Source of the DNA: an uncultured Desulfobulbaceae bacterium
GTDB lineage: Bacteria; Desulfobacterota; Desulfobulbia; Desulfobulbales; Desulfocapsaceae
Direction of reading: 5' to 3'
NCBI GenBank assembly: GCA_947311315.1
Contig: CAMZKN010000060.1
Location: forward strand, 1-42,121
DNA: 42,121 nt
In this document: positions 1-42,121 of the stretch, piece by piece
How the letters are laid out: each line of letters starts with the position of its first letter
Position numbering within the stretch: position 1 is the first letter of the stretch
Notes under the pieces: generated by a model
Databases searched by the model: none
What the model was told of the DNA's origin: nothing
What the model saw: only the letters and a program-made list of their open reading frames with translations
Position numbers and translations under genes: made by a program

Positions 1-47
1 ACAAAAACAACTCACTTCAATAAAAGCTATGTATGGCCTTCCACTGG

Positions 48-332
48 TTAAAGATTTTCGTAAGATGCTATGCGACGGTTAGAATGGACTTTACCAACAC
101 TTTTGGAGAAGTTACACTTATTATCCGTAGCATACAGATATTGTTGAGAATAATTAGCAATAAGCATAGTTCTCATTCGTTGAGAGCCAGACATATTTAT
201 TGCCTTACTGAGATATATGCTATCTGATTTTTTATAAAGAGAATAACTGAGACCAACTATAAAAGGTAAAAACGATAATACTAATATTATTATATTTTTC
301 TGAGCTATTGATTTTTTTTTCTTAGTGTCCAT
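48..332 (-). pseudogene. Truncated PilJ-like sensor N-terminus
   Basis: A 94-residue leftward frame. It starts at ATG 332 behind an AGGAAA-like ribosome site; a TTG immediately upstream is in frame. Visible parts are a lysine-rich cytoplasmic start, one membrane segment (about residues 13-33) and the motif SGSQRMRTML. That motif is typical of the type IV pili methyl-accepting / NarX-like extracellular domain (PilJ family) of sensor kinases and chemoreceptors. A TAA then ends the frame where a full protein would continue with the rest of the sensory domain, a second membrane segment and a signalling module. None of these is visible in the 47 bases left on this side. It is probably a gene remnant, or a gene broken by a frameshift near the window edge. 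The family call rests on one motif and the membrane topology. Confidence 0.5.
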
Positions 333-335
333 CAA

Positions 336-772
336 ACATTTCCTTTTGCCTACAGGTTATTATCCGGTTTCCTGACATCAGCACGAAGGCTACCTTGAGA
401 ACCTTTTCACACTCATAATACGCTATTTCCAACCGGATATCATTCGAAAACGGATGATTTCAAAAGACATGATATCACCGATGATTCAAATGCCCAAAAG
501 CCTTCCTAAGGATACAATAGAATTCTCCATTATCTGAACAACGTTCTCTTTCAGTCTTTATGGCAAAACTCAAGGAGAAAAATCACAAATACGCAACGCC
601 CTGGAAAGCATCTGGAATTGACCAACACCCCGCAAAGGGGTATAAAATGCCATGGTGCTGTTATTAATCGCTTGAGGAGACCCTTGAATTAACGGTACTT
701 TGTTTTTATACATAGCGCAGGCATTGGACAAAACTCCACTTTTTCAAAATTGCAAGCAGACGGAATAAAAAA
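336..772. other. Intergenic region upstream of the helicase pair
   Basis: No convincing gene in about 440 bases. The left part holds the promoter region of the leftward PilJ-like fragment. A short CCCC/GGGG stem lies near 634-647. A sigma70-like promoter for the rightward helicase genes is annotated separately at 684-712. Nothing else stands out. Confidence 0.6.
684..712 (+). promoter_or_regulatory. Candidate sigma70 promoter for the helicase operon
   Basis: TTGAAT (684-689), a 17-base spacer, then TATACA (707-712). It points at the SNF2-family gene starting at 773 and leaves a leader of roughly 55 bases. The call is by consensus and position only. Confidence 0.45.
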
Positions 773-3700
773 ATGAATACGCCAGAACAGCATCAGCAAA
801 CAACACTGGATGATCCATTCTTTTTTGATCAGGAACAATTGCAAACCATTGCAGAGAAATCAGTGGTCAGCCACGGGCTGCAGGATCATAAAAATAACTG
901 TGTCCTTGAAATTGATCAGAGTGGCGACACTCTCTGGGGTCAGGTTGAAGATATCGATTCCGAGTACCCAAAAGATGTGACTCTTCGTTTAACGGATGAA
1001 GGCCTGCTTTTTTCATGTGATTGTGAAGATATTACCGACACTTCAGCCTGTCGCCATATTATCGCCGTTCTCTGCAGTTATGCCGATCAATGCAGTGAGA
1101 CAGATAAACTGGTCAGTGCTGTGGACAGCGCAATCAGAAACCGGGTCAAACGTGGACGATCTGAAGTGGAGGTAAAGCATCTTGACGATGGACACTGGTT
1201 CGGCACCTGGCATGCGGCTTCAATCGGCACGACATCTCCTTATCCGCGCAGCTACAAGGTAACTATGCGCAGCCTGCAGCAGCGGGCCAATTTCTGCACG
1301 TGTCCCGATTATGCGGGCAATCAGCTTGGTACCTGTAAACATATTGAGGCCGTACTCCATAAAATCAGCAAACACTCCAACTATCAGGAAATGCGAAATG
1401 AGAGTGCACCACTGCCTTACATCTACCTCGCCACGGATACAGAAAATGGGGCCCGGATCATGCTCCACCGCACGCCGGATATGGCCCCGGATCTAGCCAT
1501 ACTTTTCAACACTTTTTTCCACTCAAACGGACGTTTCACAGGACGTTTGCCCGAAGATTTTTTTCGGTTTATCGATAGTGTCGAGGGCCGGGCTGATATT
1601 CATCTGGGTGAAGATGCAGTGGCCTATACACAGCAGCTTGCCAGCAACGCAAGCCACAAAGAACGTTCGCAGGAAATTAAGAACATAATCAGAACGACAA
1701 ACAGGATAGATGGTATCCGCGCACGCCTCTATCCCTATCAGGTGGAAGGTGTCGCCTTTCTCGCCGGTACCGGTCGGGCGCTGCTCGCCGATGACATGGG
1801 ACTGGGCAAGACCCTGCAGGCCATCAGTGCTGCAGTCTGGCTGGGCGAACACGAGGGCATCAAAAAGACACTGATTATCTGTCCCGCCTCACTGAAACAC
1901 CAATGGGCCAGGGAAATTGCAAAATTTACCCGGCTGGAAAGCCAGGTTATCCAGGGAACCCCACCACAACGGGGCGTGCAGTATCGCAGAGAGTGCAGTT
2001 TTTTTATCCTCAATTACGAACTGCTGCTCCGTGATCTTTCCATTATCAATGAAACAATAGGCCCCGATCTTGTCATTCTCGATGAGGCCCAGCGCATCAA
2101 AAACTGGCGAACAAAAATTGCCACAGCCGTAAAGCTGATACCCTCCCGTTTTGCCTTTGTCCTTACCGGCACACCCCTGGAAAACAGACTGGAGGATCTC
2201 TACAGCCTGATGCAGGTGGTGGATCCGAAAATCCTTGGCCCTCTCTGGCGCTATATGATCGATTTTCATATCACAGATGATCGGGATAAGGTTCTTGGAT
2301 ACCGTAATTTATCCATTTTGCGGCAGCGGCTCACCCCGGTCATGCTCCGCCGGGACAGGCGTATAGTCAGTGACCAGCTTCCCGATCGTATCACCTCCAG
2401 AATTGATGTACCAATGACGGAAAAGCAGATTGAACTCCATGATTCAGCCATGAGCGCCGCCGGACAGCTGGCAGATATTGCGAAAAAACGCCCCTTGAGC
2501 CCTTCTGAACAGAACAGGCTGATGGCGGCCCTGCAACAGGCGAGAATGTCCTGTAACGCTGCGGGACTTGTCGATAAAGAGACCAAAGGTTCACCAAAAA
2601 TTGATGAACTCGCTGATATTTTAACTGAAGTATGCTTGGAATCCGGTCTCAAAGTCGTAGTATTCTCCCAATGGAAAACAATGACCACCATGGTGGAATC
2701 CCGATTGCGACAGATGAATATAGGTTATGTACATCTGCATGGAGGGGTTCCCACCGCCAAACGTGGTGAGCTGATGGATCGCTTTCAACACGATGATTCC
2801 ATTCAGGTTTTCCTGTCAACCGATGCCGGTGGCCTCGGCCTGAATCTGCAGAGCGGTTCCGTACTGGTAAATCTGGATATCCCCTGGAACCCCGCCGTCC
2901 TCGAACAGCGCAATGCAAGAATACACAGACTGGGCCAAACCAGAACAGTACAGATCATTACCATGGTCGCCAAAGGGTTTTACGAAGAACACGTACTGTC
3001 TCTTGTGCATGGTAAACAAAAGTTATTTGATAATGTTATAGCCGAAGAGGCCAGCGAAGATGTGGTCGCCGTTTCGAAAAAATTACTGGAGGCACTGGTT
3101 GAAGACCTGGCCGATACAAAGAAAGAGACCGATGACGAAAAAAGTGCCACTGGTACTGAAAACTCTGGTGGAGAAAGCGATTTAGCAGTTGACAGACCAG
3201 GCCTGCAGGAGATCGATGCTCTGACAAGGGAAGTTACCGAAATTATCGAGGAGCTGCAGGAAACGTTCGGCAGAAGGATAGAACGTATTTTCGGCACCGG
3301 CGGTGGGCTTCTCACCGTTCTCGATCAGGTCGGGGAGGATGAAGAAAGGCTTGCCGAAACACTTTCCGAAAAGGTTCCGGTGGCCTTTATCGATTTACGC
3401 ACCCTGACAGGGCTCGAGCGCCTCGGGGCCGGTTCACCACTTGCCGAAAGCCGCACGCTCTATGAGGCAAATACAGGCGATGAAAAAGGTGCACAATCCC
3501 GACTTGTTGTTTCCGCACTTGAAAAAGTAAAAGGTGCAGCAATTCTTATTGAGCAAAACTGCTATGAAGCCGCCATGGAACTTCTTGTATCCGCCCTGCT
3601 TTTCACCGCAGCAGCAAAGGCCGGACGTACAACACCCGCCACTTTGCAGGAAGCCGGGGTCTGGATTTACAGCGAAGCGTTGCCCAAGGGGATACTCTCA

Positions 3701-3817
3701 GACGACGAAGCAGCACTTATCATGCGTACCATAACCGTATCCCAGTCACCATCAATTCCTCAACCCCTGGTTGAAGATATCCTTTCGGATGTGGAGAGCT
3801 TTATCGATACCATTTGA
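773..3817 (+). CDS. SWIM zinc-finger SNF2-family helicase/translocase
   Basis: A 1014-residue ATP-dependent double-strand DNA translocase of the SNF2/RapA-like class. Two SWIM-type zinc-binding motifs lie at about residues 82-97 (CDCE...CRH) and 174-190 (CTCPDY...CKH). The helicase core follows: Walker A in DDMGLGKT near 340, Walker B as DEAQ near 437, the TGTPLENR motif near 465, and motif VI QRNARIHRLGQT near 711. The C-terminal 240 residues begin with an acidic, low-complexity linker and end in a helical region of unknown function. The start ATG has only a weak GGA ribosome site. Its stop overlaps the next start (TTGA), so it is probably translationally coupled to the exonuclease/RecQ/UvrD protein. 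SWIM-SNF2 proteins are widespread but mostly uncharacterised. A role in DNA repair, transcription recycling or defence is possible and cannot be settled here. Confidence 0.9.
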   Translation: MNTPEQHQQTTLDDPFFFDQEQLQTIAEKSVVSHGLQDHKNNCVLEIDQSGDTLWGQVEDIDSEYPKDVTLRLTDEGLLFSCDCEDITDTSACRHIIAVLCSYADQCSETDKLVSAVDSAIRNRVKRGRSEVEVKHLDDGHWFGTWHAASIGTTSPYPRSYKVTMRSLQQRANFCTCPDYAGNQLGTCKHIEAVLHKISKHSNYQEMRNESAPLPYIYLATDTENGARIMLHRTPDMAPDLAILFNTFFHSNGRFTGRLPEDFFRFIDSVEGRADIHLGEDAVAYTQQLASNASHKERSQEIKNIIRTTNRIDGIRARLYPYQVEGVAFLAGTGRALLADDMGLGKTLQAISAAVWLGEHEGIKKTLIICPASLKHQWAREIAKFTRLESQVIQGTPPQRGVQYRRECSFFILNYELLLRDLSIINETIGPDLVILDEAQRIKNWRTKIATAVKLIPSRFAFVLTGTPLENRLEDLYSLMQVVDPKILGPLWRYMIDFHITDDRDKVLGYRNLSILRQRLTPVMLRRDRRIVSDQLPDRITSRIDVPMTEKQIELHDSAMSAAGQLADIAKKRPLSPSEQNRLMAALQQARMSCNAAGLVDKETKGSPKIDELADILTEVCLESGLKVVVFSQWKTMTTMVESRLRQMNIGYVHLHGGVPTAKRGELMDRFQHDDSIQVFLSTDAGGLGLNLQSGSVLVNLDIPWNPAVLEQRNARIHRLGQTRTVQIITMVAKGFYEEHVLSLVHGKQKLFDNVIAEEASEDVVAVSKKLLEALVEDLADTKKETDDEKSATGTENSGGESDLAVDRPGLQEIDALTREVTEIIEELQETFGRRIERIFGTGGGLLTVLDQVGEDEERLAETLSEKVPVAFIDLRTLTGLERLGAGSPLAESRTLYEANTGDEKGAQSRLVVSALEKVKGAAILIEQNCYEAAMELLVSALLFTAAAKAGRTTPATLQEAGVWIYSEALPKGILSDDEAALIMRTITVSQSPSIPQPLVEDILSDVESFIDTI

Positions 3818-6800
3818 CCAACCAGTGGGAAAACATGGATAGTCGGGAGTTTTTAAAAAAATGTTTCCTCTTTGATATTGAAATCAATGAGAAAAACGAG
3901 CTCTATTCCCTGGGCGGAACCCTCGGTGATAAATCGTTCCTGCTGGAGCCGGGCAGAAAAATCGGCACAAAAGAACTCGCAGAATTTGACGCCCTGGCGG
4001 CGGATGGTGAGTTTATCCTCGGCCATAATGTGCTGGACCACGACCTTCCGCATCTGAAAAAATTATCCGCAGGTCTTTCCATCCTGCAAAAGCCGGTAAT
4101 CGACACCCTCTACCTCTCTCCCCTTGCATTTCCGGAAAACCCCTACCACAGACTGGTTAAGGACTATAAACTTGTGCGGGACAGTGTGAACAACCCCCTT
4201 CGGGACGCGCAACTTGCCGGAAATATTTTCCTGGATCAGTGGCAGAGTTTTACTCAACTCCTGGGAAAAAACAGCGAAATCCCCCTTCTCTACCGTTATT
4301 TTTTGCATACTGACAGCTCTTTTGCCGGTTTATCGGAGGCCATGGATGGTATGGGGATTTCTCTTCTTAACAAACAAAAATACGCGAATATATTTACCCA
4401 TTTTCTGCGGGGAAAAGTATGTGAAAAAGCAGCGCTCTCTCTTGTTGACCAAGGTAACTATAATGCAACCGACAGTGCGCCTCTGGCCTACGTCATAGCC
4501 TGGCTGAGCGTAGCCGGTGGTAATTCCGTACTACCGCCCTGGGTCAACCACAGATTCCCACAGGTCAGCCGGATTCTCCATCAGTTACGGGAAGTTGCCT
4601 GCAATGACGACCAGTGTCAATATTGTCGCAAACATCACAATTCCGGTCGATTTCTCCGGGATTTTTTCGGCTTTAACAGTTTCAGGCCAAGTCCCAAAAC
4701 TAATGATGGTGAAAGCCTGCAACAGGAGATCGTCGAGGCCGCAGCCGATAACCTCTCACTTTTTGCCACCCTGCCCACCGGTGGTGGTAAATCACTCTGT
4801 TATCTGCTGCCGGCTCTTATGCGATACCAGCGACGTAATCTCCTGACCATCGTTATCTCTCCCCTCCAGGCCCTGATGAAAGACCAGGTTGATAATTTTA
4901 CCGCCCAGACCGGAACGGGACTTGCCGCAGCCCTTTCCGGCATGCTGACTTTGCCGGAAAGAAAAGTTGTCCATGACGGAGTGCGCCTCGGAGATATCGG
5001 CATTTTATATGTCTCTCCAGAGCAGTTACGTAACCATTCCTTTATCAATACCATCAAACAGCGCGAAATAGGGGCCTGGATCTTTGATGAAGCCCACTGT
5101 CTGTCCAAGTGGGGACACGATTTTCGCCCCGATTACCTCTACTCCATCCGTTTTATCCGGCAGCTTGCGCAACAGGAAAACCGTGCCGTGCCGCCGGTGC
5201 AGTGTTTTACCGCCACGGCAAAAAAGGATGTGCGACAGGAAATCGTAGATATACTCGGCCGCGAACTTGGTCTTAAAGTAACCCTCTTTGAAGGCGGGCA
5301 CGAACGGTCAAACCTTGTCTACGAGGTGTATCCTGTCGATTCCCAGGGGAAAAATGAAACTGTTCTTGAGCTGCTGCGTATCCGCTACCAGGGAGAGGGC
5401 AGCGTGGTTATCTACTGTGCCACAAAAAAAAGTACGGAAGATCTGGCAGAACTCCTGCAGGCTGAAGGTTTTGAGGCCTATGCCTTTCATTCAGGACTTG
5501 TCCCCTCCGAAAAAAAGCGCATCCAGGACGATTTTATCGGCGGAAATATACCTTTAATATGCGCCACAAACGCCTTTGGAATGGGGATAGATAAAGACGA
5601 TGTGCGCCTCGTTATTCATTATGACATTCCCGGCTCCCTGGAAAATTACCTGCAGGAGGCAGGGCGTGCCGGTAGAGACAGAAACGTGGCAGAGTGTATT
5701 CTCATCTTTACGGATCAGGATATCGAAACCCAGTTCACCCTGAGCTCTCTTTCAAGATTAACCAGGCGGGAGATTGCTCAACTCCTGCGAGGGCTCCGTT
5801 ATGCTGCCAGGGGCAAGGATGAGCTGGTTTTAACCAGTGGCGAATTAATACGCCAGGAAGTAGTGGATCTCAACCCGGAGGAAATTTATGACCCTGATAC
5901 CCGTGTAAAAACGGCCATTTCCTGGCTGGAAAGAGGCGGATATCTGGAACAAAATGAAAATAATACCAGGGTATTCCAGGGTACGCCCCAGGTTCGTAAT
6001 CTGGACGAAGCCAGGGAAAAAATCAACGCCCTCAATCTCTCAAAGCGCCAGCAGCAGCGATGGCTGGCGATACTGTCCGCCATTATGGAGGATAGCACAC
6101 CAAGCCGTGGATTCAGCGCCGACGATCTGGCCAGCCACCTCTCTTTTCAAAAATCAGAAGACGACCCTGAAAAAGAGACGGAAACCCAGCGTGTTCTCCG
6201 CACCCTTCAGGATATGGCCGCACAGGGGCTGCTCAATAAGGAAACCGCACTTACCGCCTATGTGCGATATAAGGTGAAAGACAGTTCAAAAAAACGTCTG
6301 CAGCGAACCTGCACCCTGGAGCGGGATTTTTTAAGAGTCCTTGAGGAAACCGCCCCAGATGCGGATACGAAAAATCAACTTGAGATAGATCTCAGACAGG
6401 TAAATCAAAAAATGCTGGATCTGGGCCACGATTACTCCACACCCCGCAGCCTGAACCTTATCCTGCACGGTCTGTCTCTGGACGGTAAGGGAATTGCCGG
6501 TAAAGGTGGCAGCATTTCCATCCGGGATCGCGGCTTTCACCGCTTTTCCATGGTGTTGCACAGGAACTGGAACACGTTAAACACCACCGTAAAAATCAGA
6601 CAGCAGGCCGCCTTTCAGGCCCTTGGTGTTATGCTGCACAAGATCCCTGAAAAGAGTCCGGCCCATGCGGGCGTACTGGTAAAATTTACCCTGGAACAGA
6701 TCGTAACAGCCCTTGAAAACGATTTTTTACTCCACGATCTCAAAGACCCTCTTGCTGCAGCCGAGCGGGCACTCACCTTTATGAACGAGCAGTATATCAT

Positions 6801-8991
6801 CGACCTGCAACAGGGGCTGGCCATATTCCGCCAGGCCATGACCATTACCCTGAATCAGGATAAAAAAGGGAGATCCTATACAAAAAGAGACTTTTCTCCG
6901 CTTAAATCCCACTACGGGGAACGCAATTTTCAGATCCATGTGATGAACGAATACGCCAGACGGGCAATGGACACCATAAATTCGGCAAAAGGGCTGGTTA
7001 CCTCCTATTTTCACGATGAAAAACATGATTTCATAAAGAGGTTTTTTCCCGGCCGTGAGAAGATGCTCGACCGGGCAACCAGTGAACAGTCCTACCAGCG
7101 CATTGTCGATGATCTCCATAATCCGGCCCAGGAAGAAATTGTTGCCACAGATACTGCGCATAATATCCTCGTTCTGGCAGGCCCCGGCTCCGGGAAAACA
7201 AGAGTGGTCGCCCATCGCATCGCCTTTCTGCTCCGGGTTAAACGTGTTCGCCCCTCGGCCATTCTGGCCCTCTGTTATAATCGTTCCGCCGTTATGGCCC
7301 TGCGCAGACAGGTTCAATCCCTGGTGGGCCATGATTTCAGAAGAATAACAACCCTCACCTTTCATGGTCTCGCCCTGCGCCTGATCGGCAGGTCACTGGT
7401 GGGTCATGACAAGGGGAGGAGTGAAATCGATTTTTCCGAATTAATCCGTGACGCCATTCAGCTTTTACAGGGGAAAAGTGATGTGCTGGGCTTTGGTGAC
7501 GGACAACCAAGGGATGAATTGATCGACAGATTCAGCCATATTCTAATAGATGAATACCAGGATATTGACCAGGATCAATACACCCTGATTTCGCTTCTGG
7601 CGGGCCGTGGTCTTGAAAAAAGTGAAGAGAAGATGACCATTATGGCGGTGGGTGACGATGACCAGAATATCTACCGCTTCCGTGGTACAAATGTTGAATT
7701 TATCAGAAAATTTCACCACGACTACGCCGCCAGCCCCCACTATTTAACAGAAAACTATCGTTCCACCGCCACCATCATTGCTGGTGCGAATCTCCTTATC
7801 CACCAGAACCGGGATCGGATGAAACACGACCATCCCATTTGCATAAACAGTGGCAGAAAGGGCTTGCCAAGCGGGAGCAACCTCCAGCAAAATGATGCGA
7901 CGGGACGGAGCAGGATCCCAATCCTGCAAGTGGAAGATCCCGTTGATCAGGCGTATGAAACGGTACGGGAGATACAGAGACTGCAGAAACTTGAGAGTGG
8001 TTTTACTTTTACCGGCTGCGCCGTGTTGGCAAGGGAATGGCAGGATTTGGATGGCGTCCGTTTTCTGCTGGAGAAGGCAGCCATCCCCGTTTCCATAAAC
8101 TGGGCCAGGTATAATTTCCCGGTTTTTAGCCAAATCCGGGAAAACGAAAAAGTCCTGAGCTTTCTGCACAACATCAAGACAAAGGAAATCAGGGCGAGCG
8201 AACTACTCCACCTCCTCCCGGAATCGACCAGTCACCAAAACCAGTGGCAAACCAATCTGCGCAGATTAATAGATGACTGGCTGGAAGAGAGTGGGGACTG
8301 CTTCACGCCAGTGCCCGACCTGCTCGACTATTTTTACGAAACCCTGGCCGAGCAAAGCCGCTCCGGCAATCTGGGCAGCGGCGTTTTCCTCTCCACCGTC
8401 CATTCCATCAAAGGGATGGAATTTAACCACGTTTTTATCCTGGCCGACAACTGGCACAATAAACAGAAGACGGTGCTCGAAGAAGAACGCCGCCTCTTCT
8501 ATGTTGCCATGTCCCGGGCCAGGGAGACACTGCATATTTTTTCACCATGGCCGGACGAACATCCACATAGCAAAGTTTTAACTGACGATACTATCGTTTT
8601 TCGTAAAAGAATTCCCCATAATGAAAACCAGGCTACCATTTTTCATTATGAAATTCTGGCCATGAAAGAGTTATTCCTCGATTACGCCGGACAAAAACCT
8701 CAGTCACACCCCGTTCATGAAGCACTTAGAAAACTCACGACAGGCGATAAGCTGCAGCTAGTAAAGAATAACGACAGGCTGGAACTGATGAGCGGAGACG
8801 TTGTTGTTGCCCGACTGGCAAAAACTGTCACCAAACGTCTGATAAAAGAACTGCAAAACATAAAGCAAGTCAAAATAATCGCTCTGGTTCAACGCAGCCG
8901 CAACGATATTTTTGATGAAAAATATGCGTCCCTTTGCCAGGTTGACAGCTGGGAGATCCCCATAGTTGAACTGTGGAAAACAGTAACATAA
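3814..8991 (+). CDS. Exonuclease-like / RecQ / UvrD triple-domain helicase
   Basis: A giant 1725-residue protein with three modules. (1) Residues about 15-145 resemble a DEDD-type 3'-5' exonuclease: FDIE (a DxE), GHNVLDHDL, an IDT segment, then NNPLRDAQ, where DEDDh enzymes usually carry His five residues before the last Asp; here it is Asn. (2) A Cys/His cluster (CNDDQCQYCRKHH) near residue 270 precedes a RecQ-type SF2 helicase with PTGGGKS near 322, DEAH near 425 and QEAGRAGRDR near 617. (3) After a helical linker, a UvrD/PcrA-type SF1 helicase has AGPGSGKT near 1124, IDEYQDID near 1245, GDDDQNIYRFRG, VHSIKGME near 1529 and YVAMSRARE near 1562. RecQ proteins are normally about 600 residues and UvrD about 720, so this is a true fusion. 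The start may be TTG 3814, overlapping the SNF2 stop, or ATG 3835; both ribosome sites are weak. Confidence 0.9.
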   Translation: MTNQWENMDSREFLKKCFLFDIEINEKNELYSLGGTLGDKSFLLEPGRKIGTKELAEFDALAADGEFILGHNVLDHDLPHLKKLSAGLSILQKPVIDTLYLSPLAFPENPYHRLVKDYKLVRDSVNNPLRDAQLAGNIFLDQWQSFTQLLGKNSEIPLLYRYFLHTDSSFAGLSEAMDGMGISLLNKQKYANIFTHFLRGKVCEKAALSLVDQGNYNATDSAPLAYVIAWLSVAGGNSVLPPWVNHRFPQVSRILHQLREVACNDDQCQYCRKHHNSGRFLRDFFGFNSFRPSPKTNDGESLQQEIVEAAADNLSLFATLPTGGGKSLCYLLPALMRYQRRNLLTIVISPLQALMKDQVDNFTAQTGTGLAAALSGMLTLPERKVVHDGVRLGDIGILYVSPEQLRNHSFINTIKQREIGAWIFDEAHCLSKWGHDFRPDYLYSIRFIRQLAQQENRAVPPVQCFTATAKKDVRQEIVDILGRELGLKVTLFEGGHERSNLVYEVYPVDSQGKNETVLELLRIRYQGEGSVVIYCATKKSTEDLAELLQAEGFEAYAFHSGLVPSEKKRIQDDFIGGNIPLICATNAFGMGIDKDDVRLVIHYDIPGSLENYLQEAGRAGRDRNVAECILIFTDQDIETQFTLSSLSRLTRREIAQLLRGLRYAARGKDELVLTSGELIRQEVVDLNPEEIYDPDTRVKTAISWLERGGYLEQNENNTRVFQGTPQVRNLDEAREKINALNLSKRQQQRWLAILSAIMEDSTPSRGFSADDLASHLSFQKSEDDPEKETETQRVLRTLQDMAAQGLLNKETALTAYVRYKVKDSSKKRLQRTCTLERDFLRVLEETAPDADTKNQLEIDLRQVNQKMLDLGHDYSTPRSLNLILHGLSLDGKGIAGKGGSISIRDRGFHRFSMVLHRNWNTLNTTVKIRQQAAFQALGVMLHKIPEKSPAHAGVLVKFTLEQIVTALENDFLLHDLKDPLAAAERALTFMNEQYIIDLQQGLAIFRQAMTITLNQDKKGRSYTKRDFSPLKSHYGERNFQIHVMNEYARRAMDTINSAKGLVTSYFHDEKHDFIKRFFPGREKMLDRATSEQSYQRIVDDLHNPAQEEIVATDTAHNILVLAGPGSGKTRVVAHRIAFLLRVKRVRPSAILALCYNRSAVMALRRQVQSLVGHDFRRITTLTFHGLALRLIGRSLVGHDKGRSEIDFSELIRDAIQLLQGKSDVLGFGDGQPRDELIDRFSHILIDEYQDIDQDQYTLISLLAGRGLEKSEEKMTIMAVGDDDQNIYRFRGTNVEFIRKFHHDYAASPHYLTENYRSTATIIAGANLLIHQNRDRMKHDHPICINSGRKGLPSGSNLQQNDATGRSRIPILQVEDPVDQAYETVREIQRLQKLESGFTFTGCAVLAREWQDLDGVRFLLEKAAIPVSINWARYNFPVFSQIRENEKVLSFLHNIKTKEIRASELLHLLPESTSHQNQWQTNLRRLIDDWLEESGDCFTPVPDLLDYFYETLAEQSRSGNLGSGVFLSTVHSIKGMEFNHVFILADNWHNKQKTVLEEERRLFYVAMSRARETLHIFSPWPDEHPHSKVLTDDTIVFRKRIPHNENQATIFHYEILAMKELFLDYAGQKPQSHPVHEALRKLTTGDKLQLVKNNDRLELMSGDVVVARLAKTVTKRLIKELQNIKQVKIIALVQRSRNDIFDEKYASLCQVDSWEIPIVELWKTVT

Positions 8992-9066
8992 GCGATATTC
9001 TCAGGTTTCCTGCTCACACCTATTATGAATCAGCGGCTGCCTGATCCGAGAATTTTGTATTTTACT

Positions 9067-9852
9067 TCAAGTTTTACCGCACCAGATTTTCAATGCAACC
9101 TCTACCGACCGGCGCATTTCATCTGAAAAGGCGGCTCCGGTTTTTCGCAGGTAAGTATGCTGGCCAAAATTTGTACTGTTTTTGAGATAATTTTTTTTCC
9201 TGCAAACAAACTGATCGTGCCCACTCCACATCTCTGAAAATTCCTCATCCGTAAATCGTCTGTACGAATTTTCAAAACAGACATATTTTTTATCCAGACG
9301 CGGACTATAAACCTTCCTTGTATCATTTTCTTTGTGATGGCCGAAACAGACCATAATCGTAGGAAAAACGTAGGCAGGTAATGCAAACATCTCTCTATGA
9401 ATCTCTATATTTTCGATTATATCACCGATATAGCATGATCCTATCCCCAAAGATTCGGCTGCAATCACAGCATTTTGTGCCGCAATAAGAGCGTCACAAT
9501 TTGCAAGTAGCAGATCCGACTCTGCCGGCTGTACAAATTCCACTCCATTTTCCCTGCACAATCCGTCCACTTCGCTGTATTCGTAATAATCATACCATCG
9601 CTGAAAATCGGCCATAAAGAGCAATACCAACGGTGCCTTTGCAATAAATGGTTGCTTGTCACAGGTTGTAACCAGACGCTTCTTTTTTTCCGGATCGGAC
9701 ACCTCCAGAATAGAGTAGAGCATCATATTGCCAGCGGTTGGCGCGCGTATAGCACTGTTTATGATCTGTTCTTTTTCTTCGTCCGTGACAGGTTTGTCTG
9801 CGTAGCTCCGCAATGAACATCTTCCTGCAAGAAGCGACAAAGTCTCATTCAT
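9067..9852 (-). CDS. Nitroreductase-family flavoprotein
   Basis: 261 residues from ATG 9852, chosen because AGGAGA lies six bases upstream; an in-frame ATG at 9885 lacks such a site. The N-terminus (RCSLRSYADKPVTDEE, then APTAGN) is the FMN-binding signature of the nitroreductase fold, and a later ESLGIGSCYIGDI segment matches the family's conserved Gly-rich helix. Members use FMN and NAD(P)H to reduce nitro compounds, quinones or other electron acceptors in the cytosol; the substrate cannot be read from sequence. The C-terminal 70 residues are basic and less family-like. It is divergent from the FmdE-like gene across a 119-base gap, so the two may share a control region. Confidence 0.85.
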   Translation of the reverse strand: MNETLSLLAGRCSLRSYADKPVTDEEKEQIINSAIRAPTAGNMMLYSILEVSDPEKKKRLVTTCDKQPFIAKAPLVLLFMADFQRWYDYYEYSEVDGLCRENGVEFVQPAESDLLLANCDALIAAQNAVIAAESLGIGSCYIGDIIENIEIHREMFALPAYVFPTIMVCFGHHKENDTRKVYSPRLDKKYVCFENSYRRFTDEEFSEMWSGHDQFVCRKKNYLKNSTNFGQHTYLRKTGAAFSDEMRRSVEVALKIWCGKT

Positions 9853-9971
9853 CGATACTCTCCTGTTATAAAAGAATTCGGCCATCCTTTGTGTGGATTT
9901 GCTGGCAAAAAGTGTTTACTTTATCTTTTCGGACACCAATTTTCAACTCATCACTTCACTTGGAGAAAACA

Positions 9972-10574
9972 ATGAATGTTCCTGAATCAATTCGCAATGA
10001 AAAAGATTTCCAGGAATGCGTCACGTTTCATGGTCATACCTGTATGGGTGTAACCATAGGATATCTCGCAGCAAAGCTTGCAATGAAGCTTCTGGAGCAC
10101 AAACGATCAATCGACGAAGAACTTATCACAATTGTTGAAAATGATGCATGCTGCTGTGATGCCATCCAGGTTCTAACGGGCTGCACATTCGGTAAAGGAA
10201 ATTTCTTTTTTAAAGATTACGGCAAGATGGCCTTTACCTTTGGCAATCGAAGTAATGGGAAAGCCATTCGTCTTCTTCTAAAGCCCGAAGTCTTTGCTGT
10301 ACCGGAACAGGAACAAAAACTCCTCGAACTGATTCGCTCGGGCAAAGCTTCCCCGGAAGATATTAAAAAATATGAAACGATGACCGAGACCAGAGAAACA
10401 GATCTGTTTTCCGGTGGGCCGGAGGCTTTTTTCGACGTCCAGGACATCGAGATGACGCTGCCACCAACCGCCACCAGAGCACCTTCAACGCCTTGCGTCA
10501 TATGCGGTGAAATGGTTCTGCAAACCAAACTCAAAGAAGTAAACGGCCAGATGATTTGTAAAAGCTGCCAGTAA
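9972..10574 (+). CDS. FmdE-family protein with C-terminal zinc ribbon
   Basis: 200 residues from ATG 9972, preceded by GGAG. A longer frame to 9813 runs into the divergent neighbour and is not credible. The core holds FHGHTCMGVTIGY and NDACCCDAIQVLTGCTFGKG, the conserved His/Cys residues of the FmdE domain first named in formylmethanofuran dehydrogenase operons of methanogens. The last 30 residues carry CVICGE and CKSC, a four-cysteine zinc ribbon. Stand-alone FmdE proteins are frequent in sulfate reducers and other anaerobes and often lie near molybdopterin or metal genes, but their activity is not established. No formylmethanofuran dehydrogenase subunits occur here, so the role is open: metal binding or redox-cofactor handling is an inference. 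Confidence 0.87.
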   Translation: MNVPESIRNEKDFQECVTFHGHTCMGVTIGYLAAKLAMKLLEHKRSIDEELITIVENDACCCDAIQVLTGCTFGKGNFFFKDYGKMAFTFGNRSNGKAIRLLLKPEVFAVPEQEQKLLELIRSGKASPEDIKKYETMTETRETDLFSGGPEAFFDVQDIEMTLPPTATRAPSTPCVICGEMVLQTKLKEVNGQMICKSCQ

Positions 10575-10575
10575 G

Positions 10576-10612
10576 TTGACACCTTGTCACGCATGTAGTA
10601 TTGTTTCTACAT
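10576..10612 (+). promoter_or_regulatory. Promoter and operator of the toxin-antitoxin module
   Basis: TTGACA (10576-10581), a 17-base spacer, then TATTGT (10599-10604): a near-consensus promoter 30 bases upstream of the antitoxin start. A perfect inverted repeat, ATGTAG (10593-10598) and CTACAT (10607-10612) with an eight-base centre, covers the -10 element. Phd-type antitoxins repress their own promoters through such palindromes, so this is the probable autoregulatory operator. The -35 element starts two bases after the FmdE-like stop. Confidence 0.7.
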
Positions 10613-10633
10613 AGTTAAGCTAGGGAGAATCAT

Positions 10634-10891
10634 ATGACTATGACAACAATTACCAGTCGCACATTTAATCAGGATATTAGCAAAGCAAAAAGAAATGCCG
10701 CGCATGGTCCTGTTATTATAACAGATAGAGGGCGACCCGCTCACGTTTTGCTCACCATTGAACAGTATCAAAAAATTACCGGAAAAGAGAAGTCCATCCT
10801 TGATCTTCTGGCTATGCCGCATCTTGCCGAAGTTGATTTAGACCCACCCATCATAGATGATACATTTTTCATACCTGCGGATTTGTCTTAA
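10634..10891 (+). CDS. Phd/YefM-family antitoxin
   Basis: 85 residues. The N-terminal part (TITSRTFNQDISKAKRNA, then GPVIITDRGRPAHVLLT) is the DNA-binding dimerisation fold of Phd/YefM antitoxins. The C-terminal 30 residues, rich in Asp and Pro, would wrap the toxin. The start ATG 10634 follows GGGAGA; a second ATG lies two codons later. The stop shares a base with the toxin start (TAATG), the coupling typical of type II modules. It probably neutralises the PIN nuclease and represses the operon through the palindrome at 10593-10612. Confidence 0.9.
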   Translation: MTMTTITSRTFNQDISKAKRNAAHGPVIITDRGRPAHVLLTIEQYQKITGKEKSILDLLAMPHLAEVDLDPPIIDDTFFIPADLS

Positions 10892-11331
10892 TGTATGTAC
10901 TCGACACAAATGTTATCTCTGAATTACGTAAGGCTAAAACGGGCAAGTTGGACGGTAATGTAAAAAAATGGGCCGAAAGTGTTCCCCCGTCATCTCTATT
11001 TTTATCGTCAATAACGATTTTGGAATTAGAACTCGGCATATTACTCAAAGAAAGAAAAGATATTCAACAGGGGCAACTTCTTCGAACATGGCTGAACCAG
11101 CATGTTTTACCAACGTTTCTCAATCAGATTTTAGATATCGACACAGCCGTGGCCCAATGTTGTGCAGCACTACATGTACCGAACCCTCGTCCCCAACGTG
11201 ATGCACTCATTGCCGCAACAGCAATTGTGCATAGCATGACACTTGTGACACGCAATATTTCAGATTTTACATCCACGGGCGTAACGTTACTTAACCCGTG
11301 GGAAAATCCTTGTGATAAAAAAATAACCTGA
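10891..11331 (+). CDS. PIN-domain toxin ribonuclease (VapC/FitB-like)
   Basis: 146 residues. It starts MYVLDTNVISELRK, the first acidic residue of the PIN active site (D5) in the FitB/VapC style. Further conserved acids appear in ITILELELGI, in PQRDALIAATA and in NISDF. PIN toxins are Mg2+-dependent nucleases that cut tRNA, rRNA or mRNA when freed from the antitoxin. The length is normal and all motif residues are present, so it is likely active. It is cotranscribed with the Phd-type antitoxin. Antitoxin type and PIN type are mixed freely in such modules, so a vapC symbol is not assigned. Confidence 0.9.
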   Translation: MYVLDTNVISELRKAKTGKLDGNVKKWAESVPPSSLFLSSITILELELGILLKERKDIQQGQLLRTWLNQHVLPTFLNQILDIDTAVAQCCAALHVPNPRPQRDALIAATAIVHSMTLVTRNISDFTSTGVTLLNPWENPCDKKIT

Positions 11332-11344
11332 TTGCCCGGTTTTT

Positions 11345-12496
11345 CTACAGATCTCGAGGTTTATTGCGGGCTTTAAATGTTATGCGATGATAGGCCTTGG
11401 TCGTGACCTTTTGTGTAAGGCTGCGAATCCCGGCAATGGGGTTTTTTATTCGCATAGTCGAGCGGTTGCGAATCACCTTGCCCATGGTCTCTGTTCTGAT
11501 TTTTCCGTCATTCTCATTGATTACGCTACATAGAATAGCAAAGAGGTTCTGCTCTTCAAGCACCCGACGACGCGCCTCAATAATATAGGGCAGCCGGTCT
11601 TCATACTCATCGTTTGCCAAATGGCTGTTAATGATCTCTTTTGCCCGTTTAAAATCGTTAATATCAATGGGGATAAAACTCTCTTTAGGGAAATAATCGG
11701 CAGCGTTTGGCGCTCCGTGATAAAATGGCAGGGTATAACCAAGAAATGCGTCGGGCAGTTTTTCCGTCAGATGATGATCGTAGACATGATTTTCCACAGC
11801 TATATGATAACGGTACGGATCAAGTGCCTCCGCTTTATCGAGCATGGGGTTCACTCCATGACCAAATATATCCAGTTCCGGCAGATCATCTTTTAACCGC
11901 CAGGTAAAATCAACACGGGTTGAATGCAGGGTCACGTTGCCGGTTCTCTTGGAACAGACGGTGGAGATCATCTTCGTTTTAACAGGAGGCGGAGTTGCCA
12001 TCATCTGATCCCAGGTGATAAACTCTCCCTCACCAAAAGGCAAGCCATAGTGCCAGATCAAGCCGGGATGATGAAAAATGACATGGGGATGTTTCATTGC
12101 CCACGGTTCCTGAAACGTCAGGATATGACCAAACTGACGCAGGTAGTCGGTACCGAAAACAGTTATAGTTGAAGGCTCTCCTGTAAGAAGTATTGTTCGT
12201 TCACGAGGGCATGGTAGTTTTTCTTCGGTGAAAAAACTCTCACCGGTTGGCAGATCCTGATAAACCACCAGCCAGTCATACTCATTGCAATCCACATCAA
12301 ATTCAAAAAGACAGTTGTCCCACTGGGGAAAAGACTTTGGAAACTGGCGCAGAAAACCGGCAATCGAGTGTCCCTTTTTCAGCCCGCGGTGCATAAATTT
12401 TACTTTAAATGTATGTTCCTGCGGCGGAAGAGATTCGAGATCCTTCTCCTGGATTAAACCTTCACTGTTGGTAAATGAAAAAAATTCTTTTGACAA
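11345..12496 (-). CDS. GT10-family (alpha-1,3-fucosyltransferase-like) glycosyltransferase
   Basis: 383 residues from TTG 12496, backed by GAGGA five bases upstream. The C-terminal half holds RYHIAVENHVYDHHLTEKLP followed by DAFLGYTLPFYHGAPNAADYFP. This matches the donor-binding region of family 10 fucosyltransferases (ENS...YITEKLWNAF..GTVPVV.G.P). These transfer fucose, or a related sugar, from GDP to a cell-surface glycan. No signal peptide or membrane segment is evident, and a basic tail may hold it at the membrane. It stands alone, convergent with the PIN toxin and without GDP-fucose synthesis genes nearby, which suggests an isolated glycan-decorating gene. The sugar donor is unproven. 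Confidence 0.8.
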   Translation of the reverse strand: MSKEFFSFTNSEGLIQEKDLESLPPQEHTFKVKFMHRGLKKGHSIAGFLRQFPKSFPQWDNCLFEFDVDCNEYDWLVVYQDLPTGESFFTEEKLPCPRERTILLTGEPSTITVFGTDYLRQFGHILTFQEPWAMKHPHVIFHHPGLIWHYGLPFGEGEFITWDQMMATPPPVKTKMISTVCSKRTGNVTLHSTRVDFTWRLKDDLPELDIFGHGVNPMLDKAEALDPYRYHIAVENHVYDHHLTEKLPDAFLGYTLPFYHGAPNAADYFPKESFIPIDINDFKRAKEIINSHLANDEYEDRLPYIIEARRRVLEEQNLFAILCSVINENDGKIRTETMGKVIRNRSTMRIKNPIAGIRSLTQKVTTKAYHRITFKARNKPRDL

Positions 12497-12843
12497 TTAG
12501 TCCTCGTATTCGATAAAAGTATTGCTTTTGACCGGTTTCAACAATCGGCCCGCACATCCTAGTGCACACCGCGATTGACATCAATATTTTTTCACACTTC
12601 AACTTCTACCTGGTGTCTTTCCACAAATGAAATATTTTATTCTAAATCGAGGCGCACGATGAATTTAACCGCAGGTATATACACGATATTCCAAGGATTA
12701 AATTTTGAGAGCAACGAAGAGTTGGATAAAATGGCCATTTATGGACAGGCACTACCTAAGGATTCAACGACTGGACAGACCATAAAATGACCACTAAGGT
12801 GTAGGTTACAATATCTTTCTGCCCAACAACATATAAGACACAT
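12497..12843. other. Intergenic region between divergent GT10 and SLC13 genes
   Basis: About 350 bases, presumably holding both divergent promoters; no clear sigma70 pair or hairpin was identified. It contains the small ORF annotated at 12659-12790. Confidence 0.5.
12659..12790 (+). CDS. Possible small protein, 43 residues
   Basis: ATG 12659 is preceded by GAGG at a good distance (six bases). The frame runs 43 codons to a TGA 53 bases before the SLC13 carrier start. The product is mostly hydrophilic after a short apolar start and matches no family I recognise. It could be a true small protein, a translated leader for the carrier, or chance. Conservation in relatives would decide. Confidence 0.25.
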   Translation: MNLTAGIYTIFQGLNFESNEELDKMAIYGQALPKDSTTGQTIK

Positions 12844-14619
12844 ATGAATATCTGGACTATTTCCGCAATACTTCTTCTCACGTTTTACCTTCTTATAACG
12901 GAGAAAATTTCCGTCGATCTCACAGCAATCGGTCTTATGGTGCTCCTTGTTGTCAGCAAAATATTGACACCGGCCGAAGCCGTTACCGGATTTGCCAATC
13001 CGGCTGTTATTACGGTCGGCGCCATGTTTGTCGTCTCCAAAGGAATGATGCGTACCGGCGGGGTCGAGTTTCTCGGCAGAAAAATTATAGGACTTTCCGG
13101 CGGCAACTACAAGCTGGCCCTGATTATCATTTTGCTCTCTGTGGCTCTTGCTTCAGCATTTATCAATAACACCCCGGTGGTGATTCTCTTTATCCCTGTT
13201 GTCATGGCTATGTGCTGCGAATTTGGCCTCAGCCCATCCAAATTTCTTATTCCCGTCTCCTACGCCTCCATTCTTGCCGGTACATGCACGTTGATCGGCA
13301 CTTCAACCAATATAATCATCAGTGATTTAAGTGTCAGTTTCGGTTATAGCGGCCTGACCATGTTTGAACTGGCCAAGCTCGGAGTTCCAATTGCAGTGGC
13401 AGGTATTATTTTTCTCTATATTTTCGCACCCAAAATCCTGCCCGCCCTTACCAACCCTATCTGTCGACTACAAGACAGTGATCATCGCGAATACCTGGCA
13501 GAACTGAAAATTCCGGTAAAAAGTTCCTTTATCGGCAAAACGGTCGCCGATATTTTCAACGGGAAATATCCGAGTATTAAGGTGATCGAACTCATTAATA
13601 AATCACACATTTACCGACCTGGAAGGATCGCCCCATTAATTAACCAGGGAGATATTCTACTGGTGAAAGGATCGCTGAACGATCTTGTGGCAATTTTGCA
13701 CAATGAGGATATTGAGCTACCTTCCACGGAAAAAGAACTTGTGCTCGGCCCGCAAAAAGATGCTCCCATTGTAGTAGAACTCATCATCTCACCCAACTCG
13801 TCTCTGCGTCGCCTTCGCCTGGAACAGACGGAACTTGCCATGGATGACGGAGTCAATATCATTGCGGTAAAGCGCTCCAATCTCCATATTTCAGAAAGGC
13901 AGATCCACGATGTTCTTCTACAGACAGGAGATATCCTGCTCATATGGTGCCATCAAAGCAAACTGGAATCCATACGTTCCAGTACGGATTATATCGTTAT
14001 TGAAGATGTGTACGAAGAACTGGTGCACAAACGAAAAGCGTGGTGGTCGATAATCAATTTCATCTGCATGATCGGCACGGCAACCCTTGGTCTGGCCGAC
14101 ATCATGACCTGCGCCCTGACGGCAGCTTTTCTGATGATCATCACCGGGTGCCTGCAGATGCGTGATGCTTACAAAGCACTACAGGGGGATATACTGCTGC
14201 TCATTGCGGGTACCATAGCCCTCGGCGTTGCCATGCAGAAAACGGGAGCAAGTGAGCTCTATGCCCAGACATTTCTCAGCTTTTTTACAGGTTTTTCGCC
14301 CACCATCGTGCTCGGCGCAATTATCCTGCTCACCAGTATCTGTACCCAACTCTTAAGTAACAACGCCACGGCCGTTCTGCTCCTGCCCATTGCTATCTCC
14401 ACGGCACTTGGACTTGGAGTTGATCCCAAACCTTTTATTGTCGGCATCTGTTTTGGTGCCAGCGCCTGCTTTGCAACACCGGTTGGTTATCAAACAAATT
14501 TAATGGTTTACGGCCCAGGCGGTTACAGCTTTATGGACTATATGAAACTGGGTATTCCACTCAACGTATTTGTGGTGGTCGCCTCTACGATTTTTATCCC
14601 ACTCATATGGCCTTTTTAG
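12844..14619 (+). CDS. SLC13/DASS-family transporter with two RCK_C domains
   Basis: 591 residues. The N-terminal 200 residues form about six membrane segments, including AFINNTPVVILFIPVV and the loop TCTLIGTSTNII, the conserved SNT-type sodium/anion motif. A soluble central part (about 215-385) carries two TrkA-C (RCK_C) regulatory domains. Five or six more membrane segments follow, with the second motif QLLSNNATAVLLLPIA and a CFATPVGYQTNLMV loop. This is the usual plan of the bacterial SLC13-RCK subgroup, which includes sulfate and dicarboxylate carriers. It probably imports an anion with Na+. In a sulfate reducer sulfate is a reasonable guess, but the sequence does not settle the substrate. 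The upstream ribosome site is poor. The gene ends 14 bases from the convergent zinc peptidase. Confidence 0.88.
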   Translation: MNIWTISAILLLTFYLLITEKISVDLTAIGLMVLLVVSKILTPAEAVTGFANPAVITVGAMFVVSKGMMRTGGVEFLGRKIIGLSGGNYKLALIIILLSVALASAFINNTPVVILFIPVVMAMCCEFGLSPSKFLIPVSYASILAGTCTLIGTSTNIIISDLSVSFGYSGLTMFELAKLGVPIAVAGIIFLYIFAPKILPALTNPICRLQDSDHREYLAELKIPVKSSFIGKTVADIFNGKYPSIKVIELINKSHIYRPGRIAPLINQGDILLVKGSLNDLVAILHNEDIELPSTEKELVLGPQKDAPIVVELIISPNSSLRRLRLEQTELAMDDGVNIIAVKRSNLHISERQIHDVLLQTGDILLIWCHQSKLESIRSSTDYIVIEDVYEELVHKRKAWWSIINFICMIGTATLGLADIMTCALTAAFLMIITGCLQMRDAYKALQGDILLLIAGTIALGVAMQKTGASELYAQTFLSFFTGFSPTIVLGAIILLTSICTQLLSNNATAVLLLPIAISTALGLGVDPKPFIVGICFGASACFATPVGYQTNLMVYGPGGYSFMDYMKLGIPLNVFVVVASTIFIPLIWPF

Positions 14620-14633
14620 CTCAGTTCTGTATT

Positions 14634-15479
14634 CTATCGAAAGGTATTACACTGGCCTATTTCACCACCACTCAACCCTGTACGGAACCAGTGCACACGC
14701 TGCCTGGAACTACCATGGGTGAAAGAATCGGGAACAACATATCCCTTCGATCTCTTTTGCAGACTGTCATCACCAATCATACTCGCTGCATTCAAGGCCT
14801 CTTCCACATCCCCCGGTTCAAGGATATTTCTTACCCGATCAGCATGATTGGCCCAAACTCCGGCAAAACAGTCGGCCTGTAACTCAAGCTTTACCGACAG
14901 TTTATTATAACCGGTTTTTGACAGAGTCGACCGTTTGGCCTGAACCTTTGCGCTAATACCAAGCAAATTCTGTACATGATGTCCAATCTCATGAGCTATG
15001 ACATACGCCTGGGCGAAATCACCCGGTGCATTGAGATTCTGTTTAAGTTCATTATAAAAATTCAGATCAATGTACACTTTCCTGTCCGCCGGGCAGTAAA
15101 AGGGGCCGGTTGCCGACTGGGCATAACCACATGCGGACTTCACAGAACCGGTAAAAAGAACAAGTCGCGGTTTCTCATATGAACGGCCAGCCTGCCGAAA
15201 GATTTCATCCCAGGTATCTTCGGTATCAGCCAGCACCACTGAAACAAAATCGGCAAGCCGATCCTGCTGAGGGCTTGTTTGTACTGTCCGTTGTTCTGTG
15301 GCTTGTGGCTCTCCGGTGAGATTTGAGTTAAGGATCACCGAGGGGTCAATGCCAAAATACATCCCCACCAGTGCGAGAAGGATTATGCCGATACCACCGC
15401 CTTTTACCTTCCCCCGAGTGATGCGAACACCACGCCTGTCTTCAACATTACTGCTTCTACGTCCTGTTTTCCAACGCAT
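14634..15479 (-). CDS. ypfJ: YpfJ-type neutral zinc metallopeptidase
   Basis: 281 residues. ATG 15479 follows a purine-rich GGGAGGGAGAAGG site. A basic N-terminus (RWKTGRRSSNVEDRRG) and one membrane segment at about residues 27-44 anchor it, with the rest probably periplasmic. The catalytic motif HEIGHH lies near residue 163 and is followed by the family features ELQADCFAGVWANH and GDDSLQKRS. Length and layout match the YpfJ family (E. coli YpfJ about 287 residues), a conserved but uncharacterised peptidase group. It is convergent with the SLC13 carrier and 52 bases from the DUF2959 gene in the same direction. Confidence 0.9.
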   Translation of the reverse strand: MRWKTGRRSSNVEDRRGVRITRGKVKGGGIGIILLALVGMYFGIDPSVILNSNLTGEPQATEQRTVQTSPQQDRLADFVSVVLADTEDTWDEIFRQAGRSYEKPRLVLFTGSVKSACGYAQSATGPFYCPADRKVYIDLNFYNELKQNLNAPGDFAQAYVIAHEIGHHVQNLLGISAKVQAKRSTLSKTGYNKLSVKLELQADCFAGVWANHADRVRNILEPGDVEEALNAASMIGDDSLQKRSKGYVVPDSFTHGSSRQRVHWFRTGLSGGEIGQCNTFR

Positions 15480-15531
15480 GACCTTCTCCCTCCCGTAGTG
15501 TCAAACCTTGCCCAAAAGATCCAGTCAATAG

Positions 15532-16194
15532 TTATTGAATCTCAGCAATAAAACTGTTTGAAGACTCAATGGCAGCATTCATTTTCTGCAAAAGATTATG
15601 TATCTCATCTTTTAGATTAGCAAACTCGCCTTGGAGCGACCCAATAGCCTGAGCATTAAGATTATGCTTTAAGAATAAAACATTGTCTTTAAAAAGTCGT
15701 AACACAGGCTCCATACTCTCTTCAGCCTTTTTCATACTTATCAGCATTTCCTTATATTTCGACTGAGTACTTTTCAGCTGTTCCTTACTCACGCGACGGA
15801 GATCTTTACTCTGATACTGCTCAAGCTCATCTTCCCATTCATCAAAAAGCGCTTCGGCAACTGACTCCACACTCTCAATACGATCCGATACTTTTTCTGC
15901 CGCATCTTCACTTTTATCATACTCACTACTGAGACTGTCATACGCTCTTTTCAGATCTGTATCTTTGAGTTGTACAACAGAATCAAACTGCTCAAGTGCA
16001 GACTTAAACTGTTCCTGAGCTGCGCTCTGGGAATCTCTGGCGTTCTCCACACGATCGACCATAATATCACGTTTATGATTGCCAACCTTTTCCATAGCGC
16101 TATAATACGTCTTGGAACAGCCGCTGAAAATCAGCATAAAACAAACCATCATAAACAGAGAAAACAACACATTTTTTTTCACTTTACTGACCAT
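15532..16194 (-). CDS. DUF2959-type coiled-coil lipoprotein
   Basis: 220 residues from ATG 16194, chosen for AGGAGG eight bases upstream; an ATG at 16251 without a ribosome site is rejected. Residues 1-27 form a signal peptide ending in IFSGC, a clear lipobox, so it should be a lipid-anchored envelope protein. The mature part is almost entirely charged helix (YYSAMEKVGNHKRDIMVDRV and onward) with coiled-coil periodicity. The YSAMEKVGxHKRDI start is characteristic of the DUF2959 family, whose function is unknown. A structural or scaffolding role in the periplasm is an inference from the coiled coil. Confidence 0.8.
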   Translation of the reverse strand: MVSKVKKNVLFSLFMMVCFMLIFSGCSKTYYSAMEKVGNHKRDIMVDRVENARDSQSAAQEQFKSALEQFDSVVQLKDTDLKRAYDSLSSEYDKSEDAAEKVSDRIESVESVAEALFDEWEDELEQYQSKDLRRVSKEQLKSTQSKYKEMLISMKKAEESMEPVLRLFKDNVLFLKHNLNAQAIGSLQGEFANLKDEIHNLLQKMNAAIESSNSFIAEIQ

Positions 16195-16244
16195 CAAATG
16201 ATCCTCCTGTGTACAAATAGTAAAAAATTCAACCCATTGAAAAC

Positions 16245-16715
16245 ATGACACCAGCTATTAATACAGCCAAAAAACATAACATTCCCTTCAAGACCCATCA
16301 ATATACCCACGACCCTACCCACGATTCATACGGAAAGGAAGCGGCAGAAAAACTTGATATTCCGGAAGAACAGGTCTTTAAAACTCTGATCGTTCAGCTT
16401 GATGGCGGTAACCGCCTTGCAGTGGCAGTGGTGCCGGTCTCCTCAATGCTGAACATGAAACTCACGGCCAAAGCGGCCAGAGCCAAAAAAGCAGCAATGG
16501 CCGATAAAAAAATCGTTGAAAGAGCAACGGGCTACATACTGGGTGGGGTCAGCCCATTGGGACAAAAAAAGAAGCTGACAACAATCATCGACGCCTCTGC
16601 AAACAATTTTTCAACAATCTATGTCAGTGCAGGCCGAAGGGGGCTGGAAATAGAGCTCCAGCCAGCAGACCTTGCCGACATGACCGAAGCAATCTTCGCC
16701 AAGATCACCCAGTAG
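16245..16715 (+). CDS. ybaK: YbaK/EbsC-type aminoacyl-tRNA deacylase
   Basis: 156 residues, the normal length for YbaK. The N-terminal THDPTHDSYGKEAAEKL, the EEQVFKTLIVQLDG segment with the conserved catalytic-pocket lysine, and GYILGGVSPLGQKKKLTTII are hallmarks of the family. YbaK hydrolyses Cys-tRNA(Pro) made in error by prolyl-tRNA synthetase and acts in the cytosol together with that enzyme. The start is ATG 16245 with only a weak upstream purine run. It is divergent from the DUF2959 gene over 50 bases. Confidence 0.92.
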   Translation: MTPAINTAKKHNIPFKTHQYTHDPTHDSYGKEAAEKLDIPEEQVFKTLIVQLDGGNRLAVAVVPVSSMLNMKLTAKAARAKKAAMADKKIVERATGYILGGVSPLGQKKKLTTIIDASANNFSTIYVSAGRRGLEIELQPADLADMTEAIFAKITQ

Positions 16716-16735
16716 AGCGTTTCTCAGAAGGCCGT

Positions 16736-17515
16736 TTAACGCTCCTCCCACACAGGATTACGCTTATCAAAAAAGGCCTGAACACCTTCTTTTGCATCCT
16801 TTGTGGTACAAAGTCTGGCAAAAAACTCATTCATCATATCGAACTGTTTCAAATAGTCCATATCTTCAGAAGCATAATACCCTTCTTTAGCTATCTGTAC
16901 TGCAATAGGGCTTTTCTGTGCAAGCTCTTCCGCCCATTTCATGGCCTCTTCATCCAACTCTTCTTTAGGAACTATCCGGTTAAGCAACCCCATAGACTGA
17001 GCCTCACGGGCTTTAATCAAAGTTCCATATAATAATAATTCAAGAGCTTTTTTTCGTCCAACACATCTGGCGACTGGAATTATCGGGCCCACACAATTTA
17101 AACCGACATTAATCGCCGTAAGTCCCATCTTGATATGATCTGCGGCAATGGCAAGATCGGCCGCAGCAACAAGACCCATACCATTTGCAACAGCCGTTCC
17201 CTGAACCTGTGCAATCACCGGTTTTTTCATGCCGGCAATGGTCACCAGTGGCCGTTCCATATGTTCTATCCAGGCTCGATATTCCATTGCGGATTTACCG
17301 GCAAGTTCTGTGACATCAATACCGGCACAGAATACCCGTCCCGCCCCTTTGAGCAAAACAACCCGAACTTTGGAATCAGCGTCCATGGCGAGCAGCGCCT
17401 GAACAAGTTCTTCCGCCAACAGGCTGTTAAAAGTATTTAATTGATCGGGCCGATTCAGTGTAATAACACCGACGAAACGTTCTCCAACTTCAGTGACAAG
17501 ATGCGTATAGGACAT
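16736..17515 (-). CDS. Enoyl-CoA hydratase/isomerase (crotonase) family protein
   Basis: 259 residues with the crotonase fold. The first oxyanion-hole segment (FCAGIDVTEL) and the second (QGTAVANGMGLVAAADLAIA) are intact. At the catalytic site typical hydratases have a PE pair after the FG(L)P element; here the segment reads GLTAINVGLNCVG, so the first catalytic glutamate (rat Glu144) is absent. The second (Glu164) has a counterpart in KALELLLYG. The reaction may therefore differ from simple hydration, for example isomerisation, hydrolysis or decarboxylation. A leaderless single gene, convergent with ybaK. Confidence 0.87.
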   Translation of the reverse strand: MSYTHLVTEVGERFVGVITLNRPDQLNTFNSLLAEELVQALLAMDADSKVRVVLLKGAGRVFCAGIDVTELAGKSAMEYRAWIEHMERPLVTIAGMKKPVIAQVQGTAVANGMGLVAAADLAIAADHIKMGLTAINVGLNCVGPIIPVARCVGRKKALELLLYGTLIKAREAQSMGLLNRIVPKEELDEEAMKWAEELAQKSPIAVQIAKEGYYASEDMDYLKQFDMMNEFFARLCTTKDAKEGVQAFFDKRNPVWEER

Positions 17516-17610
17516 TGACTACCTCTCTGAATAAATATGTACAACAAGATCACCATTACTCGTGACTTTTACGGTCTCTTATTGCCGTATGCTGAAGTTA
17601 CCATTTCTCA

Positions 17611-17931
17611 TCAAATCGGTGGGGCAATGGTAACGAGAATTCGCATATTGGTGGAAGCCCTGACTCCATGGGGCTCACGAATTTCTGAAATAAGCATATC
17701 GCCTGGTTTTGCAGCTATTTCCATATCATTTTCAGCAAGAAAAAATCCGTTGCCTTCAAGAACCTGAATGGACAGATCTCCGTCCAGATCATGGGAATGA
17801 ACCGGGAATGTTACACCCGCTTCAAGGTTAAAGTTGATGATTTTAAAATAGGATGAATCTTCAACCAGAAAAAAGCGTTTCATTGCTCCAGCTTTAAATT
17901 CATTTGTATCTGCGAGATTAAGTACTTTCAT
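17611..17931 (-). CDS. Small single-domain cupin protein
   Basis: 106 residues forming one cupin barrel: motif 1 in FPVHSHDLDGDLSIQVLEG, motif 2 in PGDMLISEIREPHGVRA. The His residues of motif 1 (HSH) and the later His of motif 2 would bind a divalent metal. It resembles small anti-sigma or metal-binding cupins, but no ligand or partner can be inferred. It lies between the crotonase gene and the MltB gene, all leftward, with gaps of about 95 and 150 bases, so it is probably transcribed on its own. Confidence 0.8.
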   Translation of the reverse strand: MKVLNLADTNEFKAGAMKRFFLVEDSSYFKIINFNLEAGVTFPVHSHDLDGDLSIQVLEGNGFFLAENDMEIAAKPGDMLISEIREPHGVRASTNMRILVTIAPPI

Positions 17932-18081
17932 AACTGTTTTCCTTTAAGGTTAATCTGATTATAAACGGAAAAGACACATACACTGTGTACATGGTGTCAT
18001 CTCACTATAAACATCCTAATAGAATTACTTCTCAAAGTTTTCCATAACTGAACAATTCTTTCTTTTTCGAACCGTTCCCGG

Positions 18082-19296
18082 TCAACGCCGAAGCAACTGA
18101 AGAAGATCCCGGGAAGGAATACCATCTGCTGTCATCCCTGACTGAACCTGGAATTTTTTAATCGCCCCTCTGGTTCCTTTGCCCAGATAGCCATCGATCT
18201 CACCTTCATAGTGGCCCATTCGCTTAAGGTGTCCCTGTAATTCGATCTTCTCGTCAATTGAGAGCGATCCAGGCGGCCTTGGCCACGATTGCACCAGACC
18301 AGCAAAACCCGATAGTTTGTCGGCCAGCAAACCTACCGCCAAAGCATAGGAGTCCGAATTATTATAACGTTTCAGTACATAAAAATTTTTCATCATAAGA
18401 AAACCTGGGCCCTTCGATCCTGCAAGAATTTTCAACACAGCCTTATCAGAAGGCCTGGGAAACGCCTTACCCCCAGGCCGTTTAAAACCAAGCCGCTGCC
18501 ACTCGCCTAAAGTGTGTGTCTGATCTTTGTATTGATCCTCATTCCCGGGGAGAATGACCTCATACCCCCAGGTATTGCCCGTTTTCCAACCATTTTTATG
18601 CAAAAGATTGGCGGCTGTCGCCAGAGCATCGGGAATGGAGTTCCAGATATCACGACGCCCATTGCCATCCATATCCACACCATAGGCAAGATAACTGGTG
18701 GGAATAAATTGCGTATGACCCATTGCCCCCGCCCATGAACCAAGCAATTGTTCGCGACTGATATCTCCTGATTGCAGTATTTTAAGCGATGCCACAAGCT
18801 GTGTACGGCCAAATTTTTTCCTTTTGGGATCTCCATAGGCCAGTGTTGCCAAAGCTCTGGGAACATAATGCAAACGCTCCGGTCGATTAAAAATGTCCCC
18901 AAAATTTGACTCCATTGACCAGATTGCCAGCAGCACCGATTGCTCAACGCCAAATTTTGCCTCAACTTCAGCCAGGGTCTGGCCATGATACCTGGCCATT
19001 TTCTGCCCTTTACCTATGGATAAAGCATTCACTCTTGCGTCAATATAATCCCATATTTCGGTTGTGAACTCCGGTTGATATTCTGCTTTTTTTAATACAA
19101 TTCTGTCCGGTTCTGTTACCCCTGCAAAGGCCGCCCCATAGGTTGCCTTCTCTATGCCTTTTTCCCGGGCCACGGGATAAAAATCTGCTATCCATTTTTC
19201 AAAACCTGTCTCTGCCAATGCCAAGGATGTACAACTCAACGTTAACATCGATACAAAGAAAAATAGTGCCCATAGATGATTATATTTTCCTACCAC
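18082..19296 (-). CDS. MltB-type lytic murein transglycosylase with peptidoglycan-binding domain
   Basis: About 404 residues from GTG 19296, preferred because AGAGG sits five bases upstream and it gives a standard signal peptide ending SLALA. A longer form from ATG 19332 has no ribosome site. The SLT_2 catalytic domain follows, with the catalytic glutamate in IWSMESNFGD, then GAMGHTQFIPTSYLAYGVD and GRRDIWNSIPDALATAANLL, all MltB hallmarks. The last 60 residues form a PG_binding_1 domain (LKRMGHYEGEIDGYLGKGTR). The enzyme cleaves the glycan strand of peptidoglycan in the periplasm, forming 1,6-anhydro ends. The C-terminal domain is common in this subfamily and absent from E. coli MltB. Confidence 0.92.
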   Translation of the reverse strand: MVGKYNHLWALFFFVSMLTLSCTSLALAETGFEKWIADFYPVAREKGIEKATYGAAFAGVTEPDRIVLKKAEYQPEFTTEIWDYIDARVNALSIGKGQKMARYHGQTLAEVEAKFGVEQSVLLAIWSMESNFGDIFNRPERLHYVPRALATLAYGDPKRKKFGRTQLVASLKILQSGDISREQLLGSWAGAMGHTQFIPTSYLAYGVDMDGNGRRDIWNSIPDALATAANLLHKNGWKTGNTWGYEVILPGNEDQYKDQTHTLGEWQRLGFKRPGGKAFPRPSDKAVLKILAGSKGPGFLMMKNFYVLKRYNNSDSYALAVGLLADKLSGFAGLVQSWPRPPGSLSIDEKIELQGHLKRMGHYEGEIDGYLGKGTRGAIKKFQVQSGMTADGIPSRDLLQLLRR

Positions 19297-19357
19297 AGCG
19301 GCCTCTTTATTTAATTTAATTCCAATACTCATTCTGTTGTATTACTCTTGTCTTCCC

Positions 19358-19816
19358 ATGGAAATACTGCAACCCCTATTAGATACTCCGAGCCAACCCC
19401 TGTTATTCATTCTCAGCTTTCTGGCTGCAACTCTTCTGCCAATTGGCTCAGAGTGGTTACTAATAGTCATGATATTACAGGGATTCAACCCAAAACAGAC
19501 AATATTGACAGCAACATTTGGCAACTATCTCGGGGCGTGCACCAACTATTGTATCGGTATGTGGGGCTCGGAGTTTCTCACCAGAAAACTTCTTAGAATA
19601 GATACAAAAGAACAGGACAGGGCAAAAAACATCTATGAAAAGTATGGCTCCTGGTCCCTTCTCTTTGCCTGGTTACCGGTGGTGGGAGATCCGTTATGCG
19701 TACTTGCCGGCGCATTTAAAGTACATTTTTTCAGGTTTTCCCTGCTGGTTTTTATTGGCAAATTTCTTCGATATGCTATTCTAGCCTTTTTTGTCCTCCA
19801 GGGAAAAGGGTATTGA
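19358..19816 (+). CDS. YqaA-family small membrane protein
   Basis: 152 residues from ATG 19358; a TTG at 19337 would add seven residues, and neither has a clear ribosome site. It contains four or so membrane segments and the GSEWLLIVMI, FGNYLGACTNYCIGMWG and KYGSWSLLFAWLPVVGDPLC segments typical of the YqaA branch of the DedA/SNARE-associated superfamily. Better known DedA relatives are lipid flippases or proton-dependent membrane proteins; YqaA itself is uncharacterised. It is divergent from the MltB gene over about 60 bases and six bases upstream of the YkgJ gene, so they probably form a two-gene operon. Confidence 0.82.
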   Translation: MEILQPLLDTPSQPLLFILSFLAATLLPIGSEWLLIVMILQGFNPKQTILTATFGNYLGACTNYCIGMWGSEFLTRKLLRIDTKEQDRAKNIYEKYGSWSLLFAWLPVVGDPLCVLAGAFKVHFFRFSLLVFIGKFLRYAILAFFVLQGKGY

Positions 19817-19822
19817 AAATCA

Positions 19823-20536
19823 ATGAAGACATCACTCCTGCACGTACTTTACAACTCTTTTGAAAAATGGAGCAGTAACCTGACCACTTCCTGTAAAAAG
19901 GGGTGCTCCTTCTGTTGTACACAAAATGTAACTATAACCGCTGTTGAGGGCGAGGAAATACTTAGGTATGCCAGAGAACAGGGTAAATCCAGCTGGATTG
20001 CCGAAAAATTAGGCCTGCCTAGAACCTGCACACCACCAAAAATGACCACCAACGATTTTGCCAAAGCCTGCCTGGCCGGCAAAGACGTTGCCCCCGAGAC
20101 ACATCACGATATGACCCCTTGTCCTTTTTTAGAGGAAAATATCTGCATGATCTATCCGGTGCGCCCTTTTGGTTGCAGATTTTTTGTCTCAACCCTTCAG
20201 TGCTCCGCAAGCAGGCCAGCACAAATGAGTGATGCCTATTTTGAAGCGTCCATGGCAATCAATCAACTTATTGAACACCTGGGGCAAAAAGAATACTGGG
20301 GTAATATGCTCGACGTACTCCCCGCGCTCTGCGATATCAGCGAATTCAAAGACATTGCCACATCTCTAGACATTACCCTCAGCAGGCAGGCACGCATGAG
20401 AACCCTTACCGCAAAGCCATTGCCAGGTTTTCTGCTCAGTGAACAGGATGGCCCGGCAGTGACATCACTTCTGGAAACGATCTTTGACACCAGAATTGAT
20501 AATATGCGAATTGAGGATATTCTCAACGGAAAATAA
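19823..20536 (+). CDS. YkgJ-family cysteine-cluster protein
   Basis: 237 residues. The CKKGCSFCC cluster near residues 24-32, followed later by CPFLEENICMIYPVRPFGCR, is the conserved zinc/iron-binding pattern of the YkgJ (CxxCxxCC) family. These cytosolic proteins bind Zn or Fe; some members work beside methyltransferases or oxidases, but no general function is known. The C-terminal half is less conserved. It follows the YqaA gene by six bases and is convergent with msrAB (also six bases), leaving almost no room for a separate terminator. Confidence 0.85.
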   Translation: MKTSLLHVLYNSFEKWSSNLTTSCKKGCSFCCTQNVTITAVEGEEILRYAREQGKSSWIAEKLGLPRTCTPPKMTTNDFAKACLAGKDVAPETHHDMTPCPFLEENICMIYPVRPFGCRFFVSTLQCSASRPAQMSDAYFEASMAINQLIEHLGQKEYWGNMLDVLPALCDISEFKDIATSLDITLSRQARMRTLTAKPLPGFLLSEQDGPAVTSLLETIFDTRIDNMRIEDILNGK

Positions 20537-20542
20537 GCTTTT

Positions 20543-21598
20543 TTAAAACAGAGATAAAAACTCTCCATATCCTTCCTTTTCAAGATCCTCCACCGGGATA
20601 AATCGAAGTGCAGCAGAATTCATGCAATAACGCAATCCGGTTGGCTCCGGGCCGTCGTCAAAAAGATGGCCGAGATGGGAATCACCGTCTGCACTGCGTA
20701 TTTCCGTCCGTGTCATAAAAAATTTCACATCCTTTTTTTCAACTATATTTTTCTGAACCAGAGGTCTTGAAAAACTTGGCCATCCCGTGCCCGATTTATA
20801 TTTGTCGAGTGAACTGAATAGTGGCTCACCGGAAACAACATCGACATAGATACCTTTTCTTTTATTGTCCCAATATTCATTTTTAAAAGCCGGTTCGGTT
20901 CCATCTTTTTGCGTTACTTCATACTGCAATGCAGTCAATTTTGAGCGAAGCTCCTTTTCCGACGGCTTAGAACTGTCTTTCAACTTTGGCCTGTTTTTCC
21001 AGGTTTTCTCAAGAAAAGGCGCCCGGCCTGAACCGACTTTATACGCCTCATAATGAGCCACATTTTTGAGATAGTAATCCTGATGATATTCCTCTGCCGG
21101 ATAAAACGGTTTTGCCGGTAAAATAGCCGTGACAATCGGTTTACTGAAGACACCTGCACGGCCAAGTGCTTCTTTTGATTTCTCTGCCGTCGCTTTTTCA
21201 TCTAAATTATTGTAGAAAATAGCCGTTTTATAATGATTCCCACGATCGGCAAACTGCCCTCCCGCATCGGTGGGATCCATATATCGCCAGAAGGTATCAA
21301 GTAATTCTTTAAAGGAGATTTTTGCAGGATCATACGTGACCTGAACAGATTCAATATGCCCGGTCATTCCATGGGAAACCTGCTTGTATGTCGGATTTTT
21401 TTCTTCACCTCCAGAATACCCTGCAACCACATCAAGCACACCTTCCAACTGCTCAAACGGTGGTTCCATACACCAGAAGCATCCACCTCCCAAAACCACT
21501 GTCCTCGATTCCACCACCTCCGGCACCACTTGTACTTCATCTGCAAACACTGTCTGAGTCAACAAAACAATGGTTGCCAGAACTATTATATACTGCAT
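20543..21598 (-). CDS. msrAB: Exported bifunctional methionine sulfoxide reductase MsrA-MsrB
   Basis: 351 residues from ATG 21598, supported by AGGAGGG just upstream; a longer frame to 21730 lacks a site. A signal peptide (QTVFA|DE) sends it to the periplasm. The MsrA domain comes first, with catalytic [12 protein letters not shown] near residue 38 and [12 protein letters not shown]. MsrB comes second, with [18 protein letters not shown] and the catalytic cysteine in [11 protein letters not shown]. Both CxxC zinc pairs of classical MsrB are lost (YVDVVSGEP and [10 protein letters not shown]), so this is the zinc-free type. Together the domains reduce both stereoisomers of methionine sulfoxide in exported proteins. 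The electron donor is unknown here, since no DsbD-like domain is attached. Confidence 0.94.
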
Positions 21599-21659
21599 AT
21601 TCCCTCCTGTAATGCAACTATTCAGCACACGATAAAAACTATCGTAGTAGCTAGGAATA

Positions 21660-21782
21660 TAACTGTTCAGCAGTGCCTTGCATGTCCATAAGCGCCCCGG
21701 CCAGCAGATAAGCGTTAGACTTCGATACACCTGTATGCTGGTCGTGGTGATCGTGGGCAGGTGAGGTGCTGCTGAACAGTTA
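21660..21782. repeat. Inverted-repeat element, 123 bases, REP/MITE-like
   Basis: Bounded by a perfect 14-base inverted repeat: TAACTGTTCAGCAG (21660-21673) and CTGCTGAACAGTTA (21769-21782). Inside lies a second imperfect stem (GCCAGCA near 21701 and TGCTGGT near 21736). The right end TGAACAGTTAC differs by one base from TGAGCAGTTAC, the right end of the palindrome at 42003-42110. A near-copy of the left arm, AACTATTCAGCA, lies at 21616-21627. It looks like a non-coding mobile or REP-type repeat; no transposase is present. Confidence 0.6.
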
Positions 21783-21846
21783 CCCTGTAATTAATGTGAA
21801 ATTGTACATACACACCATAGGCATTGGAAGTCACACTATCAAGACG

Positions 21847-23636
<1,790 letters not shown>

Positions 23637-23639
23637 ACA

Positions 23640-24476
23640 ATGGACGATTTTTCTGTACCGATAGAGGCACCGAACGGTTCTCCAATTCACGTGGGCCCGG
23701 GTCGGCCCCTGCTGCTTATCGGCGGCCCCTGCGCACTGGAATCGGAGGAACTTGCAAGAACAGTTGCCGGAACCATGCAGGAAATATGCGCCCGGCTTGG
23801 TATTACCTACGTATTCAAGGCTTCTTTTGATAAAGCAAATCGCACTTCTCTTGATTCCTTTCGCGGCCCAGGATTAAAAGATGGACTTGCCACACTTGCA
23901 AAAATCCGGGAGGAAATGCAGGTTCCGGTGATCTCCGATATCCATGATATCACCCAGGTAACAGACGCCGCTGAGGTGCTGGACATCATTCAAATACCAG
24001 CATTTCTCTGCAGGCAGACAGACCTGCTCACCGCTGCGGCTCAGACGGGCAAACCCGTTAATGTAAAAAAAGGACAGTTTGTTTCACCCTGGGATATGGA
24101 AAACGCTGTGGGCAAGATTAGAGGTGCGGGTGGTAAGAAGGTTATGCTCGTTGAACGGGGTGCCTGCTTCGGCTACAACAATCTGGTTGTTGATATGCGA
24201 TCCCTGCCGGTTATGCGCTCTTTTGGCTGTCCGGTCATCTTTGACGCCACTCACTCGGTGCAGCTGCCTGGTGGTTCCGGAGGTTCTTCCAGTGGCCAGA
24301 GGGAATTTATTGCTCCCCTGACCAGAGCTGCAATCGCAGCAGGAATTGACGGACTTTTTATGGAAATTCACCCCAAACCTGAAGAAGCACTCTGTGACGG
24401 CCCGAACTCCATGCCCCTTGACGAGGTGGAAGAACTCCTCGTATCTCTAGTCAAAATTCGTGAAGCAACACTATAA
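23640..24476 (+). CDS. kdsA: 3-deoxy-D-manno-octulosonate 8-phosphate synthase
   Basis: 278 residues, starting three bases after pyrG with AAGGTG upstream. The enzyme condenses phosphoenolpyruvate with arabinose 5-phosphate to KDO 8-phosphate, the first committed step to the KDO of lipopolysaccharide. Conserved segments are IGGPCALES, YVFKASFDKANRTS, VNVKKGQFVSPWDM and VIFDATHSVQLPGG. The cysteine in GGPCALES is the metal ligand of the metal-dependent class (E. coli has Asn there), so this should be a metal-dependent KdsA. Coexpression with pyrG, kdsC and lptC is indicated by the tight spacing. Confidence 0.97.
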   Translation: MDDFSVPIEAPNGSPIHVGPGRPLLLIGGPCALESEELARTVAGTMQEICARLGITYVFKASFDKANRTSLDSFRGPGLKDGLATLAKIREEMQVPVISDIHDITQVTDAAEVLDIIQIPAFLCRQTDLLTAAAQTGKPVNVKKGQFVSPWDMENAVGKIRGAGGKKVMLVERGACFGYNNLVVDMRSLPVMRSFGCPVIFDATHSVQLPGGSGGSSSGQREFIAPLTRAAIAAGIDGLFMEIHPKPEEALCDGPNSMPLDEVEELLVSLVKIREATL

Positions 24477-24478
24477 CC

Positions 24479-25117
24479 ATGACTGATCACTGCTCTTCAT
24501 CTGGTAATGGTTACCCCTCTGACTGTGAGATTCTTGCAGGATATCGCGCGAAAGCAAGAGAGCGAGACGAAATGAAAAATGATCCATACCGACTCCGGGC
24601 AATGGCAAAGGCCAAAGAGATACAACTGCTGCTGCTTGATGTCGATGGTGTCTTAACTGACGGCAACCTTCTCTACACCGGCGCACACGAAGAAGGAAAA
24701 TCGTTTAATACCCAGGACGGCTTTGGTATTCGCCTTCTGCATGAAGCTGGTGTTGATACCGGCATTATTACCGCCAGAAAATCTGAAGTCGTTGCCAGAC
24801 GGGCAACTGAGCTCAAAATGCGCTACATCTACCAGGGAGCACCAAACAAAAACGATGCTTTCAAGGAAATTCTTCAAAGTTCCGGTTTAAAACCATTTGA
24901 AATTGCCTATATGGGAGATGACTGGCTGGATCTTGTGCTCCTGCAGCAAGTTGGCTTTTCCATCACTCCCGCCAATGGCGTCAAAGAAGTACAGGAAATC
25001 GTTCATTTTATTACCAGGCGATCCGGTGGAGCCGGCGCAGTTCGGGATGGTTGTGATCTCATCCTCGAGGCAAAAAATCAGACAGAAATCCTGCTGCAAA
25101 AATATAAAAACAGATGA
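24479..25117 (+). CDS. kdsC: 3-deoxy-D-manno-octulosonate 8-phosphate phosphatase
   Basis: 212 residues if started at ATG 24479, two bases after kdsA. An internal ATG at 24572 (MKNDPYRLRAMAKAKEIQLL) would give 181 residues, close to the usual KdsC length of about 188; neither has a strong ribosome site. The HAD-superfamily nucleophile motif LLLLDVDGVLTDG is followed by ITARKSEVVARRATEL, the conserved lysine in GAPNKNDAF, and the GDDWLDL loop. It removes phosphate from KDO 8-phosphate. GDDxxDL is the common form of the acidic motif in this family. The stop overlaps the lptC start by four bases (ATGA). Confidence 0.93.
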   Translation: MTDHCSSSGNGYPSDCEILAGYRAKARERDEMKNDPYRLRAMAKAKEIQLLLLDVDGVLTDGNLLYTGAHEEGKSFNTQDGFGIRLLHEAGVDTGIITARKSEVVARRATELKMRYIYQGAPNKNDAFKEILQSSGLKPFEIAYMGDDWLDLVLLQQVGFSITPANGVKEVQEIVHFITRRSGGAGAVRDGCDLILEAKNQTEILLQKYKNR

Positions 25118-25692
25118 AAATCCATCGAAATACAATCTGGCTTCTTCCTCTGCTTATAGTTGTGACTTTCCCAATCTGGTCAATCCCGGCCGGTGACTTC
25201 CTTGCCCCCAGGGGGGGCTTTGACAAAAAGCTGAAAAACAGTACAATTGATGTCAACAAATTCAGCATGGAAACCGTCAAAATACTGCAAAATCAGAATG
25301 GCAGAAAAACTGCCACTATTCGTGCGGACAGAGCACGCACCGGAAAATCTCTCACCGTCTATTTCATGGAAAATGTCGATGCAGATATCTATGATAATGA
25401 AAACAATATTACAAAAATAATTGCCAAAGAAGGACAATTTGATACTTTCAGTGAAATACTTACTCTGATCGATGACGTAGTCGTAAACAAACTCAAGGAC
25501 AAACAGGTGCTCTACACCGACCTATTGCATTATAACAGCAAACAACGTACGGTCAATTGCCCTGAAAAAACAAAGATGGTCAGTGAAGATGTCACAATTG
25601 ACGGCGGCAGCTTCGACTACGACATCAATCTTGGCAGCTACGTAGTCGACAAGGGTGTCACATGTATTATCAACGGTTTTACCAAACCGTGA
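25114..25692 (+). CDS. lptC: LptC-like LPS export protein
   Basis: 192 residues, the family length. One N-terminal membrane segment (about 7-27) precedes a periplasmic beta-jellyroll region with the KFSMETVKI, IRADRARTGK and AKEGQFDTFSEILTLIDDVV patterns of LptC/YrbK. LptC links the inner-membrane LptBFG extractor to periplasmic LptA. The gene overlaps kdsC by four bases. In many relatives lptA and lptB follow directly; here the next genes are a solute-binding protein and an MltF-like enzyme, so the LPS export cluster is broken after lptC. Confidence 0.87.
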   Translation: MKIHRNTIWLLPLLIVVTFPIWSIPAGDFLAPRGGFDKKLKNSTIDVNKFSMETVKILQNQNGRKTATIRADRARTGKSLTVYFMENVDADIYDNENNITKIIAKEGQFDTFSEILTLIDDVVVNKLKDKQVLYTDLLHYNSKQRTVNCPEKTKMVSEDVTIDGGSFDYDINLGSYVVDKGVTCIINGFTKP

Positions 25693-25721
25693 CAACCTCT
25701 TAATCCTACTCTGGTGAAACA

Positions 25722-26504
25722 ATGAAACGAGTTCTTCTCCTTGGTCTGATACTCCTTTTCACATTTGGTTGTAGTCAGACGACAGTCCAGACAGATTCCC
25801 AAATGGCCTCTTCTCCTTCTACGCTCCGGGTGGGAATATCAACAAACTCCCCCCCCATTGCATACAAAGAAAATGGTAAAATCAAAGGGCTAGAAGTGGA
25901 TTTTGCCAAAGGGCTGGCTCTTTTTACAGGACGCACGCTGAAAATAGTTCAAATCAGGTGGGACGATCAGATTCCATCCCTTATCAGCGGTAAAACTGAT
26001 ATTATCATGTCTGGAATGAGTATAACAGATTCCCGCAAGTACCGTATCGCCTTCAGCAACCCGTATATGCTCTCAGGGCAGATCGCTCTTATCCGTCTGA
26101 CCGATAGGAACACATTTCAATCGGGAGCCACTGATCTGCTGAACTCCAGCCTGAAAATCGGAACCATTAAAGGTACAACAGGGGATCTTTTTATCCAAAA
26201 AATCCGAGCAAATGGTAAAAGAATTCAATTTAATACGTCGGCGAAAGCTGTAAAAAAACTACTCAGTCGTGACCTCGATGCATTTATTTATGATTTACCG
26301 GGCAACCTCTATCTTGCATCACAGTATGAAAGCAAAGGACTTGCCCCGGTTCTTATTCCGATGACAAAAGAGTACCTTGCCTGGGGCGTTCGAAAAGATG
26401 ACACCGAACTCCTCAACAGTACCAACCAATATCTGGATTCCCTCAAGCATGAGGGAACACTACTCAAAACGATTCAGCACTGGGTGCCGTATTATAAACC
26501 GTAG
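25722..26504 (+). CDS. Family 3 periplasmic solute-binding lipoprotein
   Basis: 260 residues. The N-terminal LLLLFTFGCSQT-like stretch is a signal peptide with a lipobox-type cysteine near residue 17. The rest is an SBP_bac_3 domain: LRVGISTNSPPIAYKENGKIKG at the start, VDFAKGLALFTG, KTDIIMSGMSITDSRKYRI, and GTIKGTTGDLFIQ. Such proteins bind amino acids or similar small molecules, but no ABC permease or ATPase is nearby. It may instead be a stand-alone sensor or act with the SBP-containing transglycosylase encoded 40 bases downstream. Ligand unknown. Confidence 0.87.
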   Translation: MKRVLLLGLILLFTFGCSQTTVQTDSQMASSPSTLRVGISTNSPPIAYKENGKIKGLEVDFAKGLALFTGRTLKIVQIRWDDQIPSLISGKTDIIMSGMSITDSRKYRIAFSNPYMLSGQIALIRLTDRNTFQSGATDLLNSSLKIGTIKGTTGDLFIQKIRANGKRIQFNTSAKAVKKLLSRDLDAFIYDLPGNLYLASQYESKGLAPVLIPMTKEYLAWGVRKDDTELLNSTNQYLDSLKHEGTLLKTIQHWVPYYKP

Positions 26505-26544
26505 CCCACTCTTCTTTTTTACAACACTATGGTGTATTACAATC

Positions 26545-28005
26545 ATGCTTACAAACATCGTAAAAAAATTACATATTCTTCTACTTCCTGTCTTCTGTTT
26601 TGCTTTTCTAACAATGGTCTCACCTTCCTTTGGTGCCTTCAAAAACACAGTAACCAAAGAAAATCTCCTGGAGGTGAATACGAGTTTCACCGGTGATTTC
26701 GATGAAATGGTGAAAGAGCGAATTATTCGAGTGTTAATACCCTACAACAGGGCTTTCTTTTTTTTCGATGGTGCACAACCAAAAGGAATTGCTTACGAAA
26801 GCGCCGAACTTTTTGAAAAGTTCATTAACAAAAAATTAAAAAATAAAACTCTGAAAGTGAGGGTTCTGGTCATTCCAGCACCTCGTGAAAAATTATTCTC
26901 GTGGCTGAAGAACGGTACTGGCGATATTGCTATCGGGAACCTCACCATAACCGATAACCGAAGAAAAATTGTTGATTTCAGTACTCCATTTGGCACAAAT
27001 GTCAACGAAATCCTCGTCACCCACAAACCTCTACCTGAAATAACCAAACTTTTTGACCTTTCCGGAATGGAAATTCATGTGCGAAAATCCAGCAGCTACT
27101 ATGAAAGCCTGCAAAACCTCAATCTGGTTCTTTCTTCCATAAACAAAAAACCTGTGAAAATAGTAGTCGCAAATGAACAGCTGGAAGACTCAGATCTTCT
27201 TGAAATGATGAATGCCGGCCTTATCCCGGCCATCATCATTGATAGCCATAAAGGTACACTCTGGGCCAAAGTCTTCAAAAACATACATCTGCACCCGAAA
27301 ATCCAGGTACACAGTGGGGGAAAAATAGCCTGGGCTTTTCGTAAAAACAGCCCGAAGCTAAAAGCTATAATCGATGCTTATGCCAAAACCCATAAAGCCG
27401 GAACCCTTACGGGTAACGTAATCATCAACCGCTATCTGAAAAACACAAAATACATCACGGACTCAGCCCACGGCAAAGAGATCAAACGATTCAAAAAAAT
27501 GGTCGAGTTTTTTAAGACCTACGGCAACAAATATGAATTTGATTATCTTATGCTCGCAGCACTGGCCTATCAGGAATCCCGCCTTGACCAGAATCTGAAA
27601 AGCTCAGTCGGAGCCATTGGCGTCATGCAGATCCTGCCGACAACAGCTAAAGATAAAAATATCGGAATACCTGATATTGAGAAACTGGAACCAAATATTC
27701 ATGCAGGGACAAAATATCTGCATTTTATGGCCAATAGATACTTCTCAAAGGAAAGCGGCCTCGATGAACTCAACAGAGCTTTTTTCACTTTTGCCGCTTA
27801 TAACGCAGGCCCCGCAAAAGTCGCGAAATTACGACGTGAAGCAAAAAAAATGGGCCTTGACCCCAATGTCTGGTTCAATAACGTGGAAGTGGTGGCAGCC
27901 AAGCGAATAGGTAGGGAAACAGTCCAGTACGTCAGCAATATACTAAAATATTACGTCGCCTATAAAATGCTTTCCGAAAAACTTGACCAGCCCACAAAGA
28001 AATAA
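26545..28005 (+). CDS. mltF: MltF-like lytic transglycosylase (SBP_bac_3 plus SLT)
   Basis: 486 residues from ATG 26545, which begins a good signal peptide ending around SPSFGA; the longer frame from 26377 overlaps the previous gene. An SBP_bac_3 domain (about residues 50-290: IRVLIPYNRAFFFF, GTGDIAIGNLTITDNRRKIV) precedes an SLT domain (about 335-475) with the catalytic glutamate in LAYQESRLDQ, then SSVGAIGVMQILPTTA and AAYNAGPAKVAKLR. This two-domain plan is that of MltF, which cleaves peptidoglycan and is allosterically regulated by muropeptides through the first domain. The C-terminal YVSNILKYYVAYKM closes the fold. The upstream neighbour carries the same binding domain, which may reflect duplication. 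Confidence 0.92.
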   Translation: MLTNIVKKLHILLLPVFCFAFLTMVSPSFGAFKNTVTKENLLEVNTSFTGDFDEMVKERIIRVLIPYNRAFFFFDGAQPKGIAYESAELFEKFINKKLKNKTLKVRVLVIPAPREKLFSWLKNGTGDIAIGNLTITDNRRKIVDFSTPFGTNVNEILVTHKPLPEITKLFDLSGMEIHVRKSSSYYESLQNLNLVLSSINKKPVKIVVANEQLEDSDLLEMMNAGLIPAIIIDSHKGTLWAKVFKNIHLHPKIQVHSGGKIAWAFRKNSPKLKAIIDAYAKTHKAGTLTGNVIINRYLKNTKYITDSAHGKEIKRFKKMVEFFKTYGNKYEFDYLMLAALAYQESRLDQNLKSSVGAIGVMQILPTTAKDKNIGIPDIEKLEPNIHAGTKYLHFMANRYFSKESGLDELNRAFFTFAAYNAGPAKVAKLRREAKKMGLDPNVWFNNVEVVAAKRIGRETVQYVSNILKYYVAYKMLSEKLDQPTKK

Positions 28006-28417
28006 AATACACCCGGATATAAACAAGGTTTTAAAGTTGTGATTCAACGGGTAGTCGTGGCAAAAGTCATACACTCGTTCGACCCCAATCTCGGTATAAT
28101 TCAGCCCCCGCACGAAGCAACGATTTACGATATTCTGTATGTCCCCCAAAGATCCCATGACATCGCTTAAAATCGAGACTGGATTTGCACGGGTTGAATC
28201 AGTTATCTTTTTTGCTGGATCGGGAAAAACTGCCGTCTCAAAAGATACTGTCCAATCAGTATCTTCAGAGACGATTTAAATACCCATCATCTCAGTTTGA
28301 CATTATTTATCTTTTGGTGATAGGATTCATACACGGGTGATCGAACCATAATCAGAACGATCATGATTTCCATCTTTTGCATTATTTGCGAAACAACTTT
28401 AACGAAGGAGCCCCTTT
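28006..28417. other. Intergenic region upstream of the Cache gene
   Basis: About 410 bases without a convincing gene. A 71-codon leftward frame and a 40-codon rightward frame (28157-28279) cover parts of it, but neither has a ribosome site or recognisable content. A long hairpin lies at 28234-28273. The last 25 bases carry the strong GAAGGAG ribosome site of the Cache gene. Confidence 0.5.
28234..28273. repeat. 40-base imperfect palindrome
   Basis: CGTCTC (28234-28239) and GAGACG (28268-28273) form an outer six-base stem. AGATACTG (28243-28250) and CAGTATCT (28257-28264) form an inner eight-base stem, separated from the outer one by three bases on each side. The six-base apex loop is TCCAAT. 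No T-run follows, so it is not a standard terminator. It could be an operator or a transposon-end remnant, about 145 bases before the Cache start. Confidence 0.5.
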
Positions 28418-28890
28418 ATGAAAAAAAAAATCTCATTCTCATGATAGTTGCAGGACTGTTTGTCTGTTTTTCCTGGACCTCTGTATTTGCCGAAACAGCA
28501 ACAAAGGAAGAATGTATTGCCAAGGTTCAGGAAGCAATTAAAGTTGCTGTTGATCAAGGTCTCGAGGAAGTATTCAAACAAGTCGGTGATAAAAATGGCC
28601 CTTTTGTCTGGAAAGATACTTACGTTTTTGCAACCTCAGCTGATCAAGCTGTAACTCAGGCCCACCCCATCAAGCCTGGTCTTGTTGGCAAAAACCTTCT
28701 TCACGTTAAAGACGTTAATGGCGTTCTTATCTTTGCTGAAATCGCCAAAGCCGCTTCATCTGCAAGCGGAAAAGGATGGGTTGACTATATGTGGCCCAAA
28801 CCAGGTGAGAAAAAACCATCCCAAAAACACACCTATGTTGAAAAAGTCCCTGGAACAAACACAGCGCTTTGCGCCGGATACTACGAATAA
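28418..28890 (+). pseudogene. Periplasmic single-Cache protein, start out of frame at an A10 tract
   Basis: The ideal start is ATG 28418 behind GAAGGAG. It is followed by ten A (28421-28430), and in that frame translation stops after eight codons. The frame that encodes the protein is shifted by one: with 11 or 8 A it would begin MKK(K)NLILMIVAGLF, a normal signal peptide ending SVFAETA. The mature protein (about 130 residues) is a single Cache domain: CIAKVQEAIKVAVDQG, GPFVWKDTYVFATS, HPIKPGLVGKNLLHVKD, GKGWVDYMWPKPGEKK. As written it could be made only through transcript slippage, an indel in the A tract, or an unattractive upstream ATG at 28363. It lies 59 bases before a chemoreceptor gene and probably supplied it with a sensory partner. 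A consensus error in the homopolymer is possible. Confidence 0.7.
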
Positions 28891-28901
28891 GAGAACAATC
28901 C

Positions 28902-28925
28902 GATGCAAGGCTTTCGCCTTGCATC
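28902..28925 (+). terminator. Intercistronic hairpin between the Cache and chemoreceptor genes
   Basis: A perfect 10-base stem, GATGCAAGGC (28902-28911) and GCCTTGCATC (28916-28925), with a TTTC loop. No T-run follows, so it is more likely an mRNA-stabilising or partial-termination structure that makes the upstream Cache message more abundant than the receptor message. Confidence 0.6.
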
Positions 28926-28949
28926 ACCCCACCATTATTTGAGGTTGTA

Positions 28950-30945
28950 ATGAAGAGATTCACGTTAACTATCAAAAATAAGATAATCCTGCTGGCAGCG
29001 GTTGGTATTCTTGGACTGATTGCATCGACTGCAGTCAATACCATCGTAGATATGAAAAAGAGCAAAGACATTGCTCTTGCCGAGAACAGCCAGACGATTA
29101 CTCAAATTATTCTAAAAGAAGTGCTGCTGATTAACACTACTAGTGCCGTCAGCCCCCTAACAAATGAATTCTCTGAATTACATACAAAGGCCAAAGATGT
29201 GCTGACCCGACTTCAGTCACTGGCAGGGGATAAAAAAACCCGTGAGACTTCGATGACTGTTGAAAATAATGAAAGACAACTTGCTGAAATATTCCAAAAA
29301 GTTACTGCCAATAACCAGACAATAGACAATCATAAAAAAAATATCTTTCGGGAATCTGCTAAAGTCGGTGGCTTTGTCAGAGATTTAATTGGTGCAATCA
29401 ACTAGGAAGAAACTAACTTTGCCATGGAAGGCGAACTCCTCCCGGCAGCCACAATGACGTTTCGTGATGAAATAAAAGATACACTATCAATTGTCAGCTC
29501 CCGCACAATAACCGGACAAAATCTTTTCCTCATCGGCAATGAAACAGAATACACAAGTAGTATCAAAGATATACGCGAAAAAAACAATAAAAACAGTCCG
29601 AAACATTCATACTTTGCTCAGTGGCGTCAACAGTAAGGAATATTCTGAAAGTTGGGCACAAATTGAGCCCTTCTTTACAAAACTCAGTGAACTTGAAGAT
29701 CTGGTTTTTACCGAATGGCAAAAGAACAAAGCGCTCTATACCGATCTTAAAAAAGCCAGCTCGGACGCCCAGGAGGCCGCGGAAAATATTCTTCTGTTAT
29801 CTGAAAGATCTCGTTCCGCTCATGCAAAAACTGCCACATTAACAATTTTAATTACCGTCATAGCAACTCTCGTCCTTTTAATTGGACTCTCCATTGTCAT
29901 AGTTCGTTCAACAATCGGGCCCATCCGCGTAGTCATCGGCAGATTAAAGGATATTGCTGAGGGTGACGGTGATCTGACAAACAGGCTCGATGCAACGAGC
30001 AAAGACGAAATTGGCGAACTTGCTACAGCCTTCAATACCTTTGTGATAAAAATCCAAAAAACCATATCCCAGGTCACCGGGAATGCTTCTGAGTTGCATC
30101 AATCCTCCGGCGACCTCTCGGCCATCTCCGAACAGATGTCCCAGGGAGTTGAGCACACTTCAGGTAAAGCAAACACAGTTGCCGTGGCCAGTGAAGAAAT
30201 GAGTGCCAATATGAATTCGGTTGCAGCGGCCATGGAAGAGGCCTCGACCAATATAACCATGGTTTCTGCGGCCACAGAAGAGATGACCAACTCAATCACC
30301 GAAATCGCCCAGCACACCGAAAAAGCAAACGATATTACAAAAGAAGCCGTTACCCAGACAGCTGCCTGTTCCGAGCAGGTTTCAACTCTAGGAATCGCTG
30401 CAAACGAGATAGGCAATGTGCTGGAAACTATAACAGAAATATCAGAACAGGTTAATCTGCTCGCCCTCAATGCCACCATCGAAGCAGCGCGCGCCGGAGA
30501 AGCCGGAAAAGGGTTTGCCGTTGTCGCCAATGAAATCAAGGAACTGGCAAAACAGACATCCCATGCGACCATGGAAATCAAAGCCAAGGTCGAAGGTATT
30601 CAGCACTCTACACAGGGCACGGTGCAGGGTATTGAAACCATATCAACAATTGTCAATGACGTCAGTGAAATTGTTTCCACCATAGCCATTGCAGTTGATG
30701 AACAACTGGCAACCACCAATGAAATTGCCGGCAATATTTCACAGGCCTCAGTCGGCATTACGGAAGTCAATGAAAATGTTGCCCAAAGCTCTACTGTTAC
30801 CGATGAAATTACACTTGATATCAATGAGGTAAACGAAGCAGCTCAGACACTTTCACAAAACAGTTCAGAGGTTAACGATAACGCACATAAGATGCGGGAA
30901 CTGGCCGAAAAGCTCAACGAACTTGTCAGCACCTTTAAAGTATAG
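28950..30945 (+). pseudogene. Disrupted methyl-accepting chemotaxis protein
   Basis: A receptor gene of about 665 codons, ATG 28950 behind GAGG, with two lesions. An in-frame TAG at 29403-29405 interrupts the periplasmic domain, and one extra base, most simply in the A7 run 29578-29584, shifts the frame. Ignoring these, the protein has membrane segment 1 (IILLAAVGILGLIAS), a helical periplasmic bundle of about 250 residues, membrane segment 2 (ILITVIATLVLLIGL), a HAMP linker (PIRVVIGRLKDIAEGDGDL), and a full signalling domain with the hairpin tip [20 protein letters not shown]. The cytoplasmic half, in the third frame, is open from 29539 to 30945. Receptors of this kind control CheA and flagellar or pilus motility. 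Two independent lesions make a decayed gene the simplest reading. TAG readthrough (for example pyrrolysine) would not repair the frameshift. Confidence 0.82.
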
Positions 30946-30953
30946 CGGCAGCC

Positions 30954-30986
30954 CCAGACTTCTTCTCTGCATGAGAGGAAGTCTGG
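30954..30986 (+). terminator. Terminator-like hairpin after the chemoreceptor gene
   Basis: A 14-base stem, CCAGACTTCTTCTC (30954-30967) and GAGAGGAAGTCTGG (30973-30986), with one G-T pair and a TGCAT loop, nine bases after the stop. There is no T-run, so it may act with Rho or simply protect the 3' end. Confidence 0.6.
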
Positions 30987-31024
30987 AGTGTGATCCAGGT
31001 ACAGCATAGTATCATATCATGTAC

Positions 31025-31231
31025 CTACAAAAGGTACATTCCAGAAGCGGGTTTTTGTCTACGTGTTTTATGATTTGCCATCTTATGGAAAAATTGTATA
31101 AAGTCAGTAAATTGGTTTGTTGCCTCTTGAGTACCAGGATTGTCTGCGAAGATATCTTTCTTCAAATATCTAAAATCTGAAGATCTGGATAACTCCAGCA
31201 GTTCTTTTTTAACTTCATTGGATAATTTCAT
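31025..31231 (-). CDS. Small hypothetical partner of the nucleotidyltransferase
   Basis: 68 residues, starting with ATG 31231 that overlaps the stop of the upstream nucleotidyltransferase by four bases. The first 25 residues (KLSNEVKKELLELSRSSDF) are a charged amphipathic helix; the rest is basic and without a motif I recognise. The overlap and shared direction argue for a real coupled gene. Small partners of MNT/AbiEii-like nucleotidyltransferases can be toxins or antitoxins, so that role is possible but unproven. Confidence 0.55.
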   Translation of the reverse strand: MKLSNEVKKELLELSRSSDFRYLKKDIFADNPGTQEATNQFTDFIQFFHKMANHKTRRQKPASGMYLL

Positions 31232-31776
31232 GTAAACTCTTTCTTCAGTACGTTAAGCAGATCCCGCCTTTCAAATAAAACAAAATATTCCGCCAAAAGC
31301 TCCCAGTCGATTTCTATTTCAGTTCTCTTCCGGTACTCAAGAAGGAGACGCATGTCATGAAAATCAATAGCTTCACGAGAAGCATCGTTTGTAATAGCCT
31401 GAACCTTTAAGCCTATTAAATCTTCAGCTGAGAGCACAGGGATGGAATATTTATCAAAGACATTAAAAAAGTCCACTCTTGCCAGCATTTCTCTTGAAAG
31501 CCGCCTTGAAGCATGGATAATATCAATAGAACCAAGGACTTTTAGGTCAGAGGAATATTGTGATAAATTTTCTGTTTTATGCAGACATTTGTACATCGAT
31601 GCTGTTAAGATATTGTCCGCTTTTTCGAGATCATCCACAAGAAGGAGAAAATCAATATCCATAGTAGCTCGAAGAATTCCCATGACTCCCAGCGCAAACC
31701 CACCTATGAGACCATATCTGATATTTTCTTCTTTGAATTTAGTAATTACTTTTTCGAACACCAATTCGAAATCCAT
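31228..31776 (-). CDS. Nucleotidyltransferase-fold protein (MNT/AbiEii-like)
   Basis: 182 residues. The active-site pattern is visible: LIGGFALGVMG, then ATMDIDFLLLVDD with the DxD pair that binds metal, and a later strand carrying Asp in SIDIIHASR. The C-terminal part has SAEDLIGLKVQAITND and a LLLEYRKRTEIEID helix, typical of AbiEii/AbiGii or DUF6036-like nucleotidyltransferases. Members are toxin or antitoxin components or cargo enzymes that add nucleotides to RNA or protein. It overlaps the 68-residue gene downstream. Base composition is slightly AT-richer than the flanking metabolic genes, which fits an accessory module. Confidence 0.75.
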   Translation of the reverse strand: MDFELVFEKVITKFKEENIRYGLIGGFALGVMGILRATMDIDFLLLVDDLEKADNILTASMYKCLHKTENLSQYSSDLKVLGSIDIIHASRRLSREMLARVDFFNVFDKYSIPVLSAEDLIGLKVQAITNDASREAIDFHDMRLLLEYRKRTEIEIDWELLAEYFVLFERRDLLNVLKKEFT

Positions 31777-31871
31777 AAAACGACCTGTTGGTGATGGCTG
31801 ATAGAAGCATAATACTCATGTGACATTCTCCCATTTTTAGAGCGTAGCAAATGGATCAATGACTGTAAAGG

Positions 31872-32582
31872 TCATAAATGATCAAGCGTCATACACTCCC
31901 CAACAACAAAGCCGCCCCCCTCAACCCGCCAGCGAATGTTCACATCCCATAGCTGCATACCAAAACTGTTCTTTGTTTCCTTCTGACTTGCCGGGCGCGG
32001 GTCCTGCTGTAGAAGCTCTTCAATCAATAGTCGTAACATCCTGCCGGTTTCCAATTGATAATTGAGACAAAACTCTTCTGCTGATGCACTGAAAATAACC
32101 TCAATATCTGCTTTTTCTCCCCGTGCATAACCGCAAGTTGCAGAAACAATACTGTCGCTATATGGAATGTATGGTTTAATATCGATAACCGGAGTCTGGT
32201 CAAGAAAATCAATCCCTGAAAGTTCCAGCATAAACTTACCCTTTTCCAAGACAATGTCTTTAAGCCTTACAGCGGACATTCCGAGATGATTTGGTCTGTG
32301 TGGACTGCGAGTGGCAAAGACACCGACACGCTTCTGTCCTCCAAGCCAAGGTGGTCTGACCGTCGGTTTCCATCCTTCAGCAACGGTTTGATGAAACTGA
32401 AAATGCACCCAGATATGGGAAAACTGTTGAATGGAACGTAACATTTCTTCTCTGTTATAGGCAGGAAAAAGCTCTAAATGTGCAACTGCCGATTTGACCA
32501 TACCCGGTTGCCTTGGAATACCAAATTTTTCTGTGTAACAGGAATGTATTATGCCAATTGGTTCTATCTGCAGTGTCTTCAC
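31872..32582 (-). CDS. trmO: tRNA (N6-threonylcarbamoyladenosine37-N6)-methyltransferase TrmO
   Basis: 236 residues from GTG 32582, with GGAGG eight bases upstream. The N-terminal TsaA beta-barrel shows EPIGIIHSCYTEKFGIPRQPG, FSHIWVHFQFHQ, the SAM-site segment GVFATRSPHRPNHLGMSAV and LSGIDFLDQTPVIDIKPYIPY, all diagnostic of TrmO/YaeB. The C-terminal domain has QQDPRPASQ, a conserved TrmO segment. Length equals E. coli TsaA/TrmO (235). The enzyme methylates t6A37 of some tRNAs using S-adenosylmethionine. It is divergent from the nickel transporter genes and may be affected by the palindrome at 32610-32636. Confidence 0.94.
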   Translation of the reverse strand: MKTLQIEPIGIIHSCYTEKFGIPRQPGMVKSAVAHLELFPAYNREEMLRSIQQFSHIWVHFQFHQTVAEGWKPTVRPPWLGGQKRVGVFATRSPHRPNHLGMSAVRLKDIVLEKGKFMLELSGIDFLDQTPVIDIKPYIPYSDSIVSATCGYARGEKADIEVIFSASAEEFCLNYQLETGRMLRLLIEELLQQDPRPASQKETKNSFGMQLWDVNIRWRVEGGGFVVGECMTLDHL

Positions 32583-32609
32583 ATGATCCTCCAGTAACTT
32601 GCCACCTCG

Positions 32610-32636
32610 GTAACACTAACTCAACTATCGTGTTAT
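32610..32636. promoter_or_regulatory. NikR-like palindrome, site 1
   Basis: GTAACAC (32610-32616), a 13-base spacer, then GTGTTAT (32630-32636). It has the same heptamers and spacing as site 2, 61 bases further right. Heptamers of this sequence are the type reported for delta-proteobacterial NikR operators, although the published half-site orientation should be checked. It lies on the trmO side of the divergent region. Confidence 0.55.
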
Positions 32637-32643
32637 TATTGTC

Positions 32644-32672
32644 TTGACGACGGGGTTTTGTCCGGGTAATGT
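32644..32672 (+). promoter_or_regulatory. Candidate promoter of the nickel transporter operon
   Basis: TTGACG (32644-32649), a 17-base spacer, then TAATGT (32667-32672). The -10 element touches the NikR-like palindrome at 32671-32697, so a bound repressor would block transcription of nikM and the genes after it. Confidence 0.5.
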
Positions 32673-32697
32673 AACACAATATTTTTCTTTGTGTTAC
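32671..32697. promoter_or_regulatory. NikR-like palindrome, site 2
   Basis: GTAACAC (32671-32677), a 13-base spacer, then GTGTTAC (32691-32697): perfect dyad heptamers, extendable to nine bases on each side. It overlaps the probable -10 and start region of the nik promoter. A nickel-responsive repressor such as NikR is the natural candidate from the genes controlled; no nikR gene is in the window. Confidence 0.6.
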
Positions 32698-32754
32698 TAA
32701 CGTACCATTTTAAGAGTTTAAATCCAATACCTGCCACGAAGGGAGAATGGAATA

Positions 32755-33360
32755 ATGCATATATCAGAAGGGGTTCTCAGTCCACCTGTACTTCTTGTCG
32801 GGGCTGCTGTTACCGTGGTCGGTACGGCAATAGGATTAAAAAAGCTGGATTATGATCGGATCATGACAGTTTCACTTTTAACAGCAACATTTTTTGTAGC
32901 ATCACTTATCCATGTACCAATCGGGCCTGGCAGCGTACATCTCATCCTTGGTGGTCTGCTTGGTATTGTCCTTGGCTGGGCCTGTTTCCCGGCCATCCTT
33001 GTTGCCCTTTTCCTCCAGGCCCTTTTCTTTCAATTTGGTGGCATCGTTGTACTAGGAGCGAATACCACCGTCATGGCACTACCGGCTCTGCTCTGCTTTT
33101 ACATTTTCCGACCCTGGTGCATGCAGGGCGGCAAGAAAAGACAAATAGCAGCTTTTGGTGCCGGCTTTTTTGCCATCCTGCTCTCATCGTTACTTATGGC
33201 ACTTGCAATTTCCGTATCAGATCAAGGCTTTCTTCAGGTTGCACGGCTTGTCGTTGTAGCCCACATTCCCGTTATGATAATTGAAGGCATCATTACCATG
33301 TTTACCGTGTCATTTCTCGCAAAAGTACAACCCGAATTTCTACAGATAGGAAGCCGATGA
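32755..33360 (+). CDS. nikM: Nickel ECF transporter substrate-specific component NikM (CbiM family)
   Basis: 201 residues, ATG behind GGGAG. The protein starts MHISEGVLS, the N-terminus through which CbiM/NikM binds Ni or Co, and has six or so membrane segments (for example PPVLLVGAAVTVVGTAIGL and ILGGLLGIVLGWACFPAILV, with LFFQFGGIVVLGANTTVMAL). It forms the membrane S-component of an energy-coupling factor importer. Ni rather than Co is favoured because NikL- and NikK-like genes, not a CbiN gene, follow. The stop overlaps nikL by four bases. Confidence 0.92.
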   Translation: MHISEGVLSPPVLLVGAAVTVVGTAIGLKKLDYDRIMTVSLLTATFFVASLIHVPIGPGSVHLILGGLLGIVLGWACFPAILVALFLQALFFQFGGIVVLGANTTVMALPALLCFYIFRPWCMQGGKKRQIAAFGAGFFAILLSSLLMALAISVSDQGFLQVARLVVVAHIPVMIIEGIITMFTVSFLAKVQPEFLQIGSR

Positions 33361-33998
33361 AAAAGAAACCACTTCACCTGACCATTTTTGTGATCATGCT
33401 GTTTTTTAGTTTTGTAAACTCTGGTTTTGCCCACAAAGTACGAATATTTGCCTGGGAAAACGGTGATGGCACGATCATGACAGAATCGAAATTTTCAGGT
33501 GGCAGAGCCGCTAAAAATGTCACCGTGACCGTAATCGAAGCCAGCACGGGTAACGAACTATTGTCAGGTAAAACTGACACAAAGGGCATGTATCAGTTCC
33601 CCGTCCCCAAAACCACAAGTAAAGAAATTGAGATCGTTGTCAATGGAGGAGACGGGCATAAAAACAGCTGGCACTATACCCTTGAGGAAACACCCCCTCT
33701 TCCTGTTGCCAGTCAAATACCTGAAACGAAAACGTCACCACAAAAAGAACCCGGGCAAACATCAATGCAAGCTGTGACGTCAACCCCGAAAACCCAATGT
33801 GACAGCGAAGAATTCACCCGTCTTATCAATGCGGCACTCGATCGAAAACTTGCCCCGATACACAGAGTTCTTGCCGAAAGTACAGACCACTCCCCGACTC
33901 TGCAGGATATTCTCGGGGGTATTGGATATATTTTGGGCCTTGCTGGAATCGCAGCCTATTTTCAATCACGAAAAAAGAACCAGGAGCAGAAAAAATGA
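33357..33998 (+). CDS. nikL: NikL-like component of the nickel ECF transporter
   Basis: 213 residues. It has a signal peptide ending at NSGFA|HKVRIFAWENGDG, an Ig/carboxypeptidase-like domain (NVTVTVIEASTGNELLSGKT, DTKGMYQFPVP), a proline/threonine-rich linker, and a C-terminal membrane segment (LGGIGYILGLAGIAAYF) followed by a basic tail. This exported domain plus a single anchor is the layout of NikL, an accessory subunit found with NikM in nickel importers. The histidine right after the cleavage site may bind metal. It overlaps nikM and nikK by four bases each. Confidence 0.85.
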   Translation: MKKKPLHLTIFVIMLFFSFVNSGFAHKVRIFAWENGDGTIMTESKFSGGRAAKNVTVTVIEASTGNELLSGKTDTKGMYQFPVPKTTSKEIEIVVNGGDGHKNSWHYTLEETPPLPVASQIPETKTSPQKEPGQTSMQAVTSTPKTQCDSEEFTRLINAALDRKLAPIHRVLAESTDHSPTLQDILGGIGYILGLAGIAAYFQSRKKNQEQKK

Positions 33999-34780
33999 AC
34001 AACACACTGAAAACCACCCTCTTATCTACAATTCTCTGCTGTGCAATTTCCGGCCAGGCACAGGCACATTTCGGCATGCTTATTCCCGATCAAAACAGTA
34101 TTGAACAGAGCAAAAAGAGCACCAGTCTGACCCTTTCATTTTCCCATCCTTTTGAAGGAATCGGCATGGATATGGCCCTTCCCGAAAAATTTACAGTCAC
34201 GACCGGTACCACAACCACAGACCTTCTCAAAAGCCTGCAACCGACAACAGTGATGGACCACAAGGCATGGAAAACATCCTATACTTTTAAACGCCCCGGA
34301 ATCTATCAATTTACAATGACACCTGCTCCATATTGGGAACCGGCTGAAGATCTCAGTATCATCCATTACACAAAAACGATCATTCCAGCCTATGGTGACG
34401 ACGAAGGATGGGATGTACCAGTCGGACTACCGACCGAGATCGTTCCCCTTTTACGACCCTTTGGTAATTACGCAGGGAACAGTTTTTCTGGACAGGTTCT
34501 ACTACAGGGCAAGCCAGCACCGGGTGCAGAAGTAGAAGTGGAATTCTATAATAAAGATGGTGCGTTGAAAGCACCAGGCGACTATCATGTCACCCAGCTT
34601 GTTAAAGCCGACCAGAACGGTGTTTTCAACTTTACCTGTCCATGGGGTGGCTGGTGGGGTTTTGCCGCTCTAAGTGAAGCTGATTACACCATCAAAGATC
34701 CGGAAGGCAAAGACAAAGGTGTGGAAATCGGAGCTGTGCTCTGGATCTACCTCGACCCAAAACCCCAGGCGGAAAAATAA
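33995..34780 (+). CDS. nikK: NikK-like periplasmic protein (DUF4198)
   Basis: 261 residues. A signal peptide ends at GQAQA|HFGMLIPD, and the mature protein is a DUF4198-type beta sandwich: LTLSFSHPFEG, KRPGIYQFTMTPAPYWEP, then a second domain with QVLLQGKPAPGAEVEVEFYN and CPWGGWWGFAALS. NikK proteins accompany NikM/NikL in delta-proteobacterial nickel transporters and are thought to bind or deliver metal. The mature N-terminal His parallels nikL. The gene lies between nikL (four-base overlap) and nikQ (three-base gap). Confidence 0.85.
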   Translation: MNNTLKTTLLSTILCCAISGQAQAHFGMLIPDQNSIEQSKKSTSLTLSFSHPFEGIGMDMALPEKFTVTTGTTTTDLLKSLQPTTVMDHKAWKTSYTFKRPGIYQFTMTPAPYWEPAEDLSIIHYTKTIIPAYGDDEGWDVPVGLPTEIVPLLRPFGNYAGNSFSGQVLLQGKPAPGAEVEVEFYNKDGALKAPGDYHVTQLVKADQNGVFNFTCPWGGWWGFAALSEADYTIKDPEGKDKGVEIGAVLWIYLDPKPQAEK

Positions 34781-34783
34781 CAG

Positions 34784-35533
34784 ATGATGGATGAGCATTT
34801 TGCCTCTGGAAACTCCCAACTGCACCGGAGAAATCCAAAAGTAAAAATCATAGTTGCCATTGCGTTTATTACGGTTGTCGCCGTAACCAACAACTTTACC
34901 GTGGCAACTGTGGCTCTTATTGCTGCAGTTCTACTGATATCTTTTGCACACCTTGCTCCCGGTTCTGTTGCCAAACGTCTTCTGGCGGTAAACTCGTTTA
35001 TCGTTTTTCTCTGGCTCACCCTCCCCCTCACCTACGGGGGAGAACAGACGATTCGCTTCGGTTCGATTGCCCTTAGCCAGGAAGGCATACATATTGCGAC
35101 CCTCATTACCCTGAAAGCAAACGCCATTATTCTCGCACTTATTGCGCTGCTCGGCACATCAACAATTGCCCACCTCGGTCACGCTCTCGATAGCCTTGGA
35201 CTTTCAAAACGACTCTGTTTTCTCCTGCTTTTTTCCTACCGCTATATATTTGTAATCCACAATGAATACAAAAAATTGAGTAGAGCCCTGAAAATTCGCT
35301 GCTTTGTTCCTGCGACCAATATCCATACGTATAGAACCTACGGCTATCTCTTTGGTATGACACTTGTCAGAAGCTGGAACCGGGCATCCCGCGTCCACCA
35401 GGCCATGCTGCTGCGTGGGTTTAATGGTCAGTTGATCCCTCTGGACACCAAAACTATTAACCGAAACGACTATTTCTTTCTTGCCACCTCACTGCTGCTG
35501 ACATTTGTCCTTGCGATACTGCCTCTTTTTTAA
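34784..35533 (+). CDS. nikQ: Nickel ECF transporter transmembrane component NikQ (CbiQ family)
   Basis: 249 residues with five or so membrane segments and the CbiQ/EcfT signature regions: RRNPKVKIIVAIAFI at the start, the first coupling region around SLGLSKRLCFLLLFSYRYIF, and the second around RSWNRASRVHQAMLLRGFNG, whose Ala-Arg-Gly-type motif contacts the ATPase. It connects NikM to the ATPase NikO. The ATPase gene does not follow directly; a 154-base gap and a YchF-like gene come first. Confidence 0.92.
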   Translation: MMDEHFASGNSQLHRRNPKVKIIVAIAFITVVAVTNNFTVATVALIAAVLLISFAHLAPGSVAKRLLAVNSFIVFLWLTLPLTYGGEQTIRFGSIALSQEGIHIATLITLKANAIILALIALLGTSTIAHLGHALDSLGLSKRLCFLLLFSYRYIFVIHNEYKKLSRALKIRCFVPATNIHTYRTYGYLFGMTLVRSWNRASRVHQAMLLRGFNGQLIPLDTKTINRNDYFFLATSLLLTFVLAILPLF

Positions 35534-35687
35534 TCACCAGGAGGCAGTCCAAAACTCGTAATACCTTGCCGGATAGTGGTAGGCTATGGTATCAATTCCG
35601 TCAAACAATCAAATTCACCTTCAGGCGACAAATATCAGTCATTGCGGCCTGGAGTGTTTTCATTTTCTACGAGGTATATAAAATACG

Positions 35688-36758
35688 ATGAAAGTTGGTA
35701 TCATTGGTCTTCCCCAGACAGGTAAAAAAACACTTTTCCAGACACTGACCGGCAACGAACTGCGCGAACAATCCGGCCCCGCCAAACCCCTTCCGGGTAC
35801 TGCCGATATTCTCGATCCCCGTTTTGACACACTCGTGGATATGTATTCTCCGAAGAAAAATGTCCGGGCCCGTATCGAGCTGATGCTGCTGCCCAAGATG
35901 GAACAGGAAAATATCGCAAAAGGAAATATTTTCAGTGACATTGCTGACGTTGACGCACTCTGCCATGTGGTCAGAGCCTTCGAGGACGACGCAATATACC
36001 ACGCTGACGGATCAGTCGATCCCATCCGTGATGCGGAAATGGTCAACTCCGAACTGGTCATGCACGATCAGATCTTTACCGAAAAACGAATTGAACGTAT
36101 AGAAACTGCGCTGAAAAAGATAAAGGATGAGACACAGGCCAAAGAGCTTGAGTTGATGCGCAAGATGCAGGCCCACCTCGAAGAAGAAAAACCACTGCGC
36201 CTCATGGAATTCACTGAAGATGAGGAAGTGTTTATTCGCAGCTACCCTTTGATTACCCGTAAAGAGCTGATCATCGCTTTTAATATCTCCGAAGATCAAC
36301 TTGGAAAGACAACCCTGCTTAAACAGTTTGAAGAAACCTGCACCAGGGACAAAATAGAGGCAATGCTCGTCTGTGCCCAGGTGGAATCAGAAATAGTACT
36401 GCTCGACAGTGATGAAGAAAAGCAGGAATTCCTGCAGGATATGGGTATTGAGGAACCAGCCCTTGGTATCCTCACCCGTCTCTGCCTGAAGGCCCTTGGC
36501 CTTGTCTCATTTTTCACCGTCGGCGAAGATGAAGTGCGACAATGGCTGGTACGCAGGGATTCACCCGCTCCGGTTGCCGCAGGTGTTATCCATTCTGATC
36601 TGCAACGCGGTTTTATCCGTGCAGAACTGATAAAATACGACGAGTTGATCGAATACGGCAGCGAGGCCGAATTGAAAAAAGCGGGCAAAATGTATCTTCA
36701 GGGCAAAGACTATATCGTCATAGACGGCGATATTCTCAATATCCGCTTCAAGGTGTGA
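35688..36758 (+). CDS. YchF/Obg-like GTPase paralogue with degenerate G motifs
   Basis: 356 residues, close to YchF (363). It starts MKVGIIGLPQTGKKTLFQTL, a P-loop variant of YchF's GLPNVGKST. The middle is a coiled-coil helical pair (about residues 130-180), and the end is a TGS/DUF933-like domain (SFFTVGEDEVRQWLVRRDSP, HSDLQRGFIRAELIKYDELI, GKDYIVIDGDILNIRF). The DxxG motif reads LLPKMEQ and no clear NKxE/NKxD motif is present, so nucleotide binding may be altered or lost. It sits between nikQ and nikO, four bases before nikO, inside the nickel operon. Such paralogues occur in delta-proteobacteria, but no function is known. A role in nickel handling is only a positional inference. Confidence 0.82.
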   Translation: MKVGIIGLPQTGKKTLFQTLTGNELREQSGPAKPLPGTADILDPRFDTLVDMYSPKKNVRARIELMLLPKMEQENIAKGNIFSDIADVDALCHVVRAFEDDAIYHADGSVDPIRDAEMVNSELVMHDQIFTEKRIERIETALKKIKDETQAKELELMRKMQAHLEEEKPLRLMEFTEDEEVFIRSYPLITRKELIIAFNISEDQLGKTTLLKQFEETCTRDKIEAMLVCAQVESEIVLLDSDEEKQEFLQDMGIEEPALGILTRLCLKALGLVSFFTVGEDEVRQWLVRRDSPAPVAAGVIHSDLQRGFIRAELIKYDELIEYGSEAELKKAGKMYLQGKDYIVIDGDILNIRFKV

Positions 36759-36762
36759 AACC

Positions 36763-37482
36763 ATGCTGGAGCTAAAAAATGTACGTTACACATATCCCGG
36801 CACCGATCAGCCGATACTGAAAAACCTCAACTTTGAGGTAGCGGATAAGCGTATCGGTCTCATTGGTGCAAACGGCAGTGGTAAAACCACGCTTTTTCAT
36901 CTGTTGATCGGATTGCTGAACCCCGACGAAGGTGAACTGCTCCTCCATGGGCAACCCGTAACGACAAAAGAGACTCTACGCGCCCTGCGCAAGGAGGTTG
37001 GGTTTCTTTTCCAGAGTTCCGATGACCAGCTCTTTTCTCCAACAGTTATTGAAGATGTGGCCTTTGGCCCGCTCAACCTTGGTTTTCCACCTGAAGAAGC
37101 CCGTGAAATCGCCGTAAAAACGTTGCACAATCTAGGCCTTACCGGCTTTGAAGAACGCATAACCCACAGACTGTCCGGCGGTGAAAAAAAGCTTGTCGCT
37201 CTGGCCACCATTCTCTCCATGCAGCCTAAAATACTTCTGCTCGATGAACCGACCAATAATCTTGACCCAAAAACGAGAAGCCGACTTATCGATATTCTCA
37301 AGGGCCTTGATCAACATCAGATAATCATTTCCCACGACTGGGATTTTCTCAGCCATACGACAACAATCCTCTATGAGATTGCTCATGGTCATATTCACAG
37401 ATGTGAGGAAGACCACGTTCATGTTCATCGTCATGTGCACAAGGCTGGAGACCACCCGCACCATCACCAACACTCATCATAA
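36763..37482 (+). CDS. nikO: Nickel ECF transporter ATPase NikO (CbiO family) with His-rich tail
   Basis: 239 residues. A standard ABC ATPase: Walker A GANGSGKTTLF near residue 38, Q-loop FQSSDDQLFSPTVIEDVAFG, signature LSGGEKKL near 137, Walker B ILLLDEPTNNLDP and the H-loop ISHDWDF. The last 32 residues (from about 208) carry 13 histidines (HGHIHRCEEDHVHVHRHVHK and onward), a probable nickel-binding tail. It supplies energy to NikMQ. The start is four bases after the YchF-like stop, so the two genes are tightly linked. A glycosyltransferase gene follows after 15 bases. Confidence 0.94.
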   Translation: MLELKNVRYTYPGTDQPILKNLNFEVADKRIGLIGANGSGKTTLFHLLIGLLNPDEGELLLHGQPVTTKETLRALRKEVGFLFQSSDDQLFSPTVIEDVAFGPLNLGFPPEEAREIAVKTLHNLGLTGFEERITHRLSGGEKKLVALATILSMQPKILLLDEPTNNLDPKTRSRLIDILKGLDQHQIIISHDWDFLSHTTTILYEIAHGHIHRCEEDHVHVHRHVHKAGDHPHHHQHSS

Positions 37483-37497
37483 TAGTCACAAGAATCC

Positions 37498-38562
37498 ATG
37501 CAGCAGATCGGTTGCTTTATCTCACCCCACGGTTATGGACACGCCACCCGGGCCATTGGTGTGCTCGAAGCCCTGCAAGCCCGCCACCCGGATCTGCATA
37601 TACACATCTTTACCACCGTTCCGGAATCCCTTTTCCGACAGAACCTTGCGCATATAACCTACCAGAAGGTGACAACCGATATCGGCCTGGTGCAAACCAA
37701 TGCACTTGAGGCTGATATTCCGAAAACCATCGCCCGACTCGATACTTTTGGGCCATACTCCGAAACCCTTATCAACGATCTCGGCGAGCATTGTCGGCAC
37801 TGTCTTTTCATACTTTGCGATATTGCGCCCCTTGGTATTGCAGTTGCAAAAAAGATAGGTGTCCCCTCAATCCTCATTGAAAATTTTACCTGGGATTGGA
37901 TTTATGAACCCTACTGCCAGCGTTATCCCGAACTTAAAAAACACGCGTCAGCCCTGAAAAACCATTTCAAACAAGCCGATTACCACATCCAGACAGAGCC
38001 TCTGTGTCAGGCAGTACAGGCTGATCTCTCCTGCGGACCAATTTTCAGAACTGTACGCCAAAGACCAGCAACCATTCGCCGACAACTCGATTGTGGTGAT
38101 AAAAAGATGATTCTGCTTACCATGGGAGGCGTTACGCAGGAATATCCTCTCTGGAAGAATCTCGACCAGTTTCCAGACTGTTTTTTCGTGTTCACCGGCC
38201 TGCCGAAAACACAACGTCGTGGAAAAAACATCCTGCTGCTTGACCGTTTCAGTGAAATGTACCACCCGGATCTTATTGCAGCCGCTGATATTGTTGTATG
38301 CAAGGCCGGTTATTCAACTATTGCCGAATGTTACCAGGCCGGAGCGAGAATCATTGCAGTTGGCAGAGACGATTTTCCGGAAACAGCCCCATTGCAGAAC
38401 TATATTCTAAATGTCCTGAAAGGGATCACAATCGATGCAGAGAACTTCTTAAACGGCCACTGGCTGTCACTGCTACCAGAACTCCTTCTTCAACCACGCC
38501 CACCACAAACTGTAACAAACGGTGGAGATATTGTGGCATCATTTCTGTCTTCCCTGTTATAG
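37498..38562 (+). CDS. MurG-like (GT-B) glycosyltransferase
   Basis: 354 residues. The N-terminus ISPHGYGHATRAIGVLEAL is the glycine-rich loop of family 28-like GT-B glycosyltransferases. The C-terminal half has MILLTMGGVTQEYPLWKNL and ADIVVCKAGYSTIAECYQAG, where the Gly-Tyr-Ser-Thr loop and following Glu bind the donor nucleotide sugar, as in MurG. No membrane segment is present. The gene begins 15 bases after nikO and probably shares its transcript, with no obvious functional link to nickel. Donor and acceptor are unknown. Confidence 0.75.
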   Translation: MQQIGCFISPHGYGHATRAIGVLEALQARHPDLHIHIFTTVPESLFRQNLAHITYQKVTTDIGLVQTNALEADIPKTIARLDTFGPYSETLINDLGEHCRHCLFILCDIAPLGIAVAKKIGVPSILIENFTWDWIYEPYCQRYPELKKHASALKNHFKQADYHIQTEPLCQAVQADLSCGPIFRTVRQRPATIRRQLDCGDKKMILLTMGGVTQEYPLWKNLDQFPDCFFVFTGLPKTQRRGKNILLLDRFSEMYHPDLIAAADIVVCKAGYSTIAECYQAGARIIAVGRDDFPETAPLQNYILNVLKGITIDAENFLNGHWLSLLPELLLQPRPPQTVTNGGDIVASFLSSLL

Positions 38563-38759
38563 TGAGCCCTCAAAAGTAGTTTTATCTTGTCTTTGCCGTT
38601 ATTGTGGTAAACGAGGGTGTGCCCGGAGGCGAATTTATCGCCATGGTATTTCTGCTAATCCACTGGCTAAATTGTTAGGGGAAAAAGAAGGTCCGGGAAA
38701 AAATAATGGTAGCCCCATGTGAGCAATTACATTTCAAGTGGTTGGAATAGGATGGCTCT
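38563..38759. other. Intergenic region with a solo repeat end
   Basis: About 200 bases. A short rightward frame (38522-38722) ends in a Cys- and Arg-rich stretch (CRYCGKRGCARRRIYRHG) that might be a decayed transposase-like fragment, but support is weak. At 38718-38730 the sequence TGTGAGCAATTAC matches the right end of the palindrome at 42003-42110 with one mismatch. No matching left end is visible. Confidence 0.45.
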
Positions 38760-39431
38760 CTACATGCGAAACCATTGCCAGCCAAAGAGTACAGACAGTG
38801 TCACCGTATATACGACAAGGACGTAATACCAGTGACCGGCAAACTTGGGCGTTTTAATAGGCGCCACATTCAACGCCGCCAGCACCATAAGCAAGATATA
38901 AATAATAATAGAAAAGAGAGTATGACTGAATAATCCATTAAACAGAAAAACAAAGGCCAAAATGAGAACGTTGTTGTCCAGGGCCAATCCCATATAGGTT
39001 GATTTATCCACCAGGCCAAAAACGTTAAAATAACTTAAACGTATCACACCTGTAGCGACGATGATAAAAGCGCCGGGAATGTACCAGGGGCTGAAATGGC
39101 CATAACTTAAAAGAACAACTGCCGGACAGATTCCAAAACTGACAATATCAATCAGCGAGTCGAGTTGGGCCCCGAAAAGTCCCTGCTCTTCGGTTCGTCC
39201 TTTCATACGCCTTGCAATAATACCGTCACTCCAATCAAAAAAGACAGCCCAGACAAGACCTATCATTGCAGCGTGAAACATACCGACAGCTGCAAAATAT
39301 ATGGCCAGAACTGCACAAAAAAGACCAACCAGAGAGCAGATATTTGGTAAATCTCCGGCATATGACAGTATTGTCTTTTGCGACACCGGCCTTTGCGTAT
39401 CGTGGTCAGCGGAACTTGATGGGGATTGCAT
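38760..39431 (-). CDS. CDP-alcohol phosphatidyltransferase
   Basis: 223 residues, ATG behind GGAG and two bases after the aminotransferase-like stop. It has six or so membrane segments. The signature is complete and reads DWSDGIIARR, a spacer, then GAQLDSLID, i.e. D-x2-D-G-x2-A-R-x12-G-x3-D-x3-D. Enzymes of this family move a phospho-alcohol between CDP and a hydroxyl acceptor, as in phosphatidylserine or CDP-choline routes. As the last gene of a three-gene operon with a cytidylyltransferase-like and a PLP enzyme, it probably transfers a CDP-activated amino-alcohol phosphate to diacylglycerol. A PssA-type reaction is the alternative. Confidence 0.88.
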   Translation of the reverse strand: MQSPSSSADHDTQRPVSQKTILSYAGDLPNICSLVGLFCAVLAIYFAAVGMFHAAMIGLVWAVFFDWSDGIIARRMKGRTEEQGLFGAQLDSLIDIVSFGICPAVVLLSYGHFSPWYIPGAFIIVATGVIRLSYFNVFGLVDKSTYMGLALDNNVLILAFVFLFNGLFSHTLFSIIIYILLMVLAALNVAPIKTPKFAGHWYYVLVVYTVTLSVLFGWQWFRM

Positions 39432-39434
39432 GAC

Positions 39435-40532
39435 TCACTCCGTTCCAAGAATATTGCGTAATGCTTCAATCAACCGCATGTTTTCAGGCGGGGTACGGCT
39501 GGCTATGCGGAGATAACGATCAGATTCCGGCATCGTTTTGCCCTGGCAATGCTTTATATATATTTTGTGATTAACAAACAGTCTTTCGGTTACTTCCGGC
39601 CCCGACAAATTGTGATCAGGCACTCGGCAGAAAATAAAATTGGCATCAGGTTGATAAACAATCATTCCCGGAATCAACTGGAGTTGCCGATATAATTGAT
39701 CGCGATCCGCTTTTACAATACTACAACTTTGCTGAAATTCTTTCCTGTACTGCGGAGCAAGGCGCAGAAATTCTTCCGCAAACCCATTAATATTCCAGAT
39801 ATGCAACCCCTGCCGGACGTTATCTAAAAAATCCGCATTCGCCGTGAGCATATAACCAATCCGAATACCACAGATACCGTATGCCTTACTCATGCTCTTG
39901 AAAATTACCAGATTCGGATACTTTTCAATTTCATTCTCAAGAGTTTCCAGTGCGCCCATTCGTGCAAAATCAATAAACGATTCATCGACGATCAGTATAC
40001 AGTCATGAAGAGCCAATCTTGCAGTCAAACGAAGAAGTTGATCTTTTGGAACCAGTAATGAGGTAGGATTATTCGGAGTTACCACCACTGCCAAACGTGC
40101 CTTACAACGAATAGCCTCCTCTGCAAACTTATCCACATCCAGATGAAAGGAGGGTGGGGCAATGGTAAACACGGTAACATTACCGGTCGGTGCTGCATTG
40201 CCATACTCATTAAATGATGGGACAGGAACGATCAGTTTACGATCCATCCCGGCAATAATTTTAATAAGCTCTGCCGCCCCATTGCTCACAACAATTCGCT
40301 CAGGCGGATGGCCAATCAAATCACTCACCAGACAGGCCAGATCCTGCTGGGCAATTGGGTAATTTAATACCAGCTGATGAATGTGTCTGCCAATGTGGGT
40401 AAAAAAATCCTCAGGTGGAAAATAGAGGTTATAAAGATAATTATGATCTGTGAAATCATGCCGCCAAAAACCGCCATGCTGGCTGGAGATATGTTCGTAA
40501 TGTTCCTTAGGCGTAACTTGTGTCTTTATCAT
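39435..40532 (-). CDS. HisC/CobD-like PLP enzyme (aminotransferase or decarboxylase)
   Basis: 365 residues, fold-type I. The PLP lysine is in IFKSMSKAYGICGIRIGY near residue 215. Other conserved parts are VSNGAAELIKIIAG, VTPNNPTSLLVPK and VDESFIDFA. The N-terminal QHGG segment recalls CobD, the threonine-phosphate decarboxylase, and histidinol-phosphate aminotransferases. It lies between a cytidylyltransferase-like gene (six bases upstream) and a CDP-alcohol phosphatidyltransferase gene. A phosphoserine- or threonine-phosphate decarboxylase that makes phosphoethanolamine or phosphoaminopropanol is the most attractive function, but transamination cannot be excluded from sequence. Confidence 0.85.
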   Translation of the reverse strand: MIKTQVTPKEHYEHISSQHGGFWRHDFTDHNYLYNLYFPPEDFFTHIGRHIHQLVLNYPIAQQDLACLVSDLIGHPPERIVVSNGAAELIKIIAGMDRKLIVPVPSFNEYGNAAPTGNVTVFTIAPPSFHLDVDKFAEEAIRCKARLAVVVTPNNPTSLLVPKDQLLRLTARLALHDCILIVDESFIDFARMGALETLENEIEKYPNLVIFKSMSKAYGICGIRIGYMLTANADFLDNVRQGLHIWNINGFAEEFLRLAPQYRKEFQQSCSIVKADRDQLYRQLQLIPGMIVYQPDANFIFCRVPDHNLSGPEVTERLFVNHKIYIKHCQGKTMPESDRYLRIASRTPPENMRLIEALRNILGTE

Positions 40533-40538
40533 AATAGT

Positions 40539-41414
40539 TTACTGCAGCATCTTCGAGGCCGGTGCCACTGATTTGGATATCTTTATATCTGCAGAGCAGC
40601 CTATTTTTATCGATGTATTAGATTGCAGATCAACTGAAAAGGCAGGTGAATGAGCATAGCGATTGCATACAAGTTCCGCTGCTCGCAGATCAGCTATCGT
40701 ATCAATCTCATACCAGCTACCGGAACCAAAGAAAATTGGTGTCAACGAGAGACAGCCCTCGTTGACCAGATCTGCAAAAACAGTCTCGTAGTAGCCATCC
40801 ACCATATTATTTGAAATATGATGATCCAATCGTTCCCGTACCAGCTGCCAGGTAAGAGAAGACAGGCTGTAAATATTGACTGTTTTAAAATGATTCTTGT
40901 CAGGTCTCTGGGCACCGCAATGAAATGCGTCAACCTCCATGTGTTCGTTAACTGTCACAGTGGTACCATCCATCCACGGCTCTACCTTTGCAACTGCGAT
41001 TCGATCAGGATAGAGCATCTCTGCCAACATTTCCGTCTGAAAAACGAGATCACTTTCAATTAGCAGAAACGGTTCATCTATCATTTCGCGGGCAAGCCAC
41101 AGGGAGTAGATATTGTTTGTTGTTTTGTATAAAGGGCTTATAATATACGTAATTTCCATTTTCCCTGCTCTAACACCCAGATAATCACGAATACAATCAG
41201 CCTGATGACCAATAACCACTACAAGACGGTTAAAATTATGCTTTTGAAGTGAACTAATCAACCTCTCCAGAATTGATATTTCATTAACCGAAACAAGGCA
41301 TTTAGGAGTCATATCCGTCAAAGGCGCAAGGCGACTACCGGTACCGGCAGCCAATAATAGAGCTGTCCTGACTGGTTCATCCACAAAATCAGCATACATA
41401 GTCCTCTTTTTCAT
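40539..41414 (-). CDS. LicC/PntC-like cytidylyltransferase (sugar-nucleotidyltransferase fold)
   Basis: 291 residues from ATG 41414, supported by GGGAGG upstream; a longer frame to 41465 lacks a site. It shows the NTP-transferase core LLLAAGTGSRLAPLTDMTPK, KCLVSVNEISILER, the TTNNIYSLWLA motif typical of phosphocholine and aminoethylphosphonate cytidylyltransferases, LLIESDLVF with the metal-binding Asp, and WYEIDTIADLRAAE. The likely reaction is CTP plus an aminoalcohol phosphate or phosphonate to give a CDP/CMP-linked product. It is first in the leftward operon with the PLP enzyme and the CDP-alcohol phosphatidyltransferase. The exact substrate is not fixed by sequence. Confidence 0.8.
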   Translation of the reverse strand: MKKRTMYADFVDEPVRTALLLAAGTGSRLAPLTDMTPKCLVSVNEISILERLISSLQKHNFNRLVVVIGHQADCIRDYLGVRAGKMEITYIISPLYKTTNNIYSLWLAREMIDEPFLLIESDLVFQTEMLAEMLYPDRIAVAKVEPWMDGTTVTVNEHMEVDAFHCGAQRPDKNHFKTVNIYSLSSLTWQLVRERLDHHISNNMVDGYYETVFADLVNEGCLSLTPIFFGSGSWYEIDTIADLRAAELVCNRYAHSPAFSVDLQSNTSIKIGCSADIKISKSVAPASKMLQ

Positions 41415-42002
41415 ATTTTCAATCCTCCCGAATTGTAACCGAACCATGGCAATGACCGTGATCAAACAACACGGTACAACGCTGGTAGTGAGATGTTACT
41501 TGATTATCTGCCGATGAAAAAAGATGAGGGGCAAAAACTGATGGGTAGAACCAGTACAAAAAGTACGTGGGGCAAGGCGTTCAATTATCAGAAAATCGAA
41601 CACCCTATCGGACTAATTAAACAGAGACATTACCACGAACATCCATTTAAGTCAACGTATTTCCAATTATTCCAATATTTTGTGACTTTAACAAGAAGCT
41701 AAGTCACTAGATGATGACATAAAAATCCAGATCTCCTGCATGACGCCATGTAACGTCAAAGTCTTTTTTTACAGACTCAGACAGCGAGGTATGTTTGTCA
41801 GGCAGTATGCTCTCAAACCGTCCTATAATCATTTTTCAGGGGAGATGACGTGTATGGAGAGGAGGGGAAGGCGGGCCATTGTTTTCTCTACTCTATCTTG
41901 AAAAAGGTAATGCATCCGTATAATCTATCTCATTTAATTTTATCATAGATGACCCTATTTACCTTATCGCTTCATCTATGGCGATCCTGATTAATTTTTG
42001 AG
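41415..42002. other. Intergenic region at the right end
   Basis: Close to 590 bases. It holds the promoter region of the leftward lipid operon. One 69-codon rightward frame (41493-41702) has no ribosome site and no recognisable content and is not called as a gene. Nothing else was seen before the palindrome at 42003. Confidence 0.5.
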
Positions 42003-42110
42003 GTAACTGCTCACAGGCTCCCCATCTTCGCACGGTCACATTTGCCGGTATAGAGGGGCTATAACGGGCAAATGTGCCTGCACGAATATGGAGCACCTGT
42101 GAGCAGTTAC
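42003..42110. repeat. 108-base palindromic MITE/REP-like element
   Basis: Ends are perfect 15-base inverted repeats: GTAACTGCTCACAGG (42003-42017) and CCTGTGAGCAGTTAC (42096-42110). Inward, an imperfect stem continues (ccat-ttcg paired with cgaa-atgg), then a perfect CACATTTGCC / GGCAAATGTG stem, then TATAG/CTATA around a small central loop. Almost the whole element can fold into one hairpin. It encodes nothing. The same end motif recurs at 21660-21782 and 38718-38730. Confidence 0.75.
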
Positions 42111-42121
42111 AGTTCGGAGGT

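Follow-up and report, generated by a model that had tools for sequence, protein, structure and literature searches.

A conserved three-gene operon in an uncultured Desulfobulbaceae bacterium and its possible role in CDP-activation and transfer of an amino-phosphate

Results and discussion

Three tightly spaced genes on the minus strand

The window, i.e. the whole stretch of 42,121 nucleotides of DNA from an uncultured Desulfobulbaceae bacterium that was analysed here, contains a run of three genes on the minus strand. The genes and the signal preceding them are as follows:

41424-41429, minus strand: GGGAGG ribosome-binding site, preceding the ATG at 41414 and read off the sequence directly
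40539-41414, minus strand: LicC/PntC-like cytidylyltransferase (NTP), first gene of the operon, 291 aa, Pfam NTP_transferase (3.7e-10)
39435-40532, minus strand: CobD-like PLP enzyme, 365 aa, Pfam Aminotran_1_2 (1.5e-34)
38760-39431, minus strand: CDP-alcohol phosphotransferase (CAPT) of the PssA fold, 223 aa, Pfam CDP-OH_P_transf (3.5e-14)

Only 6 bp separate the cytidylyltransferase gene from the PLP gene, and 3 bp the latter from the CDP-alcohol transferase gene. The leftward three-gene operon proposed in the first-pass annotation was found complete, and the Pfam matches together with the LicC/PntC relatives of NTP bore out the enzyme classes assigned there. NTP starts at ATG 41414 behind the GGGAGG site, which was graded strong; the listed open reading frame offers a further upstream TTG at 41465. 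The genes to the left of the operon, encoding a CbiMQO-type transporter, a YchF-type GTPase and a glycosyltransferase, are in the opposite orientation and look unrelated to it.

The trio recurs in the same order in several phyla

A conservation scan with CAPT as the query and one genome per species yielded 15 loci. The complete trio occurs in identical order in 12 operons including that of the window (the others being L004-L008, L010, L013, L016, L017, L030 and L031), with 51-82% identity for CAPT and the PLP enzyme, and this recurrence indicates that the operon is more than a chance arrangement. According to the record titles, the hosts belong to several phyla, range from Desulfobulbales to Kiritimatiellota and include Desulforhopalus, Desulfopila, Desulfogranum marinum and Pontiella sulfatireligans. 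Culturable hosts among them are Desulfopila sp. IMCC35008, Desulfogranum marinum DSM 2058 and Pontiella sulfatireligans. The trio is also present in MAGs putatively assigned, by title only, to an actinomycete and an archaeon. The module is rare, being found in 3 of the 395 genomes sampled in the phylum and in 6 of the 142 sampled around a Solemya symbiont, a distribution that fits horizontal transfer, and no viral carriage of it was confirmed. Four gammaproteobacterial loci (L009, L011, L012 and L015) hold NTP and CAPT as a pair without the PLP gene. No PLP orthologue was found among the hits elsewhere in these four genomes, the candidates for a remote copy being HisC- or CobD-like with approximately 25% identity.

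The cytidylyltransferase carries PntC-type glutamates

The best solved relatives of NTP were LicC (1JYK, 3e-16) and PntC (6PD1, 1.5e-9), and the protein carries the GxG(T/S)Rx4-8PK signature of the LicC/PntC cytidylyltransferases, GTGSRLAPLTDMTPK. Two of its glutamates, E120 and E210, are invariant in the alignment and line up with Glu104 and Glu196 of PntC (Tde). In PntC, two glutamates are placed near the primary amine of AEP, where LicC has aspartates (PMC6697681). Since LicC is shifted by one position at the first of these sites in the HMM alignment, the comparison was based directly on PntC. In the homologues L110 and L112, the NTP and PLP domains are fused, the N-terminal part matching NTP, which suggests that the activation and PLP steps belong together. 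These features support a predicted role of NTP in the CTP activation of a primary-amine phosphate. Choline as the head group was disfavoured by the PntC-type glutamates, and the window genome gave no hit to the choline-kinase family (PF01633).

The PLP enzyme is related to CobD

The PLP enzyme was best matched by the CobD model TIGR01140 (7.2e-55, 186.4 bits, below the curated cut-off of 290.55 bits), the hisC model scoring 144 bits. It has the HGG motif at residues 19-21 and the PLP lysine at K216. HGG was present in all 12 operon PLP enzymes and in nine out of nine CobDs with an intact N-terminus, a tenth CobD being truncated by the end of its contig. None of 22 other aminotransferases had the motif. 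Thus, from the label ‘CobD/HisC-like’ given earlier, the CobD part is upheld by model score, motif and tree, and the HisC part was dropped. The enzyme nevertheless differs from CobD in several respects. Arg323 of CobD is replaced by lysine (K327), and the substrate may therefore be a different one; the operon enzymes are only 24-30% identical to the CobDs of the same genomes; and the gene of the window lies outside any cobamide cluster, whereas the CobD of this genome, fused to a CobQ-type domain, is located with cobamide genes on another contig. As the genome encodes its own CobD and also a HisC, the PLP enzyme of the operon is neither of the two.

Its best solved relative was 6OUX (2.7e-35; 1.7e-50 by profile), which, from the deposited name, we take to be SMUL_1544, an enzyme reportedly active on phosphoserine. 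SMUL_1544 is a CobD homologue proposed to be the source of ethanolamine phosphate (PMC4585668), and it governs norcobamide synthesis according to a title cited in PMC6759758. In the phylogenetic tree, 6OUX and the operon enzymes formed one clade, sister to CobD, with a support of 100/99 for a grouping that joins long branches; the AU test for a placement of 6OUX with CobD instead was borderline (p 0.049), and in a larger tree 6OUX paired weakly with a Fusobacterium sequence. Norcobamide supply was rejected as the main role of the operon, since CobD lies with the cobamide genes elsewhere and NTP and CAPT have no known place in that process. The structure predicted for the PLP enzyme with AlphaFold was too weak for use (pLDDT 71).

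Based on motif, model score and clade, decarboxylation is the likely chemistry of this enzyme, and its substrate could be that of CobD. Decarboxylation of phosphothreonine would then lead, via CDP-aminopropanol, to an aminopropanol-containing phospholipid, in keeping with the CobD family membership and the preserved HGG motif and PLP lysine. However, the operon enzymes cluster with the proposed supplier of ethanolamine phosphate and apart from CobD, a separate CobD is encoded in the genome, a kinase would be required for the supply of phosphothreonine, and a partner enzyme of CAPT in Colwellia resembles ECT (see below), all of which make an aminopropanol head group rather improbable. The PLP enzyme might alternatively be a transaminase that converts DHAP to serinol phosphate or yields a comparable amino-alcohol phosphate, with phosphatidylserinol or another new head group as the outcome. 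It does share the fold type I family with HisC, as reflected in the 144 bits obtained with the hisC model, and CAPT has lost an arginine that helps in serine binding in phosphatidylserine synthase, but both the HGG motif and the clade are those of CobD-type decarboxylases, unlike HisC, and we consider a transaminase distinctly improbable.

CAPT differs from phosphatidylserine synthases and has exchangeable partners

CAPT possesses the CDP-alcohol phosphotransferase motif DxxDGxxAR...GxxxDxxxD, DWSDGIIARRMKGRTEEQGLFGAQLDSLID, in the form DWSDGIIAR-x12-GAQLDSLID, as well as RLSYF, and its clade is separated from PssA and the double-CAP proteins with a support of 100/100. The predicted model (pLDDT 82) gave a structural Z of 20.2 to MjPSS (7B1K), compared with approximately 12.5 to AF2299, 11.3 to DIPPS (4MND) and 10.0 to Xenopus CHPT1. 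With the phosphatidylserine/archaetidylserine synthases PssA and MjPSS it shares the fold, the metal and CDP residues and the equivalents of R101 and F105, the conserved MjPSS positions being D41, D44, R49, D62, S63, D66, R101 and F105. In contrast, the equivalent of MjPSS R104 is Tyr (Y134) in the CAPT of the window and aromatic (Tyr/Trp) in 15 of 15 aligned members. The corresponding R189 of Cho1 affects the Km for serine (PMC8727905). RLSYF also departs from the serine motif RLARF, which is kept in eight PssA proteins from the same genomes, and the loop between AR and G, with an invariant Arg, comprises 12 residues in the CAPT clade instead of eight. CAPT could still be an ordinary CDP-DAG-dependent phosphatidylserine synthase, the other two genes serving something else, as its nearest fold is MjPSS and D62, S63, D66, F105 and R101 of the latter are retained. 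The aromatic residue at position 104 across the whole clade, the longer loop, the separation from PssA and the pairing with two unrelated cytidylyltransferase families described below make this very improbable, and support the view that CAPT is no ordinary phosphatidylserine synthase.

The E/H pair of the GExxDHxxD motif activates diacylglycerol in eukaryotic CPT/CEPT (PMC10182977). This motif is absent from CAPT, which has GAQLDSLID at that place, and the transfer to diacylglycerol proposed in the first-pass annotation is weakened to that extent.

In six gammaproteobacterial loci (L014 and L032-L036), CAPT adjoins an HxGH-type cytidylyltransferase unrelated to the LicC/PntC-like NTP, the CAPT copy of L036 being interrupted by stops. 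The HxGH partner in a Colwellia MAG (L014) is nearest to human ECT (3ELB, 8.9e-30; 106.7 bits vs 65.5 for GCT), and the genome of this MAG contains a choline/ethanolamine-kinase-like gene. For the partner in L033, the scores for ECT and GCT were nearly equal (57.8 vs 54.9 bits), so that the head group may vary across the family. The chief reason for assuming a small CDP-activated head group, i.e. a small CDP-alcohol, as the donor used by CAPT is that members of one CAPT clade occur beside cytidylyltransferases of two non-homologous families.

Some plasmid-borne relatives lie close to PEP mutase genes

Homologues of the PLP enzyme with 33-45% identity were found on rhizobial, Agrobacterium, Erwinia, Rahnella and Priestia plasmids, and 7 of 17 such plasmid records have an annotated aepX within 8 kb. 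The EDKxxxxxNS motif is present in four of the seven aepX loci (L121 and L123-L125), and L108 carries EDSCFPKMNS. Several of these homologues are longer proteins in which the PLP domain forms the C-terminal portion, and the plasmid CAPT homologues have the long loop with Arg plus RLx(Y/F)F. As the rhizobial trios are often located beside a PEP mutase gene, the trio appears to be a generic amino-phosph(on)ate module, and the phosphonolipid alternative had been rightly raised in the earlier annotation. The PLP clade of the window is sister to the group holding all seven aepX loci (96/95). The window clade and five loci lacking aepX keep the histidine of HGG, which in each of the seven is Pro, Ser or Val; this correlation is only suggestive, because three independent pairs cannot reach significance.

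The statement that no PEP mutase gene accompanies the operon could be extended to the window genome (∼96% complete), in which neither PF13714 (at E 1e-3) nor TIGR02320 (at 1e-5) gave a hit. Likewise, any TIGR02320 hits in operon-carrying genomes stayed below the cut-off, and those examined were devoid of EDKxxxxxNS. In L032, a candidate PEP mutase next to the gammaproteobacterial pair proved to be an isocitrate-lyase-family protein without this motif. A phosphonolipid or other phosphonate would arise if the PLP enzyme converted phosphonoalanine to 2-aminoethylphosphonate, which would then be activated and attached, as the aepX-linked homologues of all three genes, the canonical motif in four loci and the PntC-type residues of NTP might suggest. 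Given the empty searches, along with the retained HGG histidine (three independent contrasts only), this is hardly to be expected in the window organism, where the phosphate version is probably present. The operon resembles Pnt tailoring systems (PntC, e.g. Tde1415 PntC-AEPT) in its LicC-like cytidylyltransferase with two amine-binding glutamates, its PLP partner and the homologous trios within aepX clusters, but differs from them by the CobD-like nature of the PLP enzyme, which is not an AEP transaminase, by the inclusion of a CDP-alcohol transferase and by a genome without PEP mutase.

A putative route to an ethanolamine-containing product

In our estimate, the probability is about 0.75 that an amino-phosphate is both CDP-activated and transferred by the module. 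Ethanolamine is the head group we favour, with moderate confidence. L-phosphoserine, an intermediate of serine synthesis, would be decarboxylated by the CobD-like enzyme to ethanolamine phosphate, from which the LicC/PntC-like enzyme, with CTP, would form CDP-ethanolamine, and CAPT, as a membrane enzyme, would then use CDP-ethanolamine as the donor and place phosphoethanolamine on the hydroxyl group of an acceptor in the membrane. The acceptor would most simply be diacylglycerol, giving phosphatidylethanolamine (PE) or a PE-like lipid. For the full route through to a lipid we put the chances slightly short of even, the main uncertainty being whether the acceptor is diacylglycerol.

With the substrates, product and acceptor that we infer, the operon would represent a bacterial equivalent to the ethanolamine branch of the Kennedy pathway (ECT/PCYT2, EPT1/CEPT1) on a PssA-type scaffold. 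Both would proceed by CTP activation followed by a CDP-alcohol phosphotransferase, and in Colwellia an ECT-like enzyme stands in for the LicC-like one beside CAPT. Unlike the Kennedy branch, the operon would obtain ethanolamine phosphate by decarboxylating phosphoserine and not through an ethanolamine kinase; its cytidylyltransferase belongs to the LicC superfamily, and its transferase is a PssA-type protein of 223 residues without GExxDHxxD.

The route commonly taught for bacterial PE leads from CDP-DAG via phosphatidylserine to PE. In the window genome, an intact-looking psd with its FGS site was found (L038, 2582-3226), together with a double-CAP protein of 445 residues (L037) that has PssA signatures and keeps RLVRF in its C-terminal half. 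These genes rule out a replacement of the PssA/Psd route and contradict the earlier idea of PE formation ‘without phosphatidylserine’; from the pathway as first outlined, the likely decarboxylation, CTP activation and a CAP enzyme other than an ordinary phosphatidylserine synthase are retained. The operon would thus add to the canonical route, either supplementing PE synthesis in parallel to it or yielding a different product. Several points count against the ethanolamine lipid reading: PssA and Psd can already give PE, with no evident need for another route; CAPT, without the CPT/CEPT E/H pair, appears from its model to be structurally nearest to a CDP-DAG-using phosphatidylserine synthase; the PLP enzyme has K327 for R323 and groups with 6OUX on long branches; the PLP gene is missing from four gammaproteobacterial genomes that have NTP and CAPT; and the rhizobial phosphonate clusters, with their transporters and tailoring genes, would fit a small molecule equally well.

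In the last case, the acceptor for the amino-phosphate moved by CAPT would be a sugar or a small alcohol, and accessory genes would then modify the amine of the soluble or glycan-linked phosphodiester. A precedent for a nucleotidyltransferase plus CAP enzyme yielding a solute is IPCT-DIPPS, in which DIPPS uses CDP-inositol and, as proposed here, a sugar-nucleotidyltransferase-like enzyme feeds a CDP-alcohol to a CAP enzyme; the operon differs from it by its separate genes, by an amino-phosphate in place of inositol phosphate and by the extra decarboxylase. Apart from the CAPT Z of 11.3 to 4MND, the neighbourhoods of the homologues point in this direction: the rhizobial trios adjoin genes for peptide-type ABC transporters, alkaline-phosphatase-family proteins and regulators, L121 and the Colwellia locus L014 have an octopine-dehydrogenase-family gene in the vicinity of CAPT, and an ATP-grasp gene, whose product weakly resembles amino-acid ligases, follows the operon in several desulfobacteria (L004, L006 and L013), is a convergent neighbour in L016, is cut by the contig end in L007 and has decayed in L005. 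Nevertheless, the fold of CAPT is far nearer to the lipid-making MjPSS than to DIPPS, the operon of the window is without transporter and tailoring genes, and the remaining genomes searched, that of the window among them, lack the ATP-grasp gene, so that we regard a phosphodiester of this kind as unlikely here.

CDP activation of the Kennedy and Pnt types is already known, and the operon would be a variant of it. If the ethanolamine lipid reading is true, conversion of phosphoserine to CDP-ethanolamine would constitute a different bacterial entry to aminophospholipids, for which exogenous ethanolamine is not needed. More broadly, and only as a tentative and somewhat doubtful proposal, the genes may represent a portable module built on a new PssA-fold subfamily (AR-x12-G loop, RLxYF), which would attach amino-phosphate or amino-phosphonate head groups via CDP-activation, starting from phosphoserine or phosphonoalanine. 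The module would be common to desulfobacteria, Kiritimatiellota, sulfur-oxidising symbionts and rhizobial plasmids, and its lipid or phosphodiester products would be new ones, whose amine would in some hosts be further modified by enzymes of the ATP-grasp or opine-dehydrogenase type. Partner swaps and PEP-mutase-linked relatives suggest how clusters for phosphate and for phosphonate head groups might be read, and genes annotated as histidinol-phosphate transaminase, phosphocholine cytidylyltransferase and phosphatidylserine synthase would thereby obtain names and testable substrates.

Genes and repeats adjoining the operon

In several desulfobacteria the three-gene operon is followed or adjoined by an ATP-grasp gene, and in one operon-bearing locus (L005) this gene is present in a decayed form. 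Copies in other operon-bearing loci are:

L013, 8662-9933, ATP-grasp gene
L004, 2306-3574, ATP-grasp gene
L006, 8673-9926, ATP-grasp gene
L016, 8618-9859, ATP-grasp gene

A Pfam search with the gene product returned no match, and the gene was not found elsewhere in the 17 genomes searched. Acylation of the head-group amine could be the role of this enzyme.

The operon of the window is accompanied on both sides by repeat sequences:

42003-42110, full palindromic repeat (~108 bp; arms GTAACTGCTCACAGG...CCTGTGAGCAGTTAC), upstream of the operon
38715-38730, single variant repeat arm, just beyond the operon end

Genome-wide, the arms gave 95 matches, as against 0 with the reversed-pattern control, and several contigs start within 130 bp of an arm. 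The repeat looks REP- or MITE-like.

Relatives of the operon genes and their neighbours

The same genome encodes a 445-residue protein with two CDP-alcohol transferase motifs in tandem, a type common to other desulfobacteria (L090-L093), whose C-terminal half is PssA-like, with AE or AM replacing the AR of the family:

L037, 2173-3510, double CDP-alcohol transferase protein

Among plasmid relatives, the fused cytidylyltransferase-PLP enzyme gene of Priestia megaterium pBM700 (L110) is grouped with an additional copy of the DXR gene, a gene of the AAC(3) family and a pair of ATP-grasp genes. This grouping may indicate a cluster for a natural product that targets DXR, with self-resistance included. 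On a second plasmid locus (L108, 4108-4980), a gene annotated as aepX may not encode a true PEP mutase, because its sequence reads EDSCFPKMNS where EDKxxxxxNS is expected.

An octopine/nopaline-dehydrogenase-family gene occurs at two loci:

L121 (plasmid, Rhizobium sp. 007), 11154-12365, after the PLP gene
L014 (Colwellia MAG), 9667-10848, after the cytidylyltransferase gene
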